NCBI RefSeq assembly: GCF_900091455.1
Contig: NZ_LT607412.1
Span: 992,001 to 1,056,000, forward strand
Source of the DNA: Micromonospora coriariae
Lineage (GTDB): Bacteria; Actinomycetota; Actinomycetes; Mycobacteriales; Micromonosporaceae
Reading direction: 5' to 3'
Length of the DNA: 64,000 nt
Below are positions 1 to 64,000 of this stretch, in pieces. Every line of letters begins with the position of its first letter. The first letter of the stretch is position 1. The notes beneath the pieces were generated by a model. That model worked only from the letters and a program-made list of their open reading frames with translations. It did not search any database and was not told the DNA's origin. Both the position numbers and the translations under genes were made by a program.

Positions 1-34
1 CTGACGCGGCATGCTGTCCTGTCCTCCCGCGGCT

Positions 35-40
35 TAGGCT
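35..40 (+). promoter_or_regulatory. -10 element TAGGCT of a leaderless transcript
   Basis: TAGGCT fits the actinobacterial -10 consensus TAnnnT. It ends exactly 6 nt before the ATG at 47, which would put the transcription start on that ATG. No Shine-Dalgarno sequence precedes the ATG, as expected for a leaderless gene. Confidence 0.6.
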
Positions 41-46
41 GCCAGC

Positions 47-166
47 ATGATCTGCCGAGCGTGCCGGGCCCGGCGACACGACGACTGCCCGGGCCGGAAC
101 TGGTGCGACTGCCAGCACCGTACCGCCCGACCGACCCCTCCGGTCACCGGTCCGGCCAGCGAATGA
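47..166 (+). CDS. Small Cys-rich (zinc-finger-like) protein, 38 aa
   Basis: A 38-residue reading frame begins MICRACRARRHDDC and continues with WCDCQH. The C-x2-C...H-x2-C...C-x-C-x-H spacing looks like a small zinc-binding knuckle of a kind I associate with actinomycete microproteins; that is family memory and unverified. The start is set by the TAGGCT element 6 nt upstream. The stop TGA (164-166) overlaps the ATG (163-165) of the following reductase gene, so the two are probably translated as a coupled pair. The last dozen residues are Pro/Thr/Ala-rich and probably unstructured. No function can be given beyond likely metal binding. Confidence 0.65.
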   Translation: MICRACRARRHDDCPGRNWCDCQHRTARPTPPVTGPASE

Positions 167-909
167 CCGTCGGAATCCCGATCCGACAGCTCTGGCCCGA
201 GCCGTCGGCGCAGCCGCTCGACGACGCCGCGCTGACCGCAATCTACGGCCGCGCCGACCGACCTCACCTGCGGGTGAACTTCGTGACCAGCCTGGACGGC
301 GCCCTCAGCGTGGACGGCTACTCCGCCGGGCTCTCCGGCGAGCCGGACAAGCGGGTCTTCGGCCTGCTGCGGATGCTCTGCGACGCGCTCGTGGTGGCCG
401 CCGGAACGCTGCGGCACGAGGGCTACCGGGCGGTCCGGCTCGACGAGCGCCGCCGCGCCTGGCGTCGCGCGAACGGGCTGGCCGAGTACCCGACGCTTGT
501 CGTCGTCTCCGGCTCGCTCGACCTGGACCCGGCGCAGGCCGCGTTCGCCGACGCGCCCGTCCGGCCGGTGGTGCTCACCCACGCCGACGCCGACCCGCCG
601 CCCGGCCTGACCGACGTCGCCGACGTGCTGCGCTGCGGCACCGACCGGGTCGACCTGGCCGCCGGCCTCGACGAGCTGCACCGGCGCGGGCTGTCGCAGC
701 TGCTGTGCGAGGGCGGCCCGCACCTGTTCGGCGCGCTCACCGCCGCCGACCTGGTGGACGAGCTGTGCCTCACCGTCTCGCCGCTGCTCGCCGGTCCCGG
801 ACCGGCCCGGATCATCGCCGGCGACGCCGTGCCGCCCCGCCAGCTGCCACTGCGGCACGTGCTCGCCGCCGACGACGGCGTCCTCCTGCTCCGCCACGCC
901 CGCCCGTGA
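163..909 (+). CDS. RibD C-terminal-type pyrimidine/dihydrofolate reductase family protein
   Basis: The 248-aa product matches the fold of the RibD C-terminal reductase, a DHFR-like domain that reduces aminopyrimidine ribosides with NADPH. Visible family marks are RVNFVTSLDGALS near the N-terminus (the S-x-DG substrate loop), LRMLCDALVVAAGTLRHEGY (nucleotide-binding loop) and LLCEGGPHLFGAL (the EGG motif) near residue 185. There is no deaminase domain, so it is the stand-alone reductase form common in actinomycetes and not full RibD. Its substrate is unknown; riboflavin synthesis is possible but no rib gene is adjacent. I chose the ATG at 163 because it overlaps the stop of the 38-aa gene and places the conserved domain at a normal distance from the N-terminus. 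Confidence 0.85.
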   Translation: MTVGIPIRQLWPEPSAQPLDDAALTAIYGRADRPHLRVNFVTSLDGALSVDGYSAGLSGEPDKRVFGLLRMLCDALVVAAGTLRHEGYRAVRLDERRRAWRRANGLAEYPTLVVVSGSLDLDPAQAAFADAPVRPVVLTHADADPPPGLTDVADVLRCGTDRVDLAAGLDELHRRGLSQLLCEGGPHLFGALTAADLVDELCLTVSPLLAGPGPARIIAGDAVPPRQLPLRHVLAADDGVLLLRHARP

Positions 910-934
910 CGCCCGAGCAGGCCGGCCGCCCGTC

Positions 935-940
935 TAGCAT
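935..940 (+). promoter_or_regulatory. -10 element TAGCAT, leaderless start of the DUF433 gene
   Basis: TAGCAT (TAnnnT) lies 6 nt before the ATG at 947, and no Shine-Dalgarno sequence lies between. The 37-bp gap after the reductase gene is therefore a promoter, and the DUF433 pair is likely its own transcript. Confidence 0.55.
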
Positions 941-946
941 GACCGG

Positions 947-1177
947 ATGAGGTTCGAACGAATCACCATCGATGCCTCGGTCATGGGTGGGATGCCCTGC
1001 ATCCGAGGGCTACGGATTCCGGTCGCGACCATCGTCACGATGATCGCGGACGGCATGACGACCCCGGAGATCGTCGCCGATCTCCCGGACCTGACCTCGG
1101 CCGACGTCGAAGAGGCCCTGCGGTACGCCGCCGAGGCGGTGCGGGAACGGGAACTGCCCCTGCGACACGCAGCATGA
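947..1177 (+). CDS. DUF433 domain protein, antitoxin-like
   Basis: The 76-aa protein has the DUF433 pattern: an early G-x-P-C-I-R-G-L-R-I-P stretch (residues 15-25), then a helix-turn-helix-like segment with I-x-x-M-I-A-D-G-M-T-x-x-E-I, then a D-V-E-E-A-L-x-Y-A helix. DUF433 proteins are winged-helix-like and usually sit next to a DUF5615 (PIN/Mut7-C-like) protein, so they are treated as antitoxin-like partners. Here the stop overlaps the start of exactly such a gene by 4 nt (1174-1177). This gene looks intact; its partner is broken. Confidence 0.85.
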   Translation: MRFERITIDASVMGGMPCIRGLRIPVATIVTMIADGMTTPEIVADLPDLTSADVEEALRYAAEAVRERELPLRHAA

Positions 1178-1486
1178 GGTTCCTGGTCGACAACAACCTG
1201 TCACCCAAGGTCGCGGCAGGGCTGACGGTGGCAGGCCACGAGGCCACGCATGTCCGAGAGTACGGAATGAGCGCGGCTCCAGACGAAAAGGTGATGGCAA
1301 AGGCGCTCGCGGACCGGTCCGTCGATCCTGCTGGTTCGCCGGATCAGCGCGCGCCGGGCCGAGCAGATGGTGGCAATCATCCTCGCCAACCTGCCGCCGG
1401 TGCTGGAAGACCTTGACCGGGGAGCCATCGTGGTCCTCGGCGAAGAGTCGATCCGAATTCGCTCGTTGCCGATCCTGGGTCGCTGA
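1174..1486 (+). pseudogene. DUF5615 (PIN-like toxin) gene, internally deleted and frameshifted
   Basis: The first 47 codons encode MRFLVDNNLSPKVAAGL and on to KVMAKALAD, a clear DUF5615 N-terminus with the first acidic residue of a PIN-like site. After about 1317 the frame is lost. The conserved C-terminal half continues in the +1 frame from about 1319 (PSILLVRRISARRAEQMV, later LANLPPVLEDLDRGAIVVL) to a TGA at 1484-1486. The middle segment of about 20 residues, which in the family carries the D-T-D-F-G acidic motif, is absent at the junction. The read-on product would be an 80-residue chimera with no active site. I call it a recent deletion pseudogene. A sequencing error is unlikely because both a deletion and a frame change are needed. 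Confidence 0.75.
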
Positions 1487-1517
1487 GTCAGCAACGTACC
1501 GTCGCCGACCAGGCACC

Positions 1518-1523
1518 TAGCGT
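1518..1523 (+). promoter_or_regulatory. Candidate -10 (TAGCGT) for the herA operon
   Basis: TAGCGT matches TAnnnT and would start transcription near 1530, about 110 nt ahead of herA. A 28-codon frame opens 7 nt later at GTG 1531 and closes at 1615-1617. Whether it is translated cannot be judged. The herA ATG at 1642 has no evident Shine-Dalgarno sequence. Confidence 0.3.
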
Positions 1524-1641
1524 CGTGTGCGTGACCAGCGATGGTGTCGTCCGCCGCGTCGCATGGCGACCTGTCGTACTCCTCGGGCAGGATGCACGTC
1601 ATGCGCGCCGACCGTGAAGCCCGACCGACCCGAGTCGCCCG

Positions 1642-3393
1642 ATGACCGACGCCGGCCTCGACACCCCGGGCGAGCCGGTCGGCCGGGTTCTGGGCACCGC
1701 CGACGCCACCCCGCTGCAGTTCTGGACGGCCGTGGCCCCCGGCAGCTACCTCCAGCTCGACGACGTGGTGGTGACCCGGCGTGAGCTGCCCGACCGGGAG
1801 CCGGTGACGATCGCCGGAGTGGTCACCCAGGTCCGGGCCCGGCACGAGGGCGCCCAGTTCGACTCCGACGTCTTCGCCATCGCCGACGGCACGCTGCCCG
1901 CGCAGGTGCAGGAGGCGGCGGAGGTGACCACCACCCGGGTCGACCCGGAGTTCTACGTGCCGCCGACCCCGGGGGCCGTGGTGCACCGGGCCGAGGGCGA
2001 CGCCCGCGCCCGGGCGCTGCACTTCGACCGGATGGAGCGGCGCATCCCGATGGGGATGGGTCGCGATGGGGTGCCGGTCTACCTCAACGCCGACTTCCTC
2101 GACGGCAGCCGGGGCGCGCACGTCTCCATCTCCGGCATCTCCGGCGTGGCCACCAAGACCAGCTTCGCCACCTTCCTGCTCTACTCGGTCTTCCGCTCCG
2201 GGGTGCTGGGCGGCGACGCGGTCAACGCCAAGGCGCTGATCTTCAACGTCAAGGGCGAGGACCTGCTCTTCCTCGACCATCCCAACACCCGGCTCGACGA
2301 GCCCACCCGCGCGGCGTACGCGAAGCTCGGGCTGACCGCCGGCGCGTTCCCCGACGTCCGGGTCTACGCCCCGCCCCGGGTCGGCGACTCGGCCGGCACC
2401 CCGGACGTGAGCAGCCGGCTCACCGGCGTGGACGCCTTCTACTGGACGCTGAGCGAGTTCTGCGCCGACCGGCTGCTGCCGTACGTCTTCGCCGACGCCG
2501 ACGACGAGCGCCAGCAGTACACGATGGTGGTCCACTCGGTCACCGCGCACCTGGCCCGCTACGCCCAGCCGGCCGACGGCGGGGTGAGCATCGACGGGGT
2601 CCGGCTCGGCTCCTACGGCGATCTGGTCGACCACATCGTCGACCAGCTCAACGACGACGAGACCCGCTCCGACTGGGCCGGCAGCGCGGTCGGTCTGGGC
2701 ACCGTCAACGCGTTCGCGAGGCGGTTGATCGGCAGCAAGAAGGACCTCGCCCGGCTGATCCGCGGCGACCTCGCCACCCGCCGCCCACACTCGATCAACA
2801 CCAGCGAGTCGGCGCAGGTCACCGTGGTCGACCTGCACAACCTTCCGGACCGCGCGCAGCGGTTCGTGGTCGGTGTGACGCTCAAGAGCGAGTTCGAGCG
2901 CAAGGAGAAGTCCGGCACCGCCAAGCCGCTGCTCTTCGTCGTCCTCGACGAGCTCAACAAGTACGCCCCCCGCGAGGGCTCCTCCCCCATCAAGGAGGTG
3001 CTGCTCGACATCGCCGAGCGGGGCCGCTCGCTCGGTGTGATCCTGATTGGCGCCCAGCAGACGGCGAGCGAGGTGGAACGCCGGATCGTCACCAACTCGG
3101 CGATCCGGGTGGTCGGCCGGCTCGACCCGGCCGAGGCCTCCCGCCCCGAGTACGGTTTCCTGCCGCCAGCCCAGCGGCAACGGGCGCTGCTGGCCAAACC
3201 GGGCACCATGTTCGTCAACCAGCCCGACATCCCCGTGCCGCTCTGCCTGGAGTTCCCGTTCCCGGCCTGGGCCACCCGGGTCTCCGAGGCGGGCCGGGCG
3301 CCATCCGAGACGCTGCGCTCGATCACCCAGTCCGCCGACCCGTTCGCCGTCGTGGGCTCCGGCGGCGGCACCGACGACGACATCCCGTTCTAG
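1642..3393 (+). CDS. herA: HerA-type hexameric DNA translocase ATPase
   Basis: The 583-aa protein has the HerA layout: an N-terminal HAS barrel (about residues 15-100), then a RecA/FtsK-like ATPase core. The P-loop is unusual: GISGVATKTS (165-174) has the Lys-Thr but T in place of the Gly before Lys and one extra residue. The Walker B is LLFVVLDELNKYAP with D436-E437, followed by an ILIGAQQT sensor stretch and an R-rich VVGRLDPAEA segment of the kind that supplies arginine fingers. HerA pumps DNA ends to the NurA nuclease in archaeal resection. It is first in an operon with sbcD, sbcC and nurA, which strongly supports the assignment over a conjugative VirB4/TraG-like ATPase. Confidence 0.88.
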   Translation: MTDAGLDTPGEPVGRVLGTADATPLQFWTAVAPGSYLQLDDVVVTRRELPDREPVTIAGVVTQVRARHEGAQFDSDVFAIADGTLPAQVQEAAEVTTTRVDPEFYVPPTPGAVVHRAEGDARARALHFDRMERRIPMGMGRDGVPVYLNADFLDGSRGAHVSISGISGVATKTSFATFLLYSVFRSGVLGGDAVNAKALIFNVKGEDLLFLDHPNTRLDEPTRAAYAKLGLTAGAFPDVRVYAPPRVGDSAGTPDVSSRLTGVDAFYWTLSEFCADRLLPYVFADADDERQQYTMVVHSVTAHLARYAQPADGGVSIDGVRLGSYGDLVDHIVDQLNDDETRSDWAGSAVGLGTVNAFARRLIGSKKDLARLIRGDLATRRPHSINTSESAQVTVVDLHNLPDRAQRFVVGVTLKSEFERKEKSGTAKPLLFVVLDELNKYAPREGSSPIKEVLLDIAERGRSLGVILIGAQQTASEVERRIVTNSAIRVVGRLDPAEASRPEYGFLPPAQRQRALLAKPGTMFVNQPDIPVPLCLEFPFPAWATRVSEAGRAPSETLRSITQSADPFAVVGSGGGTDDDIPF

Positions 3394-3408
3394 GGGGCCA
3401 ACGCAGCC

Positions 3409-4557
3409 ATGAAGATCCTGCACACCTCGGACTGGCACGTCGGCAAGGTGCTCAAGGGGCAGTCCCGGGCCGAGGAACACAAGGCCGTGCTGGCCGGGGT
3501 GATCGACATCGCGATCGCCGAGCAGCCGGATCTGGTCATCGTCGCCGGTGACCTCTACGACACGGCCGCGCCCACCTCCGAGGCGACCCGGCTGGTCACC
3601 CGGGCGTTGACCGCGCTGCGCCGCACCGGCGCGGACGTGGTCGCGATCGGCGGCAACCACGACAACGGCCCGGCGCTGGACGCGCTGCGGCCGTGGGCGG
3701 AGGCCGCCGGCATCACGCTGCGCGGCGGAGTGCGGGAAAACCCGGACGAGCACGTGATCGACGGCACCACCGCCGGTGGCGAGCGGTGGCAGCTGGCCGC
3801 GCTGCCGTTCCTGTCCCAGCGGTACGCGGTCCGCGCGCTGGAGATGTACGAGCTGACCGCCGCCGAAGCCAACCAGACGTACGCCGACCACCTGGGCCGG
3901 GTGCTCGCTCGACTCACCGAGGGCTTCACCGAGCCGGACCGGGTGCACCTGGTCACCGCGCACCTCACAGTCACCGGCGCGACCACCGGCGGCGGCGAGC
4001 GGGACGCGCACACCGTGCTCGGCTACGCCGTGCCGGCCACCGTCTTCCCGGCCACCGCGCACTACGTGGCGCTGGGACACCTGCACCGGGCGCAGCGGGT
4101 CATCGGGCCCTGCCCGGTGCGCTACAGCGGAAGTCCGCTCGCGGTCGACTTCGGCGAGCAGGAGAACGTCCCCTCCGTGACCGTGGTCGAGGTGACGGCG
4201 AGCACCGCGGCCCGGGTCCGCGAGGTGCCGGTGACCGCGGCGAGCGCGCTGCGCACCGTGCGGGGCACAGTGGCCCAGCTCGCCGAGATCGAGGCGCCGG
4301 ACGCCTGGCTACGGGTGTACGTGCGGGAGCAGCCCCGCGCCGGCCTCCGCGAGGAGGTCCAGGAGCTGCTTCCCCGCGCCCTGGAGATCCGGATCGACCC
4401 GGAGCTGCTCGCCGCGCCGGGCAGCGGCGCCCGCATCGCGCAACGCTCCGGGCGCTCGCCCCGGGAGCTGTTCGCCGACTACCTGGACAGCCGGGGCCAC
4501 GCCGACGAGGGCGTCCGGGAGCTCTTCGACGAGCTTTTCGAGGAGGTCGATCACTGA
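3409..4557 (+). CDS. sbcD: SbcD / Mre11-type DNA exonuclease subunit
   Basis: The 382-aa product is a metallophosphoesterase with all five nuclease motifs: SDWH (residues 7-10), GDLYD (47-51), GNHD (82-85), TAHL and GHLH. This is the Mn-dependent 3'-5' exo/endonuclease partner of SbcC (bacterial) or Rad50 (archaeal/eukaryotic). The C-terminal part, after about residue 270, is the capping and SbcC-binding region. The stop TGA (4555-4557) overlaps the sbcC ATG by one base. There are 15 nt between the herA stop and this ATG, so it is cotranscribed. Confidence 0.95.
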   Translation: MKILHTSDWHVGKVLKGQSRAEEHKAVLAGVIDIAIAEQPDLVIVAGDLYDTAAPTSEATRLVTRALTALRRTGADVVAIGGNHDNGPALDALRPWAEAAGITLRGGVRENPDEHVIDGTTAGGERWQLAALPFLSQRYAVRALEMYELTAAEANQTYADHLGRVLARLTEGFTEPDRVHLVTAHLTVTGATTGGGERDAHTVLGYAVPATVFPATAHYVALGHLHRAQRVIGPCPVRYSGSPLAVDFGEQENVPSVTVVEVTASTAARVREVPVTAASALRTVRGTVAQLAEIEAPDAWLRVYVREQPRAGLREEVQELLPRALEIRIDPELLAAPGSGARIAQRSGRSPRELFADYLDSRGHADEGVRELFDELFEEVDH

Positions 4558-7031
4558 TGCGTCCGATGCGGCTGGACATGGCCGGGTTCACGGTCTTCCG
4601 GGACGAGACGACCGTCGACTTCACCGACGCCGACTTCTTCGCCCTGATCGGCCCGACCGGCTCGGGCAAGTCCACAGTGCTGGACGCCATCTGTTTCGCC
4701 CTCTACGGCACGGTGCCCCGCTGGGGTGGCACCCGGGGGTTGGCGAACGCGCTGGCGCCGTCGGCGACCGAGGCGCGGGTCCGGCTGGTCTTCGAGTCCG
4801 GGGGCGCGCGGTACGTGGCCACCCGGGTGGTGCGCCGGGACGGCCGGGGCAACGTCAAGACCGCGAACGCCGGGTTGCAGCTGATGCCGGCCAACTTCGA
4901 CGTGACCAAGCTGGACACCGGCCTGAGCCCGGAGGACCTCGGCGAGGTGGTGGCCGGCACCCCCGCCGAGATGGAGCAGGCGGTCCTGGAGGCGGTCGGG
5001 CTGCCGTACGAGCAGTTCACCAGCTGTGTGGTGCTGCCGCAGGGGCAGTTCGCCGATTTCCTGCACGCGAAGCCGGCGACCCGGCAGCAGATCCTGGTCA
5101 ACCTGCTCGGCCTCGGCGTCTACGAGGACGTGCAGAAGCGCGCGACGGCGCGCGCGGCGCAGGCGGAGGCCCGGCTGGACGCGGTCGACCAGGTGCTCGC
5201 CGGGCTGACCGGCGTGGACGACGAGGCGCTGGCCGAGGCCGACGCCCGGGTCGACCGGATGACCGAGCTGGCCGCCGCGGTGACCGCGGCCGTGCCGGAG
5301 CTGGCGGCGGCCCGGGCCGCCGCGCGCGAGGCGGCGGCGGCGCTGACCGCCCTCGACGACGAGCTCAGCGTGCTGACCGGGGTGCGCGCGCCGGGCGGCG
5401 TGGCCGAGGTGGCCCTGGCCGTGACCACGGCACGGGCCGACGCCGAGGCGGCGGCCACCGGCGTCTCGCTGGCCGAGGAGCGGGAGGAGAAGCTGCGCGG
5501 CGAGCTGGCCGGCGCCGGGGACGAGAGCGCTCTGCGGATGCTGCTGCGGGCGTACGACGACCGCGACCGGTTGACCGGCGAGGCCGAGACGGTCCGCGCG
5601 ACGGTGACCGCGGCGAACGACGAACACGCCGCGGCGGTGGCGGCGCTGGCGGCCGCCCGCGCCGACGCCGAGCGGGCCGAGGCCGAGCTGGAGGCGGCCT
5701 TCCGGGCGCACGAGGAGGCGAAGGCCACCGACCTGGCGGTCAGCCTGCGGGTGCACCTGCATCCCGGCGCCGCCTGCCCGGTCTGTGAGCAGCCGGTGGC
5801 CGAGGTGCCGGCGGTGCCGGCCGACTCGGCGGTGGCCGCCGCGACGGCGGCCGGCAAGGCGGCACGGGCCGCCACCAAGGCCGCCCAGGCGGTCGTGCAG
5901 CAGCGGGACGCGGCGGCGCGCGACCTGGAGCGCCTGCTGGTGCAGGCCCGGGCTCGGCAGGAGCAGTTGGACGCCCGGTTGGCCGAGCTGGCCGGGCAGC
6001 TCTCCGGGGCGGCCGAGCCGGCCGTGTTGCGCCGGGAGTTGGCCGAGCATGCCCGACTGCGACGCGCGCTGGAGGAGGCGGCGACCGCCGTCCGGGCCGG
6101 CCGGGACGCCGCCCGCCAGGCCCGCGCCGGGGTGGACGCCGCCGAGGAGCGGCTGCGGGCGGCTTGGCGGGGCTTCGACACCACTCGGGACGGGCTGGCC
6201 CGGTTCGGTCCCCCCGCAACCGACCGGGATGACGTCGCCGCCGCGTGGGCGGCGTTGACCGGCTGGGCGGCCACCGAGGCGGACCGGCGCCGCGCCGACC
6301 GGGCCGGCCGGGCCGCAGTGGTCGCCGAGGCCGAGGCTGCGGCCGACGTGGTGCAGCGGAGCATCGCCGGCATCTTCGCCGCCGCCGACGTACCGGTCGC
6401 GGACGACCCGGTGCGCGCCGCTACCGTGGCGGTGGAGCGGGCCGAGGCCGACCGCCGCCGGCTACGGGAACGCCGCGAGCAGGCCGGGACGCTGCGCGAG
6501 CAGCGCGCCGGTCACGAGCGGGAGGCTCAGGTGGCCCGCGCGCTGGCCGGGCATCTGCGGGCCAACAACTTCGAACGGTGGCTGCTGGCCGAGGCGTTGG
6601 ACCTGCTGGTCGACGGCGCGTCGGGGATCCTGCGGGAGCTCTCCGGCGGGCAGTACGAGCTGGTGCACGACAAGGGTGAGTTCTTCGTGGTCGACCACCA
6701 CGATGCCGGGCTGCGCCGGGGCGTGCGCACGCTCTCCGGCGGCGAGACGTTCCAGGCGTCGCTGGCGTTGGCGCTCGCGCTCTCCGAGCAGTTGGCCGGG
6801 ATGTCGACCACTGCGGCGAGCCTGGAGTCGATCGTCCTGGACGAGGGCTTCGGCACGCTGGACGCGGCGACCCTGGACACGGTGGCGGCCACCCTGGAGA
6901 ACCTGGCCGCCCGGGGCGACCGGATGGTCGGCGTGGTCACCCACGTGCCGGCGCTGGCCGAACGGATCCCGGTCCGTTTCGAGGTGCGCAAGGATGCCCG
7001 TTCGGCGCGCGTGGAACGGACCGGCCGGTGA
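4557..7031 (+). CDS. sbcC: SbcC / Rad50-type SMC ATPase
   Basis: The 824-aa protein has the full SMC/Rad50 plan. Walker A is GPTGSGKST at 32-40. Two long Ala/Arg/Glu-rich coiled coils flank a zinc hook C-P-V-C at 407-410, almost exactly mid-protein. The signature LSGGE and the Walker B ESIVLDEGFGTLD lie near the C-terminus. Dimers tether DNA ends and gate the SbcD nuclease. I start it at ATG 4557, which overlaps the sbcD stop; a longer reading in the same frame would run back through sbcD in the wrong frame. It is shorter than E. coli SbcC (about 1,050 aa) and closer to archaeal Rad50 (about 880 aa). Its TGA is embedded in the first unit of the 59-bp repeat. Confidence 0.95.
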   Translation: MRPMRLDMAGFTVFRDETTVDFTDADFFALIGPTGSGKSTVLDAICFALYGTVPRWGGTRGLANALAPSATEARVRLVFESGGARYVATRVVRRDGRGNVKTANAGLQLMPANFDVTKLDTGLSPEDLGEVVAGTPAEMEQAVLEAVGLPYEQFTSCVVLPQGQFADFLHAKPATRQQILVNLLGLGVYEDVQKRATARAAQAEARLDAVDQVLAGLTGVDDEALAEADARVDRMTELAAAVTAAVPELAAARAAAREAAAALTALDDELSVLTGVRAPGGVAEVALAVTTARADAEAAATGVSLAEEREEKLRGELAGAGDESALRMLLRAYDDRDRLTGEAETVRATVTAANDEHAAAVAALAAARADAERAEAELEAAFRAHEEAKATDLAVSLRVHLHPGAACPVCEQPVAEVPAVPADSAVAAATAAGKAARAATKAAQAVVQQRDAAARDLERLLVQARARQEQLDARLAELAGQLSGAAEPAVLRRELAEHARLRRALEEAATAVRAGRDAARQARAGVDAAEERLRAAWRGFDTTRDGLARFGPPATDRDDVAAAWAALTGWAATEADRRRADRAGRAAVVAEAEAAADVVQRSIAGIFAAADVPVADDPVRAATVAVERAEADRRRLRERREQAGTLREQRAGHEREAQVARALAGHLRANNFERWLLAEALDLLVDGASGILRELSGGQYELVHDKGEFFVVDHHDAGLRRGVRTLSGGETFQASLALALALSEQLAGMSTTAASLESIVLDEGFGTLDAATLDTVAATLENLAARGDRMVGVVTHVPALAERIPVRFEVRKDARSARVERTGR

Positions 7032-7145
7032 GCGCGAGGAGTGCAGCGCAGCGGAGCCCCGCAGTCGCGAACGAAAGGCCAGCCCGGTGAGCGCGAGGAG
7101 TGCAGCGCAGCGGAGCCCCGCGGTCGCGAACGAAGGCGCGACTCC
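7028..7145 (+). repeat. Two tandem 59-bp units forming overlapping mini-cistrons
   Basis: Positions 7028-7075 and 7087-7134 are 48-bp copies with a single mismatch, and the start-to-start period is 59 bp. Each unit opens with GTGA. The GTG of unit 1 overlaps the sbcC stop. Reading 20 codons from it ends at TGA 7088-7090, overlapping the GTG of unit 2. Twenty more codons end at TGA 7147-7149, overlapping the nurA GTG at 7146. Both 20-residue frames begin with the same 16 residues (V-S-A-R-S-A-A-Q...). The 3' end of unit 2 supplies GAAGG 9 nt before nurA. The unit looks like a mobile or dispersed repeat that has kept translational coupling intact. Confidence 0.85.
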
Positions 7146-8105
7146 GTGACCGACGCCGCGTTCTTCGTCGACTCGTGGGACCCGGCGTACGGTGCGTCGT
7201 TCGAGGCGTCCGCCGCCGGGCCTGCGGCGCCGAGCAGCGCGCAGGTCGACGCGGACGTGGAGCTGCCGGCAGTGGACTGGCGGGCGATCGGGGTACGGCC
7301 GGGCGTGTGTGCTCCGGACGTGGTGCTGCTGGTCGACGGGGTCCGCCGGATCGACGCGAGCATCTGGACGGCCGAGGCCGACGGGGGGTCGTTCCCGGGG
7401 CTGGCCGCCTCGTACGCGGCGGGGGTGGTCCGCTGCGACCTGGGCCGGGGTGCGGCGCAGCTGGCCGGCGCCCGGGTCGGCCGGGGTCTGTTCACGGCGA
7501 GCCCGTCGGCGCAGGACGTGGTGACGGGGGCGATCCGCTACCCGGTGCACCGGGTGGGCGGCACCGGTGAGCTGGCCAAGCTGCCGGCCGCCGTGCAGGG
7601 TCCGCTGACCGCGCTGGAGGTGGCGGTCTCCGACGCCGCCCGGGTGGACGGCGATCTGCTGGTGGTGGACGGCCCGTTGCGCAGCCGGCGGCAGTTGCCG
7701 CGCACGCTCGGCTACATCAAGACCCAGCACAGTCAATATCTGGACGCCCGGCTGACCGCGGTGGTGACCAGCCTGACGCCCGGTGAGCGCTCGCCCGTGT
7801 TCCGGCTCGGCACGGCGTGGGGCGGCTGGTCGTGGTATCTGCGGCTGCCGGTGGCCGTCGGCGCACCCTGGGCCGGCATCGTCCGGGTGGAGTGCTCCGC
7901 CGACCTGCCCGTCGAGGCGGCGATCGAGCTGGCCGACCTGTCGCTGGTCACCCTGCCCAGGTTCGCCTCCACCCCGTACAAGGACCCGCGGGCCCCGCAG
8001 AACCTGATCCCGATCGCCGGCCTGGAGCGCCGGTTGCGGGCCCTGCTCGGCGACTCCCGGTTGTTGCACCGCGCCCTGACGGCCGCGGCCCGAGCGGGCC
8101 GCTGA
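7146..8105 (+). CDS. nurA: NurA-type DNA end-resection nuclease
   Basis: The 319-aa protein fits NurA, an RNase H-like 5'-3' nuclease that works inside the HerA ring. Key marks are VVLLVDGVRRID with Asp64 (first catalytic acidic residue), LLVVDGPLR with Asp175, GYIKTQHSQYL around 189-199 (Lys/His of the active site), and a late LPRFASTPYKDPRAPQNLIP segment typical of the family C-terminus. GTG 7146 is chosen because it overlaps the TGA of the preceding repeat mini-cistron, has GAAGG at 7132-7136, and begins just before the conserved FFVDSWDP stretch. Position after herA-sbcD-sbcC repeats the archaeal gene set. Confidence 0.85.
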   Translation: MTDAAFFVDSWDPAYGASFEASAAGPAAPSSAQVDADVELPAVDWRAIGVRPGVCAPDVVLLVDGVRRIDASIWTAEADGGSFPGLAASYAAGVVRCDLGRGAAQLAGARVGRGLFTASPSAQDVVTGAIRYPVHRVGGTGELAKLPAAVQGPLTALEVAVSDAARVDGDLLVVDGPLRSRRQLPRTLGYIKTQHSQYLDARLTAVVTSLTPGERSPVFRLGTAWGGWSWYLRLPVAVGAPWAGIVRVECSADLPVEAAIELADLSLVTLPRFASTPYKDPRAPQNLIPIAGLERRLRALLGDSRLLHRALTAAARAGR

Positions 8106-8123
8106 GCGCGGATACTGGTCGGG

Positions 8124-8981
8124 ATGGGACGCAAGCGGGCGGGTGACCGGGTGGTCGAGCAGGTCGACACCGGGCAGGCGGAGCTGATCCCGGATCCGGA
8201 CCGGCCGGGTTCGTGGACGCTGCTGCTGGACGGCGCCCCGCAGTCGCACGTCGACCTGAACGACCCCACCCACCTGGAGTTCGAGTACGTCCGGCGGCTG
8301 GCCGCGGCGATCGACCTGATCGCGCCCACCGGCGAGCCGCTGCGGGTGCTGCACCTCGGCGGTGGGGCGTTGACCCTGCCCCGGTACGTCTCGGCCACCC
8401 GGCCCGGCTCCACGCAGCGGGTGTCCGAGGTGGACGCCGCGCTGGTGGAACTGGTCCGCCGGGCGCTGCCCTGGCCGGCCGATGCCCGGCTGCGGGTCCG
8501 GGTCGAGGACGCCCGGGCCGTGCTGGCCGCCACGCGGGACGCCAGCTACGACGTGGTGGTCGCCGACGTCTTCGCCGGCGCTCGCACCCCGGCCCACCTC
8601 ACCTCGGTGGAGTACGCGGCCGAGGTGGCGCGGGTGCTCCGGCCGGCTGGCTGGTACCTGGCGAACCTCGCGGACGGCCCGCCGCTGCGGCACGCCCGTG
8701 GGCAGGTCGCCACGGTCCGCTCGGTGCTGCCCCGGGCCTGCCTGGTCGGGGACGCGGCGGTGCTGCGCGGCCGGCGGTACGGCAACCTCGTCCTGGTCGC
8801 CGGGCGGACGACGCCTCCGGTGGCCGAGCTGACCCGGCGGGCGGCCGGCGACTGGTTCCCCGGCCGGGTGGTGGCCGGTGACGAGTTGGACCGCTTCGCC
8901 GGCGGTGCGCCGGTGGTGCGGGACGCCGACGCCACCGGCTCCGACCCGCCACCGCCGGGCCTGTTCTCCGTGCGTCGCTGA
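8124..8981 (+). CDS. Spermidine synthase-like (SpeE-fold) protein
   Basis: The 285-aa protein is a Rossmann methyltransferase-fold member of the polyamine synthase family. It has LRVLHLGGGALTLPRYV (the dcSAM/SAM glycine loop, about residues 73-89), SEVDAALVELVRRAL (the acidic residue binding the ribose) and YDVVVADVFAG, equivalent to the catalytic D-x-x-D region. Actinomycete proteins of this type often lack proven polyamine activity, so the substrate is open. It starts 18 nt after nurA. GATACT, 7 nt before the ATG, could be a weak -10, so it may be a separate leaderless transcript. Confidence 0.75.
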   Translation: MGRKRAGDRVVEQVDTGQAELIPDPDRPGSWTLLLDGAPQSHVDLNDPTHLEFEYVRRLAAAIDLIAPTGEPLRVLHLGGGALTLPRYVSATRPGSTQRVSEVDAALVELVRRALPWPADARLRVRVEDARAVLAATRDASYDVVVADVFAGARTPAHLTSVEYAAEVARVLRPAGWYLANLADGPPLRHARGQVATVRSVLPRACLVGDAAVLRGRRYGNLVLVAGRTTPPVAELTRRAAGDWFPGRVVAGDELDRFAGGAPVVRDADATGSDPPPPGLFSVRR

Positions 8982-9112
8982 CCGGCCCGGTCGGGCGGCG
9001 TCGCAGAACTTTTTTCGCGGTTTGTTGATCCGCTGGCGGCGGCGCTGCGTACCACCGGGCGGCCCGCCTGGTGGGCGGCGTTGGTCAACAGACATCCCGG
9101 AGGTCTGCATGC

Positions 9113-9244
9113 ATGCGGTGGCGGCCGGTTGGCATGGCGACGCGATTCGCGCGGACTGGATGTCCGCACGGTCCTCGTCGCGGCCGACCTCGTCTGCCCG
9201 GGGGGTCGACGGACGACCGCCCTCTCGCCAGAATGGTCCGGTGA
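9113..9244 (+). CDS. Possible 43-aa upstream ORF coupled to the sigma gene
   Basis: A strong GGAGG (9099-9103) precedes ATG 9109 by 5 nt and ATG 9113 by 9 nt. From 9113 a 43-codon Arg-rich frame runs to TGA 9242-9244, overlapping the GTG start (9241) of the sigma gene. From 9109 the frame is that of sigma itself and would give it a 44-residue N-terminal extension of low-complexity sequence. I cannot tell which is used. The GTGA overlap and the lack of any Shine-Dalgarno sequence before 9241 favour a coupled upstream ORF. Confidence 0.35.
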   Translation: MRWRPVGMATRFARTGCPHGPRRGRPRLPGGSTDDRPLARMVR

Positions 9245-9801
9245 CGCCGCGACCGGCGCCCGGGCGCCATCAGGCGACGTCAACCGAGGCGAGCCACTCC
9301 GACCAGTTGATCCGGCTGCTCTACGCCGAGCACGCCGGCCCGTTGCTGATGTTCGTCATGCGCCTCACCGGGGGGGACCGGCAGCGCGCGGAGGACATCG
9401 TCCAGGAGACGCTGTTGCGGGCCTGGCGCAACGCGCACCGCCTCGGTACGCAGGGGCAGGGGTCATTGCGGCCCTGGCTGGTCACTGTGGCCCGCCGCAT
9501 CGCCATCGACGAGCATCGCAGCCAGGAGGCCCGGCCGCCGGAGACGTACGACCGGGACCTCACCGCGTTCGCCGAGGCGGACAGCACCGACCGGGTGCTG
9601 CGCACGATGACCGTGGCGGACGCCCTGCGTACGCTGAGTCAGTCGCACCGCGAGATCCTGATCTCGACGTACTTCCGGGGGCGGACGGTGCCGGAGGCCG
9701 CCGAGGAGTTGGGGCTTCCACTCGGCACCGCGAAGTCGCGGGTCTACTACGCGCTGCGCGCGCTTCGCACGGCTCTGCAGGAGCGGGGGGTGACAGAATG
9801 A
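9241..9801 (+). CDS. ECF RNA polymerase sigma factor (SigL-like)
   Basis: The 186-aa ECF sigma factor has region 2 (LLYAEHAGPLLMFVMRLTGG, then the DIVQETLLRAWRN core-binding and -10 recognition helices) and region 4 (LRTLSQSHREILISTYFRGR and the helix-turn-helix EAAEELGLPLGTAKSRVYYA). It is translationally coupled (ATGA at 9798-9801) to a zinc-binding anti-sigma factor, as in the mycobacterial sigL-rslA pair, and is probably held inactive at the membrane until an envelope or redox signal. GTG 9241 gives the usual ECF length; longer in-frame starts at 9109 and 9160 exist. Confidence 0.88.
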   Translation: MTPRPAPGRHQATSTEASHSDQLIRLLYAEHAGPLLMFVMRLTGGDRQRAEDIVQETLLRAWRNAHRLGTQGQGSLRPWLVTVARRIAIDEHRSQEARPPETYDRDLTAFAEADSTDRVLRTMTVADALRTLSQSHREILISTYFRGRTVPEAAEELGLPLGTAKSRVYYALRALRTALQERGVTE

Positions 9802-10583
9802 GCCGGCCAGATCACATGGACGTCGCCGCGTACGCGCTGGGCGTCCTCGACGAGCAGGACACCGAGCGGTTCGAGGAGCATCTCGCCACCTGCTGGGCCT
9901 GCGCGGCCGAGTTGGAGACGATGGTGCCGGTCGTCGGGCTCCTCTCCGACATCGACGGCGAGACGATGATGGCGCTGGAGCAGACCGCGACCGACCCGGC
10001 GCTGCTGGACCGGACGCTGGTCGCGGTCCGGGCCGATCGACGACGCACCCGGTTCCGCCAGCTGCTCGCGAGCGCCGCGGCGGTGGTGGTCTTCGGTGGC
10101 TTGACGGGGATCGGTTTCGTCAGCGTCACCGACGACGAACCGCAGGGGGTGCTCGCCGAGCCGACGCTGACCGCGCCGGCGAACGAGCCGCCGACGAGCG
10201 CGCCGACCGGGGCGCCTACGGGCCCGGGGGTCGGCGGCAACGAGGAGGTGGAGGGTGACCAGGTCGACGCCACCGACCCGACCACGGGTGTGCAGACGAC
10301 GATGTTCCTGGTCACCAAGGACTACGGCACCCGGATCAACTTCAGCCTGCAGCGGCTGCCCGGCCCGCGGACCTGCCGGCTGGTGGTGCTGCGCAAGAAC
10401 GCGAGCACGGAGGTCATCTCGACCTGGTCGGTGCCGGATGGCGGCTACGGCACCAACACCCGCCCGCAGAATCTCGAGTTGAGCGCCTCGACGTCGGCTC
10501 CGGTGGCCGACATCAAGCAACTCCAGGTGCAGTCGGTGGATGGTAACGGGGTGGCCAGCCCGCTGGTCACGGTGCCCATGTAG
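9798..10583 (+). CDS. Zinc-binding anti-sigma factor (RskA/RslA-like) membrane protein
   Basis: The 261-aa protein starts with a cytoplasmic anti-sigma domain bearing the ZAS motif H-L-A-T-C-W-A-C (H-x3-C-x2-C, about residues 32-39). One membrane helix follows around residues 92-112 (LLASAAAVVVFGGLTGIGFV), then a Pro/Thr/Gly-rich extracytoplasmic linker, then a C-terminal domain of about 110 residues with the RskA-like pattern (QRLPGPRTCRLVVLRKN). It should sequester the sigma encoded just upstream and release it on regulated proteolysis or thiol oxidation. A strong terminator follows at 10597. Confidence 0.88.
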   Translation: MSRPDHMDVAAYALGVLDEQDTERFEEHLATCWACAAELETMVPVVGLLSDIDGETMMALEQTATDPALLDRTLVAVRADRRRTRFRQLLASAAAVVVFGGLTGIGFVSVTDDEPQGVLAEPTLTAPANEPPTSAPTGAPTGPGVGGNEEVEGDQVDATDPTTGVQTTMFLVTKDYGTRINFSLQRLPGPRTCRLVVLRKNASTEVISTWSVPDGGYGTNTRPQNLELSASTSAPVADIKQLQVQSVDGNGVASPLVTVPM

Positions 10584-10596
10584 GTTCGCGTACCGC

Positions 10597-10633
10597 ATCG
10601 GCGCCGGCCATTACGACAATGGCCGGCGCCGAT
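10597..10633. terminator. Perfect 16-bp hairpin terminator
   Basis: Arms 10597-10612 and 10618-10633 are perfect complements around a 5-nt loop (ACGAC). The hairpin sits 13 nt after the anti-sigma stop. There is no U-tract, as is usual for high-GC actinomycete terminators. Confidence 0.8.
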
Positions 10634-10733
10634 CTGTTGTCCTGCGGGAATGGTCCGCCTACGGGCACACGTGCGGGTGCCCGTATCGGTTCAATCAATT
10701 CACGTGAAATTGACCACTGTTGGTCCTTCAACC

Positions 10734-10761
10734 TTGACAGCTCTCCTGCCGTACCTATGGG
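10734..10761 (+). promoter_or_regulatory. Sigma-70-type promoter of the lipoprotein gene
   Basis: TTGACA at 10734-10739 is a perfect -35. TATGGG at 10756-10761, after a 16-nt spacer, is a plausible -10. The stretch just upstream (10691-10730) is unusually AT-rich for this window. Transcription would begin near 10768, with AGGAGGG at 10778-10784. Confidence 0.5.
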
Positions 10762-10787
10762 TGAACTGCCAAGAATGAGGAGGGCAC

Positions 10788-11438
10788 GTGGCACAGATGA
10801 AGCGGACCGTCATCGTCGCGAGCGCGATGGTCGCACTAACGGCCTGCGCTCCCGCGGGTTACGACGGGGCGAACTCGAGCGCGGCCGAGCCGGTCGCCGT
10901 CGCCGCGGCCGAGCCCACCGCGGCGGCTGAACCCGAGGCCTCGGCGTCCGCGGAGGCGCCCGCCGCCGACGCGCCGCCGCCCGCGGACGTGGACCTGACC
11001 GAGCAGTTGATCGGCAAGAAGGTCGCCCGGATGGGCAAGGTGGTCACCGACCAGGACGGCTGGATCCTGTACCGCTTCGACAAGGACACCGCCGACCCGC
11101 CCGCGTCGAACTGCGTGGACAAGTGCGCGCAGGTGTGGCCGCCGGCGCTGACCGACGGCAACGCGCAGCTCACCGGCGTCTCGGATGACAAGGTCGGCAG
11201 CGTGACCCGGCAGGACGGCACCCGCCAGCTCACCGTCGGCGGCTGGCCGGTGTACCGCTACATCGGTGACAAGAAGCCCGGCCAGTGGAAGGGCCAGGCC
11301 GTCGGCGGCACCTGGTTCGTGGTCCAGCCGGACGGCAAGAAGAACCTCAGCTGCCTGCCGAAGACGACGCCGAAGGCGGTCGCCCCGCCGGCGGACAGCG
11401 AATCGAACGACGCTGGCAGTTCGGGCTACTCGTACTGA
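10788..11438 (+). CDS. Secreted lipoprotein with COG4315-type repeats
   Basis: The 216-aa protein has a lipoprotein signal (KRTVIVASAMVALTAC, lipobox L-T-A-C), then an Ala/Glu/Pro-rich spacer to about residue 70. Two copies of the secreted repeat follow (GWILYRFDKDTADPPASNCVDKC...WPP and a second ending GWPVYRYIGDKKPGQWKGQ). The family is of unknown function and commonly accompanies ECF/anti-sigma genes in actinomycetes, so it may belong to the regulon of the upstream sigma; that is inference. GTG 10788 sits only 3 nt after AGGAGGG. ATG 10797, 12 nt after it, is an alternative start and gives a cleaner signal peptide. Confidence 0.85.
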   Translation: MAQMKRTVIVASAMVALTACAPAGYDGANSSAAEPVAVAAAEPTAAAEPEASASAEAPAADAPPPADVDLTEQLIGKKVARMGKVVTDQDGWILYRFDKDTADPPASNCVDKCAQVWPPALTDGNAQLTGVSDDKVGSVTRQDGTRQLTVGGWPVYRYIGDKKPGQWKGQAVGGTWFVVQPDGKKNLSCLPKTTPKAVAPPADSESNDAGSSGYSY

Positions 11439-11505
11439 GTCCGGGCGCCACGAGAGCGCGGTGGTCGGTCGCAGCCGGGGAGGGCGCGGCCGGCCATCGG
11501 CGTAC

Positions 11506-11542
11506 GCGGGACGTCGGCACACCTGTGGTGCCGGCGTCCCGC
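11506..11542. terminator. Hairpin between convergent genes
   Basis: A 15-nt inverted repeat (11506-11520 with 11528-11542, one G-U type mismatch, 7-nt loop) lies between the ends of the convergent lipoprotein and Stealth genes and can serve both directions. Confidence 0.65.
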
Positions 11543-11571
11543 CCTTGCGGTGCGAACCGGTGGCGATCCGG

Positions 11572-13332
11572 TCAGGCCAGCTCCCACGGGCTCGGCACCG
11601 GGAAGTACGTGTCCAGGAACGGGGTGAGCAGCGCCAACTGGGTGGCGAGATCCTGCTCGACCGAGAACGCGTCGTTGAGGCAGAACACCTGCCGGTCCCG
11701 GCGCGCCAGCAGGTGGGCCAACCGGGCGGGCGTGTCCGGGTGGGACAGCTCGGCAATGGTGTAGCGCAGGTCCCCCGGTACCGCACGGCCGGTGTGGAAA
11801 GCGTAGTAGTGGTGCAGCGACGAGGCGACCGACAGGTCGTCCATGCTGCGGAACTGGCTGGCCGCGGTCCGGTGGAACGGGTCCGGGAAGGCCTGCTCGA
11901 TCTCCTGGAGCACGCTGCGGCGCAGCGCGTGCGGCATGTGCTTCATCTTCTGGGTCAGCACCGTGCCGAACCGCTCGACGATCAGCGCCCGGTTGTTCTT
12001 CCCGGCCACCGACGACGGGATGTCCTCGGCGCTGGGCGGACCCGGCGGCACCAGCGCCGGCGAGGGGAAGAACCGCGAGATGCCGTTGGCCAGGAAGAAG
12101 TCCTGGGGTACGACCTCGGTGCCGAGGAAGACGTCGTCGTTGAAGTACAGGAAGTGCTCGGCGAGCCCGTCGATGTGGTGCAGTTGGCTCTCGATGGCGT
12201 GCGAGTTGTAGGTGGGCAGCACCGTCGGGTCGGTGAAGATCTCCCGGTGGCTGACCACCCGCAGCCCTGACGCGGACTGGTCCAGCCAGGCCGGCACCTG
12301 GTCGTCGGTCACCAGGTAGACGTGGCGCACCCAGGGCGCGAACAGGTGCAGCGACCGCAGCGAGTACCGCAGCTCGTCCCGGCTGAGGAACCGGGCCGCG
12401 TTCGCCGCCTCGGCGTGGTACGGCACCCCGGCCACCTCGGCGCGGCGGCGCAGCCAGGCCGGGTCGGTGCCGTCGACCCAGGTGTAGACCACGTCGATCG
12501 GGAACGGCACGTCGTCCGGGCGGGGGGCCCCGAACTCGGGGCGGGTCCACGCTGTCGCCGGGGCGGCGGCCGGCGCCAGGCCGGTGAACCGCGACTCGGG
12601 TACGAGGACCGCCGGCGCCGATGCCGCCACCTGTTCGGCGACGGGATTGGACCGCGGCGCGACGAGCGAGTCGCCCGACCGGGTCCAGAACTCGACATCG
12701 CACCCGTACGCCTGCCCGAGCACCAGCCGGCGGCGGGGATCCGTCCAGTACCAGGTCAGCCGGAGCACCGGGGCGTCCGCCAGACGGTCCCACGTCTTCG
12801 GCTCGAACCCGGCGGCCGGCTGCCCGGTGCCGTCGGGCACGGAGACGTAGCCGGGAACCCGGCCGCAGGCGGTGGCGAGCGCGCCGTACGCCCGGGCGCG
12901 GTGCTCGGCGTCGACGGCGACCACCGACGAGCGGTGGGAGGCGCCGCGTACCCGGAAGTGGGGCACGCCGGCCTCGTCGAGTGCCGCGGTCACGGCGTTG
13001 AGATTCTCCAGCCGGGCCCGCAGCGGCGTGACGGCCGCGCCGACCCGGGCCACCCGAGGCCCTCGGTCGGCGGTGACGACGACCCGATCCGGGCCGGCCA
13101 CCAGCTCCGGCTGGCGGCGGGCCAGCCGTTCGCCCCGCCGCTCGGAGAGGTGACCGTCCCGCGCGGCCCGGGCGACCCACTGCTTCAGCTGGTGCCGGGC
13201 CCGTGGGCTCACCTTCGTCGCGATGGCGCGGCGGGTCTGCGGGCTCAGCACCCGGCGGTAGACCTCCACCAGGCCGGACGGTTCGGCCAGCGCCCGGGGC
13301 GGCTCCCCCGGGGTGGGCGTCGGCCCGGTCAC
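11572..13332 (-). CDS. Stealth-family sugar-phosphate transferase (first paralogue)
   Basis: The 586-aa protein carries the Stealth regions in order. CR1 is PIDVVYTWVDGTDPAWL. CR2 runs from RDELRYSLRSLHLFAPWVRHV through VTDDQVPAWL to FLYFNDDVFLG. CR3 is TQKMKHMPHALRRSVLQEIE. CR4 is the late QVFCLNDAF. Stealth proteins transfer hexose-1-phosphate units to make capsule- or teichoic-acid-like phosphopolymers and resemble eukaryotic GlcNAc-1-phosphotransferase. The N-terminal 250 residues are a variable domain shared with the paralogue at 16123. GTG 13332 overlaps the upstream stop by 4 nt; a longer reading is out of register with the family start. Confidence 0.88.
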   Translation of the reverse strand: MTGPTPTPGEPPRALAEPSGLVEVYRRVLSPQTRRAIATKVSPRARHQLKQWVARAARDGHLSERRGERLARRQPELVAGPDRVVVTADRGPRVARVGAAVTPLRARLENLNAVTAALDEAGVPHFRVRGASHRSSVVAVDAEHRARAYGALATACGRVPGYVSVPDGTGQPAAGFEPKTWDRLADAPVLRLTWYWTDPRRRLVLGQAYGCDVEFWTRSGDSLVAPRSNPVAEQVAASAPAVLVPESRFTGLAPAAAPATAWTRPEFGAPRPDDVPFPIDVVYTWVDGTDPAWLRRRAEVAGVPYHAEAANAARFLSRDELRYSLRSLHLFAPWVRHVYLVTDDQVPAWLDQSASGLRVVSHREIFTDPTVLPTYNSHAIESQLHHIDGLAEHFLYFNDDVFLGTEVVPQDFFLANGISRFFPSPALVPPGPPSAEDIPSSVAGKNNRALIVERFGTVLTQKMKHMPHALRRSVLQEIEQAFPDPFHRTAASQFRSMDDLSVASSLHHYYAFHTGRAVPGDLRYTIAELSHPDTPARLAHLLARRDRQVFCLNDAFSVEQDLATQLALLTPFLDTYFPVPSPWELA

Positions 13333-16100
13333 CGCTGCGGACCGGGCAGCGCCGCGATGGCGGCGGCGACCCGCTGGGAGTTGTTGCGGTCCTGAACGGC
13401 GAAGAAGTCGGCCGCGCGACGCGAGTACTCCTCCTCGCGGGCACACCCGTTCTCCAGATACCGGATGATCGCGTCCACCGTCTCCGCCGCGGTCGCACAG
13501 ACCGGGCCGAACCCGTGCTCCTCGTGCTCGAAGTAGCCCTTGCGGTAGCCCCCGATCGAGAAGTACTCCTCCTTGTCGAAGTGGGCGTAGATCAGCGGTG
13601 TGCCGAGGTAGGCGACGTCGAAGGCGGTGGACGAATAGTCGGTGATGAAGAGGTCACACTGCCGCAAGGCGTCCTGCACGCTGCGCTGCGTCTGGTCCAC
13701 CACGCTGAAGCAGGGGTCCTCCGGCACCATGGCCGTCGAGACGTTCCGCATCTCGTAGTGCGGAAGGAACTCCAGGGTGTACCCGTGCCGTCGGAGGCTG
13801 AGCCGCAACTCCTCGCTTCCGAACAACTCGCTCAGGAACCGGGCGTACCCCGACGTGTCGAACGGGAACCTGGGGCGCAGTGTCGGGTTGTAGGACGGGC
13901 TGACCAGGTAGCTGCGCCAGGTGGGCATCAGCAGGATCCGCCGCCCGCCGCGGTCCGGGACCAGTGCGTCGAAGCGCGGGAAGCCCAACCGCTGGGCCGC
14001 GTCGCCGTAGTCGAACTGCTCCGCCACGTACTCGGCCTCCTGGCCGGCTGCCGCGACGAACAGGTCGACCCCGGTCTTGGCCCGGTGCAACCCGCCGCTG
14101 ACGTCCTTGTCCGTGACGCCGTGTTGGAGGAAGACGCGGGCAGGGCCGACCCGCCAGTTGAGGTGCTTGAGGTACTGCCCCCGCTCCCAGCGGGACGGCA
14201 GCATGTACGAGTCGATGTCGTAGGAGTTGATCAGCTTCGTGGCGTGCAGCATGAGGAACTTGTGCCGGAACGAGTCGTACGTCACGACGTTGCCGAGCCC
14301 ACGCAGCCGCTCCCGGTCCGGGCTGTCCTTGGTCATCAGGTAGTAGACGTTCCGCCTGCGCTCGACCTTGCGAAGGTGCCGGAACAGGTGCCAGGAGTTG
14401 TCCTGCGCGGTGTCCTTGCGCTCACCGACGAGCCAGATGTCGCGCCCACGCATCAACGGCTCGGTGATCAGACGCAGCAGTCGCTGCTTCCAGAAGGGCC
14501 GACGGGAGACGACGTGTCGAAGGTCCTTACGCACCAGCATCCGCCGCCACCGGCGTCGACCCTCGGTGCCACCGGCCCGCTGAACCAGCAGGGTCGCGTT
14601 CTCCCGCCCGGCGAAGCCCGGCAGGATGCGGGTGTCACCGGCAAGCTTCATCGGAGCGTCGCGCAGGAAGGCCGCAGAGATCAGACACTGTCGGGACGCC
14701 TGGCCCGTCTCGGTCAGGAAGACGAGCCGCAGGAGGTGATTGCCGGTGCGCAGCTGCGCGACGGGTACCTCGGCCGCGAACCCGGACCACTCCCGACTGT
14801 CGTCGGCGGACTTCAGATCGCTGCGCCGCTCCAACGTGGCGGGCACCGTCAGCTTGCCGCCCCGCAGCCGCAGCGCGAGGGGCGTACGGATCGGTCGGTG
14901 CATGGGCAACCCGTTGATCTGCACGTGCCCGGACAGTTTGAGGACTTCACCGGACTCGGTCAGCCGCGCCTGCTCCAAACGCACGGAGACCGCGCTCACC
15001 CGGGTCAACGGAAGCAGGGCCGGCGTGACCGGGTAGTCGAGGTGCAGCTCGCCACCGCAGGCGACGACCCCCTGCACCTTCTCCCAGGGGCGCGCGAACA
15101 GGTCGAAGTCGTACGACTTGAAGGCGAGGTAGGCCACCCGGTGCCGGGTGTCGGCGGTCCAGCGGGCGATGAAGGCCGGATCGACGTCCTGGTAGATCTG
15201 CGTGCACTTCTCAAAGATCCGCCACAACGCGGCGTCGTCGAACAGGGTGTGCGCCCGCATCGCGAAGCCCTGGTAGCTGCGCACCAGGAAGCGTTCCAGC
15301 ACCTCGCGGCGGAAGACGTCCAGCTCGGGCCGCAGGTTGGCCAGGGTCTCGCAGAGCTCCAGGTGATCCCAGTAGTTCTGTTCCCGGACGAACAGGTTGT
15401 CCATGATGGAGCTGCCGCTCTCCCGGCGGCGGTACTGGTAGACGACCTCGTCCACCAGGGCGATGCGCTCCGCCTTGAGCAGCATCGGGACGGCCAGGAA
15501 GGCGTCCTCGAAGTGGACCCCCTCGCGGAACCGCAGGCCGTGCTGGCGTAGTTGGGCGAGGTCGTACAGCTTGTGGCACGGGCCCGCGTCGAAGATCAGC
15601 TCCGGGGCGTCGACCACGGTCTCCAGCAGCCGGTCACCCTTGCCGAACGGCTTCTTCCACAGGAACGCGGTCGGCTTCGGGAAGGTGTTCATGTCGCCGA
15701 TGGCGATGCTCGCCTTGTTGGCCACGATCGCCTTGAGCAGCACCTCGATGGCGCGTGGCGGCAGCAGGTCGTCGGAGTCGACGAACGCCACGTACGGGGT
15801 GTCGGCCATGTCGAGGGCCAGGTTGCGGGCCGCCCCCGGTCCGCTGTTGCGCTGTTGCAGGGCGGTCACGTTGGGGTGCTCCGCGGCGAACTGCTTGGCC
15901 AGCAGGTCGGAGCCGTCAGTGCTGCCGTCGTCCACCAGGATGACGCGGCACTGGGCGAAGACGGTCTGCGCCGCGATCGACTCGAGTGTCTCGGGCAGAT
16001 AGTCCTCGACGTTGTAGACCGGAACGATGATCGTGACCTGGGGGGCGAGGTCTACCACTCTGGGCTCCACTGGGACGGGTTGCGGGAAACGCGGGGGCAT
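13329..16100 (-). CDS. GT2 glycosyltransferase fused to CDP-glycerol glycerophosphotransferase (TagF-like)
   Basis: The 923-aa protein has two enzymes. Residues about 20-250 are a GT-A family 2 transferase (VTIIVPVYNVEDYLPETLES, ILVDDGSTDGS, then the YVAFVDSDD metal-binding D-x-D). Residues about 560-915 are a CDP-glycerol glycerophosphotransferase (VFLQHGVTDKD, ILLMPTWRSYLV, CDLFITDYSSTAFDVAYLGTPLIYAHFD), the TagF domain that polymerises glycerol phosphate. A beta-rich linker joins them. Flanked on both sides by Stealth genes on the same strand, with a 4-nt overlap on one side and a 22-nt gap on the other, it should act on the same surface phosphopolymer. Confidence 0.9.
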   Translation of the reverse strand: MPPRFPQPVPVEPRVVDLAPQVTIIVPVYNVEDYLPETLESIAAQTVFAQCRVILVDDGSTDGSDLLAKQFAAEHPNVTALQQRNSGPGAARNLALDMADTPYVAFVDSDDLLPPRAIEVLLKAIVANKASIAIGDMNTFPKPTAFLWKKPFGKGDRLLETVVDAPELIFDAGPCHKLYDLAQLRQHGLRFREGVHFEDAFLAVPMLLKAERIALVDEVVYQYRRRESGSSIMDNLFVREQNYWDHLELCETLANLRPELDVFRREVLERFLVRSYQGFAMRAHTLFDDAALWRIFEKCTQIYQDVDPAFIARWTADTRHRVAYLAFKSYDFDLFARPWEKVQGVVACGGELHLDYPVTPALLPLTRVSAVSVRLEQARLTESGEVLKLSGHVQINGLPMHRPIRTPLALRLRGGKLTVPATLERRSDLKSADDSREWSGFAAEVPVAQLRTGNHLLRLVFLTETGQASRQCLISAAFLRDAPMKLAGDTRILPGFAGRENATLLVQRAGGTEGRRRWRRMLVRKDLRHVVSRRPFWKQRLLRLITEPLMRGRDIWLVGERKDTAQDNSWHLFRHLRKVERRRNVYYLMTKDSPDRERLRGLGNVVTYDSFRHKFLMLHATKLINSYDIDSYMLPSRWERGQYLKHLNWRVGPARVFLQHGVTDKDVSGGLHRAKTGVDLFVAAAGQEAEYVAEQFDYGDAAQRLGFPRFDALVPDRGGRRILLMPTWRSYLVSPSYNPTLRPRFPFDTSGYARFLSELFGSEELRLSLRRHGYTLEFLPHYEMRNVSTAMVPEDPCFSVVDQTQRSVQDALRQCDLFITDYSSTAFDVAYLGTPLIYAHFDKEEYFSIGGYRKGYFEHEEHGFGPVCATAAETVDAIIRYLENGCAREEEYSRRAADFFAVQDRNNSQRVAAAIAALPGPQR

Positions 16101-16122
16101 CGGCTGGTCGGGCTGCGCCAGT

Positions 16123-17937
16123 TCATTCGTCGCGGCGTAGCAGGAGTGCCCGGAAGTCGTTGACCGTGTTCAGCAGGCTGTTGGGCATGGTCGGCGCGTC
16201 GATGGGGGCGGCACGCCGGTCCACCATCGGGCGGTACGACCGGCGCCACAGCTCTCCGGCACCCACCTTGCGCCGCTCCGCCACCACGTCGTCCGGCAGC
16301 TCGAACGGCGCGGGGAAGGGCAGATAGCGCGGCAGGAAGTCCGCCAACATCGCCTCCTGCTCCGCAAACGAGCGCGGGTCGGAGTCGGTGTCGTTGAGGC
16401 AGAACACGTCACGGTCGCGGCGGGCCAGCAGCTCCGCCAGGCGCGCGGGGGTCGAGGGGTGACCCAGGTCGGCGTACTCGTACTCGATGTCACCGGGCAC
16501 GGCCTGCGCGGTCAGGAACGCCCAGTACTGGTGCAGCGACGAGGGGATGGCGAGGTCGCCGTGGTGTCGGAAACGGTGCCGTGCGGTGGCCGTCACCTCC
16601 GCCGGCAACCTGCCCTCGATCTGCTGCATGATGCTTCGCCGCAGCGCGAACGGGGTGTGCTTCATCTTCTGCGTGATGGTCACGCCGAACTGCCGTTGGA
16701 TGTGCCGGCGGTTGTTCTTGCCGGCGGCCTTCACCGGCGCGTCCTCCGGTCTCGCCTCGCCCAGCCCGAACTGCGCGGGTGAGGGGAAGAACTTCGCGAT
16801 CCCGTTGGCGTGGAAGAAGTTGGTCGGCAGCAGCGGCCGGCCGAGGAACACGTCGTCGTTGAGGTAGAGGAAGTGTTCGGACAGGCCGTCGATGCGGTGC
16901 AGTCGGGATTCGATGGCGTGCGAGTTGTACGACGACCGGCCGCCGAGGTCGGCGAAGAGTTCGGCGTGCGAGACCAGCGTGATCATCGGGTGGCTCGGGT
17001 CGAGCCAGCTCGGCAGCTGACTGTCGGTGATCAGGAAGATCCGCCGCAGCCAGGGCGCGAAGCTGTGCAGCGACCGCATCGAATACCGCAGCTCGTCGCG
17101 GTTGTGGTAGCGCGAGGAGTTCGCCGCGACCGCGTGCAGCGGGCCGTCCGGGGTGCCGAGCGCGATCGACTTCCGCTTCAGCCACTGCGGGTCGGACCCG
17201 TCCACCCAGGTGTAGACGGCGTCGATCGGGAAGCCCACCCGGTCGGGCGCCCGGACGGCCAGGTCGCGGCGGGTGGCGTAGGCGTGGTCGTCGGCCTCGG
17301 GCACGAAGTGGCTCAGCAGTGCCGCGGCGACCCGGACCCGCTGCGCCTCGGCGGGCGCCTCGTCGACGACCCCGTTGCGGCGGGGGGCGCGGACCACGTC
17401 CCGGTGCCGGCTCCAGAACTCGATCTCGCAGGCGAACTGGACGCCGAGGACCACGCCCGCACGGGCGTCGGTCACCGGGAACCAGACCTGGAACACCTCG
17501 GTCGGTACGGCGTCCGGCTGGTCCCGACCGGGCTTGACCTGCACCACGCGCACCTGGGCGCCGGACAGCGCCGGTGCGGAACGGATCAGGCGTCGCACCG
17601 CCGCCCGCTGGTCGTCGAGGACGGCGACGGTGCTGCGGAGGTGGTCGTCGTTGCGGATGCAGTGGTATTCGATGCCGGCCGACTCCAGGGCGGTGGTGAC
17701 GGCGGTGAGGTTCCGGTGCCACTGCGACAGGGGGGTGGCCGTCGCGACCACCTCGGCGCGGGTACGGATGCCGCCGTCGGAGACCCGCACCTGGGCGCCG
17801 AGCGGATGCACGGTGTCGGCACCGCGCCGACGGGAGAAGGTGTGCACGAGCCCCATCCGCCGGTGCGCGGGCAGCATGCCCAGCAGGGCACGGCGTACCG
17901 GCTGGGGCATCAGGCGGTAGATGCGCAGGGCGATCAT
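16123..17937 (-). CDS. Stealth-family sugar-phosphate transferase (second paralogue)
   Basis: The 604-aa protein has the same four Stealth regions: PIDAVYTWVDGSDPQWLK, RDELRYSMRSLHSFAPWLRR with FLYLNDDVFLG, TQKMKHTPFALRRSIMQQIE and DVFCLNDTD. It shares a variable N-terminal domain with the paralogue at 11572, and both have Y-N-S-H-A-I-E-S before CR2 ends. It is the first gene of the three-gene minus-strand operon. The ATG at 17937 has no clear Shine-Dalgarno sequence; an internal ATG at 17910 is possible. Two distinct Stealth enzymes beside one TagF domain suggest a polymer with two alternating phosphate linkages; this is inference. Confidence 0.88.
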   Translation of the reverse strand: MIALRIYRLMPQPVRRALLGMLPAHRRMGLVHTFSRRRGADTVHPLGAQVRVSDGGIRTRAEVVATATPLSQWHRNLTAVTTALESAGIEYHCIRNDDHLRSTVAVLDDQRAAVRRLIRSAPALSGAQVRVVQVKPGRDQPDAVPTEVFQVWFPVTDARAGVVLGVQFACEIEFWSRHRDVVRAPRRNGVVDEAPAEAQRVRVAAALLSHFVPEADDHAYATRRDLAVRAPDRVGFPIDAVYTWVDGSDPQWLKRKSIALGTPDGPLHAVAANSSRYHNRDELRYSMRSLHSFAPWLRRIFLITDSQLPSWLDPSHPMITLVSHAELFADLGGRSSYNSHAIESRLHRIDGLSEHFLYLNDDVFLGRPLLPTNFFHANGIAKFFPSPAQFGLGEARPEDAPVKAAGKNNRRHIQRQFGVTITQKMKHTPFALRRSIMQQIEGRLPAEVTATARHRFRHHGDLAIPSSLHQYWAFLTAQAVPGDIEYEYADLGHPSTPARLAELLARRDRDVFCLNDTDSDPRSFAEQEAMLADFLPRYLPFPAPFELPDDVVAERRKVGAGELWRRSYRPMVDRRAAPIDAPTMPNSLLNTVNDFRALLLRRDE

Positions 17938-18447
17938 GCTTCGGGCCGTCCCGCCGGGGTGGCCACGTCGTTCGCGGCCACTGTCAGCGCTGCTGCGGGA
18001 CCGTGGCGTCGAACGCCACCCGCTCGAACCGGACCATTCGGTACGCAGCCATCACCACATGCCTTTCCACAGCTCCCCCGTTACGCTGCGCGACGAGTCG
18101 ACGCGGTGAGGGGACGCTGTGATCAGTCAGCAGCGTACGACAGCAACCGCACCCGTCTCGGGGCCAGCCACCCCGCTCCGGTATCGGGAGGGAGGGGCCG
18201 CCGCAGGTGGCCCCGAGCAGCATATTCACCTGCGGGCCATCAAAAAAGCACAGGACGGATGCATGACCTACAGACGATCGTCGCATAAGAATGATTTGCA
18301 CCAATCTGCCCGACTAATCCTGGCCGTTCAGCGGGTACGCCTGCACCGGGACGGCCGACTGAACGTGCCTTCATGTTTCTCCCCGCGCCGACCCGGAGCG
18401 GGTATGGCGGTCCGCGGCGATGGTCCGGCACCTGGCAGAGTGGCGGC
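17938..18447. other. 510-bp divergent intergenic region
   Basis: This lies between the Stealth operon (minus) and the DNA glycosylase gene (plus). It contains a clearly AT-richer segment at about 18235-18315 with a perfect 10-bp palindrome GACGATCGTC (18273-18282), the best candidate for promoter or operator DNA of the minus-strand operon. Short frames on both strands (for example 18119-18451 plus and 17984-18304 minus) show no family-like sequence and I do not call them. The segment 18436-18441 (CAGAGT), 6 nt before GTG 18448, is a weak leaderless -10 for the glycosylase. Confidence 0.5.
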
Positions 18448-19368
18448 GTGACCGAGACCGAGCCCGCCGCGACCCGGGTGCTGCGCCCGCCGGCCGGCTA
18501 CCGGCTTGCCGCCTCGGTCCGCTCGCTCACCTTCAGCCCGTACGACCCGTGCGCGCGCATCGCCGCCGGCACCTTCTGGTGGGCCACCCGCACTCCGGAC
18601 GGGCCCGCCACGCTGGCCCTGCGGCCGGCCGGCGGCGAACTGGTCGCCGAGGGGTACGGGCCGGGCGCCGAACACGTGCTGGCCCGGGCCGACTCGATCG
18701 CCGGGCTCCGCGACGACCTCACCGGCTTCACCGAGCTGGCCGCCGCGCACCCGCTGGTCGCCCGGTTGGCCCGGGAGCACCGCGGCCTGCGGATGCCGGC
18801 CACCGGACAGGTCTTTCCCCGCCTGCTGCGCGCGGTCTTCGAGCAGAAGGTCACCGGCAAGGAGGCGTACCGGGCGTACGCGGCGACCGTGCGGCACTTC
18901 CGCGAGCCGGCGCCCGGTCCGCTGCAACCGCTGCTGCTGCCACCCGAGGCCGCCGCTGTGGCCGCCACACCGTACTGGGTGTTCCACCCGTTCGGGGTGG
19001 AGCAGCGTCGGGCCGACACGCTGCGCCGGGTCGCCGCGATCGCCGACCGGTTGGAGCGCTGCGCCGACGCGACCGAGGCCACCCGCCGGCTGACCGCCGT
19101 CGCCGGTATCGGCCCGTGGACCGCCGCCGAGGTGGTCCGCACCGCCTACGGCGACCCGGACGCGGTCAGCGTCGGCGACTACCACATACCGAACACGGTG
19201 GCCTGGGCGCTGGCCGGCGAGCCACGGGGCGACGACGCCCGGATGCTGGCGCTGCTGGAGCCGTTCCGGGGTCACCGGGGCCGGGTCTGTCTGCTGCTGG
19301 AGGCCGCAGGCATCCAGGCGCCGAAGTACGGCCCCCGCGCGCCGATCCGCTCGTTCGCCCGGTTCTGA
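18448..19368 (+). CDS. DNA-3-methyladenine glycosylase 2 family (AlkA/HhH-GPD) base-excision enzyme
   Basis: The 306-aa protein has the HhH-GPD core: FEQKVTGKEAYRAY (helix equivalent to the AlkA substrate-pocket region), then LTAVAGIGPWTAAEVV (helix-hairpin-helix G-I-G-x-W-T-A, about residues 216-231). The catalytic aspartate is in VSVGDYHIPN, about 15 residues further. The N-terminal RSLTFSPYDPC...FWWATRTPDGPATLALRP segment is the AlkA-N-like beta domain. It removes alkylated or otherwise damaged bases. It lacks a methyltransferase (Ada) fusion. The start is GTG 18448, the only candidate that gives a normal N-terminus. Confidence 0.85.
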   Translation: MTETEPAATRVLRPPAGYRLAASVRSLTFSPYDPCARIAAGTFWWATRTPDGPATLALRPAGGELVAEGYGPGAEHVLARADSIAGLRDDLTGFTELAAAHPLVARLAREHRGLRMPATGQVFPRLLRAVFEQKVTGKEAYRAYAATVRHFREPAPGPLQPLLLPPEAAAVAATPYWVFHPFGVEQRRADTLRRVAAIADRLERCADATEATRRLTAVAGIGPWTAAEVVRTAYGDPDAVSVGDYHIPNTVAWALAGEPRGDDARMLALLEPFRGHRGRVCLLLEAAGIQAPKYGPRAPIRSFARF

Positions 19369-19378
19369 CCGACGCCGC

Positions 19379-19882
19379 TCAGCGGCCGGCGCAGAGCCGG
19401 CGCAGGGTTCGGCCGAGCCACCAGGCGTACCCGTGCTGCACAGCACGGGCGGCTGGGCCGGCGGCGCGGGTGAACCAGCGGTCCGGGCGGCTGAACGCGC
19501 GTACCTCGAACCAGACCGCGCCGGTGTCGTCGCGGCCGACCACGAACGCCTCCTCGCCGCGCTCCGGGTGCCCCGGCAGGGTGCCGTAGCCGAAGCCGGC
19601 GGACCGCGGCGAGTCCTCGCTCCAGATCACCCGGCAGGGCCCCCAGATGCGGGCCGGACCGATGCCCAGACCGGCGCTCACCGTGACGCCCTCGGTGGCC
19701 CGCGGAGCATCGGTGCGCATCCGCACCCCGGCGACGCGGTGCAGCCGCCAGCTCAGCACCGCCTCGGCCGCGGTCTCGAAGCAGCCGGCCGGTAGCGGGA
19801 ACCGGTGGCGCAGGTGGTGGTATCCGCCGGGCAGCGGTCCATGCCGCGTCCGTCCCACCTCCGGGTACGTCAGCTCGGTCAC
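19379..19882 (-). CDS. DUF1990 family protein
   Basis: The 167-aa product has DUF1990 character: a leading L-T-Y-P-E-V-G-x-T, then F-x-x-A-A-E-A-V-L-S-W-R-L-H-R-x-A-G, a W-G-P-C-R-V-I-W strand, F-G-Y-G-T-L-P-G-H-P-E-R-G-E-E-A-F, and V-W-F-E-V-R-A-F-S-R-P. The family forms a lipocalin/START-like cup, and its function is not established. Two GTG codons stand in tandem; I use 19882, which follows a GAGGGGG tract on the minus strand. Its stop lies 10 bp from the stop of the convergent glycosylase gene. Confidence 0.8.
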   Translation of the reverse strand: MTELTYPEVGRTRHGPLPGGYHHLRHRFPLPAGCFETAAEAVLSWRLHRVAGVRMRTDAPRATEGVTVSAGLGIGPARIWGPCRVIWSEDSPRSAGFGYGTLPGHPERGEEAFVVGRDDTGAVWFEVRAFSRPDRWFTRAAGPAARAVQHGYAWWLGRTLRRLCAGR

Positions 19883-19943
19883 CACTCCCCCTCGCCCTCG
19901 TCCGGACAGGGCCAGGGTACGGCCGGCGCCGGCGGGCCGCCGG

Positions 19944-20156
19944 TCAGGCGGCTTCGTGCAGGTCGGCCAGGCTGAGCGGGGTACGCCGGCGCAGCAGATC
20001 CTCCAGCTCGGGCACCGAGCCGACCTCGCCGAGCACGTTCCGACCGCCACCGAACCGCTCGGGGTAGCGCCGGGTCAGCCGGTACCGGTAGCGGCCCCGG
20101 ATCAGCTCGACGCTCACCCGCCACCGCCCGCAGCAGTCACAGACCCACTCGGACAC
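19944..20156 (-). CDS. Small Cys-containing protein, 70 aa, unknown function
   Basis: The 70-aa protein begins MSEWVCDCCGRWRVSVELIRGRYRY, with a C-x-C-C cluster that could hold one metal with few ligands. The rest is basic and then acidic/Leu-rich (LEDLLRRRTPLSLADLHEAA). Coding bias matches its neighbours and it reads in the same direction as DUF1990, 61 bp upstream of it, so the two may form a transcript. I do not recognise a named family. Confidence 0.6.
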   Translation of the reverse strand: MSEWVCDCCGRWRVSVELIRGRYRYRLTRRYPERFGGGRNVLGEVGSVPELEDLLRRRTPLSLADLHEAA

Positions 20157-20291
20157 CTCGCGAAACTAGCTCTGACCTGCGGTTATCTGATTCGCCCGGA
20201 CAGGACGAGCGGCGCGCGGGCGGACAGGCCACCCCGCCGCCCACGGTGATCTGCCTCACGACTGTCGGCACCGTCTGATTGACTGGTCGCC

Positions 20292-21407
20292 GTGGACCTG
20301 CCGATCAACCCCCCGGTCGAGCCGATGCTGGCCAAGAGCGTCCCCAAGCTGCCCACCGCGCCCGGGATGACGTACGAGCCCAAGTGGGACGGGTTCCGGT
20401 GCATCGTGTTCCGCGACGGCGACGAGGTGGAGTTGGCCAGCCGGGGCGGCAAGTCGATGACCCGCTACTTCCCGGAGGTGGTCGAGCAGGCCCTCCGGCA
20501 GCTGCCCGAGCGGTGCGCGGTCGACGGTGAGCTGATCGTGATCCGGCGCGACGGCGCGGGCGGCCAGCCCCGGCTGGATTTCGAGCTGCTGGCCCAGCGC
20601 ATCCACCCGGCCGCGTCCCGGGTGAAGCTGCTGGCCGAGACCACCCCGGCCGACTTCGTCGCGTTCGACCTGCTGGCCATCGGCGACGAGGCGCTGCTCG
20701 ACCAGCCCTATCCGCGCCGCCGGGAGCGGCTGGTCGAGGCGCTGGCCGGGGTCCGTCCGCCGGTGCACGTCACCCAGGTCACCACCGATCCGGAGACCGC
20801 CCGCCGCTGGTTCGACGTCTTCGAGGGCGCCGGGTTGGACGGGTTGATCGTCAAGCCGGCCGACCTGCCGTACGAGCCGGGCAAGCGGCTGATGGTCAAG
20901 GTCAAGCACGCCCGCACCGCGGACGCGGTGGTGGCCGGCTTCCGCTGGCACAAGTCCGGTCCGGTGGTCGGCTCGCTGCTGCTCGGTCTCTACGACGACG
21001 CGGGGGTGCTGCACCACGTGGGTGTGAGCGCGTCGTTCAGCATGGCTCGGCGGGCCGAGCTTCTCGACGAGCTGGCGCCCTACCGGGACACCGGCGGCGA
21101 GCACCCTTGGGTGCACGGCGACCACGAGCGCGGCCAGCGCATCCCGGGCGGGGTGAGCCGGTGGACCGGCACGAAGAACCTGGAGTGGGAGCCGCTGCGC
21201 CCGGAGCTGGTGGTCGAGGTGGGCTACGACGCGATGGAGGGCGAACGGTTCCGGCACACCGCCCAGTTCGTCCGGTGGCGGCCGGACCGCGACCCCCGCT
21301 CCTGCCGCTACGACCAGCTCGACCGCCCGATCCGCTTCGACGTGGACCAGGTGCTGCGCGGCGATCCGGCGGCCACCGTGGACCGGGCCGCCGCCGGCCC
21401 GGCGTAG
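20292..21407 (+). CDS. ligC: ATP-dependent DNA ligase, LigC type
   Basis: The 371-aa protein is an ATP-dependent ligase without extra domains. Motif I is EPKWDGFR with the adenylated Lys31. Motif III is FVAFDLLAIGDEALL, motif IV GLDGLIVK, and motif V/Va LMVKVKHARTADAVV. The C-terminal OB-fold runs from about residue 210 to the end. Its length and lack of nuclease or polymerase domains match LigC, a back-up end-joining and repair ligase in actinomycetes. A stand-alone LigD-type polymerase lies at 34208, but no Ku gene is in the window. GTG 20292 is the start. Confidence 0.88.
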   Translation: MDLPINPPVEPMLAKSVPKLPTAPGMTYEPKWDGFRCIVFRDGDEVELASRGGKSMTRYFPEVVEQALRQLPERCAVDGELIVIRRDGAGGQPRLDFELLAQRIHPAASRVKLLAETTPADFVAFDLLAIGDEALLDQPYPRRRERLVEALAGVRPPVHVTQVTTDPETARRWFDVFEGAGLDGLIVKPADLPYEPGKRLMVKVKHARTADAVVAGFRWHKSGPVVGSLLLGLYDDAGVLHHVGVSASFSMARRAELLDELAPYRDTGGEHPWVHGDHERGQRIPGGVSRWTGTKNLEWEPLRPELVVEVGYDAMEGERFRHTAQFVRWRPDRDPRSCRYDQLDRPIRFDVDQVLRGDPAATVDRAAAGPA

Positions 21408-21438
21408 CCTGGCCGTCGACCCGATCCCGGAGGACCAC

Positions 21439-23022
21439 GTGACCCGCACCGCCGACAGGGCCCGTCGGGTCCGTCGCACTCTCGTCGCCTTCGCCGTAGC
21501 GGCGCTGCTCACCGCCGGCTGCACCCTGCCGGCCTTCGCGCCGCGTACCGAGGTGGAGGACGAGGCGGCGCCAACCGGCAGCTCCCCGGCCTGGCGGGCC
21601 TGTCCGGAGGTCGCCGACGAGCTGGTCGGGCGGGGCGCCCCGAACATGCGCTACGAGTGCGCCCGGATCGAGGTGCCGCGCGACTGGGGCGCCGGCGGCG
21701 GGGCGACCGCCGGGCCGGGCGCGGGGCAGAGCTTCGAGATCGCTCTGCTGCGGGCCCGGTCCACGAAGCAGCGGGCCCGGCTCGGCTCGCTGGTGGTCAA
21801 TCCGGGCGGCCCCGGTGGCTCCGGCGTCGACACCGCCGTCTACCTCTCCTTCGGCACCCAGTTCGGCGGGCTGCCCACCACGATCACCGAGCGCTTCGAC
21901 ATCGTCGGCTTCGACCCGCGCGGGGTGAGCCGGTCCAGCCCGGTCAAGTGCATCTCCGACGCCAACCTGGACGCCAGCTTCGGCTACGACCCCGATCCGA
22001 GCAGCCAGTCCGCGTTCGACGGTTTCGTGGGGCTGAGCCAGCGGATCGGGCGCGGCTGCGGCGACCGGTACGGCGACCAGTTGCCGCTGTACGGCAGCGA
22101 GCAGGCCGCCCGGGACATGGACGCGGTCCGCGCCGCTGTGGGCGACGAGAAGCTCACCTACCTGGGCTACTCCTACGGCACGCTGCTCGGCGCCATCTAC
22201 GCTCAGCTCTACCCCCAGCGGGTACGGGCTCTGGTCCTGGACGGCGCGGTCGACCCGCAGCAACGGCTGGTGGCCGGGTCGGAGAGTCAGGCCCGCGGCT
22301 TCGAGCGGGCCTTCGGCAACTTCACCCGCTGGTGCGCCGCCAACGCCGCCCGCTGCCCGATCGCCCCGGACGCGCGCGCCGCGGTCACCACCGCGATCGA
22401 CAAGGCCCGGGTCTCCCCGGTACGCGGCGACGACGGGCGGGAGGCCACCGCCGGCTGGGTCTTCTACGCGGTCATCTCCTCGCTCTACACCGAGTCCGGC
22501 TGGCAGGAGCTGGCCCGGGCGATCGACCGGCTGGCCGAGGGCGACCCGAAGGACGTGTTCCGGCTCGCCGACGCGTACGCCGGCCGGGGCGACGACGGGC
22601 ACTACTCGAACCTGTTCGACGCCAACCTCGCCATCAACTGTGCCGACGAGACGGAGAAGCCGAGCCGGGAGCAGATCCGCCAGTTGCAGTCGCAGTGGCG
22701 CACGAAATATCCGCTGTTCGGGCCGGCGCTCGCGGTCGGCATGCTGAGCTGCGTCGAGTGGCCGGGCGGGCGGGACCCGTACCCGACCGGCCGGGCGACC
22801 GGCGCGCCGCCGATCGTGGTGGTCGGCACCACCGGCGACCCGGCGACGCCCTATGAGCAGACCGGTCGGCTCGCCTCGATGCTCGGCGTCGGCCGAGTGC
22901 TCACCTGGGAGGGTGAGGGGCACACCGCCTACCCGCAGACCTCCTGCATCACCGCCGCGGTCGACGCCTACCTGATCGACCTGACCGTTCCCAGGGAGGG
23001 GCTGCGCTGCCCGGCCCGCTGA
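21439..23022 (+). CDS. Secreted alpha/beta hydrolase lipoprotein (tripeptidyl aminopeptidase-like)
   Basis: The 527-aa protein has a lipoprotein signal ending L-T-A-G-C (Cys28). The fold is that of actinomycete SlpD/tripeptidyl-aminopeptidase hydrolases, with an oxyanion stretch NPGGPGGSG (121-129), the nucleophile elbow GYSYG with Ser245, and a late GTTGDPATPYE (Asp) and GEGHTAY (His). It probably trims peptides at the cell surface. A good Shine-Dalgarno GGAGGA lies just before the GTG start. TAGCCT at 21405-21410, overlapping the ligC stop, could be its own -10. Confidence 0.88.
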   Translation: MTRTADRARRVRRTLVAFAVAALLTAGCTLPAFAPRTEVEDEAAPTGSSPAWRACPEVADELVGRGAPNMRYECARIEVPRDWGAGGGATAGPGAGQSFEIALLRARSTKQRARLGSLVVNPGGPGGSGVDTAVYLSFGTQFGGLPTTITERFDIVGFDPRGVSRSSPVKCISDANLDASFGYDPDPSSQSAFDGFVGLSQRIGRGCGDRYGDQLPLYGSEQAARDMDAVRAAVGDEKLTYLGYSYGTLLGAIYAQLYPQRVRALVLDGAVDPQQRLVAGSESQARGFERAFGNFTRWCAANAARCPIAPDARAAVTTAIDKARVSPVRGDDGREATAGWVFYAVISSLYTESGWQELARAIDRLAEGDPKDVFRLADAYAGRGDDGHYSNLFDANLAINCADETEKPSREQIRQLQSQWRTKYPLFGPALAVGMLSCVEWPGGRDPYPTGRATGAPPIVVVGTTGDPATPYEQTGRLASMLGVGRVLTWEGEGHTAYPQTSCITAAVDAYLIDLTVPREGLRCPAR

Positions 23023-23080
23023 CGGCTCACGTGGTCGACACCGGCCCATCCGCCGATGTCGCTGTGCCAGGCTCATCGGC

Positions 23081-23533
23081 ATGACCGATGTGATCTACCG
23101 CGAGGCCGTCCGGGCCGACCTGCCCGCCGTCATCGCCCTGCTCGCCGACGACGTCCTGGGCAAGGCCCGCGACTTCACCGAGGTCGACGAGGCGTACGAG
23201 CGGGCGTTCGCGGACATCAACGCCGACCCCCGTAACCAGCTGATCGTCGCCGAGCAGGGCGGCGAGTTGGTCGGTTGCCTCCAGATCACCTACATCCCCG
23301 GGCTCGGCCGGCACGGAGCCGAGCGCTCCCTGATCGAGTCGGTCCGGGTCCGCTCCGACCGGCGCGGTCAGGGCCTGGGCCGCGACCTGATGACCTGGGC
23401 CATCGACCAGGCCCGGCAGCGCGGCTGTGCCCTGGTGCAGCTCACCACGGACAAGACCCGCCAGGATGCGCACCGCTTCTACCTGGGCCTGGGCTTCCAG
23501 GCCAGCCACGAGGGCATGAAGCTGGCGCTGTGA
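23081..23533 (+). CDS. GNAT family N-acetyltransferase
   Basis: The 150-aa protein is a single GNAT domain: ESVRVRSDRRGQGLGRDLMTWAI contains motif A with the acetyl-CoA loop R-R-G-Q-G-L-G. The C-terminal AHRFYLGLGFQASHEGMKL is motif B. The substrate cannot be predicted. CAGGCT lies 7 nt before the ATG and no Shine-Dalgarno sequence is seen, so it may be leaderless. Confidence 0.88.
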   Translation: MTDVIYREAVRADLPAVIALLADDVLGKARDFTEVDEAYERAFADINADPRNQLIVAEQGGELVGCLQITYIPGLGRHGAERSLIESVRVRSDRRGQGLGRDLMTWAIDQARQRGCALVQLTTDKTRQDAHRFYLGLGFQASHEGMKLAL

Positions 23534-23566
23534 CGGCCCGCCGGCCGTGATCCGGCCGGCGCCAGC
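23521..23566. terminator. Nested inverted repeats between convergent genes
   Basis: GCTGGCGC (23521-23528) pairs with GCGCCAGC (23559-23566), enclosing GCCGGCC (23540-23546) and GGCCGGC (23554-23560). The structure spans the GNAT stop codon and faces the convergent ABC operon. Confidence 0.5.
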
Positions 23567-23718
23567 AGGCGACCATCCGCCCCGCGGGCCAGGCCCCGGG
23601 TGACCCGTCGCCGGTGCCTGTCGAGCTGCCCCAGATCCGTGCCCGGCCGGCGCGCGGTTCATATCCGGGGCAGCCCGACAGGGAGCCACTCACCTCCTGC
23701 CGGCCGGCCCTCGTCGAA

Positions 23719-24474
23719 TCACTCGTCGACGAGGCGACCGTCGCGCAGGATCAGCACCCGGTCGGCGAGGTCGATCAGGGCCGGGTCATGCGTGGCCACC
23801 AGCGCCGTCATGCCACGGGCGTGCACCACCGCGCGAAGCAGGTCCATGATCGACCGCCCGGTCTCCGAGTCGAGCTGGCCGGTCGGCTCGTCGGCGATCA
23901 GCAGGTCCGGCTCGTTGGCCAGCGCGCGGGCCACCGCCACCCGCTGCTGCTGCCCGCCGGAGAGTTCGTACGGTCGCTGCGCCGCGTGCCCGCCCAGCCC
24001 GACCAGCTCCAGCAGCACCGCCACCCGCTGCTCCCGCTCGGCGGCCGGCACCTGGGCAAGCCGCAGCGGCACGCCCACGTTCTCGGCGGCGGAGAGGATC
24101 GGCACCAGCCCGAAGGTCTGGAACACGAAGCCGACGGTGCCCCGGCGCAGCCGCAACAGCTCCGCCTCACCCGCCGCGGTCACGTCGTGCCCGGCCACCA
24201 CCACCTGACCGCTGTCGGGCCGGTCCAGCCCGCCGATGAGGTTCAGCAGCGTGGTCTTGCCGGCGCCGGAGCGGCCCCGGATGGCGACCAGCTCGCCACG
24301 GTGGGCGCTGAAGGAGACGTCCCGCACCGCGTGCACGGCGTGCTCGCCCCGGCCGAAGGTCCGGCTCACACCGCTGACCCGGACCACCTCGCCGGGCGCG
24401 GACCCGGCCCGCCCGTCGGCTCCGGCCACACCACCGGGCCAGGCCGCCCCCGTCACCACCGTGTTCCGGCTCAC
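23719..24474 (-). CDS. ABC exporter ATPase (MacB/LolD type), last gene of the operon
   Basis: The 251-aa ATPase has Walker A GRSGAGKTT, signature LSGGQQQR, Walker B LLIADEPT and an H-loop ALVATHD. The sequence around FQTFGLVPILSAAENVGVPL is typical of the LolD/MacB subfamily that works with FtsX-like permeases. Its ATG overlaps the stop of the preceding ATPase gene (4 nt). The two permeases and a second ATPase upstream complete the system. Confidence 0.92.
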   Translation of the reverse strand: MSRNTVVTGAAWPGGVAGADGRAGSAPGEVVRVSGVSRTFGRGEHAVHAVRDVSFSAHRGELVAIRGRSGAGKTTLLNLIGGLDRPDSGQVVVAGHDVTAAGEAELLRLRRGTVGFVFQTFGLVPILSAAENVGVPLRLAQVPAAEREQRVAVLLELVGLGGHAAQRPYELSGGQQQRVAVARALANEPDLLIADEPTGQLDSETGRSIMDLLRAVVHARGMTALVATHDPALIDLADRVLILRDGRLVDE

Positions 24475-25466
24475 GCCCGTGCCTCCTGCCCACCCGTGGC
24501 CCGGTCACCGGGCCGTACCTGCACATGGTCCGGCTCCAGGTCGAGCCGAACCCGCTCCCGCAGCGCCAACGCGTCGACGAAGGCGGCCGGCAGCTGCATC
24601 CGGCCGTTCCGGTCCAGCACCGCGTACTCCTCGCTGACCAGCTCGGTGCTGCCGTCCGCGCCGACGCGCGCGGTCCGGCGTACCTCTGAGGCGGTCCGGC
24701 CGTCGCGGATCGCGACGGTCCGGCGGACCTGCGTGGCCACGGCGTGGTCGTGGGTGACCACCACGATGGTCACGCCGAGCTCGGCGTTGATGGTGCGCAG
24801 CGCCCCGAAGACCTCGGCGCCGGTCGCCTCGTCCAGCTCGCCGGTCGGCTCGTCGGCGAAGAGCACCTCCGGGTCGTTCGCCACCGCCACCGCGACCGCG
24901 CACCGTTGCTGCTCGCCGCCGCTGAGCTGACCCGGTCGCCGGTCCGCGCAGTAGCCCACCCCGACCATGTCGAGAAGCTCCCGGGCTCGTTGCCGCCGGG
25001 CCCGCCCGGAACGCTTGCCCGCGAGCTGCATCGGCAGCTCGACATTCTCCAGCGCGGTCAGGTACGGCAGCAGGTTGCGGCCGGTCTGCTGCCAGACGAA
25101 CCCGACAAGCTCCCGCCGGTAGCTGAGCCGTCGCTTGGCTGACAGCGCGAGGAGGTCGTAGTCGGCCACCCGGGCGATACCGGCGGTCGGGGTGTCCAGG
25201 CCGGACAGGATGTTGAGCAGCGTCGACTTGCCCGAGCCGGAGGCACCCACGATCGCCACCAGCTCACCCCGGTCGATGACCAGGTCGAGCCCCTGCAGGG
25301 CGACCACCTCCACCCCCTCGGTCTTGAAGATGCGCACCAGGCCGTCGCAGACGATGTGCCCACGGAGCCGGTCCTGGCCGCCGGCCCGCTCAGCGGCGCG
25401 TTGCGCGGCCCGCTGTTGCAGGGCGGCCAGATCGGGCACCAGTGAAGTCTCGGCGGTAGCGGTCAT
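24471..25466 (-). CDS. ABC exporter ATPase with C-terminal AbrB/SpoVT-like domain
   Basis: The 331-aa protein has a normal ATPase (Walker A GASGSGKST about 74-82, signature LSGGEQQR 181-188, Walker B VLFADEPTG 201-209). An extra tail of about 60 residues follows. Residues 281-318 (YAVLDRNGRMQLPAAF... RVRLDLEPDHVQV) have the pattern of a SpoVT-AbrB swapped-hairpin domain (V-x-x-N-G-R-x-Q-L-P). Such a tail could promote dimerisation or DNA binding. The start is ATG 25466, 1 nt after the permease stop, with GGAGAGGAGAG just upstream; the longer frame from 25499 would overlap the permease gene. Confidence 0.9.
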   Translation of the reverse strand: MTATAETSLVPDLAALQQRAAQRAAERAGGQDRLRGHIVCDGLVRIFKTEGVEVVALQGLDLVIDRGELVAIVGASGSGKSTLLNILSGLDTPTAGIARVADYDLLALSAKRRLSYRRELVGFVWQQTGRNLLPYLTALENVELPMQLAGKRSGRARRQRARELLDMVGVGYCADRRPGQLSGGEQQRCAVAVAVANDPEVLFADEPTGELDEATGAEVFGALRTINAELGVTIVVVTHDHAVATQVRRTVAIRDGRTASEVRRTARVGADGSTELVSEEYAVLDRNGRMQLPAAFVDALALRERVRLDLEPDHVQVRPGDRATGGQEARA

Positions 25467-25467
25467 C

Positions 25468-28173
25468 TCAGCTCTCCTCTCCGAGCCGAAGCACCTCACC
25501 GAGGCGCAACCGGCGGTTGTTCAGGGCTTCGACGGCGACCGCGAAGCCGAGGGCGACCGCCCCGAGCACGAGCACCGCGGCGACCAGGCTGGGTTCGAAG
25601 GCCACCCGGACCGGCATACCACTGGTGAACGCGGACAGGCCGAGCACCGGGTTGAGCAGCAGGGGCAGCACCGCGCCGACCAGCGCGCCGGTCAGCACCG
25701 ACACCGCGACCAGCGGGGTCAACTCGACCAGCAGGAGCCCCCGCCACTGCCGGCGGGACAGGCCGAGGGTACGCAGCCGGGACAGCACCTGGCCCCGGGC
25801 TCGCGCACCGGCCAGCACTGTGAACGCGATGGCCAGCAACCCGAGCACTGTGCCGCCGACGGCGCCGGCCACGAAGCCGAAGGCCAGTACGCCGTTCGCG
25901 CCACCGTTACCGAGATCCCGCAGGACACCCGCCCGGGTGTCGACGGTGACCCCGATCGGCCGGTCCTTGCCGGTCACCGCACCGGTGTGCTGGTACCGCT
26001 CCTGTCCCTGGTCACCGGCCCGGCGCAGCGCCTCCGGGTCCAACCGGTCGCCGGCGACCAGCAGGCTGGTCGGGACGGGCGTGGTGTTCCGCGCCGGCAG
26101 CGCCTGCCAGGGCAGGATGACGAACCGGGCGGTGTTCGACGACAGCAGCGGGAAACTCTCCTCGGTGCCGGCCACCCGGAACTCGTACCGCTGGCCCTGC
26201 ACCGAGATGAACGCGGAGTGGTCCAGCCCGGCCTTGGCCAGGTCGGCGGCGACCGCCGGGGAGACGATCGCCGGCAGCGATCCCGGTTCGGGACGGGCGG
26301 TGCGCAGCGCGGCCGGGACCGGTAGGTCCACATCGGATTCCCGGGCCACCGCGTCCAGTCCCGAGCCGTCGACCAGCAGCACGGCCGTCTGCGCGACCCG
26401 CGCGTCGGTGCCGAGTTCGTCCACGGCCAGTCGTTCATCAGACTGCAACAGCACAGGCGTGACGGCTCGCACCCCAGGCAGACGGCCCAGCTCGTCCACG
26501 GTGTCGGGTGCGAAGCGCTCCCCGCGGATCACCGCGTCGGCGGGCACGATCTGCTCGGCGGCCCGTTCCCGGCTCGCGCCGACGCCGGCGGCGACCACCG
26601 CGCAGAACGCCGCGGTGCCGATCGCCAGCACCACGACGACCAGCGGGGCGGCGACCGCCGACCGGCCGGCCCGCGCCGTGCCGAGGAAGGCGACGCTGCC
26701 CCGGGTCCGCGCGGCCAGCCGGCTGACCAGCAGCAACGGCCATGGGTACGCCCGCAGCGCGAGCACCGCCGCCGCGACCGCGAGCAGCACCGGTACCGAC
26801 ACCAGCAGCGGGTCCACCTCGCCGAGGGTGAGGCCGCGCCGGCGCAGCAGCACCGCGGCGAGCCCGGCGAGCAGCAGCAGGGAGACCTCGACGGTGAGCC
26901 GGCGGGCCGACGGGCGTATCCGGACGAGGTCACGACGTGCCGCCCCACCGGTCGGTATCGCCAGTGTCGCCATCGGCAGCGCCAGGGTGACCAGGACGGT
27001 CGCCGCGGCGGCGTACGGCGCCGTCGGGTCCGCGGCGCCGGGGAACAGGGTGCCCAGCCACCAGCCCACCGCGGCGGCTATCGGCACCACCAGTAGTGAC
27101 TCGGCCAGGCTGCGCCGGGCGCCGGCGGTGGCGGCGCCACCGCGGGCACGCAGCAGCACGAACTCCGCGCGGCGTCGCCGGATGGCGAGGGTGGCCGCGA
27201 GCACGATCAGCCCGGCCAGGGTGGCCAGCACGCCGGCCGCGATCACCGCGAGCAGGGTACGCGCGGCGTTCACCTGGGCGGCGAACGCGCGCAGCGGCAC
27301 ATCGACACCCTGGGTCAACGTGAGGGTCGACGGTTTGCTGCGCTGCATCTGCTGCAGGCCGTCGATCAGCTCATCCAGGTGACGCGCGTCGATCCGGTCG
27401 ACGCCCAGCCGGTACCGCCAGTCGTACCGCACCGACCAACCGGCCGCAGCCCGCTTGTTGAGGGCCGACTCGGCGACCACGCCTACGACGATCAAGGACT
27501 CGCCGTCCCCGAGCGGCTCGGTGATCCGCAGCAGCGGTGGCAGCCCGTCCCAGATGCCGTTCGCAGGATCGATGGGGCGGAACAGCCCGACCACCACCAC
27601 CGGGGCCGCGTCGGTGAGACCGTGTCGGGTGGCGTTACCGATGCGCAGTGCGCTGCCGGTCCGCAGGTTGAGCTTGCGGGCCACGTCGACGTCGAGCGCC
27701 ACCTCGATCGGCCGACCGGGGACGTACGTCTCGTTCGGCCACGCCCCCTCGACGAGGGTGCCCGCCTGCTGAATGCCGGGGACGGCACGCAGACTCAGAT
27801 CGACAAGCAGTTTGCGGGCTGCCAGGTCGGGGCCGGCCAGTCGGGCCGGCGCGACGTCCACGCTGTACCACTGCTCCTCCACCGCCGAGCGCACCGCCGG
27901 CGGCATCTGCTCGGCCAGGCCCTCGGACCGCCCACGGGCGTCGGCCATGACCGAGTCCACCGGGGAGGCGGCCAGGAACTCGGAGGTGTACGAGACGTCC
28001 CGGCGGGCGGCCGGCTCGCTGTTCAGCTGGGTGCGCAGCCCCTGTTCGGCGAGCCGGTTGACCAGCCGGGGCACCCCGCTGATGAGCAGCGTGACCACCA
28101 GGGTCAGCACCGCCAGGAGCAGGAACTGCCCACCGTACGCCCGGACCCGCCGGACGGCCCCGCCGACGCTCAT
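25468..28173 (-). CDS. FtsX/MacB-type ABC permease (second)
   Basis: The 901-aa permease begins MSVGGAVRRVRAYGGQF and a first membrane helix LLLAVLTLVVTLLISGV. It has the duplicated FtsX layout: one long extracytoplasmic domain after helix 1, a helix cluster in the middle (about residues 310-560, TLLAVIAAGVLATLAGLIVLA and others), a second extracytoplasmic domain, and a final helix bundle near the C-terminus (VLAFGFVAGAVGGTVLGLLAI and following). Its ATG overlaps the stop of the upstream permease by 4 nt. It likely pairs with the other permease as a heterodimer exporting a lipid, peptide or drug. Confidence 0.88.
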   Translation of the reverse strand: MSVGGAVRRVRAYGGQFLLLAVLTLVVTLLISGVPRLVNRLAEQGLRTQLNSEPAARRDVSYTSEFLAASPVDSVMADARGRSEGLAEQMPPAVRSAVEEQWYSVDVAPARLAGPDLAARKLLVDLSLRAVPGIQQAGTLVEGAWPNETYVPGRPIEVALDVDVARKLNLRTGSALRIGNATRHGLTDAAPVVVVGLFRPIDPANGIWDGLPPLLRITEPLGDGESLIVVGVVAESALNKRAAAGWSVRYDWRYRLGVDRIDARHLDELIDGLQQMQRSKPSTLTLTQGVDVPLRAFAAQVNAARTLLAVIAAGVLATLAGLIVLAATLAIRRRRAEFVLLRARGGAATAGARRSLAESLLVVPIAAAVGWWLGTLFPGAADPTAPYAAAATVLVTLALPMATLAIPTGGAARRDLVRIRPSARRLTVEVSLLLLAGLAAVLLRRRGLTLGEVDPLLVSVPVLLAVAAAVLALRAYPWPLLLVSRLAARTRGSVAFLGTARAGRSAVAAPLVVVVLAIGTAAFCAVVAAGVGASRERAAEQIVPADAVIRGERFAPDTVDELGRLPGVRAVTPVLLQSDERLAVDELGTDARVAQTAVLLVDGSGLDAVARESDVDLPVPAALRTARPEPGSLPAIVSPAVAADLAKAGLDHSAFISVQGQRYEFRVAGTEESFPLLSSNTARFVILPWQALPARNTTPVPTSLLVAGDRLDPEALRRAGDQGQERYQHTGAVTGKDRPIGVTVDTRAGVLRDLGNGGANGVLAFGFVAGAVGGTVLGLLAIAFTVLAGARARGQVLSRLRTLGLSRRQWRGLLLVELTPLVAVSVLTGALVGAVLPLLLNPVLGLSAFTSGMPVRVAFEPSLVAAVLVLGAVALGFAVAVEALNNRRLRLGEVLRLGEES

Positions 28174-31100
28174 CGTTCTCCCCCGATTCGCAGCTGCACC
28201 GCCGCCACCCGCTGCCGGATGCCGGTGGCTATGAACGCGCTGAAGGCGAGCGCCGCCAGCAGCAGACCGACCGCCGTCACGCCGATCGGCACCCAGGGCA
28301 GCGCGAACGTCGCCGGGGGCACCGGCCGGCCGGCGGCCGGGGTGAGGATGACCAGCGGGGCCATGGTGGCCCCGACCGCGGCGCCGAGCAGCAGCCCGAC
28401 CCCCACGCCGATGCCGGCGAGGAAGGTCTGTTCGGCCAGCAGCGCCCGGGCCAGCAGCCGAGGCGTGGCGCCGAGGGTGTGCAGTACCGCGAACTCGCCC
28501 AACCGGCGCCGCGCGGTGGCCCACACGTCCACCATGAGGCCGACCAGGGCGAGGAGAACCGCGCCGAGCGCCGCGGCGAGCATTCCGGTGCGGGATCCGC
28601 GCCAGTACGGGTCGTCGGCGGCCGACTCGATGACCGCCTCCCGGTTGAGCACGGTGACGTCCGGCAGCTCGCTGGCCGCTCGGGCGGCGGCCATCGGGTC
28701 GTCGGCGCCGACCCACCACTCCGGTACGGGTCGCACCGCGCCGCTTTCCAGGATCAGGGTGTCGACCGCCGCGGGCAGGTCGAGCAGTATCCCCTCCCCG
28801 GTGGTGGCCGGCACGGCGGTCAGCTCACCGACCAGGTGGACCCGGAGCGTCGCCCCGGAGAGCGTCAGGTCGACGGTGTCGCCGACGTTCAAGCTCAGTG
28901 CGTCACGTACCCGGGGGGTCATCAGCACCGGCACGGGCGTGCTGTCGCCGGCCGGCACGACGGCGAACCGGGTGTACGGCTGGTACGCGAACTCCCCGCC
29001 CGGAATCACCGCCACCGGGTTGACCGCGGCGAACCCGCTGCCGGTGGCCACCACCGGCGAGGGCCCCTTGCCGGGGACCATCATCGCCCAGTCACCCGTC
29101 AGCTCGACGGGTTGGGTCGTGCCGTCGGCGGCGACCGCCGTCAACCCGTCCACCTGGAGTCCGTAGGAGCTGCCGGCCGCTCGCCCGCCGTCGGCCTCGA
29201 ACCCGGCCAGCCGCAGTCGTGCCGCGCCCACGTCGGGCAGTCGCACGGTGAACCGGGTGGCCCGGCCAGCACTGTCCGAGTCGGCTACCGGCAGCCGCAG
29301 GGCGAGCCCGTCGGAGCTGGTGACCAGGAGCGTCACAGCGACCCGGAGCGGCTGTAGGGCCCTGACCACCGGGGTGCGGACCGTGCCGGTGATCGCGCGG
29401 ACGTCGGCGGGCAACTCGACGCCGACGGGCTTTCCCCGGGCACCGACCATCCGGTTGTACTGGTCCGACACCGGTTCGTCGCTCAGCCGGTCGGCGAGTC
29501 GGACGACGCCGGGAGCGCTGGCGGGGTCGACGCCGATCACGGTCACCGGCAGGTCCTCGCGGCCGACCCGCGTCTCGTCCCGCCACGCCGGCAACACCCG
29601 GTCCACGCCGGGCAGCGCGACGAGTTGACCGGCGCGGCTCGGCGGGGCTGACCCGGTCCGTTCGGTCACCCGCAGGTCGGCGCCGACCGTGTGACTGGCC
29701 TGCTCGACCTGGGACCGCTCCCCCGTGCTGATCAGGGACCAGGCCAGGGTGCTGCCGCCGACGGCGAGGGCGAGGAGCAGCACCGGGCCGGCGTGTGGAC
29801 GCCGACCGGCCTGCCACATGCCGAACATGGTGGCCGTCCAGGGCCGTCGGTCGACGAACCGCTCGGCGAACCGGGTGAGCGGCGGGAGCACCCGCAACGC
29901 CAGCACGGCGCCGGCCAGCACGCCGAGCGTGGGCGCGGCGATCAGCAGCGGGTCGAGCCCGAGCCGGCCGCCCGAGCCGGCCAGCGGGGAGGCGTACCGG
30001 CGCAGCTGCACCCAGGCGAGCACGGCGAGCGCAACCAGCACCAGGTCGACGCTGGCCCGCTGGACGCTCGCGGCCCGGTTCGGCCGCGACCGGGCGGCCA
30101 TGTCCGCCACGTACGTGCCGGCGCTGCGCAGCGCCGGAAGAACCATGGCGACCAGGCAGCCGGCCGCGGTGGCCGCGGCGGCTGCCCAGACCAGGGTGGT
30201 GTTACCGCCGGCGGTGGAGAGTTCCGCCGACCCGCCGGGCCGGATGTACCGCAGCGCCTCACTGGCGATCAGCGGGCCCAGCACGGCGGCCGGGGCGACC
30301 ACCAGGGTCGCCTCGCGGGCGGCCAGGCCGGCCAGCTGCCGGCGGGCTGCGCCACGGGCACGCAACAGCGCGGTCTGGGGGCGGCGGTCCTCATGCAGCA
30401 GTGCGGCGACCAGCACCAGCGCGTACCCGCCGAGCACCAGGATGAGCAGGAGCGGGGTGGCCAGCGAGGAGCGGCCCACCAGATCGGCGCGGGCGATCCG
30501 GTCCAGCAGCCGTTCCATCTTGGTGACCGCCTGCCCGGAGCTGCCCAGTTGAGCGGCCTCGGGCACCGTCGTGGTGGCCTCGGTGAGGGCGTTCCGCATG
30601 GCCGGCAGGTCGGCGGTGTCGACACCGCCGAGGTCCGGTTCGGCCAGCCAGGACGCCGACACCGAGCCCCGGAAGGTGGCCGCGAAGTCAGCCGGGTCGA
30701 GCGCGAACGGCCCGTACGAGGTGGTGGATCCGACGCTGTCCGCCCCCACTCCGGGGGCCAGCAGCCAGTACGTGTCGATCGGGTCGCGGGGCCGCCAGAT
30801 GCCGGCGACCACGAATTCGCTGCGCCGTTCGGCGGACCGGTCGCGTGCCGGGACGCGTTCGCCGACGCGCAGGCCCAGCTGGCCGGCGACCCGCTCGGGG
30901 AGGCTCACCTGGATCGGGTTCGCCCCGGGCTGGGGCCAGGCCCCGCTGGTCAGCTCCGCGTGCCTGGCGAGGTCGTCGAACGTGGCCACATTCGCGAAGA
31001 TGGGTTCGTCGTCGGTGCGGGGCACGGATCCGAGATCGCCGGTCAGCTCCCGGCCGGTGCCGTACCGGGCCGCGCCGACGGTGACCGGGACGCCGGCGAA

Positions 31101-31355
31101 CCCGTCGGCGAACCCGGCGCGGACGGCCTTGTCCCGGGTGGCGAACTCGGCGGCGTCGCGCCCACCGGAGCCGCTGACCAGCAGGCCGCGCTCCTCGGCC
31201 GGCGAGGCTGCCACCAGGGCCCGCTGCCCGGCGTCCACCGCGCGGCGGTTGTAGTCGGAAAGGCCGGTGACCAACGCGACGGCGACCAGGGCGGCGATCA
31301 CCGCGGCAACCAGCAGACCGCGCGCCTCGCGGGCCCGCCTCCACACCAACTTCAT
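28170..31355 (-). CDS. FtsX/MacB-type ABC permease (first)
   Basis: The 1061-aa permease begins MKLVWRRAREARGLLVAAV with an immediate membrane helix. Large extracytoplasmic loops alternate with helix clusters (for example SLATPLLLILVLGGYALVLVAALL and the terminal bundle with LLAAALGAVLLALVGLMVDVW). A strong GGGGAGG precedes the ATG by 6 nt. It is the first gene of a four-gene operon with every junction overlapping or 1 nt apart. A GTAAC direct repeat 72-88 nt upstream is a likely operator. The substrate is unknown. Confidence 0.88.
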   Translation of the reverse strand: MKLVWRRAREARGLLVAAVIAALVAVALVTGLSDYNRRAVDAGQRALVAASPAEERGLLVSGSGGRDAAEFATRDKAVRAGFADGFAGVPVTVGAARYGTGRELTGDLGSVPRTDDEPIFANVATFDDLARHAELTSGAWPQPGANPIQVSLPERVAGQLGLRVGERVPARDRSAERRSEFVVAGIWRPRDPIDTYWLLAPGVGADSVGSTTSYGPFALDPADFAATFRGSVSASWLAEPDLGGVDTADLPAMRNALTEATTTVPEAAQLGSSGQAVTKMERLLDRIARADLVGRSSLATPLLLILVLGGYALVLVAALLHEDRRPQTALLRARGAARRQLAGLAAREATLVVAPAAVLGPLIASEALRYIRPGGSAELSTAGGNTTLVWAAAAATAAGCLVAMVLPALRSAGTYVADMAARSRPNRAASVQRASVDLVLVALAVLAWVQLRRYASPLAGSGGRLGLDPLLIAAPTLGVLAGAVLALRVLPPLTRFAERFVDRRPWTATMFGMWQAGRRPHAGPVLLLALAVGGSTLAWSLISTGERSQVEQASHTVGADLRVTERTGSAPPSRAGQLVALPGVDRVLPAWRDETRVGREDLPVTVIGVDPASAPGVVRLADRLSDEPVSDQYNRMVGARGKPVGVELPADVRAITGTVRTPVVRALQPLRVAVTLLVTSSDGLALRLPVADSDSAGRATRFTVRLPDVGAARLRLAGFEADGGRAAGSSYGLQVDGLTAVAADGTTQPVELTGDWAMMVPGKGPSPVVATGSGFAAVNPVAVIPGGEFAYQPYTRFAVVPAGDSTPVPVLMTPRVRDALSLNVGDTVDLTLSGATLRVHLVGELTAVPATTGEGILLDLPAAVDTLILESGAVRPVPEWWVGADDPMAAARAASELPDVTVLNREAVIESAADDPYWRGSRTGMLAAALGAVLLALVGLMVDVWATARRRLGEFAVLHTLGATPRLLARALLAEQTFLAGIGVGVGLLLGAAVGATMAPLVILTPAAGRPVPPATFALPWVPIGVTAVGLLLAALAFSAFIATGIRQRVAAVQLRIGGER

Positions 31356-31426
31356 CCGACGCCTCCCCTGGCCCTGGCGGGCCGACGACCATCAAGACAG
31401 GTCATCTACCGGGAAAGGTTCGCGCC

Positions 31427-31443
31427 CGTTACTTGATCGTTAC
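31427..31443 (-). promoter_or_regulatory. GTAAC-n6-GTAAC direct repeat upstream of the ABC operon
   Basis: On the minus strand GTAACG occurs twice with an 11-bp start-to-start spacing (one helical turn). This GTAAC-n6-GTAAC layout is the kind bound by OmpR-family response regulators such as GlnR and MtrA in actinomycetes. It sits 72-88 nt before the first permease ATG, where a regulator would act. Which regulator binds is inference. Confidence 0.45.
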
Positions 31444-31500
31444 GCGGGGAGTCGGTGGAGGCCCCGCCCGGCGACCTGGCTGATCGCCGCAGCCGGTCCG

Positions 31501-31665
31501 CTACCTGCGGCGGCGAAAGCTCCGCACACCGAGCGCGACAGCGCTGACGACGATCACGACGCCCAGGAACTGGAGGCCCGGAGAGTCATCGGCTCCCCCG
31601 AGCACGACGCCGGCGACACCGAGCGCGACGGCGAGGACGGTGACGATCGCGGGGACGTACTTCAT
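31501..31665 (-). CDS. Small membrane protein, 54 aa
   Basis: Starting at ATG 31665, which overlaps the stop of the HTH gene and follows GAGGAGG, the product is MKYVPAIVTVLAVALGVAG, a Gly/Asp-rich turn (GGADDSPG), a second helix LQFLGVVIVVSAVALGV, then a basic tail RSFRRRR. The two-helix hairpin with a cytoplasmic basic end is clear; the family is unknown. It is the third gene of an operon with DUF2975 and an HTH protein. Confidence 0.65.
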   Translation of the reverse strand: MKYVPAIVTVLAVALGVAGVVLGGADDSPGLQFLGVVIVVSAVALGVRSFRRRR

Positions 31666-31877
31666 GGGCTGTCCTCCTCGACCCACTCGAGCAGATCGCC
31701 GGGCTGGCAGCCGAGCACCCGGCACATCGCCTCCAGGGTGCTGAAGCGGACGGCTTTGGCCCGGCCGTTCTTCAGCACGGCCACATTCGCCGGCGTGAGG
31801 CCGACACGTTCGGCGAACTCACCGACGCTCATCTTGCGTTTCGCCAGCTCGACGTCGATGCGGACGATGATCGGCAT
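31662..31877 (-). CDS. XRE/Cro-type helix-turn-helix regulator, 71 aa
   Basis: The 71-aa protein is a single HTH domain: MSVGEFAERVGLTPANVAVLKNG holds the helix-turn-helix, followed by FSTLEAMCRVLGCQPGDLLEW. This compact YozG-like form commonly follows a DUF2975 membrane protein gene. Here its ATG (31877-31875) overlaps the DUF2975 stop by one base. The inverted repeat at 32372-32400 in front of the operon is its natural autoregulatory target; that is inference. Confidence 0.9.
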   Translation of the reverse strand: MPIIVRIDVELAKRKMSVGEFAERVGLTPANVAVLKNGRAKAVRFSTLEAMCRVLGCQPGDLLEWVEEDSP

Positions 31878-32356
31878 CAGATCACCGCTTCCATGTCGGT
31901 GCGCAGGGTGGTGGCCTGCCGCAGCAGTGCCCGCATCACCACCATCAGGAGCCCCAGCACGGTGACGCCCGTCGTCATCAGGAACAGCAGGAGCGGCAAC
32001 CCGGGGTCGTCCGCGTTGAAACCGACGTACAGGAAGACGCCCACCAGCACCACCCACGCGGCGGCGATGGCCCACACGATCGCGTCCACCCACTTGAGGG
32101 CAACCTCGGTGAAGATGCGGTCGTTCTCGACCAGGCTGAGCAGCTTCCAGGTGGCCACGATCACCACCTGGACACACAGCACCCAGAACACCGTCACGGC
32201 CGTCGCCGGCCACCTCAGGTACGCGAAGTCCGGCGACTCCTTCGCCATGTGGGCGAACTGCCCGGGCAGCGAGAAGGTCTGGAACATGACCAGGACCCCG
32301 AACAGCAACACGAGAAAGACTCTGAGCGGAAACACCGCTCGATGCGCTACGACCAT
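31877..32356 (-). CDS. DUF2975 membrane protein
   Basis: The 159-aa protein has four predicted helices (VFPLRVFLVLLFGVLVMFQTF; ATAVTVFWVLCVQVVIVATW; WVDAIVWAIAAAWVVLVGVFLYVG; LLLFLMTTGVTVLGLLMVVM) with the conserved V-E-N-D-R-I-F turn between helices 2 and 3. That is DUF2975, a family almost always paired with a small XRE regulator; it may sense membrane state and control that regulator. No Shine-Dalgarno sequence precedes ATG 32356, and GAGGAT 6 nt upstream suggests a leaderless start. Confidence 0.85.
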   Translation of the reverse strand: MVVAHRAVFPLRVFLVLLFGVLVMFQTFSLPGQFAHMAKESPDFAYLRWPATAVTVFWVLCVQVVIVATWKLLSLVENDRIFTEVALKWVDAIVWAIAAAWVVLVGVFLYVGFNADDPGLPLLLFLMTTGVTVLGLLMVVMRALLRQATTLRTDMEAVI

Positions 32357-32362
32357 GCATCG

Positions 32363-32400
32363 ATCCTCGCTCGCTACCTATCGAAAGTCAATAGGTATCG
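32363..32400 (-). promoter_or_regulatory. Promoter with overlapping inverted-repeat operator for DUF2975-HTH operon
   Basis: On the minus strand TTGACT (32391-32386) is a -35 and GAGGAT (32368-32363), 17 nt on, is a -10; transcription would begin at the ATG 32356. The -35 lies inside an inverted repeat whose arms, 32372-32381 and 32391-32400, match at 9 of 10 positions (core TACCTAT/ATAGGTA). A repressor there would block RNA polymerase. Confidence 0.55.
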
Positions 32401-32489
32401 AGCCTCTGGCTATCCGATGCCGGGCCGGGCGCCGGGGATCCACTGATCCTCGGCGCCCGGCCCGAAAGCTGCTCGGCGGTGCGGGACAG

Positions 32490-33578
32490 CTACTCGCAGC
32501 CCAGGGCATCCCGGTAGCCGGCCGGCGACTTCCCGGCGGCCACCTCGTCGGCGGTCTCCCAGAACACCTCCGGCCAGTCGCCCTCATCGTTCATCTGGTG
32601 CAGCACCTTCCACGTGTGGCTGCTGCGCAACGCGTCGGCGGCCCGCTTGACGGCGGCGTCGTCGCCGGCCTGCTTCGCGCGCAGCCACTCGGCGATCCAC
32701 CCACAGCCGACCCGGCTGGTCACCTTGGCGCCGAACTGGTAGGCGTCGTTGGTGCCCAGGGCGCCCAGCGCGGTGGCGTCGAAGCCCGGAGGGAGCGGCA
32801 CCCCCGCGAGAACCTTGGCCGCCTGCTCATCCGCCCGCTCGGGCGTGACGATCTCCGCCGGAAGCGCGGCCAGCCAGGTGCGGGCGTCGACGCGCACGAC
32901 GTCGGCGATGACCCGATCGAACTCGGTCCGCGTCCACGTGCCTCCGGCACGAAGTTCGACGAAGGAACCGTCGCGGGGCTTCAGCATGACCGCGAAGTCG
33001 CTCGCGCTGTACCGGAACAGGTCGCCCGGCCAGCCGTCGACCTTCACCTGCTCCGGCTTGCTGACGTGGAGCCGATCCTGGTGGTACCCGTTGTACTGGT
33101 CGGCCGGGTACCAGTTCATCGACAGTTCGCGCTCGTCGTTGCGGAACGCGATGGTGCCCTCTTTCTCGGCGAACCCGTAGACGGTGGTCGCCTTCCAGCC
33201 GGGCTGGTCGATCAACAGCCGCGGGTTCTCCTCGGCCGCCTTGAGCACCATCGCGGAGTAGGAGGTTGTTCTCGTCGCCTCGGACGTGGGACCGGTCTCC
33301 GGGGAGGCTTCGCCGCCTCCCGGCTGGTCGGAACCCACCACCGAGACGGTGAAGACGACGGCGAGAACGGCGGCCGCGACGCTGGCGCTGGCGAGACCGC
33401 CCAGCACGGCGCGGCGCCTGCGGGCGCGTGTGCCCGGTGGTTCGGCGACGGGTTCGAGGGTCGGCGTGGACATGATCTCCTCCAGGAGGGTCTGTGCGGT
33501 CCCGTCGAGGTGCGCGACGACCTCGGGTCGGTACGGGTCGGCGTCTCGGACCATCCGGTCGAGGTGCTCGTCGGTCAT
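32490..33578 (-). CDS. CU044_5270 family protein, membrane partner of an ECF sigma factor
   Basis: The 362-aa protein begins with a cytoplasmic segment of about 55 residues (MTDEHLDRMVRDADPYRPEV), then R-A-R-R-R-R-A-V-L-G-G-L followed by one membrane helix, then an extracytoplasmic domain of 270 residues. This is the layout of actinomycete CU044_5270-type proteins, which occupy the anti-sigma position beside ECF genes. Its start overlaps the sigma stop by 4 nt. No ZAS zinc motif is visible in the N-terminal part, so if it is an anti-sigma factor it is not of the HxxxCxxC type. Confidence 0.75.
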   Translation of the reverse strand: MTDEHLDRMVRDADPYRPEVVAHLDGTAQTLLEEIMSTPTLEPVAEPPGTRARRRRAVLGGLASASVAAAVLAVVFTVSVVGSDQPGGGEASPETGPTSEATRTTSYSAMVLKAAEENPRLLIDQPGWKATTVYGFAEKEGTIAFRNDERELSMNWYPADQYNGYHQDRLHVSKPEQVKVDGWPGDLFRYSASDFAVMLKPRDGSFVELRAGGTWTRTEFDRVIADVVRVDARTWLAALPAEIVTPERADEQAAKVLAGVPLPPGFDATALGALGTNDAYQFGAKVTSRVGCGWIAEWLRAKQAGDDAAVKRAADALRSSHTWKVLHQMNDEGDWPEVFWETADEVAAGKSPAGYRDALGCE

Positions 33579-34141
33579 CTGCCCTCCTCTGGGGCCCGTG
33601 CGGCCATGACGTCGAGTACATGTCCGGGCGGCCTCAGATCGTCACCGACGAGATCACGCAACCGGGCCCGGGCCCGCGACAGCCGCGTACGGACCGCGGC
33701 CGGGCTCACGTGCAGGACCGTGGCGACCTCACGCGGCTCCAGGCCCTCCCAGAAGGTCAGCATCAACACCTCCCGGTCCACCTCGCCCAGCCGGGCCAGC
33801 GCGGCCCGGACCGCGAGCCGTTCGGGCACCTCGCTGCCCGGGTCGACCGCGACGGTGGCCCGGATCCGTTGCCGCAACCGCTCACCCAGCCGGCCCCGGC
33901 GCATCCCGCCCCGGTGGTGGTTGGACAGCACCCGCCGGGCCACGCCGTGCAACCAGAGCCGGATCTCGGGCTCGGGCGGCATCTCACGGCTGCGCCGCCA
34001 GGCGACGAGGAAGGTCTCGGCGACCACGTCGGCCGCGTCCTCGGGCTGCTCCACGCGCCGTAGGGCGTACGCCAGCAGCGGCTCGAAGTTGGCCGCGTAG
34101 ACGCGTCGGAAGAGGTCCTCGTGCTCGGTCCCGGAGCTCAC
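33575..34141 (-). CDS. ECF RNA polymerase sigma factor (SigE-like)
   Basis: The 188-aa protein has region 2 (VYAANFEPLLAYALRRVEQP, then DVVAETFLVAWRR) and region 4 (LGEVDREVLMLTFWEGLEPREVA with the helix-turn-helix VLHVSPAAVRTRLSRARARL). It is coupled by a 4-nt overlap to the CU044_5270-type membrane gene, which may regulate it. It starts at GTG 34141; the preceding minus-strand sequence has no clear Shine-Dalgarno sequence. Confidence 0.9.
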   Translation of the reverse strand: MSSGTEHEDLFRRVYAANFEPLLAYALRRVEQPEDAADVVAETFLVAWRRSREMPPEPEIRLWLHGVARRVLSNHHRGGMRRGRLGERLRQRIRATVAVDPGSEVPERLAVRAALARLGEVDREVLMLTFWEGLEPREVATVLHVSPAAVRTRLSRARARLRDLVGDDLRPPGHVLDVMAARAPEEGR

Positions 34142-34207
34142 GTCTATCTCATGTCCGGTCGAGCGCCGGTCGTGACGGGTGCGAGCCGGAAAAAGGCGCG
34201 ACGCGTG

Positions 34208-35242
34208 TCAGGCGCTGTCGTCGGGGGTGCGCTTGGCGCGGCTGGGCTGGACCCGCTTGGGCTCGCCCGGCATCTTCGGGTGGTCCGGCGGGTATGGCAG
34301 GTCGCCCTGGCCGCCGGCGGCGTCCCGCTCGGCCCACTCCAGCAGTGGGGTGATGTCCCACGGGCTGTCGTCGATGCCGGCGTGCGGGTCGGCCCGCTCG
34401 GTGAGCCGGGCCGGGACGGTGCGCAGGTCGAAGTCGTCCGGGTCGACGGCGGGCAGCTCGTCCCAGGTGACCGGGGTGGACACGGTGGCCCGCGCGTTGG
34501 CCCGCAGCGAGTACGCGCAGGCGATCGTCCGGTCCCGGGCCATCTGGTTGTAGTCGACGAAGACCCGACTGCCCCGCTCCTCCTTCCACCAGGCGGTGGT
34601 GACCAGCTCGGGGCAGCGGCGCTCCACCTCCCGGGCGAGCGCGATGGTGGCCCGGCGCACCTCGGTGAACGTCCAGCGTGGGGCGATGCGCAGGTAGACG
34701 TGCACGCCCCGGCCACCGGAGGTCTTCGGCCAGCCGGTGGCACCCAGCTCGTCGAGCACCAAGCGGACCTCCGCGGCGGCCCGTGCCGCGTCGGCGAAGT
34801 CGGTGCCGGGCTGTGGGTCCAGGTCGATGCGCAGCTCGTCGGGGCGGTCCACGTCGGCGGCGCGCACCGGCCACGGATGGAACACGATCGTGCCCATCTG
34901 TGCCGCCCAGGCCACGTGGGCCAGGTCAACCGGGCAGAGCTCGGACGCGCTCCGGCCGCTCGGGAAGGTGATCTCCGCGGTCGTCACCCAGGGTGGGACA
35001 CCCCGGGTCGGCACCCGCTTCTGGAAGAACATCTCGCCTTCGACGCCCTCGGGAAAGCGTTGCAGCGTGGTGGGCCGGTCCCGCAGGGCGCGCATGATCC
35101 CGTCGCCGACCGCCAGGTAGTAGTGGAAGACGTCCGCCTTGGTGAAGCCCCGCTGCGGGAAGATCACCCGGTCGGGACTGCTCAGCCGTACGGTGTGCCC
35201 GGCCACCTCGACCTCGGCGACCGCTGCCTTGGTGCCACCCAT
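34208..35242 (-). CDS. Stand-alone LigD-type primase-polymerase (NHEJ polymerase domain)
   Basis: The 344-aa protein is the archaeo-eukaryotic primase-like polymerase domain usually found in LigD. Marks are SPDRVIFPQRGFTKADVFHYYL near the start, FFQKRVP, the metal-binding D-E-L-R-I-D-L-D-P (D-x-D), SGGRGVHVYLRI (nucleotide and 5'-phosphate binding) and VFVDYNQMARDRTIACAYSLR. It has neither ligase nor phosphoesterase domain, so it is the PolD/PrimC form that fills gaps or adds ribonucleotides during end joining. Its basic C-terminal tail is unstructured. Ku is not in the window; LigC lies 13 kb away. Confidence 0.9.
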   Translation of the reverse strand: MGGTKAAVAEVEVAGHTVRLSSPDRVIFPQRGFTKADVFHYYLAVGDGIMRALRDRPTTLQRFPEGVEGEMFFQKRVPTRGVPPWVTTAEITFPSGRSASELCPVDLAHVAWAAQMGTIVFHPWPVRAADVDRPDELRIDLDPQPGTDFADAARAAAEVRLVLDELGATGWPKTSGGRGVHVYLRIAPRWTFTEVRRATIALAREVERRCPELVTTAWWKEERGSRVFVDYNQMARDRTIACAYSLRANARATVSTPVTWDELPAVDPDDFDLRTVPARLTERADPHAGIDDSPWDITPLLEWAERDAAGGQGDLPYPPDHPKMPGEPKRVQPSRAKRTPDDSA

Positions 35243-35248
35243 CCCGCG

Positions 35249-35254
35249 ACCTTA
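35249..35254 (-). promoter_or_regulatory. -10 element TAAGGT, leaderless start of the polymerase gene
   Basis: On the minus strand TAAGGT ends 6 nt before the ATG at 35242, with no Shine-Dalgarno sequence. It faces the msrB promoter, so the 47-bp gap holds two back-to-back leaderless promoters. Confidence 0.55.
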
Positions 35255-35277
35255 TGCCACGCCCCCGACGTTCGACG

Positions 35278-35283
35278 TACCGT
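35278..35283 (+). promoter_or_regulatory. -10 element TACCGT, leaderless start of msrB
   Basis: TACCGT (TAnnnT) ends 6 nt before GTG 35290, which would be the first transcribed codon. Confidence 0.55.
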
Positions 35284-35289
35284 TGACGG

Positions 35290-35694
35290 GTGAGTCTTGA
35301 CGACAACGAGCTGCCCCAGACCGAAGACGAGTGGCGGGTCCGGTTGACCCCCGAGGAGTTCCACGTACTGCGGGAGGCCGGCACCGAGCGGCCGTGGACC
35401 GGTGAGTACGTGGACACCAAGACGGCCGGCGTCTACAACTGCCGCGCCTGCGGGCTGGAACTCTTCTCCAGCGACACGAAGTTCGACTCGCACTGCGGGT
35501 GGCCGAGCTTCGACGACGCCATCCCGGGCCGGGTCAAGGAGATCGAGGACCGCAGCCTGGGTGCGGTCCGTACGGAGATCCGCTGCGCCCGCTGCAACAG
35601 CCACCTCGGGCACGTCTTCCACGGCGAGGGCTTCACCCCGAAGGACACCCGACACTGCGTCAACTCGGTCTCGGTCCGGCTGGAACCCCGCTGA
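35290..35694 (+). CDS. msrB: Peptide-methionine (R)-S-oxide reductase MsrB
   Basis: The 134-aa protein is a complete MsrB. It has two C-x-x-C pairs for structural zinc (C-R-A-C in YNCRACGLELF and C-A-R-C in IRCARCNSHLGHVF), the substrate pocket HCGWPSF, and the catalytic Cys in DTRHCVNSVSVRL near the C-terminus. It reduces R-methionine sulfoxide in oxidised proteins using thioredoxin. No msrA gene is nearby. The start codon is GTG. Confidence 0.96.
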   Translation: MSLDDNELPQTEDEWRVRLTPEEFHVLREAGTERPWTGEYVDTKTAGVYNCRACGLELFSSDTKFDSHCGWPSFDDAIPGRVKEIEDRSLGAVRTEIRCARCNSHLGHVFHGEGFTPKDTRHCVNSVSVRLEPR

Positions 35695-35742
35695 GCTGAG
35701 CGGCCACCGCGCGGCGGTGGGGGCGCCGGCGGCGTACCCCGG

Positions 35743-36333
35743 TCACCGCCGCGCGGCCGGCGGCCCGGTCAGCAGCCCGACCTCCGCGGTCCGGGACCGC
35801 TCGATCCGCCGGGCCAGGTCGCGGACCTGCTCGCTGCGGCCCACGTCGACCTGGGCCCGGGCCAGGTCGGCCGCCGCCCGCTGGTGGTCGGCGAGCACCT
35901 CGCGCAGCACCCGGTCGACGTCGGCGTCCGACGCGGCCCGCAGCCGGTCGAGCGCGGCGTCGTCCCCGTGCCCGGCGTGGTGGTGCGCGCCCGCGCTGGC
36001 ACCCGGGCCCGCCGTGCGCAACCAGCCGCGCATGGCGGCCAGCTCATCCGCCTCGGTCGCGTCGATCGCGGCGGCCAGGGTGCGCAGCGAGCCGTCGCGC
36101 AGCCGGTCCCGAGCCAGCCGGACGATCTCCAGGGTGCGTTCGCTGTGCCCGACCATCGTGCTGAGGAAGACCACGTCGATACCGCTCAGCGCGTCCCCGG
36201 CCGCTGCCGACCCGGCCGGGGACGCGGGCGCCGGTTGAGGCACGGCCGACGGGGTCGACGCGGGCGGTCCGGCGCAGGCGGCGGTGAGCAGCAGCACGGT
36301 GAGCAGGGGCGCCAGCAGGGTTCGGCGGGTCAT
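35743..36333 (-). CDS. DUF305 domain lipoprotein
   Basis: Starting at ATG 36333, the 196-aa product has a lipoprotein signal MTRRTLLAPLLTVLLLTAAC. A Pro/Ala/Ser spacer follows, then a DUF305 (ferritin-like four-helix) domain: IDVVFLSTMVGHSERTLEIV, then EADELAAMRGWL, then HHHAGHGDDAALDRLRAAS, then DRVLREVLADHQRAAADLAR. The His/Glu-rich helices are typical of DUF305, which is linked to copper and other metal handling in some bacteria. The usual first M-I-x-H-H is changed to S-T-M-V-G-H, so metal binding may be weaker. A longer frame upstream is not supported. Confidence 0.8.
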   Translation of the reverse strand: MTRRTLLAPLLTVLLLTAACAGPPASTPSAVPQPAPASPAGSAAAGDALSGIDVVFLSTMVGHSERTLEIVRLARDRLRDGSLRTLAAAIDATEADELAAMRGWLRTAGPGASAGAHHHAGHGDDAALDRLRAASDADVDRVLREVLADHQRAAADLARAQVDVGRSEQVRDLARRIERSRTAEVGLLTGPPAARR

Positions 36334-36395
36334 GCCGGGTGCTCCGATCACGCGAAGACGGCGACACGGGCGCGACCGGGGTCGCACCCGTGCGG

Positions 36396-37136
36396 TCAGA
36401 CCTGACTCCAGAGCGCCGGCACGTTCGGCGGCTCCCACCCGGCGATCGCGGTGTGCGCCTGCCGGCAGCGGTACGTCGACCCGCCGTAGGTGACCTGGTC
36501 ACCGACCTGGTACGCCCGGCCGGCCGCCCAGGTGCCGCCCGGCGCGGGCGGAGTGGTCGGCGTGGCCGTCGGCGTGGGCCGTGGCGTGGGTGTGGGGGTC
36601 GGGCTGGGCACCGGCCCACCACCACCGCCGCCGATCTGCACGTCGATGCAGGAGTAGAAGGCGTTCGCGGTGTCGGCGATGTTCCACACCGCGAGGATCT
36701 TCTGCCGCCCGGAGAAGCCACCGAGGTTGACATTGTGCGAGACGGTGGCGCCGGGCTGCTGGCCGTTGCCGTTGACCGAGGCGACCCGGGTGTTGCCGAT
36801 CCAGTACTCCCAGTTGCTGGTCGCGTGCCGGGCGGTGTTCACCCAGGTGAAGGTCAGCGAACTGCCGACCGAGGTGGCGGGCCAGCCCCGGCTGTCGTCG
36901 TTCAGGACGGCGAACTGGGCGATTCCGGCGTTGCAGCTGCGCAGGCCCTTGGGACCCTCGACGCTCTGCGGCTCGTACTTGATCTGCCCGCAGTCGGGCA
37001 CCCGGCCCTGGGCGCAGAGCGCCTGGCGGCTCGGCGGGGCGGACACGTAGCCGTGCGCCTGGGCGGGCGCGGCGACGGTGAGGGTGGCGGCGACGGCACC
37101 CGCCGCCACCAGCGGGACGGTGATTCTTCGACGCAT
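36396..37136 (-). CDS. AA10 lytic polysaccharide monooxygenase with CBM5/12 chitin-binding module
   Basis: The 246-aa secreted protein has a signal peptide 1-27 (ending A-Q-A) that exposes His28 as the mature N-terminus, as required for the copper histidine brace (H-G-Y-V-S). The AA10 domain runs to about residue 168, with the second brace His likely in TARHATSNWEYWI. A Pro/Thr linker follows (168-200), then a CBM5/12 domain (WAAGRAYQVGDQVTYGGSTYRCRQAHTA...W). The architecture suggests chitin oxidation. AAGGAG precedes the ATG by 8 nt. Confidence 0.92.
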   Translation of the reverse strand: MRRRITVPLVAAGAVAATLTVAAPAQAHGYVSAPPSRQALCAQGRVPDCGQIKYEPQSVEGPKGLRSCNAGIAQFAVLNDDSRGWPATSVGSSLTFTWVNTARHATSNWEYWIGNTRVASVNGNGQQPGATVSHNVNLGGFSGRQKILAVWNIADTANAFYSCIDVQIGGGGGGPVPSPTPTPTPRPTPTATPTTPPAPGGTWAAGRAYQVGDQVTYGGSTYRCRQAHTAIAGWEPPNVPALWSQV

Positions 37137-37139
37137 CGG

Positions 37140-37229
37140 GGCAGCTCCTTCTCGAGGTCCGGTGGGTGCCCCTCAACGTAATTTAAACTTTGTTAACAGT
37201 AAAGACCCCCATCGATAAATACATCGATG
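37140..37229 (-). promoter_or_regulatory. AT-rich upstream region of the LPMO gene with a short palindrome
   Basis: Between the LPMO and the CBM48 gene lies the most AT-rich stretch of this part of the window. It holds a perfect inverted repeat, CATCGAT-n6-ATCGATG (37210-37229), and AACTTTGTTAACAGTAAAG (37185-37203), an imperfect palindrome around GTTAAC. The first could end the CBM48 transcript; the second lies where a repressor or activator of a chitinolytic gene would bind. No DasR-type site is seen. Confidence 0.4.
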
Positions 37230-37244
37230 ATGACGAGTTTTCTC

Positions 37245-37520
37245 TCAGAGCCGGAGCAGGCCGCCCCGTTCGTCGACCTGGTCGGCCGACTCGTCGTCCA
37301 GCCAAACCCCACCGGTGGCGAGGTAGCGGAACCGGTACTCGCCCGGCCCGAGCCGCACGGTCACCGTCCGGGTGCCGTCACGGCGGGTCACCAACTCGTG
37401 CCGGCCGGGCTCCCAAGCGTTGAAGCAGCCCACCACGCTCACCGGACCGGGCGGGGTGTCCCGGGGCAGGCAGAAGGTGACCCGGGTCTGGTTGCCGAAG
37501 AGTCTGTTGCGCTTGATCAT
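37245..37520 (-). CDS. Isoamylase early-set (CBM48/AMPK glycogen-binding) domain protein, 91 aa
   Basis: The 91-aa protein is a single early-set beta-sandwich: TRVTFCLPRDTPPGPVSVVGCFNAWEPG (V-x-V-V-G-x-F-N-x-W), then R-D-G-T-R-T-V-T-V-R-L-G-P-G-E-Y-R-F-R-Y, then GGVWLDDESADQV. These residues match CBM48 and AMPK beta-subunit glycogen-binding domains. It has no catalytic part and no signal, so it is probably a cytoplasmic alpha-glucan-binding protein. Confidence 0.85.
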   Translation of the reverse strand: MIKRNRLFGNQTRVTFCLPRDTPPGPVSVVGCFNAWEPGRHELVTRRDGTRTVTVRLGPGEYRFRYLATGGVWLDDESADQVDERGGLLRL

Positions 37521-37675
37521 TGCGATCCCTCCCGGTGTTGCGGCGGTTCATCCGGTCTAACGGACGACACGCCGGAGCCGACACGCCGCTGAGGTCGTCC
37601 GGCTAGCGGCATTCCGCCCGGTACCGACATACGCAGAGGCATTCTGAATGCACATGTCCTGATACGGGGGTTTTC

Positions 37676-37936
37676 ATGGCTACCTGCGAGGTTTGCGGCA
37701 ACGACTACTGGATGGCGTTCGAGGTGCGTACGGTCAGCGGCGACGTGCACACCTTCGACTCGTTCGAGTGCGCGATCCACCGACTGGCACCGATCTGTGA
37801 GCACTGCGAGATCAAGATCGTCGGGCACGGCGTGGAGGTCAACGGCCGGTTCTTCTGCTGCGGACACTGCGCCCGGGCGGTCGAGGGCGCCGAGGGCGCC
37901 GAGATCCGCGACGCCGTCGGGGCACGCCCCGCCTGA
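37676..37936 (+). CDS. Small Cys/His-rich metal-binding protein, 86 aa
   Basis: The 86-aa protein has C-E-V-C (residues 4-7), DSFECAIHRLAPICEHCEIKIVGHG, and FFCCGHCARA: three Cys pairs plus His residues, enough for one or two zinc sites. It resembles actinomycete proteins annotated as prokaryotic metallothionein-like, but the fold looks more like a zinc ribbon (C-x2-C...C-x2-C with an intervening His). It is probably cytosolic. The function is unproven. Confidence 0.75.
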   Translation: MATCEVCGNDYWMAFEVRTVSGDVHTFDSFECAIHRLAPICEHCEIKIVGHGVEVNGRFFCCGHCARAVEGAEGAEIRDAVGARPA

Positions 37937-37950
37937 TCCCGCCCCTGCGG

Positions 37951-38111
37951 TACGGTCGTGCGATGCGGCCGTACCTGGGCGTCCTGCCCCCACCGCGCTC
38001 CTGACCGGAGCGCCGCGCCTCTCGCCGAGCGGTCACTGACCCACTCGGCCACCTCGCCGTACGCGCTCCGTCGACGTCGTCCCCGTCAACGGCTCACCCT
38101 TTTCGGAGCGC
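37951..38111 (+). promoter_or_regulatory. Candidate leader-peptide translational attenuator for the EamA transporter
   Basis: TACGGT (37951-37956) lies 6 nt before ATG 37963, predicting a leaderless 13-codon leader. Four mutually complementary segments follow: 1, GCGCTCC (37995-38001); 2, CGGAGCGC (38006-38013); 3, GCGCTCCG (38063-38070); 4, CGGAGCGC (38104-38111). Segment 4 contains the GGAG that serves GTG 38116. Pairings 1:2 with 3:4 hide it; pairing 2:3 frees it. The leader stop TGA (38002-38004) is in the 1:2 loop. Ribosomes stalled on the three leader Pro codons would mask 1 and favour 2:3. Confidence 0.55.
37963..38004 (+). CDS. 13-aa leader peptide
   Basis: The frame is MRPYLGVLPPPRS. 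The three consecutive proline codons just before the stop are a classic ribosome-slowing stretch (relieved by EF-P). The stop is embedded in the loop of the first hairpin. The ORF is called on the basis of the -10 element directly upstream and the RNA structure around its end; its short length alone would not justify it. Confidence 0.5.
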   Translation: MRPYLGVLPPPRS

Positions 38112-38115
38112 ACCC

Positions 38116-39060
38116 GTGTCCACCTCCCGTACCGCGCCGCCGGCCGCCCCGGCCCCGGACGTCACCCGGGCCCGCACCGGCCTGATCCAGATCACCGTCA
38201 CCGGAGTGCTGTGGGGCACCACCGGCGTGGCGGTGCAACTGTTGCGCGAGAGCACCGGGCTCAGCCCGGTGAGCATCGGTTGCCACCGCCTGGCCATCGC
38301 CGCGCTCGTCCTGCTGGCGTGCACCGCCGGCCGGCTCGGCGCGATCCTGGCCGCCCTGCGCGCGGCGCCGGTGTCGCTGCTGCTCACCGGCGTGGGCCTC
38401 GGCCTCTACCAGGCGCTCTACTTCGCCGCCGTGGCGCTGGCCGGAGTGGGCGTGGCCACAGTGGTCAGCCTCGGCCTGGCCCCGGTGCTCGCCGCGGCGT
38501 GGGAATCGGTACGGGCCCGCCGGATGCCCGACCTGGTGCGGCTCGGAACACTTGTCGCCGCCGTGGCCGGCCTCGCCCTGATCACCGGTGCCACCGCGCA
38601 GCCCACCACGGCGGCGCCTGCCCCGCTGCTCGGTCTGCTCGCGGCGGCCGGATCCGGCCTCGGCTACGCCGTGACCACCCTGATCAGCCGACAGGTGTCG
38701 CAGCGCACCGCGCCGATGACGCTGACCACCATCTCCACAGTGATCGGTGCCCTGACCCTGGCCCCCCTGGCGCTGGTCGCCGGGGTCGGCGTACCGGTAC
38801 GCGCCGACACCGTGGCGCTGCTGCTGCACCTGGGCGTGGTCACCACCGCGGTGGCGTACGCGCTGTTCTACGCCGGGCTGCGCACCACCGCGGGCAGCGT
38901 CGCCGCCGTACTGACCCTGCTCGAACCACTGACCGCGGCGGCACTGGCCGTGGCGCTGCTGCACGAGCCGCTCCCGCTGCCGGTGATCGTCGGCGGCGCG
39001 CTGCTGCTCACCGCAGTGGCCGCCACCTACCTCGCCCCCACCCGGGCGGACGTACCGTGA
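38116..39060 (+). CDS. EamA/DMT-family transporter, ten membrane helices
   Basis: The 314-aa protein has two repeats of five helices with the EamA pattern (GVLWGTTGVAVQLL at the start of repeat 1; AAAGSGLGYAVTTLISRQVSQR at the start of repeat 2; AYALFYAGLRTTAGSVAAVLTLLEPLTAAALAVALL near the end, a hallmark L-x-P-x-x-A). EamA members export amino acids or metabolites. The expected Shine-Dalgarno GGAG (38105-38108) lies 7 nt before the GTG start and is also arm 4 of the attenuator, so expression is likely controlled at translation. Confidence 0.9.
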   Translation: MSTSRTAPPAAPAPDVTRARTGLIQITVTGVLWGTTGVAVQLLRESTGLSPVSIGCHRLAIAALVLLACTAGRLGAILAALRAAPVSLLLTGVGLGLYQALYFAAVALAGVGVATVVSLGLAPVLAAAWESVRARRMPDLVRLGTLVAAVAGLALITGATAQPTTAAPAPLLGLLAAAGSGLGYAVTTLISRQVSQRTAPMTLTTISTVIGALTLAPLALVAGVGVPVRADTVALLLHLGVVTTAVAYALFYAGLRTTAGSVAAVLTLLEPLTAAALAVALLHEPLPLPVIVGGALLLTAVAATYLAPTRADVP

Positions 39061-39107
39061 CCACCGGGCCGGGCCGTACGCCTCGGGCCCGGTCCGACCG
39101 GACGGCC

Positions 39108-39113
39108 TAGGAT
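39108..39113 (+). promoter_or_regulatory. -10 element TAGGAT, leaderless start of the ElaA-like gene
   Basis: TAGGAT (TAnnnT) ends 6 nt before GTG 39120. Confidence 0.55.
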
Positions 39114-39119
39114 CGGTGG

Positions 39120-39575
39120 GTGCCCCAGCAGACCATCGAGGTCCGGACGGCGTCCTTCGCCGACCTGAACGCCCACACCTTCCACGACCTGCTCAAGCTG
39201 CGCATCGACGTGTTCGTGGTCGAGCAGCACTGCCCGTACCCGGAGCTCGACGGACGGGACGTGGAACCGGGCACCCGGCACCTCTGGCTGACCGACGGCG
39301 GTGCGCCGCTGGCGTACCTGCGGATCCTGGCCGATCCGGACGGCGTCGCCCGGATCGGCCGGGTGGTGGTGGCCCCGGCCGCGCGCGGCGGCGGGCACGC
39401 GGGCCGGCTGATGACAGCGGCGCTGGAGGTGGTGGGCAACCGGCCCTGCGTGCTGGACGCCCAGTCGCACCTGGTCGCCTTCTACACCCGGCACGGCTTC
39501 GCGGTCAGTGGCCCCGAGTACGTCGAGGACGGCATCCCGCACACTCCGATGCGCCGCGATGCCATTGACGACTGA
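39120..39575 (+). CDS. ElaA-like GNAT acetyltransferase
   Basis: The 151-aa protein shows the ElaA signature: LLKLRIDVFVVEQHCPYPELDGRD, then TRHLWL, then a motif A with VVVAPAARGGGHAGRLM, and C-terminal FYTRHGFAVSGPEYVEDGIPHTPM. ElaA-family members acetylate unknown small substrates. The GTG start follows the TAGGAT element directly. Confidence 0.88.
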   Translation: MPQQTIEVRTASFADLNAHTFHDLLKLRIDVFVVEQHCPYPELDGRDVEPGTRHLWLTDGGAPLAYLRILADPDGVARIGRVVVAPAARGGGHAGRLMTAALEVVGNRPCVLDAQSHLVAFYTRHGFAVSGPEYVEDGIPHTPMRRDAIDD

Positions 39576-39693
39576 CGATCTGCCTGGCATCGTGCCGGGT
39601 AGAGCCATCGCGGGAGCCTGCGAGTAGGCACGGGAGCGGGCATCTCCCGGCAGTCCGGGTGTCGTCGTCCGACCTCATCCCCCCGGGGGCTCC

Positions 39694-40809
39694 ATGTCCA
39701 CTCTCGTCCGATCACCACGCGTGCTCTGGCTGCTCGCCATCGCGGCGGCCGCCACGCTCATGGTCACCACCGCGCTGACCACCGCGCTGGTCCAGCCCGC
39801 CTCGGCACACGGGTCGGTCGTCGACCCGGCCTCGCGCAACTACAGCTGCTGGCAACGCTGGGGCAGCGACTTCCAGAACCCTCGGATGGCCACCGAGGAC
39901 CCGATGTGCTGGCAGGCCTGGCAGGCAGACCCGAACGCCATGTGGAACTGGAACGGCCTGTTCCGCGAGGGCGTGGCCGGCAACCACCAGGGCGCCATTC
40001 CCAACGGTCAACTGTGCAGCGGCGGGCGTACCCAGAGCGGTCGCTACAACGCCCTGGACACCGTCGGTGCCTGGAAGACCACAGCGGTGTCGAGCAACTT
40101 CCGGGTCCGCTTCTTCGACCAGGCCAGCCACGGCGCCGACTACATCCGGGTGTACGTGACCCGGCAGGGCTTCAACCCGCTGACCGAGCCTCTCGGCTGG
40201 GACGACCTGGTGCTGTCCGGCCAGATCGGCAACACCCCGGCGTCGCAGTGGAAGCAGGAGACCGGCGGCGTCTCCATCGAAATCCCGGTCAACGCGTCGG
40301 GCCGCACCGGCCGACACATCGTCTACACCATCTGGCAGGCCAGCCACCTGGACCAGTCCTACTACCTGTGCAGCGACGTCGACTTCTCCGGTGGAACGGG
40401 CACCCCGCCGCCCACCACTCCGCCGCCGACGACGCCACCGCCCACCACGCCACCGCCGACCACGCCACCGCCGACCACTCCGCCGCCGACGACGCCGCCG
40501 CCGGCCGGCGCCTGCACGGCCACGTACGCGGTCACCGGCCAGTGGGCCGGCGGCTTCCAGGCCGAGGTGCGGGTGACAGCCGGCGGCTCGCCCACCCGGG
40601 GCTGGTCGGTCAGCTGGAACTACACCGGCGGCCAGCAGGTCACCTCGGCGTGGAACGCGACCGTCACCAGCAACGGCACGCTGGTCACCGCGCGCAACGT
40701 CGCCCACAACGGCACCCTCGCCGCCGGGGCGAGCACCACGTTCGGTTTCCTCGGCTCGTGGAACGGCACCAACCCGCTTCCGCTGGCCTCCTGCACCACG
40801 ACCAGTTGA
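39694..40809 (+). CDS. AA10 lytic polysaccharide monooxygenase with CBM2 (cellulose-type) module
   Basis: The 371-aa secreted protein has a signal peptide 1-38 (ending S-A-S-A) that exposes His39 (H-G-S-V-V-D-P-A-S-R). The AA10 domain of about 195 residues is of the larger cellulose-active class (CWQRWGSDFQNP, WNWNGLFREG, then a second His). A Pro/Thr linker (about 236-270) leads to a CBM2 domain (C-T-A-T-Y-A-V-T-G-Q-W-x-G-G-F-Q-A-E-V-R-V...W-N-G-T-N-P-L-P-L-A-S-C). CBM2 binds cellulose or chitin. With the CBM5/12 LPMO 2.5 kb away the organism can attack two crystalline polymers. Confidence 0.93.
   Translation: MSTLVRSPRVLWLLAIAAAATLMVTTALTTALVQPASAHGSVVDPASRNYSCWQRWGSDFQNPRMATEDPMCWQAWQADPNAMWNWNGLFREGVAGNHQGAIPNGQLCSGGRTQSGRYNALDTVGAWKTTAVSSNFRVRFFDQASHGADYIRVYVTRQGFNPLTEPLGWDDLVLSGQIGNTPASQWKQETGGVSIEIPVNASGRTGRHIVYTIWQASHLDQSYYLCSDVDFSGGTGTPPPTTPPPTTPPPTTPPPTTPPPTTPPPTTPPPAGACTATYAVTGQWAGGFQAEVRVTAGGSPTRGWSVSWNYTGGQQVTSAWNATVTSNGTLVTARNVAHNGTLAAGASTTFGFLGSWNGTNPLPLASCTTTS
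40404..40503 (+). repeat. 15-bp-period Pro/Thr linker repeat in the LPMO gene
   Basis: The linker between AA10 and CBM2 is about six near-perfect copies of a 15-bp unit encoding P-P-T-T-P. The copies differ at the third codon position, so it is an ordinary expanded low-complexity linker. Confidence 0.85.
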
Positions 40810-40812
40810 TCC

Positions 40813-40854
40813 CCGGCCGGCGCCGCACCCGGGCGGGGGTGCGGCGCCGGCCGG
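40813..40854 (+). terminator. Perfect 18-bp hairpin after the LPMO gene
   Basis: Arms 40813-40830 and 40837-40854 are perfect complements with a 6-nt loop, starting 4 nt after the stop codon. Confidence 0.85.
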
Positions 40855-40901
40855 CGGGAATTCGATGGTGCACGCCGCCCTGCACCCGGCATCATCCCGA
40901 C

Positions 40902-41390
40902 ATGATCGAGATGACCGTGCTCGCCCCGGACGACTGGCACACCTGGCGCGAGCTGCGGCTCGCCGCCCTCGCCGAGGCGCCGGACGCGTTCGGCTCCCGG
41001 CTGGCCGACTGGCAGGGCGACGGCGACCGCGAGGAACGCTGGCGCGGCAGGCTGAGCATCCCCGGCTCGCACAATCTGGTGGCCAGCCTGAACGGGCGGC
41101 CGGTCGGGATGGCCAGCGGCGTACCCACGCCGGACCCGCTCGTCGCGGAGCTGATCTCGATGTGGGTGCACCCCGAGGCGCGCGGCCACAAGGTCGGCCA
41201 CCAACTGGTGGAGGCCGTGGCGGACTGGGCCCGTGCCGGCGGCGCCGACCGGCTGCGCCTCAGCGTCATGCCGGACAACGCGGCGGCCAAGGCCCTCTAC
41301 CGGCGCACCGGTTTCAGCCGCACCGACGAACTCGGCGACCTCCTGCCCGACGGCGTACGCCGCGAGCAGGTCATGCTCCGCCCGCTCTGA
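40902..41390 (+). CDS. GNAT family N-acetyltransferase
   Basis: The 162-aa protein is a GNAT domain with the motif A loop in SMWVHPEARGHKVGHQLVEAV and a motif B AAKALYRRTGFSRTDEL. The substrate is unknown. CATCAT, 6 nt before the ATG, is a weak -10 consistent with a leaderless start. Confidence 0.88.
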   Translation: MIEMTVLAPDDWHTWRELRLAALAEAPDAFGSRLADWQGDGDREERWRGRLSIPGSHNLVASLNGRPVGMASGVPTPDPLVAELISMWVHPEARGHKVGHQLVEAVADWARAGGADRLRLSVMPDNAAAKALYRRTGFSRTDELGDLLPDGVRREQVMLRPL

Positions 41391-41403
41391 ACCACGCGCG
41401 GGA

Positions 41404-42105
41404 TCAGACCAGGCAGTTGACGATCTCGGCGACCGAGCGGCGGCGACCGGTGTAGAACGGGACCTCTTCCCGGACGTGCCGGCGGGCGCCGGAGGCGCGC
41501 AGGTCACGCATCAGGTCGACGATGCGGTGCAGCTCGTCGGCCTCGAAGGCGAGCATCCACTCGTAGTCGCCCAGCGCGAAGGAAGCGACGGTGTTGGCCC
41601 GCACGTCCGGGTAGCCACGGGCCAGCCGGCCGTGCTCGGCAAGCATCTCGCGCCGCTCCGCGTCGGGCAGCAGGTACCACTCGTACGAGCGGACGAACGG
41701 GTAGACGCAGATGTAGGGGCGGGCCTCCTCACCGGCCAGGAACGCCGGGATGTGGCTCTTGTTGAACTCCGCCGGCCGGTGCAGCGCCATCTGCGACCAG
41801 ACCGGGGCCATCGCCCGCCCCAGCGTGGTGCGGCGGAACCGCAGGTACGCGTCCTGGAGCGCGTCACTGGAGGCGGAGTGCCACCAGATCAACACGTCCG
41901 CGTCGGCGCGCAGCCCGGATACGTCGTACACGCCCCGGATCACGACGTCCTTGCCGGCCAGCTCCTCGAAGAGGGACTCGACCTCACCTGTGACGTTGTC
42001 CCGCAGCGACGGCAGCGGGGCGCTGGCCCGGAACACCGACCACATGGTGTAGCGGATGCTGTCGTTCAGCTCCCGCATTCGGGCCGCGTTGGTCTGCTCG
42101 GTCAT
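41404..42105 (-). CDS. hemQ: Coproheme decarboxylase HemQ (ChdC)
   Basis: The 233-aa protein belongs to the chlorite dismutase-like family that oxidatively decarboxylates coproheme to haem b in actinobacteria and Firmicutes. Family stretches are [11 protein letters not shown] near the start, [37 protein letters not shown], then [30 protein letters not shown]. The ATG overlaps the hemG stop by 4 nt. It completes the last step of the pathway begun by hemE and hemG in the same operon. Confidence 0.95.
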
Positions 42106-43511
42106 CTCGCCGATCCTCCCAGTGCTGTGATGATCTCGTCGGCCGCCGTCTCGCCGGAGCGGACGCAGACCGGAATGCCGACGCCGTCGTAGCCGGCGCC
42201 GGCAAGGACCAGGGTGGGGTGCGCGGCCCGCAACGCGGTCCGCGCGGCGGCGACCCGGTCGGCATGCCCGGGGGCGTACTGGGGCAGAGCCCCTCCCCAT
42301 CGCTGCACGTGCCCGTCGACCGGGGCCGGCAGCGGCGCGCCGAGTACCGCCGACAACTCCCGGTGCACAGTGGCCGCCAGGTCGGCGTCCGGGCGCTGGA
42401 GCTGCGCCTCGTCGCCGTACCGACCCACCGAGGCGCGGACCAGCGCCAGCCCGTCGGGCCGGCGCAGGTGCCCCCACTTCGTGGTGAAGAAGGTGGACGC
42501 CTTGATCAGCAGCCCCTCGGTGCTCGGCACCAGGAAGCCGGACAGTGCGGGCAGCTCGGGCTGCGGCAGCGCCAGGGTGACCAGCGCGACGCTGGCGTAG
42601 TCCAGCTCACCGACGCCCGTGGCGGCGGCCGGGGCGGGACCGGCGAGCAGTCGGGCCGCCGGGCGGGCCGGCACCGCCAGCACCACGGCGTCCACGTCGA
42701 CCAGTTCAGGGTCCCGGGTCGGGCCGACCGTGAGCCGCCAACCGGTGTCGGTCGGGGTCAGTTCGCGGACCGCGGCGTCGCGTCGCACCGTCGCGCCGCT
42801 GGCCGTCACCGCCGCCTCGACCAGCGTGCTCAGCCCACCGGCCAGGGTGCCGAAGACCGGGGCGCCGGGAGCGCGGGGCGCGGCGGCCTGCGCCGCCCGG
42901 ACCGCGCCGGTCAGGGTGTGCTCCACCCGGGCCGCCCGAGCCAGCGCCGGCATGGTGGTGACCAGGGAGAGATCGTCGGCGCGGCCCGCGTACACGCCGC
43001 CCAGCATCGGGTCGACCAACCGGTCGACCACCTCGTCACCGAAGCGGGACCGGACCAGCGCGCCCACCGAGACGTCCGCGTCGGGCCCGACAAGCGGCCG
43101 GCCGTCGTCGGTGTCGGCGTCCGCGACCGGGCGGGCGACAGTTCGCACCCGGTCCAGATCCCCGGGTACGCCCACCAGGGTGCCGCCCGGGATGGGACGC
43201 AGCCCTCCGTCGACCACCAGGGCGGCCTGCCCCACCGTGGGGTGCACGATCTCGTCGACCAACCCGAGCCGGCGGGTCAGCGCCACCGCCGCGGATTCGG
43301 CGCCCGTCGGGTCGCGCAGCAGGAACGACTCGGCGCCGAACTCCACCCGCTGGCCGGCCAGTTCCCCGGTGCGCAGCTTGCCGCCCAGCGCGCCGGACTG
43401 CTCGTACACCGTGATCTCGGTGCCCGCCGGAGCGCGGTCGCGCAACCGGACCGCAGCCGCCAGCCCGGCGATCCCGCCGCCGACCACCGCCACCCGCCAG
43501 GGCTGCCGCAT
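42102..43511 (-). CDS. hemG: Coproporphyrinogen III oxidase, HemY/HemG type (CgoX)
   Basis: The 469-aa FAD oxidoreductase starts with the dinucleotide fold [20 protein letters not shown] and has the PPO-family stretch [33 protein letters not shown]. In actinobacteria this enzyme oxidises coproporphyrinogen III rather than protoporphyrinogen, feeding HemQ. Many databases still call it protoporphyrinogen oxidase. It lies 6 nt downstream of hemE and overlaps hemQ, so the three are one operon. Confidence 0.9.
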
Positions 43512-43517
43512 TGCGTG

Positions 43518-44669
43518 TCAGCCCTGGTCGGCTCGGCGACTGGAGAGCTCATGCACCAGCGCGACCACCCGGGTCAGCACGTCGGGGTCGGTCTCCGGCA
43601 GCACCCCGTGGCCGAGGTTGAACACGTGCCCGGGTGCGGCCCTGCCCTGGTCCAGGATCCGGCGCACCTCGGCCTCCACCACCGGCCAGGGCGCGAGCAG
43701 TACGCACGGGTCCAGGTTGCCCTGCACCGCCTTGTCCGGGCCGATCCGGCCGGTGGCGACGTCCAGCGGGGTCCGCCAGTCGACGCCGACCACGTCCGCG
43801 CCGGCCTCGCCCATCGCGCCGAGCAGCTCGCCGGTGCCCACCCCGAAGTGGATCCGCGGGACCCCGGCGTGCGACTGCTCCGGCTCGGCGCGTCTGTCGC
43901 CGCGCCCCGACCCGGAGCAGTCGTCGACCAGCCCGCTCAGCACGGCGGTCGAGTGCGGCAGCACGTAGCGGCGGTAGTCGGCCTCGGAGAGCGTGCCGGC
44001 CCACGAGTCGAACAGCTGCACGGCGGACACACCCGCCTCGATCTGCACCCGCAGGAAGGCGAGCGTCACCTCGGCCAGCCGGCCGCAGAGCGCGTGCCAC
44101 AGCTCCGGATCGCCGTACATCAGGGCCTTGGTCTTCGCGTGGGTCCGCGACGGGCCCCCCTCGACCAGGTAGCTGGCCAGGGTGAACGGGGCGCCCGCGA
44201 AACCGATGAGCGGAGTGTCGCCCAGCTCGATCACCAGCTGCCGGACCGCCTCGTCCACGTACCAGACGTCGTCGCGGGTGATCGGGCGGATCCGCTCCAC
44301 GTCGGCGGCGATGCGGATCGGCTCGGCGACCACCGGGCCGGTGCCCGGCACGATGTCCAGGTCGACCCCGGCCGCGGCGACCGGCACCACGATGTCGCTG
44401 AACAGGATCGCCGCGTCCACTCCGTGCCGGCGCACCGGCTGGAGTGTGATCTCGGTGACCAGCTCCGGGCGACGGCAGGACTCCAGCATCGGCACGCTCG
44501 CCCGAATCTCCCGGTACTCCGGCAGTGAGCGGCCCGCCTGGCGCATGAACCAGACCGGGGTGTGCGGGCCTGGCCGGCGCCGGCACGCTCGGATGAAGGG
44601 CGAGTCGGCCGGCCCTCCGGGTCGCTGTTCTCCGTCTCGGGCGGCAGTGCCCGTGGTGTCCGTGCTCAT
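43518..44669 (-). CDS. hemE: Uroporphyrinogen decarboxylase HemE
   Basis: Starting at ATG 44669, the 383-aa enzyme has the active-site segment [16 protein letters not shown], the Asp loop [20 protein letters not shown] and the [20 protein letters not shown] stretch. It decarboxylates uroporphyrinogen III to coproporphyrinogen III. A hydrophilic insert of about 20 residues ([15 protein letters not shown]...) before [12 protein letters not shown] makes it longer than most HemE proteins. CACGAT, 7 nt before the ATG, and the lack of a Shine-Dalgarno sequence suggest a leaderless transcript. Confidence 0.95.
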
Positions 44670-44872
44670 CGCCGCAATCGTGCCACGGCACCCACCCCCT
44701 CCCCGCCTGGGGTGAAAGGAAGAACACTTCCTGCCGCCACCGACCCCTGACACACCCGTGCCGCGAGCCGGGCCGGATGGGACGCCGGGTACGCGTAGCC
44801 GAACCGCGGTACGGAAACCGCCGCCGTCCGGGGCGTCGGCGCGCCGTCGAAGCCGGGGGGCCGACGGCGGCA

Positions 44873-44878
44873 TAGGCT
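44873..44878 (+). promoter_or_regulatory. -10 element TAGGCT, leaderless start of the DUF3000 gene
   Basis: TAGGCT ends 6 nt before ATG 44885. The element and spacing are the same as at position 35. It is preceded by a 9-bp inverted repeat (44820-44828 with 44863-44871). Confidence 0.6.
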
Positions 44879-44884
44879 GCCTGC

Positions 44885-45457
44885 ATGGCCCCCCCGATCG
44901 CGCTCCCGGAGACCTTCGCCCGCGCGGTCGCCGGGCTGCGGTCGGCGGCGCCCCGGCCGGAGATCACGCTGGAGGAGGTCGGTGCCCCCCAGCGGCTGGC
45001 CCCGTACGCGTTCGCGCTCTCCGCGACGGTGCTGCGCGACGGCGACGAGGTGGCCACCGGCCGGCTGATCCTGCTGCACGACCCGGTCGGGCATGAGGCG
45101 TGGCAGGGCACCCTGCGGCTGGTCACCTACGTGACCGCCGAGCTGGAGGTCGACCTGGCCGCCGACCCGCTGCTGCCCGGGGTCGGCTGGACCTGGCTGA
45201 CCGACGCGCTGGACGCCCACGACGCCGGCCATCGGGCCATCGGAGGGACTGTCACCCAGACAATGTCCACCCGGTTCGGCGACCTGGCCGGCCCACCCAC
45301 CGCCGGTGACATCGAGATCCGCGCCTCGTGGACCCCGGTCGACGACGACCTGGTCCCGCACCTGCTCGGCTGGTGCGCGCTGCTCGCCTCCACAGCGGGC
45401 CTGCCCCCACCCGGGGTGACCGCCCTGTCCGACCGCCGCCCCGCCACCGCCACCTGA
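44885..45457 (+). CDS. DUF3000 family protein
   Basis: The 190-aa protein has the DUF3000 pattern: [35 protein letters not shown], then [17 protein letters not shown], then G-W-x-W-L-x-D-A-L, then R-A-S-W-T. The family occurs next to hem and rnd genes in actinomycetes, as here. The function is not known. It is divergent from hemE. Confidence 0.85.
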
Positions 45458-45482
45458 ACCACCCGCCACGACCGCCCCGCGG

Positions 45483-45534
45483 CGTCGATCATGGAGTTGT
45501 GGTGGGCGGGACCCCCTCTACTCCATGATCGACG
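45483..45534. repeat. Palindromic repeat element, 15-bp arms (family copy 1)
   Basis: Arms CGTCGATCATGGAGT (45483-45497) and their exact complement (45520-45534) flank a 22-nt G-rich loop. The element sits between convergent genes and resembles the repeat at 49397 (shared core GATCATG[G/A]AGTT). It can fold as a hairpin and may act as a terminator. Confidence 0.75.
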
Positions 45535-45546
45535 GGAAGCCGGCTG

Positions 45547-46440
45547 TCAGAGGTAGTTGTCCGCCTCGTCGCAGACCTTGTCCAGGCCCTTCATCGCCGC
45601 GTCGTAGGCGCTCTTGTTACCGGCCGCCGCCGCGCCGAGCGCGGTGGTCAGCTTGTCCAGGCAGCTCGCGATGATCTTCTTCTGCCGGGCCTGCTCGTCG
45701 CGGTCGTTACGGGTACCGGTCAGGTCCTGCTCGGTGTTGTCGAGCTTCTCCTGCATCGTCTGCAGGTCGGTCTTCAGTTTGCTGATCTCCGTGGAGTTGG
45801 CCGCGATGGTGTCGTCGCGCTGACCGACCTGACCGGTGAGGCGCTTCTCCGTCCGGTTCAGCTCGTTGCTCCTGGTCACGAACAGCCCGGTCATCACCCC
45901 GCTGACGACGAAGAGCAGCGCGGCCACCAGGGCCAGGACCAGCACCGCACGACCTCGGCCGGACACCGGCGCCATGGGCGGGCCGTACGGCGGCGCCATT
46001 CCGGGCGGCGCGGACATCGGCTGGCCGTAGCCGGGGCCGGACACCGGCGGCGCGGAGACCTGTCCGGCGTACGGCGGGGCGCTGGCCGGGTAGCCGGGCG
46101 GGACCTGCGGTACGCCGTACTGCGGTGGCACGGGCGGAGCGGCGGCCGCGTACTGCGGCGTGGCCTGGCCCGGGGCGTACTGCTGCTGCGGCGCGGGCTG
46201 GCCCGGCGTGTACTGCTGCTGCGGCGCGGGCTGGCCCGGCGTGTACTGCACAGTCGGCTCAGCGCCGGTCGGGTGCGGCACGGTCGGGTGCGGCACGGTC
46301 GGGTGCGGCACGGTCGGGTCGGAGTTGGATGGGCCCGCCGGCGGACCGGCGGCGTACGACGCGGTCTGGTCCGTGGCGGACGATTGCGGCGTCGGGGTGG
46401 CCGGCGGGAGGCCGTCCGGCCCGGTCGGTGGCTGGGACAT
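45547..46440 (-). CDS. Pro-rich single-pass membrane protein with a coiled coil
   Basis: The 297-aa protein starts at ATG 46440 behind GGAGGA. Residues 1 to about 165 are a Pro/Gln/Gly/Tyr-rich cytoplasmic tail with tandem repeats (P-T-V-P-H three times; an 11-residue Q-Y-T-P-G-Q-P-A-P-Q-Q unit). Then come a basic stop-transfer, one membrane helix (AVLVLALVAALLFVVSGVMTGLFV) and a coiled coil of about 60 residues (RTEKRLTGQVGQRDDTIAANS...). The C-terminus has two Cys. It has the same design as its neighbour at 46597 and the protein at 53084. The function is unknown. Confidence 0.75.
   Translation of the reverse strand: MSQPPTGPDGLPPATPTPQSSATDQTASYAAGPPAGPSNSDPTVPHPTVPHPTVPHPTGAEPTVQYTPGQPAPQQQYTPGQPAPQQQYAPGQATPQYAAAAPPVPPQYGVPQVPPGYPASAPPYAGQVSAPPVSGPGYGQPMSAPPGMAPPYGPPMAPVSGRGRAVLVLALVAALLFVVSGVMTGLFVTRSNELNRTEKRLTGQVGQRDDTIAANSTEISKLKTDLQTMQEKLDNTEQDLTGTRNDRDEQARQKKIIASCLDKLTTALGAAAAGNKSAYDAAMKGLDKVCDEADNYL
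46178..46315 (-). repeat. Two coding tandem repeats in the Pro-rich gene
   Basis: At 46178-46243 two 33-bp copies encode the 11-residue Gln/Pro unit. At 46271-46315 three exact 15-bp copies encode P-T-V-P-H. They are exact or nearly exact at DNA level, which points to recent expansion. Confidence 0.85.
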
Positions 46441-46596
46441 CTCTATTCCTCCAGGTGAGCGGGTCCCGCGCCGGCAGCGCGACGGACCGGGTGCGGCGAT
46501 GGGATTCGCCGGGGCCGAGAACCCGGCCGGATTCGAGGGCGGCCGGCGACGTCCGGGTGGCGCGAGCGGCACGGGCGACGTCGCCGGCCCACCGGG

Positions 46597-47814
46597 TCAG
46601 CAGATCTTGAAACCGTCGCAGGCGACCTTGATCGGTACGGCCAGCCCGATGCCCTCGGCGTCGCGAGCCTTGGCGGTGGCGATGCCCACCACCTGCTTGC
46701 TGCCGTTGATCACCGGCCCGCCGGAGTTGCCCGGGTTGATCGGGGCGTCGAACTGGATGGCCGGTCCGGAATTCCCCTGTGCGGTGCGCAGCGCGCTCAC
46801 GACACCGGTGGTGACGCTGTCCTCCAGGCCGAGCGGAGCGCCGACGACGACGATCTGCTGGCCGGACTTCACCGCGGAAGGGGCGGTGACCAGGCCGGTG
46901 AACTTCCCGCTGGTACGCAGCTGCGCCACATCGTTGGCCTTGTCGACCTTGATGATGGTGGCCGGAAAACGCTGGCCGGTGCGCTCCAGGAAGACCTGGC
47001 GTCCACCGCCGTCCCAGACCGCCTCGACCACGTGGAAGTTGGTGAACAGGTTCGTCCCGCCACCGTTCGCCGGCTTGCCCACCGCGAACGCCGTGCCGGT
47101 GAACTCTCCGGCCCGGACCCGGAACACGCTGGGCAGCACGGCGCTCGCCACCGCCTCCGGGTTGAACGCGGCACCGGCCTGCTTCTCCAGCGTCTCCGCG
47201 CGCTTCTCCAGGCCGTCGAGGCGGGTGCCGTCGCCATCCTGGGCCTGCGCCAGTCGCCGGTCGGTGTCGGCGAGCCGGTCGCCGAGCCGGTCGAGCTGGT
47301 ACGCCTGCACTCCGGCCACCGCGCCCAGCACCACGACGGCGAACGTGGCGAGCAGGGCGGGCCAGCGGCGACGGGCGGGCCGGGCGGGCGGCGGTGGGGC
47401 CACGGGGGTCGGCCAGCCGGGCTGCGCCGGCGCACCGGGGTGACCCGCGGTGGCGAACGGCGGGGCGCTGGGCGGTGGATAGCCACCGTTGGGGAGACCC
47501 GGTCCCGGGTAGCTCGGTCCCGCCGGCTGGTACGCGGCGGGGGCGCCGTACGCCGCGGCGGTGCCGTGCGGAGCGTGCGGAGAGCCCCACTGGCCGGTGT
47601 TGGGTGGGGCGGACCAGCCGGCGCGGGGGGCCGGAACGGTCTGCGACGGATCGGTGCCGCCGGTCGGCCCGGACCAGGTCGGCCCGGCGCCGGGGTGCGG
47701 TTCGATGCGTGGCGGCAACGGCCCCGGCCGGTCGGCAGCCGGCGTGGCCCTGCCCACGTCGTCAGGCTCGACGCCCTCCGGTCGCCCGTCCCCCGAACCG
47801 AAGCCAACCGCCAT
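46597..47814 (-). CDS. Membrane-anchored trypsin-like serine protease
   Basis: The 405-aa protein has a Pro/Gly-rich N-terminal half (residues 1 to about 180), a membrane helix (RWPALLATFAVVVLGAVAGV) and a short coiled coil (LDRLGDRLADTDRRLAQAQ). A trypsin-like domain follows, with His in TNFHVV, Asp in KANDVAQL and Ser in PGNSGGPVING. There is no PDZ domain, unlike HtrA. It should act outside the membrane, perhaps in envelope quality control or regulated proteolysis. The protein ends in C-D-G-F-K-I-C, two Cys that may form a disulfide. Confidence 0.85.
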   Translation of the reverse strand: MAVGFGSGDGRPEGVEPDDVGRATPAADRPGPLPPRIEPHPGAGPTWSGPTGGTDPSQTVPAPRAGWSAPPNTGQWGSPHAPHGTAAAYGAPAAYQPAGPSYPGPGLPNGGYPPPSAPPFATAGHPGAPAQPGWPTPVAPPPPARPARRRWPALLATFAVVVLGAVAGVQAYQLDRLGDRLADTDRRLAQAQDGDGTRLDGLEKRAETLEKQAGAAFNPEAVASAVLPSVFRVRAGEFTGTAFAVGKPANGGGTNLFTNFHVVEAVWDGGGRQVFLERTGQRFPATIIKVDKANDVAQLRTSGKFTGLVTAPSAVKSGQQIVVVGAPLGLEDSVTTGVVSALRTAQGNSGPAIQFDAPINPGNSGGPVINGSKQVVGIATAKARDAEGIGLAVPIKVACDGFKIC

Positions 47815-48011
47815 GATCGTCTTGCCTTTCCCCGTGGTCTCCCGTGGCCGCGAGCAACCGTTCGTCATCTTCAACGGGGCTCCGGCTCGATGGACCGTAC
47901 CTGCGTGAACGGGCTTTGTCTCCCCTGATGTCCGGCATCGGAAAGGACACCTTGCGGACACCTGACCGACACACGCCGGACCGGCTGCACCCACCGGATC
48001 ACCGCGCGCAC

Positions 48012-48017
48012 TAGGGT
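48012..48017 (+). promoter_or_regulatory. -10 element TAGGGT, leaderless start of rnd
   Basis: TAGGGT ends 6 nt before GTG 48024 and there is no Shine-Dalgarno sequence. Confidence 0.55.
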
Positions 48018-48023
48018 TGGCAG

Positions 48024-49361
48024 GTGACCGACGAACCACCCCTGCGCCGTCGGCCCACCGAAGAACTCCAGGGAAACGCACCCCAGCACCCGCCGTCGGC
48101 CCAGCCGCAGCCGGCGGGCGACGGGGGCGACCCGACCGACGGTGGGCCCGTTCCGCTGACCGCCCCGCGTGACGGCACCCCCGATCCGGTGGCCACTCCG
48201 GCCGATCTCGCCGAGGTCGTGGCGCGTTTCGCCGCGGGCACCGGCCCGGTCGCCCTGGACGCCGAGCGGGCCTCCGGCTACCGCTACAGCCAGCGCGCCT
48301 ACCTGGTGCAGCTCCGTCGGGCCGGCGCCGGCACAGTGCTGATCGACCCACTCCCGTTGCCCGACCTCAGTGCGCTGGACGCCGTGATCGGTGAGGCCGA
48401 GTGGGTGCTCCACGCGGCGAGCCAGGATCTGCCCTGCCTGGCCGAGGTGGGGCTGCGCCCGCGCCGGCTGTTCGACACCGAACTGGCCGCCCGGCTGGCC
48501 GGGTTCGAGCGGGTCGGCCTGGCCGCGCTGACCGAGCAGTTGCTCGGGTTCACCCTGGAGAAGCACCACTCGGCGGCCGACTGGTCGAGCCGGCCGCTGC
48601 CCGAGTCGTGGCTCACCTACGCCGCCCTGGACGTGGAGCTGCTCACCGACCTGCGCGACGCGCTGGACGCCGAGTTGGCCCGGCAGGGCAAGTCGGCCTG
48701 GGCCGCGGAGGAGTTCGCCGCCCTGGTCCGGACCGGGGCCCGCCCACCGCGGGTTCGCGCGGAGCCCTGGCGGCGCACCTCCGGCATCCACCGGGTGCGC
48801 GGGGCGCGGGCCCAGGCCCGGGTCCGCTCGATGTGGTATGCCCGGGACCAGATCGCGGCCCGGCGGGACGCCGCGCCCGGCCGGGTGCTGCCCGACTCGG
48901 CGATCATCGCCGCTGCCGAGTTGGACCCGAAGGACGAGAAGACCCTGCTGACGCTTCCCGGTTTCGGCGGCCGGTCGGTGCGCCGGCTGGCCCGCACCTG
49001 GCTGGCCGCGCTCGACGACGCCCGGCAACTGCCGGATGACGCGCTGCCGGTCACGCCCGCGGTGGAGGGCCCACCTCCACCGCACCGGTGGGCCGAGCGG
49101 GACCCGGTGGCGGCCGGTCGGCTGGCCCGCTGCCGGGAGGTGGTGGTCCGTATCGCCAGCAAGCACAACCTGCCCCCGGAGAATCTGATCACCCCGGATT
49201 CGGTGCGCCGGCTGGCCTGGACCCCGCCGGAGGAGCTCACCGAGGACGCCGTGGCGGAGACCCTGCGGGGCTTCAACGCCCGCGAGTGGCAGATCGCCCT
49301 CCTCACCCCCCACCTGACACCAGCCCTGAATCCGGACCCTCCCACCCCCGAACTCCCCTAA
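48024..49361 (+). CDS. rnd: Ribonuclease D-like 3'-5' exoribonuclease with HRDC domain
   Basis: The 445-aa protein has a disordered N-terminus of about 60 residues, then a DEDD exonuclease. Motif I is VALDAERASGYRY (Asp79, Glu81), motif II lies in LHAASQDLPCL, and motif III in TYAALDVELL. A C-terminal HRDC-type helical region follows (QARVRSMWYARDQIAARRDAAPGRVLPD and on to about residue 300), typical of RNase D, which trims tRNA and other stable RNA 3' ends. The GTG start is leaderless. Confidence 0.88.
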   Translation: MTDEPPLRRRPTEELQGNAPQHPPSAQPQPAGDGGDPTDGGPVPLTAPRDGTPDPVATPADLAEVVARFAAGTGPVALDAERASGYRYSQRAYLVQLRRAGAGTVLIDPLPLPDLSALDAVIGEAEWVLHAASQDLPCLAEVGLRPRRLFDTELAARLAGFERVGLAALTEQLLGFTLEKHHSAADWSSRPLPESWLTYAALDVELLTDLRDALDAELARQGKSAWAAEEFAALVRTGARPPRVRAEPWRRTSGIHRVRGARAQARVRSMWYARDQIAARRDAAPGRVLPDSAIIAAAELDPKDEKTLLTLPGFGGRSVRRLARTWLAALDDARQLPDDALPVTPAVEGPPPPHRWAERDPVAAGRLARCREVVVRIASKHNLPPENLITPDSVRRLAWTPPEELTEDAVAETLRGFNAREWQIALLTPHLTPALNPDPPTPELP

Positions 49362-49396
49362 CCCCCTGCCCCACCCCTCCTGACCCACCCCCACCG

Positions 49397-49461
49397 CGGT
49401 TGATCATGAAGTTATTGCCGTCCGGCCCGGCGAGTCGTGACAACAACTTCATGATCAACCG
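49397..49461. repeat. Palindromic repeat element, 21-bp arms (family copy 2)
   Basis: Arms 49397-49417 and 49441-49461 are complementary at 20 of 21 positions with a 23-nt loop. The core TTGATCATGAAGTT matches the repeat at 45483. It lies 36 bp after the rnd stop and may terminate that transcript. Confidence 0.75.
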
Positions 49462-49519
49462 GGTGCGACAAGCCGGCGGATGTGGGGTGGGCCACAGTGG
49501 GGGGTGCGGACGGGGTTGG

Positions 49520-49536
49520 TTACTGGCGAGTAGCAT
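49520..49536 (+). promoter_or_regulatory. Putative promoter and operator of the fadAB operon
   Basis: TAGCAT (49531-49536) is a TAnnnT -10. Overlapping it is TACT-GGCG-AGTA (49521-49532), a short palindrome that would place a bound repressor across the -10. The predicted transcript has a leader of about 85 nt before fadA. Binding by a TetR-type fatty-acid regulator is inference. Confidence 0.4.
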
Positions 49537-49628
49537 CCGGTGGACCTGCCCGTGTCGGCGACCCTCATTCAGTCCGGAGCGCCGCCCGCCGGCGCGAAGG
49601 CCGGATCATGGTCGAAAAGGAGGCTCAA

Positions 49629-50822
49629 GTGCCCCGTGAAGTTCGGGATGTCGTCTTCGTCGACGGCGTCCGTACCCCGTTCGGCAAGGCGGGTGGCATG
49701 TACGCCAACACCCGCGCCGACGACCTGGTGATCCGCTGCATCCGTGAACTGCTGCGCCGCAACCCGCAGCTGCCTCCGGAGCGGGTCGAGGAGGTCGCCA
49801 TCGCGGCCACCACCCAGATCGGTGACCAGGGCCTCACCATCGGGCGGACCGCCGCCCTGCTGGCCGGTCTGCCCAAGACCGTTCCCGGCTTCGCCATCGA
49901 CCGCATGTGCGCCGGCGCGATGACCGCGGTGACCACGGTCGCCGGTGGCATCGCCATGGGCGCGTACGACATCGCCATCGCCGGCGGCGTCGAGCACATG
50001 GGCCGCCACCCGATGGGTGAGGGCGTCGACCCCAACCCGCGCATCATCGCGGAGAAGCTGGTCGACCCGTCCGCGCTGGTCATGGGCGCCACCGCGGAGA
50101 ACCTGCACGACCTGGTCCCGCACATCACCAAGGCGCGCACCGACGCGTTCGCGCTCGCCTCGCAGCAGAAGACCGCCAAGGCGTACGCCAACGGCAAGCT
50201 CCAGGACGACCTGGTGTCGGTGGCCATCCGCGACGCCGAGGGCGGCTGGGGACTGGCCACTGTGGACGAAGCGCCGCGGGACACCTCACTGGAGAAGCTC
50301 GCCACCCTGAAGACCCCGTTCCGCCCGCACGGCAAGGTCACCGCGGGCAACGCGGCCGGCCTGAACGACGGCGCCACCGCGAGCCTGCTCGCCGACGAGG
50401 CCACCGCCCGCGAGCTGGGCCTGCCGGTCGCCATGCGGCTGGTGTCGTTCGGGTTCGTCGGCGTCGAGCCGGAGGTGATGGGCGTCGGCCCGATCCCGTC
50501 GACCGAGAAGGCGCTGCGTATCGCCGGGCTCAGCATCGACGACATCGGCCTGTTCGAGCTGAACGAGGCCTTCGCCGTCCAGGTGCTCGCCTTCCTCGAC
50601 CACTTCGGCATCGCCGACGACGACCCGCGGGTCAACCCGTGGGGCGGTGCGATCGCCATCGGCCACCCGCTGGCCTCCTCGGGCGTGCGGCTGATGACCC
50701 AGCTGGCCCGCCAGTTCGCCGAGCACCCCGAGGTCCGCTACGGCCTCACGGCGATGTGCATCGGCATCGGCATGGGCGGCACCGTCATCTGGGAGAACCC
50801 GCACTGGGAAGGAGACAAGTGA
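49629..50822 (+). CDS. fadA: Acetyl-CoA acyltransferase (3-ketoacyl-CoA thiolase)
   Basis: The 397-aa thiolase begins MPREVRDVVFVDGVRTPFGKA and has the nucleophilic Cys94 in DRMCAGAMTAV. The late signature is NPWGGAIAIGHPLASSG, and the general base Cys is in TAMCIGIGMGG. I set the start at GTG 49629, 5 nt after a strong AAAAGGAGG (49615-49623); the upstream ATG 49608 has no Shine-Dalgarno sequence and overlaps that ribosome-binding site. It catalyses the last beta-oxidation step and overlaps fadB by 4 nt. Confidence 0.93.
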   Translation: MPREVRDVVFVDGVRTPFGKAGGMYANTRADDLVIRCIRELLRRNPQLPPERVEEVAIAATTQIGDQGLTIGRTAALLAGLPKTVPGFAIDRMCAGAMTAVTTVAGGIAMGAYDIAIAGGVEHMGRHPMGEGVDPNPRIIAEKLVDPSALVMGATAENLHDLVPHITKARTDAFALASQQKTAKAYANGKLQDDLVSVAIRDAEGGWGLATVDEAPRDTSLEKLATLKTPFRPHGKVTAGNAAGLNDGATASLLADEATARELGLPVAMRLVSFGFVGVEPEVMGVGPIPSTEKALRIAGLSIDDIGLFELNEAFAVQVLAFLDHFGIADDDPRVNPWGGAIAIGHPLASSGVRLMTQLARQFAEHPEVRYGLTAMCIGIGMGGTVIWENPHWEGDK

Positions 50823-52888
50823 GCGCGCTCGCCGCACCGAACGAGGTCGTCACCAGGGCGCTGCTGCGTCAGGTGAACGTACCGGGGCTGGACCGACCCG
50901 CCGCCCTGATCACGTTGGACAACGGCTTCGACCACACCAAGCCGAACACCTTCGGCCCGGCCGGGTTGACCAGCCTGGACGAGGCGATCACCGCCGCGCT
51001 CGCCGCCGACCCGGCGTTCATCGCGGTCACCGGCAAGCCGTACATCTTCTGCGTGGGCGCGGACATCGTCGGCCTGCCGCAGCTCGCCGACCGCGCGCAG
51101 GCGCTGGAAATCGGCCGGCTCGGCCACCGGGTCTTCGCCCGGCTCAAGGACAGCGCGGTGCCCACGTTCGCGTTCGTCAACGGCGCGGCCATGGGTGGCG
51201 GCCTGGAGCTGGCGCTGCACTGCCACTACCGGACGCTCTCCGGCGGCGCCGCGGCCCTCGCGCTGCCCGAGGTCTCCCTCGGTCTGGTCCCCGGGTGGGG
51301 CGGCACCCAGCTGCTGCCGAACCTGATCGGCATCCCCGCCGCCACCCAGGTGATCATCCAGAACCCGCTCATGCAGAACAAGATGCTCAAGCCGAAGCAG
51401 GCCGCCGAGCTGGGCATCGCTGATGTGCTGCTGGAGCCGGCCGACTTCCTGGAGCGGTCCCTGGAGTGGGCCGCCGGCGTGGTGCGGGGCCAGGTCACAG
51501 TGACCCGGCCCGCTGTCGACAAGGACATGTGGGCCGGCGTGCTCTACTTCGCCCGGCAGACCCTCGACCAGCGGCTGCACGGCGCGGTTCCGGCCGCGTA
51601 CAAGGCGCTGGACCTGCTGGAGACGGCGAAGGACGGCGACTTCGCCGCCGGCACCGCCGCCGAGGACGAGGCCCTCGCGGACCTGGTCTTCTCCGAGGAG
51701 CTGCGCAGCGGCCTGTACGCCTTCGACCTGGTGCAGCGGCGGGCCAAGCGTCCGGCCGGCGCGCCGGACAAGGGCCTCGCCCGGCCGGTCACCAAGGTCG
51801 GCATCGTCGGCGCCGGCCTGATGGCCAGCCAGCTGGCACTGCTGTTCGCCCGCCGCCTCCAGGTGCCGGTCGTGATGACCGACCTGGACCAGTCCCGGGT
51901 GGACAAGGGCGTCGGCTACGTGCACACCCAGATCGAGAAGGCCGTCACCAAGGGCCGGATGGACAAGGGCACCGCCGCCAAGCTGTACGGCCTGGTCAGC
52001 GGCACTGTCGACAAGAGCGCCTTCGCCGACGCCGACTTCATCATCGAAGCCGTCTTCGAGGACCTGGGCGTCAAGAAGCAGGTCTGGGCCGAGCTGGAGA
52101 AGATCGTCTCGCCGGAGGCGGTGCTGGCCACCAACACCAGCTCGCTCTCCATCACGGAGATGGCCGCCGAGCTGGACCACCCGGAGCGGGTGGTCGGCTT
52201 CCACTTCTTCAACCCGGTGGCGGTGCTGCCGCTGCTGGAGATCGTCCGGGGTGAGCGGACCGACGACGCCACCCTCGCGACCGCGTTCGCGGTCAGCAAG
52301 CAGCTGAAGAAGTCCTCGGTGCTGGTCAAGGACGCCCCCGCGTTCGTGGTGAACCGGCTGCTCACCCGCTTCCTGGGCACCGTCTTCGCCGCTGTCGACG
52401 CCGGCACCCCGCTGGACGTGGCGAACAGCGCGCTGGACCCGCTGGGTCTGCCGATGCGCCCGCTGGCCCTGCTCCAGCTGGTCGGGCCGGCCGTCGCGTA
52501 CCACGTGGGCGGCACCCTGCACGCGGCGTACCCGGACCGGTTCGGCGTCAGCGAGAACCTCAAGCGGATCGCCGACTCGGGCCAGCCCATCGTGGTCGAC
52601 GACAAGGTCAACGAGGAGGTCGCCAAGCTGCTCGTCGTGGGTGACCAGCCGCTGACCGCCGAGCAGGTACGGCAGAACGCGCTCGACGCGCTCGCCCAGG
52701 AGATCCGGCTGATGCTGGACGAGGGCGTGGTCGCTGAGGCGCAGGACATCGACCTGTGCATGATCCTCGGTGCCGGCTGGCCGTTCCACCTGGGCGGCGT
52801 CACGCCGTACCTGGACCGGACCGGCACCAGCGAGCGCGTCACCGGCCAGCGGTTCCTGCCGCGCGGGGCGGCGAGCCTGCCCGCCTGA
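50819..52888 (+). CDS. fadB: Fatty-acid oxidation multifunctional protein (enoyl-CoA hydratase / 3-hydroxyacyl-CoA dehydrogenase)
   Basis: The 689-aa protein has an N-terminal crotonase domain (KPYIFCVGADIVGLPQLADR oxyanion region; FVNGAAMGGGLELALHCHYR; LPEVSLGLVPGWGGTQLLP). A C-terminal 3-hydroxyacyl-CoA dehydrogenase follows, with the NAD loop VGIVGAGLMASQLALL at about 324, then NTSSLSITEMAAEL, HFFNPVAVLPLLEIVRG, and PAFVVNRLLTRFLG. It hydrates and oxidises enoyl-CoA chains. GTG 50819 overlaps the fadA stop (GTGA). Confidence 0.93.
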   Translation: MSALAAPNEVVTRALLRQVNVPGLDRPAALITLDNGFDHTKPNTFGPAGLTSLDEAITAALAADPAFIAVTGKPYIFCVGADIVGLPQLADRAQALEIGRLGHRVFARLKDSAVPTFAFVNGAAMGGGLELALHCHYRTLSGGAAALALPEVSLGLVPGWGGTQLLPNLIGIPAATQVIIQNPLMQNKMLKPKQAAELGIADVLLEPADFLERSLEWAAGVVRGQVTVTRPAVDKDMWAGVLYFARQTLDQRLHGAVPAAYKALDLLETAKDGDFAAGTAAEDEALADLVFSEELRSGLYAFDLVQRRAKRPAGAPDKGLARPVTKVGIVGAGLMASQLALLFARRLQVPVVMTDLDQSRVDKGVGYVHTQIEKAVTKGRMDKGTAAKLYGLVSGTVDKSAFADADFIIEAVFEDLGVKKQVWAELEKIVSPEAVLATNTSSLSITEMAAELDHPERVVGFHFFNPVAVLPLLEIVRGERTDDATLATAFAVSKQLKKSSVLVKDAPAFVVNRLLTRFLGTVFAAVDAGTPLDVANSALDPLGLPMRPLALLQLVGPAVAYHVGGTLHAAYPDRFGVSENLKRIADSGQPIVVDDKVNEEVAKLLVVGDQPLTAEQVRQNALDALAQEIRLMLDEGVVAEAQDIDLCMILGAGWPFHLGGVTPYLDRTGTSERVTGQRFLPRGAASLPA

Positions 52889-53043
52889 CCGTTCGCGGTA
52901 CCACCGTCGCGGTGGTCGGGCCGTTCCTCGTGGACGGGCCGGCCACCGCGTTCGCGTCTGGCCCCGGCCGCAGCGGAGACGGGAGCACCGGCTGCGGACA
53001 GCGCACTGCCGCGAGTGGGCAGCGTGCGGGCTCGTCACCGGGT

Positions 53044-53049
53044 TAGGAT
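53044..53049 (+). promoter_or_regulatory. -10 element TAGGAT upstream of the Pro-rich membrane gene
   Basis: TAGGAT would start transcription near 53056. GGAG lies 9 nt before ATG 53084, so this gene has a short leader with a Shine-Dalgarno sequence. Confidence 0.45.
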
Positions 53050-53083
53050 CACCCGCTTTGCTACCCGATCTTGGAGCTGACTG

Positions 53084-53902
53084 ATGTCCCAGCCGCCGGT
53101 CGACCCCTACGGACCGCCGCACGGTTCCTATCCCCCGCCGCAGCAGCCCGGCCAGCCGGTGCCGCCGCAGCCCGGCGGCCAGCCGGGCTTCCCACCCGCA
53201 CCGCAGGGCTTCCCGCCGCCGCAGCAGCAGGGCTTCCCGGCCGCACCGCAGGGCTTCCCGCACGTGCAGCAGGGTCAGCCGTGGGGCGACCCGAGCATGG
53301 TTGGCGGCCCGCCGCCGGCGAAGAAGTCGAAGGTCGGCCGGATCGTGCTGATCGTGCTGGCCGTGGTGCTGGTGCTCTGCCTCGGCGGCGCGGCGATCAC
53401 CTGGCTCGCGGTCAAGGACGAGGTGGGCGAGGTCGTCGACGCCACCAACACGCGGGTGGTCGCGCCGACCACCCTCGCCGGCCGGCCGAAGATCGACGAC
53501 CCGGAGCTGCAGAAGCTCTCCGACGATCTGGTCGCCGAGATGAAGTCGACGGTGCAGAACGAGACCAGCGCCGTCGGCGCCTTCTACGGCGACCCGGCCG
53601 AGGAGGACCTCGTCATGATCGCCGGCACGTCCGGCCTGATGGCGGACCCGAAGAAGGAGTTGGACACCGCGGTGACCGGGCTCTCCACCGAACTCGGGGT
53701 GGCCACGATGGCAGCCGTCGAGCCCGGTCCGCTCGGTGGCGAGGCGCGCTGCGGCGACGGCACGACCGACGGTGTGCCGCTGGGCGTCTGCGTCTGGGCC
53801 GACAAGGGCAGCGTGGGCCTCGTGGTGATGTTCTTCAAGTCCGGCGCGGAGGCGAAGGCCGAGTTCGCCACCATCCGGGGCCAGGTCGAGCAGCGCTCCT
53901 GA
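53084..53902 (+). CDS. Pro-rich single-pass membrane protein, unknown function
   Basis: The 272-aa protein has a Pro/Gln/Gly-rich cytoplasmic tail (1-83; Q-G-F-P repeated), a Lys-rich stop-transfer, one helix (RIVLIVLAVVLVLCLGGAAITWLAV) and an extracytoplasmic domain of about 160 residues with C-G-D-G...V-C-V-W, probably one disulfide. It resembles the actinomycete septum-proximal or transport-associated Pro-rich family, but no name fits. It is a third member of this architecture in the window. Confidence 0.7.
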   Translation: MSQPPVDPYGPPHGSYPPPQQPGQPVPPQPGGQPGFPPAPQGFPPPQQQGFPAAPQGFPHVQQGQPWGDPSMVGGPPPAKKSKVGRIVLIVLAVVLVLCLGGAAITWLAVKDEVGEVVDATNTRVVAPTTLAGRPKIDDPELQKLSDDLVAEMKSTVQNETSAVGAFYGDPAEEDLVMIAGTSGLMADPKKELDTAVTGLSTELGVATMAAVEPGPLGGEARCGDGTTDGVPLGVCVWADKGSVGLVVMFFKSGAEAKAEFATIRGQVEQRS

Positions 53903-53917
53903 GCCGTACGGACCGAC

Positions 53918-53951
53918 CGGGCCCCGGCCACCCTCGGGTGGCCGGGGCCCG
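53918..53951. terminator. Perfect 16-bp hairpin between convergent genes
   Basis: Arms 53918-53933 and 53936-53951 are exact complements. The hairpin lies between the stop of the Pro-rich gene and the stop of the VOC gene and should serve both. Confidence 0.8.
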
Positions 53952-53968
53952 ATGCCGTACGCCGTCGG

Positions 53969-54388
53969 TCAGGCCGGTTCGCCGTCCTCCGCGGCGGCCC
54001 GCGCCGCCGCTGCCGCCGCCCGCTCGTGCGCACTGCGCAGCACGCAGAACTCGTTGCCCTCCGGGTCGGCGAGCACCACCCAGCCGGAGCCGTCCGGCCG
54101 GGTCTGGTCGTCGACGAGCGTCGCGCCGATGCCGAGCAGCCGCTCGACCTCCTCGGCCCGGGTCCGGTCGGCGGGCTGCAGGTCCAGGTGCAGCCGGTTC
54201 TTCACCGACTTGCCCTCGGGCACTGCGATGAACAGCACCTCCGGGCCACCCGGGGGCAACAGCATCGCCTCCGGGTCGCCGGGAAAGTCGTCCGGCTGCC
54301 GGGGGCAGTCGAAGACCTGCGACCAGAAACCGGCCAGCGCGTACGTGTCGTGGCAGTCGATGCTGATGTTGTGAATCGTCGAGCTCAC
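53969..54388 (-). CDS. VOC (glyoxalase/bleomycin-resistance fold) family protein
   Basis: The 139-aa protein is one VOC module: NISIDCHDTYALAGFWSQVFDCPRQ, then NRLHLDLQPADRTRAEEVERLLGIGATLVDD, then GSGWVVLADPEGNEFCVLR. The D-P-E-G-N-E-F-C stretch is the common VOC metal-site end. The substrate is unknown. Its ATG overlaps the stop of a closely similar gene (tandem duplicates). Confidence 0.88.
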   Translation of the reverse strand: MSSTIHNISIDCHDTYALAGFWSQVFDCPRQPDDFPGDPEAMLLPPGGPEVLFIAVPEGKSVKNRLHLDLQPADRTRAEEVERLLGIGATLVDDQTRPDGSGWVVLADPEGNEFCVLRSAHERAAAAAARAAAEDGEPA

Positions 54389-54792
54389 GGTTGATCCTCC
54401 ACAGTGGTGGTGGCGACACGCTCCCCGGCGCTGCGCAGAACGCAGAACTCGTTGCCCTCCGGGTCGGCGAGCACCGCCCAGCCCGTGCCGTCGGCGTGCC
54501 GCCGGTCGGCGACCATGCTGGCTCCGAGGCCGAGCACCCGCTCGATCTCCTCGTCCCTGGTCCGTTCGACGGGCTCCAGGCAGATGTGCAGCCGGTTCTT
54601 GGTCACCTTCTCGTCCGGCACCGCCTGGAAGAACAGGTCCGGGGTCGCCGCGTCCGGTGGCAGCAGCGCCGCCTCCGGATCACCCGGGACGTCCTCGGGA
54701 TGCCGGGCGTACCCGAGCACCGCCGACCAGAAGCCGGCCAGGGCGTACGTGTCGTGACAGTCGAAACTGATGTTGCGGATCCGTGGATACAC
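54385..54792 (-). CDS. VOC family protein, tandem paralogue
   Basis: The 135-aa protein matches the next gene closely (RIRNISFDCHDTYALAGFWSAVLGYARH; NRLHICLEPVERTRDEEIERVLGLGAS; GTGWAVLADPEGNEFCVLR). I start it at GTG 54792, 7 nt after GGAGGG. The longer upstream frame is Arg/Ser-rich and unlike VOC. The pair may form a two-module complex, as VOC domains usually work in pairs. Confidence 0.85.
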   Translation of the reverse strand: MYPRIRNISFDCHDTYALAGFWSAVLGYARHPEDVPGDPEAALLPPDAATPDLFFQAVPDEKVTKNRLHICLEPVERTRDEEIERVLGLGASMVADRRHADGTGWAVLADPEGNEFCVLRSAGERVATTTVEDQP

Positions 54793-54965
54793 GGGTGTTC
54801 CCTCCGTGCTGGATAGGGATGCTCCGCCTCCGGGGATCAGCCGAGAGAGACCCGGGGTGCGGAGTCGGTGATCGTGGACATCGAACGCACCCCCCTTCGA
54901 TCTCGAGCTGACGGGGTGATCGTGCCATCGGGTCAGCGCCGCCCGCAACCCGTCCGACGGGTGGG

Positions 54966-56135
54966 TCAGCCGGCGGTGGGCACCGCCGGGGCGTCCGCCG
55001 ACGGCAGGGTGACCGTCACCTCGAGGCCCCCACCTGGTTGCGCGATCACCCGCACCGTGCCGCCGTGCGCGTCGCAGACCGCCCGGACGATGGACAGCCC
55101 CAGGCCGGAGCCACGGGCGCCGGTGCGTTCCCGGCCGCCGCGCCGGAACGGCTCGAACAGGCCCGGCACGTCGGCCTGGTCCACCTCGAAACCGGTGTTG
55201 CCCACCACCAGCCAGGAGCGCTCGCGGTCGGTGCCGGTGCGCACCCAGAGCCGGCCGTGCAGGTGGTTGTAGCGAACCGCGTTCTCGATCAGGTTACCGG
55301 CCAGCCGGTCCAGCAGCCCCGGGTCGCCGACCACCGGCGCGGACTCCAGCGACGTCTGCACCCGCAGGCCGATCCGCTCCACCTCCCGCCGCATCGCCGA
55401 CAGCGCATTGGCCGTGCCGGTGGCGAGGTCACACTCGGTGCGGCGGCCGAGCCGCCGCCCCGCCTGCGCCTCGCTGCGCGCCAGCACCAGCAGCGCGTCG
55501 ACCAGACCGTTGGCCCGCTCCGACGCGTCCCGGACCACCATCGCCATCCGGCGGTACTCGGCGGCGTCCGCATCGTCGTCGCTGAGCGTCACGTCGATCT
55601 CGGTCCGCATCACGGCGAGCGGGGTACGCAGCTCGTGCGAGGCATTGGCCACGAAACGCTTCTGCGCCTCGAACGCGGACGCGATCCGGTCCAGCATGGC
55701 GTCGAAGGTCTTGGCCAGCTCGGCCACCTCGTCGTCGGCGCCCGAGTAGCCGATCCGCTGGTCCAGGGTCGCCTCACCGAGCCGCTGCGCGGTCGCGGTG
55801 ACCTGGTGCAGCGGCCGCAGTGCCCGGCCGGCCACCGCGTACGCGCCGGCCACCCCGACCACGCTGATCGCCAGCAGCGCGACCAGACCCTTGGCCAGCA
55901 ACTCCCCCGAGGCGGCGTCGACCAACTGGCGCTGCCACTGTTCGGCGTCGAGCACCCGGCCGTCGGACAGCACCACTGTCGTACCCGGCAGCAGCTCGTC
56001 GGTGGGTCGCAACGCGTCCCGAACGAGCAGCCAGGCCAGCAGCACCAGGATCGCTCCCGCGCCGATCAGCAGCACGCCGTTGAGCACGGTCAGCCGCAAC
56101 CGCAGGGTGGGCCGCAGACGCCCCCGATCGGTCAT
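54966..56135 (-). CDS. Two-component sensor histidine kinase
   Basis: The 389-aa kinase has two membrane helices (about 17-39 and 82-103) enclosing an extracytoplasmic sensor of about 40 residues, a HAMP linker (ALRPLHQVTATAQRLGEATLD), and a HisKA domain with the phospho-accepting His167 in ASHELRTPLAV. An ATPase domain follows, with N box NLIENAVRYNH, F box LFEPFRRG and G box GSGLGLSIV. Its ATG overlaps the response-regulator stop by 4 nt. Its small sensor domain suggests membrane stress or a small ligand. Confidence 0.93.
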   Translation of the reverse strand: MTDRGRLRPTLRLRLTVLNGVLLIGAGAILVLLAWLLVRDALRPTDELLPGTTVVLSDGRVLDAEQWQRQLVDAASGELLAKGLVALLAISVVGVAGAYAVAGRALRPLHQVTATAQRLGEATLDQRIGYSGADDEVAELAKTFDAMLDRIASAFEAQKRFVANASHELRTPLAVMRTEIDVTLSDDDADAAEYRRMAMVVRDASERANGLVDALLVLARSEAQAGRRLGRRTECDLATGTANALSAMRREVERIGLRVQTSLESAPVVGDPGLLDRLAGNLIENAVRYNHLHGRLWVRTGTDRERSWLVVGNTGFEVDQADVPGLFEPFRRGGRERTGARGSGLGLSIVRAVCDAHGGTVRVIAQPGGGLEVTVTLPSADAPAVPTAG

Positions 56136-56800
56136 GACACGGCCTCAGCGGTGCGGTAACCCGCGCCGACCACCGTCTCGATCAGCGGCGGTTCGCCGAG
56201 CTTCTTACGCAGTGTCATCACGGTGACCCGGACGATCGTGGTGAACGGGTCCGTGTTGGCGTCCCAGACCCGTTCCAGCAGCTCCTCGCTGGACACCACC
56301 GCGCCGCGCGCCTTGAGCAGCTCGCTGAGCACCCCGAACTCCTTGTTGGTCAGGTCGACCGGCACGCCGGCCCGGGTGGCGACCCGGCGGGCCGGGTCGA
56401 GCACCAGATCGGCCAGTTCGAGCACCGGCGGCGCGGCCGGGGTGGCCCGCCGGCCCAGCGCCTGCACCCGGGCGACCAGCTCGTCGAAGGCGAACGGTTT
56501 GGGCAGGTAGTCGTCCGCGCCGAGCTGCAACCCCTCCACCCGGTCGGCCACCGTGCCGCTCGCGGTCAGCATCAGCACCCGGGTCAACGCGCCGGAGGCG
56601 GCCAGGTCGGCGCAGATCTGGTCGCCGTGCACGCCGGGCAGGTCGCGGTCCAGCACGACGACGTCGTACCGCGTGACGAACGCCGCCTCGTGGCCGGCGT
56701 CACCGTCGTAGGCCACGTCGACCGCCATCCCCCGCTTGCGCAACCCGCGCGCGATCGCGTCGGCGAGGTTGCGCTCGTCCTCCACCACCAGTACCCGCAT
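56132..56800 (-). CDS. OmpR-family response regulator
   Basis: The 222-aa regulator starts at ATG 56800 (MRVLVVEDERNLADAIARGL). It has the phospho-acceptor Asp51 in VVVLDRDLPGVHG, Lys in LPKPFAFDELVARV, and a winged-helix DNA-binding domain ending VTVMTLRKKLGEPPLIETVVGAGYR. A longer frame upstream lacks family sequence. It is the first gene of the pair with the kinase. Confidence 0.95.
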   Translation of the reverse strand: MRVLVVEDERNLADAIARGLRKRGMAVDVAYDGDAGHEAAFVTRYDVVVLDRDLPGVHGDQICADLAASGALTRVLMLTASGTVADRVEGLQLGADDYLPKPFAFDELVARVQALGRRATPAAPPVLELADLVLDPARRVATRAGVPVDLTNKEFGVLSELLKARGAVVSSEELLERVWDANTDPFTTIVRVTVMTLRKKLGEPPLIETVVGAGYRTAEAVS

Positions 56801-56938
56801 CCCGGCCTCCTCGCTGCTGACCACCGACAACCTAGTGCCGGCCGGCAACCATCGTCCCTCGCCGCCCGCGCGGGCCGGCGTTGCGGACCATCCCGGCGTA
56901 CGCGATGCTTCCGGCACCGAGCGACGGACGGACCTGTC

Positions 56939-58117
56939 ATGACCATCGCGGCACCACCTGCCCTGCGGGACATCGCCTACCGGGGCTTTCACCTACCAAC
57001 GGACCGGGCGGCCGGCACCGGTGACGGCCTGCGCGCCGACGACCGGGGGCTGACCCCGGCCGACGCGGACCCGCCGGCGGCCCGGGGCAGCTGGACGTCA
57101 CCACCGGTCCGGGTCGGTTTCCCGGTCGCCGAGGTGGTGCCGTCCTGGACCGCCGACACTCCCGACGGCTGCTGGATCGAGGTCGAGCTGCGCGGCTGGC
57201 ACGGGAACGGGCCGAGCACAGGTTGGTACCTGCTGGCCCGCTGGGCGGCCGACGACCGCGCGGTGCGGCGCACCTCGGTGCCCGGGCAGCGCGACGGCGA
57301 CGCCCGGGTGGACACCGACACGCTGATCGTGACAGGTGCGACGGTCACCGGCTGGCAGGCCCGGGTGACCCTGTGCCGGCCGCCGGGCAGCCCGGCCGGC
57401 CCGGTGCTGCGCAGCATCGGCGCGGTCGCCACCGGCCACCCGCCGACCGATCCGTCCGATGAGCCGGAGCCGGGCGGCGACCGGCAGCCGACCGCCGGCG
57501 CCGGCCGCGGAAGGGTGCTGGACGTGCCCCGCTACTCGCAGCGGCTGCACGCCGGCCAGCACCCGCAGTGGGGTGGCGGCGGCGACTCCTGGTGCAGCCC
57601 CACCTGTACCTCGATGGTGCTCGCCTACTGGGATGCCGGGCCGGCGCCGGAGCGCTACGCCTGGGTGGAGCCGCCCGGCCCGCGCCCGGTGGTGGTGCAC
57701 GCCGCCCGGCACTGCTACGACCACGGGTACGCCGGGGCCGGCAACTGGCCGTTCAACACCGCGTACGCCGGGCTGCACGGGGTGGAGGCGTTCGTCACCC
57801 GGCTGCGGTCGCTGGCCGAGGCCGAGGCGTTCATCGCCGCCGGCATCCCGTTGATCGTCTCCGCCGCGTTCCGGGCCGGCGAGGTGCCGGGGCTGGCGTA
57901 CGACACCAGGGGGCACCTGATGGTGCTGGTCGGCTTCACCGCCGACGGTGACCCGGTGCTCAACGACCCGTACGCGCCGGACGACGACGCGGTACGCCGG
58001 ACCGTGCCCCGACGGCGGTTCGAGGTGGCCTGGCAGCGGGGCAGCGGTGGGGTGGCGTACGTGCTGCGGCCGGCGTCGGTGCCGCTGCCCCCGCCGCCCG
58101 CCCAGGCCAACTGGTGA
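56939..58117 (+). CDS. C39-family (papain-like) peptidase protein
   Basis: The 392-aa protein has an N-terminal beta-rich domain (about 1-165: RDIAYRGFHLP, ...WIEVELRG, ...GWQARVTLCRP) and a C39-like cysteine peptidase. The catalytic Cys219 is in DSWCSPTCTSM, His in TRGHLMVLVGF and Asp in LNDPYAP. C39 domains cleave after double-Gly or process bacteriocin leaders, but stand-alone actinomycete forms have unknown substrates. There is no signal peptide by eye. Its stop abuts the convergent PQQ-protein stop with no gap. Confidence 0.8.
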   Translation: MTIAAPPALRDIAYRGFHLPTDRAAGTGDGLRADDRGLTPADADPPAARGSWTSPPVRVGFPVAEVVPSWTADTPDGCWIEVELRGWHGNGPSTGWYLLARWAADDRAVRRTSVPGQRDGDARVDTDTLIVTGATVTGWQARVTLCRPPGSPAGPVLRSIGAVATGHPPTDPSDEPEPGGDRQPTAGAGRGRVLDVPRYSQRLHAGQHPQWGGGGDSWCSPTCTSMVLAYWDAGPAPERYAWVEPPGPRPVVVHAARHCYDHGYAGAGNWPFNTAYAGLHGVEAFVTRLRSLAEAEAFIAAGIPLIVSAAFRAGEVPGLAYDTRGHLMVLVGFTADGDPVLNDPYAPDDDAVRRTVPRRRFEVAWQRGSGGVAYVLRPASVPLPPPPAQANW

Positions 58118-59401
58118 TCAGTCGGGCAACCGCCACAGCCCGTACGAGCCGTCGACCCGGCGGCACAGCAGCCGGCCCGGGCTCGCCTGGCACTCCCCGT
58201 TCGCGTCCGGCAGCACGTCCAGCATCCGCACCGTGCCGGCACGCACATCCAGCTCGGCGACGAGCAGCCCGCCGTCGGGATGCCGGCGTAGCCCGATCAT
58301 CGGGCCCCCGAGATCGGAGCCGGCCAGCTCCCAGCGGCCCAGGTCGGCCAGCACCCGACCGGTCGGCGGATCGAGCACGACCAGTTGCTCCGCCCCGGGG
58401 CCGGCGCTGCTCAACGTGGTGGCCACCAGCCGGCCGGCGACCGGCCAGACCCACCCCCAACGCTCGCTGCTCCAGAGCTCCCGGCCGGTCGCAGGGTCGA
58501 CCGCCCGCAGCCGACCGGAACGGGTCTGCAGGCAGACGACGGGGTCGCAGCCGGTCGCGTACAGCGAGCCGTCGGCGGTGGTGCTCCAGCGCTGGTCCAG
58601 CTGGTCCAGCCCGTAGGCGGTGACCATGGCCGGAGTCCCGCCGACGGTGAACAGGAGGCCGTCCACCACCTGCACGGTCTCGTAGGCCCCGCCGCCCACC
58701 CGCAGGCGGGCCCGGGTCAGCACCCTGCCGGTGGCCGCGTCGCGTATCTCGAACGACCCGTCCGCGTTCCTGAGCAGCACCCGGTCCACCGCATTCCCGG
58801 CCGTCCCGTAGTTGATCTCACCCGGGGCGGTGGTCAGCTGCCAGCGCACTGTGCCGCAGCAGGTATCGACCACGCGCAGGCTGCCCGGCTCGTCCTCGCC
58901 GCCGGGCTGGAACAGGATGTTGCCGTCGGCCAGCTCGACGGGGCTGCCCGGCTGCTGCCACCGATACGCCCCGGTCGCCCGGTCCAGCACCACGGTGAGT
59001 GCGCCCCGCCCCTCGGAGCCAACCTCGTACCCGGTGACCAGCAGCATCCCGGCCAGCGGCGTGACTCCCCAGTAGCGGCCCTCCGCGGGCAACGGCACCT
59101 GCCAGACCGGCTCGCCGCCGGGCAGCCGGTAGGCGGCCAGCCGCCGCTGCGGCGTCTGGGGGGTGATCGGATCGATGACCAGGAACAGGTCATCCGTGAC
59201 CACCACATTGGCCCCGAGCCGGGCCGGCAGCGGCACCACGGCCCGCCGGGACACCGGTCCGGCGGCGACGAGGGTGGCCAGCACGAAGAGCAGGACCAGC
59301 GCGCAGCGCAGCGGTCGGCCGTTGGCGCGAGGCCGGCGGGGCCGCGTGTCGGGCTCCGGCTCGTGCCGCAGCTCACCGAGGTCGATCACCGGGCCGGTCA
59401 C
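58118..59401 (-). CDS. PQQ-like beta-propeller membrane protein
   Basis: The 427-aa protein starts at GTG 59401 (VIDLGELRHEPEPD). It has a basic segment, one membrane helix (CALVLLFVLATLVAAGPV) and an extracytoplasmic beta-propeller of repeated PQQ-like blades (DRATGAYRWQQPGSPVEL, DAATGRVLTRARL, DPATGRELWSSERWG, DPPTGRVLADLGRWEL). It ends C-R-R-V-D-G-S-Y-G-L-W-R-L-P-D. It may be a surface scaffold or sensor. It overlaps the 45-aa upstream frame by GTGA. Confidence 0.82.
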   Translation of the reverse strand: MTGPVIDLGELRHEPEPDTRPRRPRANGRPLRCALVLLFVLATLVAAGPVSRRAVVPLPARLGANVVVTDDLFLVIDPITPQTPQRRLAAYRLPGGEPVWQVPLPAEGRYWGVTPLAGMLLVTGYEVGSEGRGALTVVLDRATGAYRWQQPGSPVELADGNILFQPGGEDEPGSLRVVDTCCGTVRWQLTTAPGEINYGTAGNAVDRVLLRNADGSFEIRDAATGRVLTRARLRVGGGAYETVQVVDGLLFTVGGTPAMVTAYGLDQLDQRWSTTADGSLYATGCDPVVCLQTRSGRLRAVDPATGRELWSSERWGWVWPVAGRLVATTLSSAGPGAEQLVVLDPPTGRVLADLGRWELAGSDLGGPMIGLRRHPDGGLLVAELDVRAGTVRMLDVLPDANGECQASPGRLLCRRVDGSYGLWRLPD

Positions 59402-59535
59402 CGCCGGAACCGCCACAGCGCGGTCGATCCGTCGAGGCGACGGCAGCGCAGGACCGGCGGGGCCGGTGTCGCGGCGGTCAGGACAGCCGGCACCGGCGGC
59501 AGCACCGCCGCGCCGAGCTCGATGACCGACGACAC
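59398..59535 (-). pseudogene. 45-aa relic of a PQQ-propeller gene
   Basis: From GTG 59535 the frame reads V-S-S-V-I-E-L-G-A-A... and ends L-R-C-R-R-L-D-G-S-T-A-L-W-R-F-R-R. Its first residues match the start (V-I-D-L-G) and its last 15 match the end (C-R-R-V-D-G-S-Y-G-L-W-R) of the full-length propeller gene beside it. A tandem copy seems to have lost nearly all its interior in one in-frame deletion. AAAGGA 6 nt upstream and the GTGA overlap are intact, so it may still be translated as a short coupled peptide. Confidence 0.6.
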
Positions 59536-59646
59536 CGACAGTCCTTTCCCGCCTCCGGCTGGCCGGCGCACCGGGCACCGCAAACCGACCGTTGGGCGTA
59601 CCGGCCCGGCAAAAGCGACGCATCCTCGCCTGTACGATGGCGCGTC

Positions 59647-61542
59647 GTGGCCGTGCCGGTGGTAGACCCTTCGCTGAATTCCAAGACCGACGCCGATCCG
59701 GCCGAGGTCGAGCCGACACCACGGCCTCGACGCCGCCCGGCCCGTGCCGACCTGCTGGCCCTCGGAGCCTATGTGCTGCTGGGCGTCTTCGTCTGCCTCA
59801 ACTACTGGGGGGACGTGCAGGCCCGGGTATCCTCGCACCTGCCCACCGACCACAGTTGGTTCGAGTGGCTGTTCGCGCATGGCGCGTACTCGCTGCGGCA
59901 CCTGGAGAACCCGCTGTTCACGGCGCGGCAGAACGCCCCGGACGGGGTGAACATGATGGCCAACACCTCGCTGCTCGGGGTGACCCTGCCGCTGGCCCCG
60001 CTGACCATGCTGCTCGGACCGCAGGTGATGTACGCGCTCTACCTGGGCGGGGCACTGGCGGCCACCGCCGGCACCGGGTACTGGGTGCTCTCCCGGCACC
60101 TGGTGCGCTCCCCGGCGGCGGCCTTCGTCGGTGGCGCCTTCCTCGGCTTCGCGCCGGGGATCATCCACCACGCCAACGGCCAGCCCAACTTCGTGTCCAA
60201 CTTCCTGCTGCCGCTGATCGTGCTGCGGGTGCTGCGGCTGGGCGAGCCGGGCCGGTGGCGGCGCAACGGGCTGGTGCTCGGGGTGCTGGTGGCGTACCAG
60301 ATCTTCATCAACGAGGAGATGCTGCTGCTCACCGCGCTGGCCTGCCTGGTCGTCGTGCTGGCGTACGCCGTGCAGCGGCCCGGGGCGGCACGCGCCGCGG
60401 CGGGCCCGTTCCTGGCCGGGCTGGGCGTCGCCGGCGGGCTGGCGCTGCTGCTCGCCGCGTACCCGATCTGGTTCCAGTTCAACGGCCCGCAGTCCTACCG
60501 CGGCCTGCAGGGCGGCGTCTTCCACAACTGGGGCGAGGACCTCGTCGCCTTCGTCACCTTCGCCCGGGACACCTGGGCCGGTGACCCGGCGGTGGAGCAG
60601 ACGATCGGGCTGACCGAGCAGAACACCTGGTTCGGCTGGCCGCTGGTGCTGCTCTCGGTGGTGGCCCTGGTGCTGCTCGTGCGGCGGTCGTTGGCCGCCC
60701 GGATCGTCGCGGTGCTGATCGTGGTCTTCAGCGTGGCCGCGATCGGGCCGCGGGTGCGCTTCAACGGCGTGGAGACCGGGGTACGCGGACCGTGGTCGTA
60801 CGTGTCGGACGACCTGCCGCTGGTCGAGATGATGATGCCGACCCGGCTGAGCCTGGTGGTGGCCGCCGCCGTGGGCGTGCTGCTCGCACTGACCTGGGAC
60901 GCGGCGTCCCGCCAGGGTCGCCCGGTAGCCGACCGGGCCCGGGTGCCGGTCCCGCGTGCCGGCGAGCCGACCCCGGCAACGCCGGACGAGGCGGCCACGT
61001 CGGTCGCGTCGCGCCGGCGGTGGCTTCGTCCGGTGGGGTACGCGGCGGTCGCTCTCGCCGTGCTGCCGCTCCTGCCCCGCCCGCTGCCGGCCCAGACGAT
61101 GGACCCGCCGCCGCACTTCATCACCGCGGGCGGCTGGCGGCCGTACGTGCCGGCGGGCCGCACGTTGGTGCCGGTGCCGATCCCGAGCAACGTGCACGGT
61201 CTGCCGACGCTGCGCTGGAGTGCGCTGACCGGCCAGGAGTTCCCCATCCCGGGCGGCTACTTCATCGGCCCGAACGAGGTGGGCGAGGGAGTGTTCGGCG
61301 CACCGAACCGGCCGACCAGCAGCCTCATCTACTCCACGATGGACGCTGGCGTGGTTCCCGCGCTCACCGACGAGAATCGCCGCCAGGCGGTCGAGGATCT
61401 GCGGTTCTGGCGGGCGTCGGTGGTGGTGCTCGGCGCGCATCCGCGCGAGGCGGTGCTGCGCGAGCTGGTCACCGCCCTGATCGGGTCGCCGCAGCGGGTG
61501 GACGACGTCTGGGTCTGGGACGTCCGCGCGCTGGTGGGCTAG
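59647..61542 (+). CDS. GT-C-like polytopic membrane protein (first of three paralogues)
   Basis: The 631-aa protein has about 11 membrane helices and the GT-C look: an early luminal loop with NYWGDVQARVSSHLPTDHSWFEWLFAHGAYSL (acidic and His residues near the catalytic position), then NAPDGVNMMANTSLLG. The C-terminal soluble domain of about 130 residues ends V-D-D-V-W-V-W-D-V-R-A-L-V-G. GT-C enzymes add sugars from lipid-phosphate donors. GTG 59647 follows TACGAT by 8 nt. Divergent from the PQQ gene. Confidence 0.75.
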   Translation: MAVPVVDPSLNSKTDADPAEVEPTPRPRRRPARADLLALGAYVLLGVFVCLNYWGDVQARVSSHLPTDHSWFEWLFAHGAYSLRHLENPLFTARQNAPDGVNMMANTSLLGVTLPLAPLTMLLGPQVMYALYLGGALAATAGTGYWVLSRHLVRSPAAAFVGGAFLGFAPGIIHHANGQPNFVSNFLLPLIVLRVLRLGEPGRWRRNGLVLGVLVAYQIFINEEMLLLTALACLVVVLAYAVQRPGAARAAAGPFLAGLGVAGGLALLLAAYPIWFQFNGPQSYRGLQGGVFHNWGEDLVAFVTFARDTWAGDPAVEQTIGLTEQNTWFGWPLVLLSVVALVLLVRRSLAARIVAVLIVVFSVAAIGPRVRFNGVETGVRGPWSYVSDDLPLVEMMMPTRLSLVVAAAVGVLLALTWDAASRQGRPVADRARVPVPRAGEPTPATPDEAATSVASRRRWLRPVGYAAVALAVLPLLPRPLPAQTMDPPPHFITAGGWRPYVPAGRTLVPVPIPSNVHGLPTLRWSALTGQEFPIPGGYFIGPNEVGEGVFGAPNRPTSSLIYSTMDAGVVPALTDENRRQAVEDLRFWRASVVVLGAHPREAVLRELVTALIGSPQRVDDVWVWDVRALVG

Positions 61543-61550
61543 CCGGCCGG

Positions 61551-63356
61551 TCAGCCGACGCGGCCTCGGACGTCCCACACCCACCCGCCGTCGACGGGCC
61601 GGCCCGGCCCGAGCAGCTCCTCGATGGTCCGGCGGACCGGTTCGCCGTGCGCCAATCGGCCGAGCACCACCAGCGCGGCCCGCCAGTACCGCAGATCCTC
61701 GACCGCCTGACGGCGGTCGGCGTCGGTGAGCGCCGGCACCGCGCCGGTCTCGGCCACCCGGCGCAGCAGCACGGCGGTGGGCCGGTCCGGCGCACCCCAG
61801 CGCGCCGCCGGGTCGTCCGGGCCGGTCGGGCCGATGAAGTACCCGCCGGGCGCGCGGAAGGCCAGTCCGGTGCGGGCGGACCAGAGCATCACCGGGCTCA
61901 GCGCGGCACCGGTGACCGGGGGCACAGCGACCACTGTCCGGCCGGGTGGCACCAGCGGGCGCCACCCGCCGTCAGCGACGAACTCCGGCACCGGTGCGAC
62001 CGGTACGGCTTTGATCGGCGTCGGGACCAGGGGCAGCAGCGCGGCGGCCACCGCGCCGGTCCACAGCAGCCGCACCGGTAGCCCCGGAGCGGCCGGCGGC
62101 CGACGTGCCGGCCGGACCCGGTCCAGGGAGAGTGCCATCAGCACGCCCAGCACCGGCACGCAGACCAGCGCGAACCGCGCCGGGACCGCGAGGTCGAGCA
62201 ACGGCAGCTCGGCGATCAGCCGGTACGGCCCGGGGATGCCGGTGGCCGTGCCGTCCACCCGCAGCTCGGTGCCGAGCGAGAGCAGGGCGAAGACCAGGCC
62301 GCAGCCGGCCAGCGCGCGGACCAGCGGCCGTCGCCACAGCCAGATCACCACCACCACGGCGAGCACGAGCAGCCCGGGACCGAAGAACGAGTTCTCCTCG
62401 GTGGGGTTCGGCGAGAGCAGCCCCGGCAGCCAGTCGTCACCGAGCACGGTCTGCCGGGCCGACGCGGTGAACGACGCGGCGTCCAGTTGGAAGCCGCGCG
62501 CGGCGAAGGCCATGCCGGAGTAGTGCTGTGGGCCGTGGAACTGGAACCAGATCGGGTACGCCAGCAGCACCGCCGCCACGACGGCGGCCACCGCGAGCCG
62601 GCGGAGCAGGTCCGGCGCGAGCCGCCGGGCCGCCACCCGGTCGGCGAGCGCGTAGCCCAGCGCGAACACCCCGGCGGCGAGCGCCAGGAAGACCAGCACC
62701 TCCTCGCCGATGAACACCTGCCAGACGAGCAGCAGCCCGAGGCCCACGCCGGGCCGCCACACCGCACCGGGCCCCGGCCCGGGCCGGAACACCAGGGCGA
62801 GGATCGCGGGCACCAGGAACTGGGCGGCCACGTGCAGGTGCGCGCCGGCCTGGGAGATCATGCCGGGGGCGAAGCCGCAGATCAGCCCGCCGACCGCCGC
62901 CGCGGACGGCGCGGTGACCAGCCGGCGGCGCAGCAGCGCGTACCAGGCCGTGGCGGTGCCGGCGAGGCAGCAGACGACCGCCACGCAGAACGCCACCTGC
63001 GAGCCGAAGAGCAGGGTGACCGGGGCCAGCGGGACACCCAGGCCGAGCACCGAGGTGTTCGCCATCAGATTGACGCCGTCCGGCGCGTTCAACGCGGTGC
63101 TGTGGAGCGGGTTCTCCCCCGCCACCACGGCGCGGGCCGCGTGGGCCAGCATCCACTCGAACAGAACCTGGTCGCCCGCCTGGTGGAAGAGCCGCCCGGG
63201 GTGGCGCCACTGCCCGCTGGTCAGCAGCACGGCCAGCCCCAGGTAGCCGACCACCACCAGGGCGTCCGGCAGCCAGGTGGGCCGGGACCTGCGTGCCGGC
63301 ACCGGAACCGCCGACACCGGGTCCGCGGTCGCCGGGGACGCCGTCCCGGCGGTCAT
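61551..63356 (-). CDS. GT-C-like polytopic membrane protein (second paralogue)
   Basis: The 601-aa protein is a homologue of its neighbour. It shares LNAPDGVNLMANTSVLG, the loop after helix 1 (TSGQWRHPGRLFHQAGDQVLFEWMLAHAARAV), the S-A-R-T-G-L-A-F-R-A-P-G-G-Y-F-I-G-P region of the soluble domain, and the ending W-V-W-D-V-R-G-R-V-G. It starts at ATG 63356, overlapping the stop of the third paralogue by one base. Its own stop lies 8 bp from the stop of the convergent first paralogue. Confidence 0.75.
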   Translation of the reverse strand: MTAGTASPATADPVSAVPVPARRSRPTWLPDALVVVGYLGLAVLLTSGQWRHPGRLFHQAGDQVLFEWMLAHAARAVVAGENPLHSTALNAPDGVNLMANTSVLGLGVPLAPVTLLFGSQVAFCVAVVCCLAGTATAWYALLRRRLVTAPSAAAVGGLICGFAPGMISQAGAHLHVAAQFLVPAILALVFRPGPGPGAVWRPGVGLGLLLVWQVFIGEEVLVFLALAAGVFALGYALADRVAARRLAPDLLRRLAVAAVVAAVLLAYPIWFQFHGPQHYSGMAFAARGFQLDAASFTASARQTVLGDDWLPGLLSPNPTEENSFFGPGLLVLAVVVVIWLWRRPLVRALAGCGLVFALLSLGTELRVDGTATGIPGPYRLIAELPLLDLAVPARFALVCVPVLGVLMALSLDRVRPARRPPAAPGLPVRLLWTGAVAAALLPLVPTPIKAVPVAPVPEFVADGGWRPLVPPGRTVVAVPPVTGAALSPVMLWSARTGLAFRAPGGYFIGPTGPDDPAARWGAPDRPTAVLLRRVAETGAVPALTDADRRQAVEDLRYWRAALVVLGRLAHGEPVRRTIEELLGPGRPVDGGWVWDVRGRVG

Positions 63357-64000
63357 CAGACCGAGTGGTCGGTCAGCGTCCGGACGTCCCACACCCAGAC
63401 GTCCAGCTCCTGACGGCCGGGACCGACCAGCTCCTCGACGGTACGCCGCAGTGGCTCGACGTGCTGCTGCCGGACCGGCAGCACCAGGATCGCCGCCCGC
63501 CAGTGCCGCAGCTCGTCCATGAAGCGGCGGCGCTGCCGGTCGTCCAGTTTGGGCGTCCGGCCGGTGGTCGCCACCTCCTCCAGCAGCTGACCCACCCCGC
63601 TCGGTCGGCCACCGAACCGGCCCGGGTCACCGGTGTTGCCGTTGCGGGGCGCGAGGAAGTAGCCGCCGGGAATCTTGAAGTCGAGGTTGGTGGCCGCCGC
63701 CCAGCGCATGCCGTGCGTGTTCCCCATGCTGGGCACCGGAACCGGCACCAACGTCTGGTCCGGACCGACGTACGCCCGCCAGCGGTCGGCTGTGATGAAC
63801 TCCGGCACCGGAGGTCGGGACACCATCCGCAGTGGCATCGGGGCGATCGGCAGCAGCGCGAACGCCAGACCGGCGACGACGAGCTTTCGCACGGTGCGCC
63901 GGTCGGCCGGGCGCAGCGCCCAGGCCCGTTCGACGGCGAGCGCGATCAGCAGGCCGACCACCACGCTGGTGATCAGGCCGAACCGGGTCGGCACCACCGC
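63356..64000 (-). CDS. GT-C-like polytopic membrane protein, 3' part (third paralogue, runs off the window)
   Basis: Only the C-terminal 214 residues are visible: one helix pair (TSVVVGLLIALAVERAWAL, LVVAGLAFALLPIAPMPL) and the soluble domain with PGGYFLAPRNGN, ending in the family motif D-V-W-V-W-D-V-R-T-L. The upstream two-thirds lies beyond 64000. The order is the same as in the second paralogue, with a 1-nt overlap. Confidence 0.75.
   Translation of the reverse strand, partial: AVVPTRFGLITSVVVGLLIALAVERAWALRPADRRTVRKLVVAGLAFALLPIAPMPLRMVSRPPVPEFITADRWRAYVGPDQTLVPVPVPSMGNTHGMRWAAATNLDFKIPGGYFLAPRNGNTGDPGRFGGRPSGVGQLLEEVATTGRTPKLDDRQRRRFMDELRHWRAAILVLPVRQQHVEPLRRTVEELVGPGRQELDVWVWDVRTLTDHSV

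Follow-up and report, generated by a model that had tools for sequence, protein, structure and literature searches.

A putative Pro-Pro leader peptide for translational attenuation of an EamA-family transporter in Micromonospora and other Actinomycetes

Introduction

Translational attenuation of the erm type, known from ermC and its relatives, uses a short leader, four RNA segments and a Shine-Dalgarno (SD) sequence placed in the last stem, and a ribosome stalled in the leader masks segment 1, so that segments 2 and 3 pair. The locus described here, on the 6.93-Mb chromosome of Micromonospora coriariae (G000), resembles this type in its short leader, its four segments and its SD in the last stem, and in our folding model the 2:3 pairing likewise frees the SD. 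It departs from the erm type in several features: the leader seemingly has no SD of its own (leaderless mRNA), an extra middle hairpin is present, the motif in the leader is Pro-Pro whereas that of the erm type is a macrolide arrest motif, and the target is an EamA transporter instead of a methyltransferase.

As in the mgtL and mgtP leaders of Salmonella, Pro codons of a leader peptide would sense slow translation at this locus, but those leaders regulate Mg2+-related genes at the level of transcription, whereas here translation would be controlled through sequestration of the SD. The toiL leader of topAI in Escherichia coli is short and senses ribosome-targeting antibiotics, and the present leader can be likened to it, although peptide and target differ and Rho is involved in the toiL system. 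In cadC, which is tuned by EF-P and polyproline, Pro-Pro bonds are rate-limiting, as they would be here; the motif of cadC lies inside the regulated protein, whereas at the present locus it belongs to a leader that is coupled to an RNA switch. In this study, we present the case that the EamA transporter is subject to translational attenuation by ribosome pausing at Pro-Pro and that this control is widespread in Actinomycetes, a reading that we consider highly probable.

Results

The locus lies in the window, by which we mean the whole 64,000-nucleotide stretch of DNA that was analysed, and consists of the following features.

37951-37956, + strand: -10-like hexamer TACGGT, presumed leaderless promoter, 6 nt before the ATG at 37963
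37963-38004, + strand: leader ORF of 13 codons, MRPYLGVLPPPRS, with stop codon TGA (38002-38004)
37995-38001, + strand: segment 1, GCGCTCC, overlapping codons 11-13; partner, segment 2
38006-38013, + strand: segment 2, CGGAGCGC; partner, segment 1 (off) or segment 3 (on)
38024-38049, + strand: middle hairpin between segments 2 and 3, from RNAalifold
38063-38070, + strand: segment 3, GCGCTCCG; partner, segment 2 (on) or segment 4 (off)
38071-38103, + strand: conserved loop between segments 3 and 4, CGGCTCACC, from alignments
38104-38111, + strand: segment 4, CGGAGCGC, containing the Shine-Dalgarno GGAG
38116-39060, + strand: EamA-family transporter gene, 314 aa, GTG start at 38116, from Pfam PF00892

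The leader ORF, the -10-like hexamer, the four complementary segments and the hidden GGAG had been predicted in the initial annotation, and each was found at the coordinates predicted. When the region was shuffled 5000 times with its dinucleotides preserved, no shuffle contained a quadruple of 7-mers complementary in the order 1:2, 2:3 and 3:4. Across the whole window, such a quadruple occurred in 30 of 6382 overlapping 168-nt frames (step 20, both strands); the 12 of these 30 that were listed fall at five places, one of which is the locus, and the other four consist of words such as GCCGCCG, GGCCTGG, CCGGCCG and GGCGCCG. ORFs of 7-24 aa starting 4-8 nt past a TANNNT hexamer are only two on both strands of the window, the leader included. 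The start of the EamA gene at 38116 is backed by the alternation of GTG and ATG at the same place in relatives.

Mutually exclusive hairpins are found in terminators too, and trp/his-type attenuators place a terminator with a U-run before the gene. Inspection of the sequence at this locus, in contrast, found no U-run 3' of segment 4, and segment 4 bears the SD itself, whose GGAG (38105-38108) lies 7 bases upstream of the start codon. That 3:4 attenuates transcription by acting as an intrinsic terminator is thus extremely improbable, and intrinsic termination as such is ruled out by the absent U-run. Rho-dependent termination at the attenuator is possible.

The encoded protein matches Pfam PF00892 (EamA) with an E value of 2.8e-27 and 96.1 bits, compared with a gathering score of 28.2. 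The nearest NCBIfam family, TIGR00950 (carboxylate/amino acid/amine transporter), scored below its cut-off. A PDB sequence search with the protein gave no match at E 0.01, and a plasmid search gave nothing at E 1e-30. EamA proteins are often exporters. Of the earlier description as a drug/metabolite transporter, membership of the EamA family stands by Pfam, and "drug pump" is a guess at the level of the family only. A single match to the EF-P family was found in the genome, and its loop reads KPGKGGAF.

In the surroundings of the locus, an 86-aa cysteine-rich ORF (37676-37936) adjoins it upstream and has no Pfam or NCBIfam match. The flanking ORFs 36396-37136 (- strand) and 39694-40809 (+ strand) have signal-peptide-like starts followed by HGYVSAPPSRQ and HGSVVDPASRN, respectively, and by motif they resemble AA10 polysaccharide monooxygenases.

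Conservation was followed by a DNA similarity search of 151 genomes of the genus Micromonospora (g1), which gave 39 orthologous loci (L003-L041). Aligning the region in relatives had been proposed with the initial annotation, and the leader, its Pro codons and all four segments proved to be conserved, the leader being present in 38 of the 39 loci of the genus and cleanly lost in L036. In Micromonospora cabrerizensis (L036, L187), where the leader is deleted, an identical TACGGT stands 9 nt before the GTG of the EamA gene. Five further loci with weak DNA matches (L042-L046) have no leader. When 354 genomes of the family were scanned for the leader pattern, 65 places matched, spread over 63 genomes, and the reversed-pattern control gave 0. 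Thirty of the 65 places were taken as loci, with EamA downstream in 29 and not in L050; the additions are mostly from g4, which in the classification used comprises Actinoplanes, Couchioplanes, Winogradskya, Pseudosporangium and Jidongwangia. Among the other 35 places, five (in G059, G065 and G102, G045:1586595 and G111:5322963) seem to be chance, judged by the matched letters.

Fifty-nine distinct loci showing the leader/hairpin pattern, some of them found by the leader-pattern scan and all restricted to leaders ending in PPRS, were compared in detail. All 59 also carry the -10 hexamer, followed by an EamA gene with an SD, and TANNNT stands 5-7 nt before the ATG or GTG of the leader in every one (7 nt in 33, 6 nt in 25 and 5 nt in one). 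The leader has 13 codons in 58 of the 59 loci and 12 codons in L010, and the usual ending in g1 and g4 is G-(V/I)-L-P-P-P-R-S. The R-S ending is changeable, as seen in L207 (PPPRR) and L217 (PPPRV), which were found by protein.

Codons were tallied in 40 distinct leader DNAs of g1 and g4, chosen for a PPRS ending, so that residues 10-13 were fixed by construction and Leu8 was not. Leu8 was present in 40 of 40 (CTG 31, CTT 4, CTA 3, CTC 2) and Pro9 in 39 of 40 (CCC 24, CCG 11, CCT 4; one Ser), and the codons of Pro10 in these PPRS-selected leaders were CCG in 29, CCA in 7, CCC in 3 and CCT in one. Codons 11-13, which make up segment 1, were almost invariant at the nucleotide level, with CGC and TCC in 40/40 leaders. 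From the synonymous changes at the former positions and the fixed nucleotides at the latter, we infer selection on the peptide at residues 8-10 and on the RNA at codons 11-13.

This pattern bears on an explanation in which the hairpins would simply damp translation or affect the stability of the RNA, and the short ORF would arise incidentally from the stem sequence. It would agree with the coincidence of codons 11-13 and the stop codon with the nearly invariant segment 1, and with a folding switch that is weak outside Micromonospora (see below), but not with synonymous change at codons 8-10, a 13-codon length in all but one of the distinct loci, preserved promoter spacing, or an alternative 2:3 pairing that is preserved with new sequences; we judge it improbable. 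A plain hairpin without any leader function is rejected by the synonymous codon changes.

Two variants of the layout were also seen. In L049, L054, L201 and L202, the last two from Winogradskya, the 1:2 hairpin CCGCGCTCCTGACGGAGCG lies in a tandem repeat and the leader is longer. In L037-L040, L076 and L172, a second Micromonospora type, the gap between the leader stop and EamA is about 180 nt versus about 110 nt.

With the alignment as its sole input, RNAalifold returned 1:2, the middle hairpin and 3:4. In this off state 96.5% of the alignment cells are paired, compared with 22-48% when the partners are slid, and in the on state (2:3 and the middle hairpin) 95.3% are paired, compared with 21-49%. 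Changes on both sides occurred at 6 pairs, of which 5 belong to the 8 pairs of the middle hairpin. The core pairs of 2:3 and 3:4 are nearly invariant within the family and covariation there is modest; the covariation score is even higher when the register is slid by +2 (0.126 for 2:3 and 0.100 for 3:4, compared with 0.110 and 0.091). The compensatory changes for which the initial annotation had proposed a search were thus found in the middle hairpin and at some segment positions. For example, L048 and L051 carry concerted changes of C to A, G to U and C to A in segments 2, 3 and 4, with loss of the outermost 1:2 pair. In L055, L059, L207 and L217, U replaces C in segment 3, and both 2:3 and 3:4 are preserved through GU pairs. 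Segments 1 and 2 of L207 and L217, moreover, form a new pairing, CGCCCCGC/GCGGGGCG, whose register is shifted; the species that show this 1:2 pairing together with GU-preserved 2:3 and 3:4 are A. siamensis and A. cyaneus.

The arrangement itself was examined by a mechanical test for three overlapping helices, each of at least 5 bp, around the leader and the SD, with L047 left out. The four-segment architecture was found in 61/61 loci of the family (f1), 13/14 of f21, 13/14 of f28, 1/1 of f18 and 1/1 of f20, and in 5-19% of shuffled sequences; it was absent from L126 and L153. The stems of f21 (segment 1 CCCCGC, segment 2 GCGGGG, segment 3 UCCCGCUCC, segment 4 AGGAGC) have other sequences in the same layout. 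Sequestration of the EamA SD by the 3:4 stem is supported by both folding and conservation. An Rfam search gave 0 matches in positions 37600-38400 up to E 1, and none for five loci at the gathering score. Within the loop 38071-38103, ACG[G/A]CTCAC is kept in most Micromonospora and Actinoplanes types, which pairing does not explain.

The initial annotation had predicted a switch that is on at a proline stall and off when the leader carries no ribosome or one that has reached the stop codon, and this behaviour was reproduced by folding the RNA of this locus. In this model, the ribosome edge was set 15 nt past the first base of the P site and the RNA behind it was folded. The SD was open (P about 0.2) when Leu8, Pro9 or Pro10 occupied the P site and in no other state: it was closed without a ribosome, at earlier P sites, at Pro11 or later and at the stop codon. 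Among 92 loci, mean SD opening was 0.174, 0.172 and 0.147 at residue -1, the first Pro and the second Pro, respectively, and 0.018-0.054 elsewhere; this set is without L096 and L138, in which no SD start was found, and L041 entered with an internal ATG and L047 with the wrong ORF. With L047 left out, the SD was more open in the on state than in the off state in 85 of 91 loci, clearly in Micromonospora and weakly elsewhere. An on-state opening of at least 0.10 and three times the off state was seen in 36/41 loci of g1, 6/19 of g4, 8/14 of f28, 1/14 of f21 and 0/3 others, and the alternative 2:3 switch was weak or absent in 13/19 of g4, 13/14 of f21, 6/14 of f28 and 3/3 others. The SD of 12 of the 19 g4 loci stayed closed (<0.03) in what should be the on state, and that of L055, L058, L061, L066, L125, L126 and L135 was more open without a ribosome than with a stall.

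Shuffled sequences were compared with 26 hand-picked representatives from the set of 92 loci, for which log10 on/off was 0.96, compared with -0.30 to 0.02 in 15 shuffled sets. On-state openness was equal (0.165 in real and 0.173 in shuffled sequences), and a tighter off state made the difference. No useful on/off step was obtained for L048, L077, L092, L125, L126 and L135 in this comparison. The switch geometry is thus well supported by the conservation of pairing, and by thermodynamics mainly in Micromonospora.

Leaders beyond Micromonospora and the Actinoplanes-type genera were sought through the protein, irrespective of any leader. In 80 of the 127 other genomes of the family (E 1e-35), 4 had an EamA match, and all four carry a mini-ORF behind TANNNT (MPRPRLALVLPPPVA, MSRCLLPPPVVA, MARTIISPPVR and VTRFVLSPPAIR). 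A census of the class (E 1e-30) found an EamA match in 36 of 296 genomes, 24 with a PP leader, one (L102) with a frameshifted leader and 11 without a findable one. A leader was scored as missing when about 420-480 nt contained no ORF that ends in PP and has a [TC]A-NNN-T hexamer, so that non-PP leaders escape. Examples are MHRTHPITPPPAL in f21, VNSRVLPLGILPPPVV in f28, MIHQTRLFVTPPPRS in f18 and MHARRHICPPPRF in f20. In g84 (f21), the leader is present in 12/12 genomes and frameshifted in one of them (L117). Both L102 and L117 lack one C in the Pro codons of the leader (MHRLFPITPPPLPSGARPSAPAAL), and the resulting frameshift may be a natural loss or a sequencing error.

The named relatives of g86 are Nocardioides; an EamA match was obtained in 41 of its 88 genomes, 15 with a leader and 26 without, and the leader hexamers are frequently CANNNT. 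Leader and SD occur together in 14 cases, a leader without SD in one, an SD without leader in one and neither in 24 (Fisher 9e-9, uncorrected for kinship). A loose -10-like hexamer stands 5-8 nt before the EamA start in 16 of 25 leaderless and 4 of 15 leader-bearing cases. Since the PP leader is absent from 11 of the 36 class homologues and from 26 of these 41 genomes, the control is dispensable. A scan for the Nocardioides-type leader with hairpin gave 5 sites in the 296 class genomes, of which two are known EamA leaders (G488, G508) and the other three are presumed to be chance because the reversed pattern gave 4; no target gene besides EamA emerged from it.

Named carriers include Actinoplanes, Couchioplanes, Pseudosporangium, Winogradskya, Jidongwangia, Nocardioides, Marmoricola, Promicromonospora, Agreia and a Quadrisphaera MAG; among the 63 loci scanned of 79 named, several of which duplicate other loci of the set, 35 have the leader. 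The leaders of L078-L080, L091, L109, L155, L158 and L165 were recognised by reading, outside the motif finder. MKPAPP ORFs in L142, L145 and L151 were discarded as artefacts of an overlapping gene, and L151 has a separate real leader. In a quick tree of 125 proteins, 16 changes of the leader label were needed, at least 8 of them on starred branches, which suggests that the cassette was gained or lost repeatedly.

In 827 kb of sequence, chosen around EamA genes and partly by the leader pattern and including same-place copies, 95 distinct ORFs of 8-19 aa start 5-7 nt past TANNNT, and 89 of these end in Pro-Pro followed by 1-4 residues. What the leaders of the clades have in common is Pro-Pro and not Pro-Pro-Pro, as the endings SPPRS, GPPRS, SPPVR and SPPAIR exist. 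The proline run put forward in the initial annotation is therefore retained as Pro-Pro, and the triple proline is given up as a shared motif.

As the sole feature common to leaders of different clades, Pro-Pro would suit the same RNA switch with starvation for proline or aminoacyl-tRNA as its signal and with EamA moving an amino acid or a metabolite. The nearest NCBIfam family also points this way, though below its cut-off. However, the run close to the stop numbers no more than two to four Pro codons, with two in some leaders, and the preceding Leu, constant in the 40 tallied leaders, would be needless for starvation alone; we regard this signal as rather unlikely. The residues ahead of the prolines direct attention to a drug-dependent arrest peptide of the erm or cat kind, again with the same RNA switch, in which Leu-Pro-Pro would be read together with a bound antibiotic. 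G-V/I-L-P-P is conserved by position in the family, most f21 leaders have V/I-T-P-P-P, and export is common among EamA proteins, but the residue preceding Pro-Pro varies among clades (L, T, S, P, C, G, V) and, counting further against this explanation, we know of no resistance function of the EamA gene of this locus. A drug-dependent arrest is a tentative possibility, towards which we do not lean.

Discussion

The preferred reading, translational attenuation through a Pro-Pro pause, is the best explanation of the parts of the locus, their fit and their repeated rebuilding. Its anatomy, conservation, alternative pairing and positional fit can be read from the sequence, and on this basis we infer a leaderless start, a stall, induction and a transport function, which would work together as follows. 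With an mRNA start at or near the leader ATG, the leader would be translated from a leaderless mRNA. On a leader that carries no ribosome, or whose ribosome has reached the stop codon, 3:4 would pair and the EamA SD would be hidden. Should the ribosome pause while Leu8, Pro9 or Pro10 occupies the P site and the Pro-Pro bonds are being made, segment 1 would be covered and segment 2 left free; segments 2 and 3 would then pair around the middle hairpin, segment 4 would be released and the transporter would be translated. Because a pause on the prolines opens the SD in the folding model, the inducing signal is probably slow peptide-bond formation at Pro-Pro, which may arise from an inhibitor of the ribosome or from a shortage of EF-P or Pro-tRNA. 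The weakness of the folding switch outside Micromonospora slightly lowers our confidence in this mechanism, which we still hold to be highly probable, and slightly raises the small share of belief given to the plain damper.

In conclusion, we propose that Pro-Pro arrest leaders may form a hitherto undescribed family spanning the class, in which a leaderless mini-ORF, with nothing in common but Pro-Pro close to its stop, would serve as a general meter of peptide-bond formation (EF-P, Pro-tRNA, peptidyl-transferase inhibitors) and switch EamA exporters on by translational attenuation, with stems rebuilt several times in the same geometry. For this broad proposal as a whole, we see the chances as evenly balanced. 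If it is true, more than a dozen actinobacterial genera, including Micromonospora and Actinoplanes, would have a sensor of slow Pro-Pro synthesis wired to a transporter, and the response of the cell to faltering polyproline synthesis would be directly testable in a simple reporter. It would also open a way to identify what this orphan transporter carries, by finding the inducer first and then asking whether the pump exports that compound. In addition, these leaders would be a clean case of an RNA switch whose geometry was kept while its sequence was replaced.
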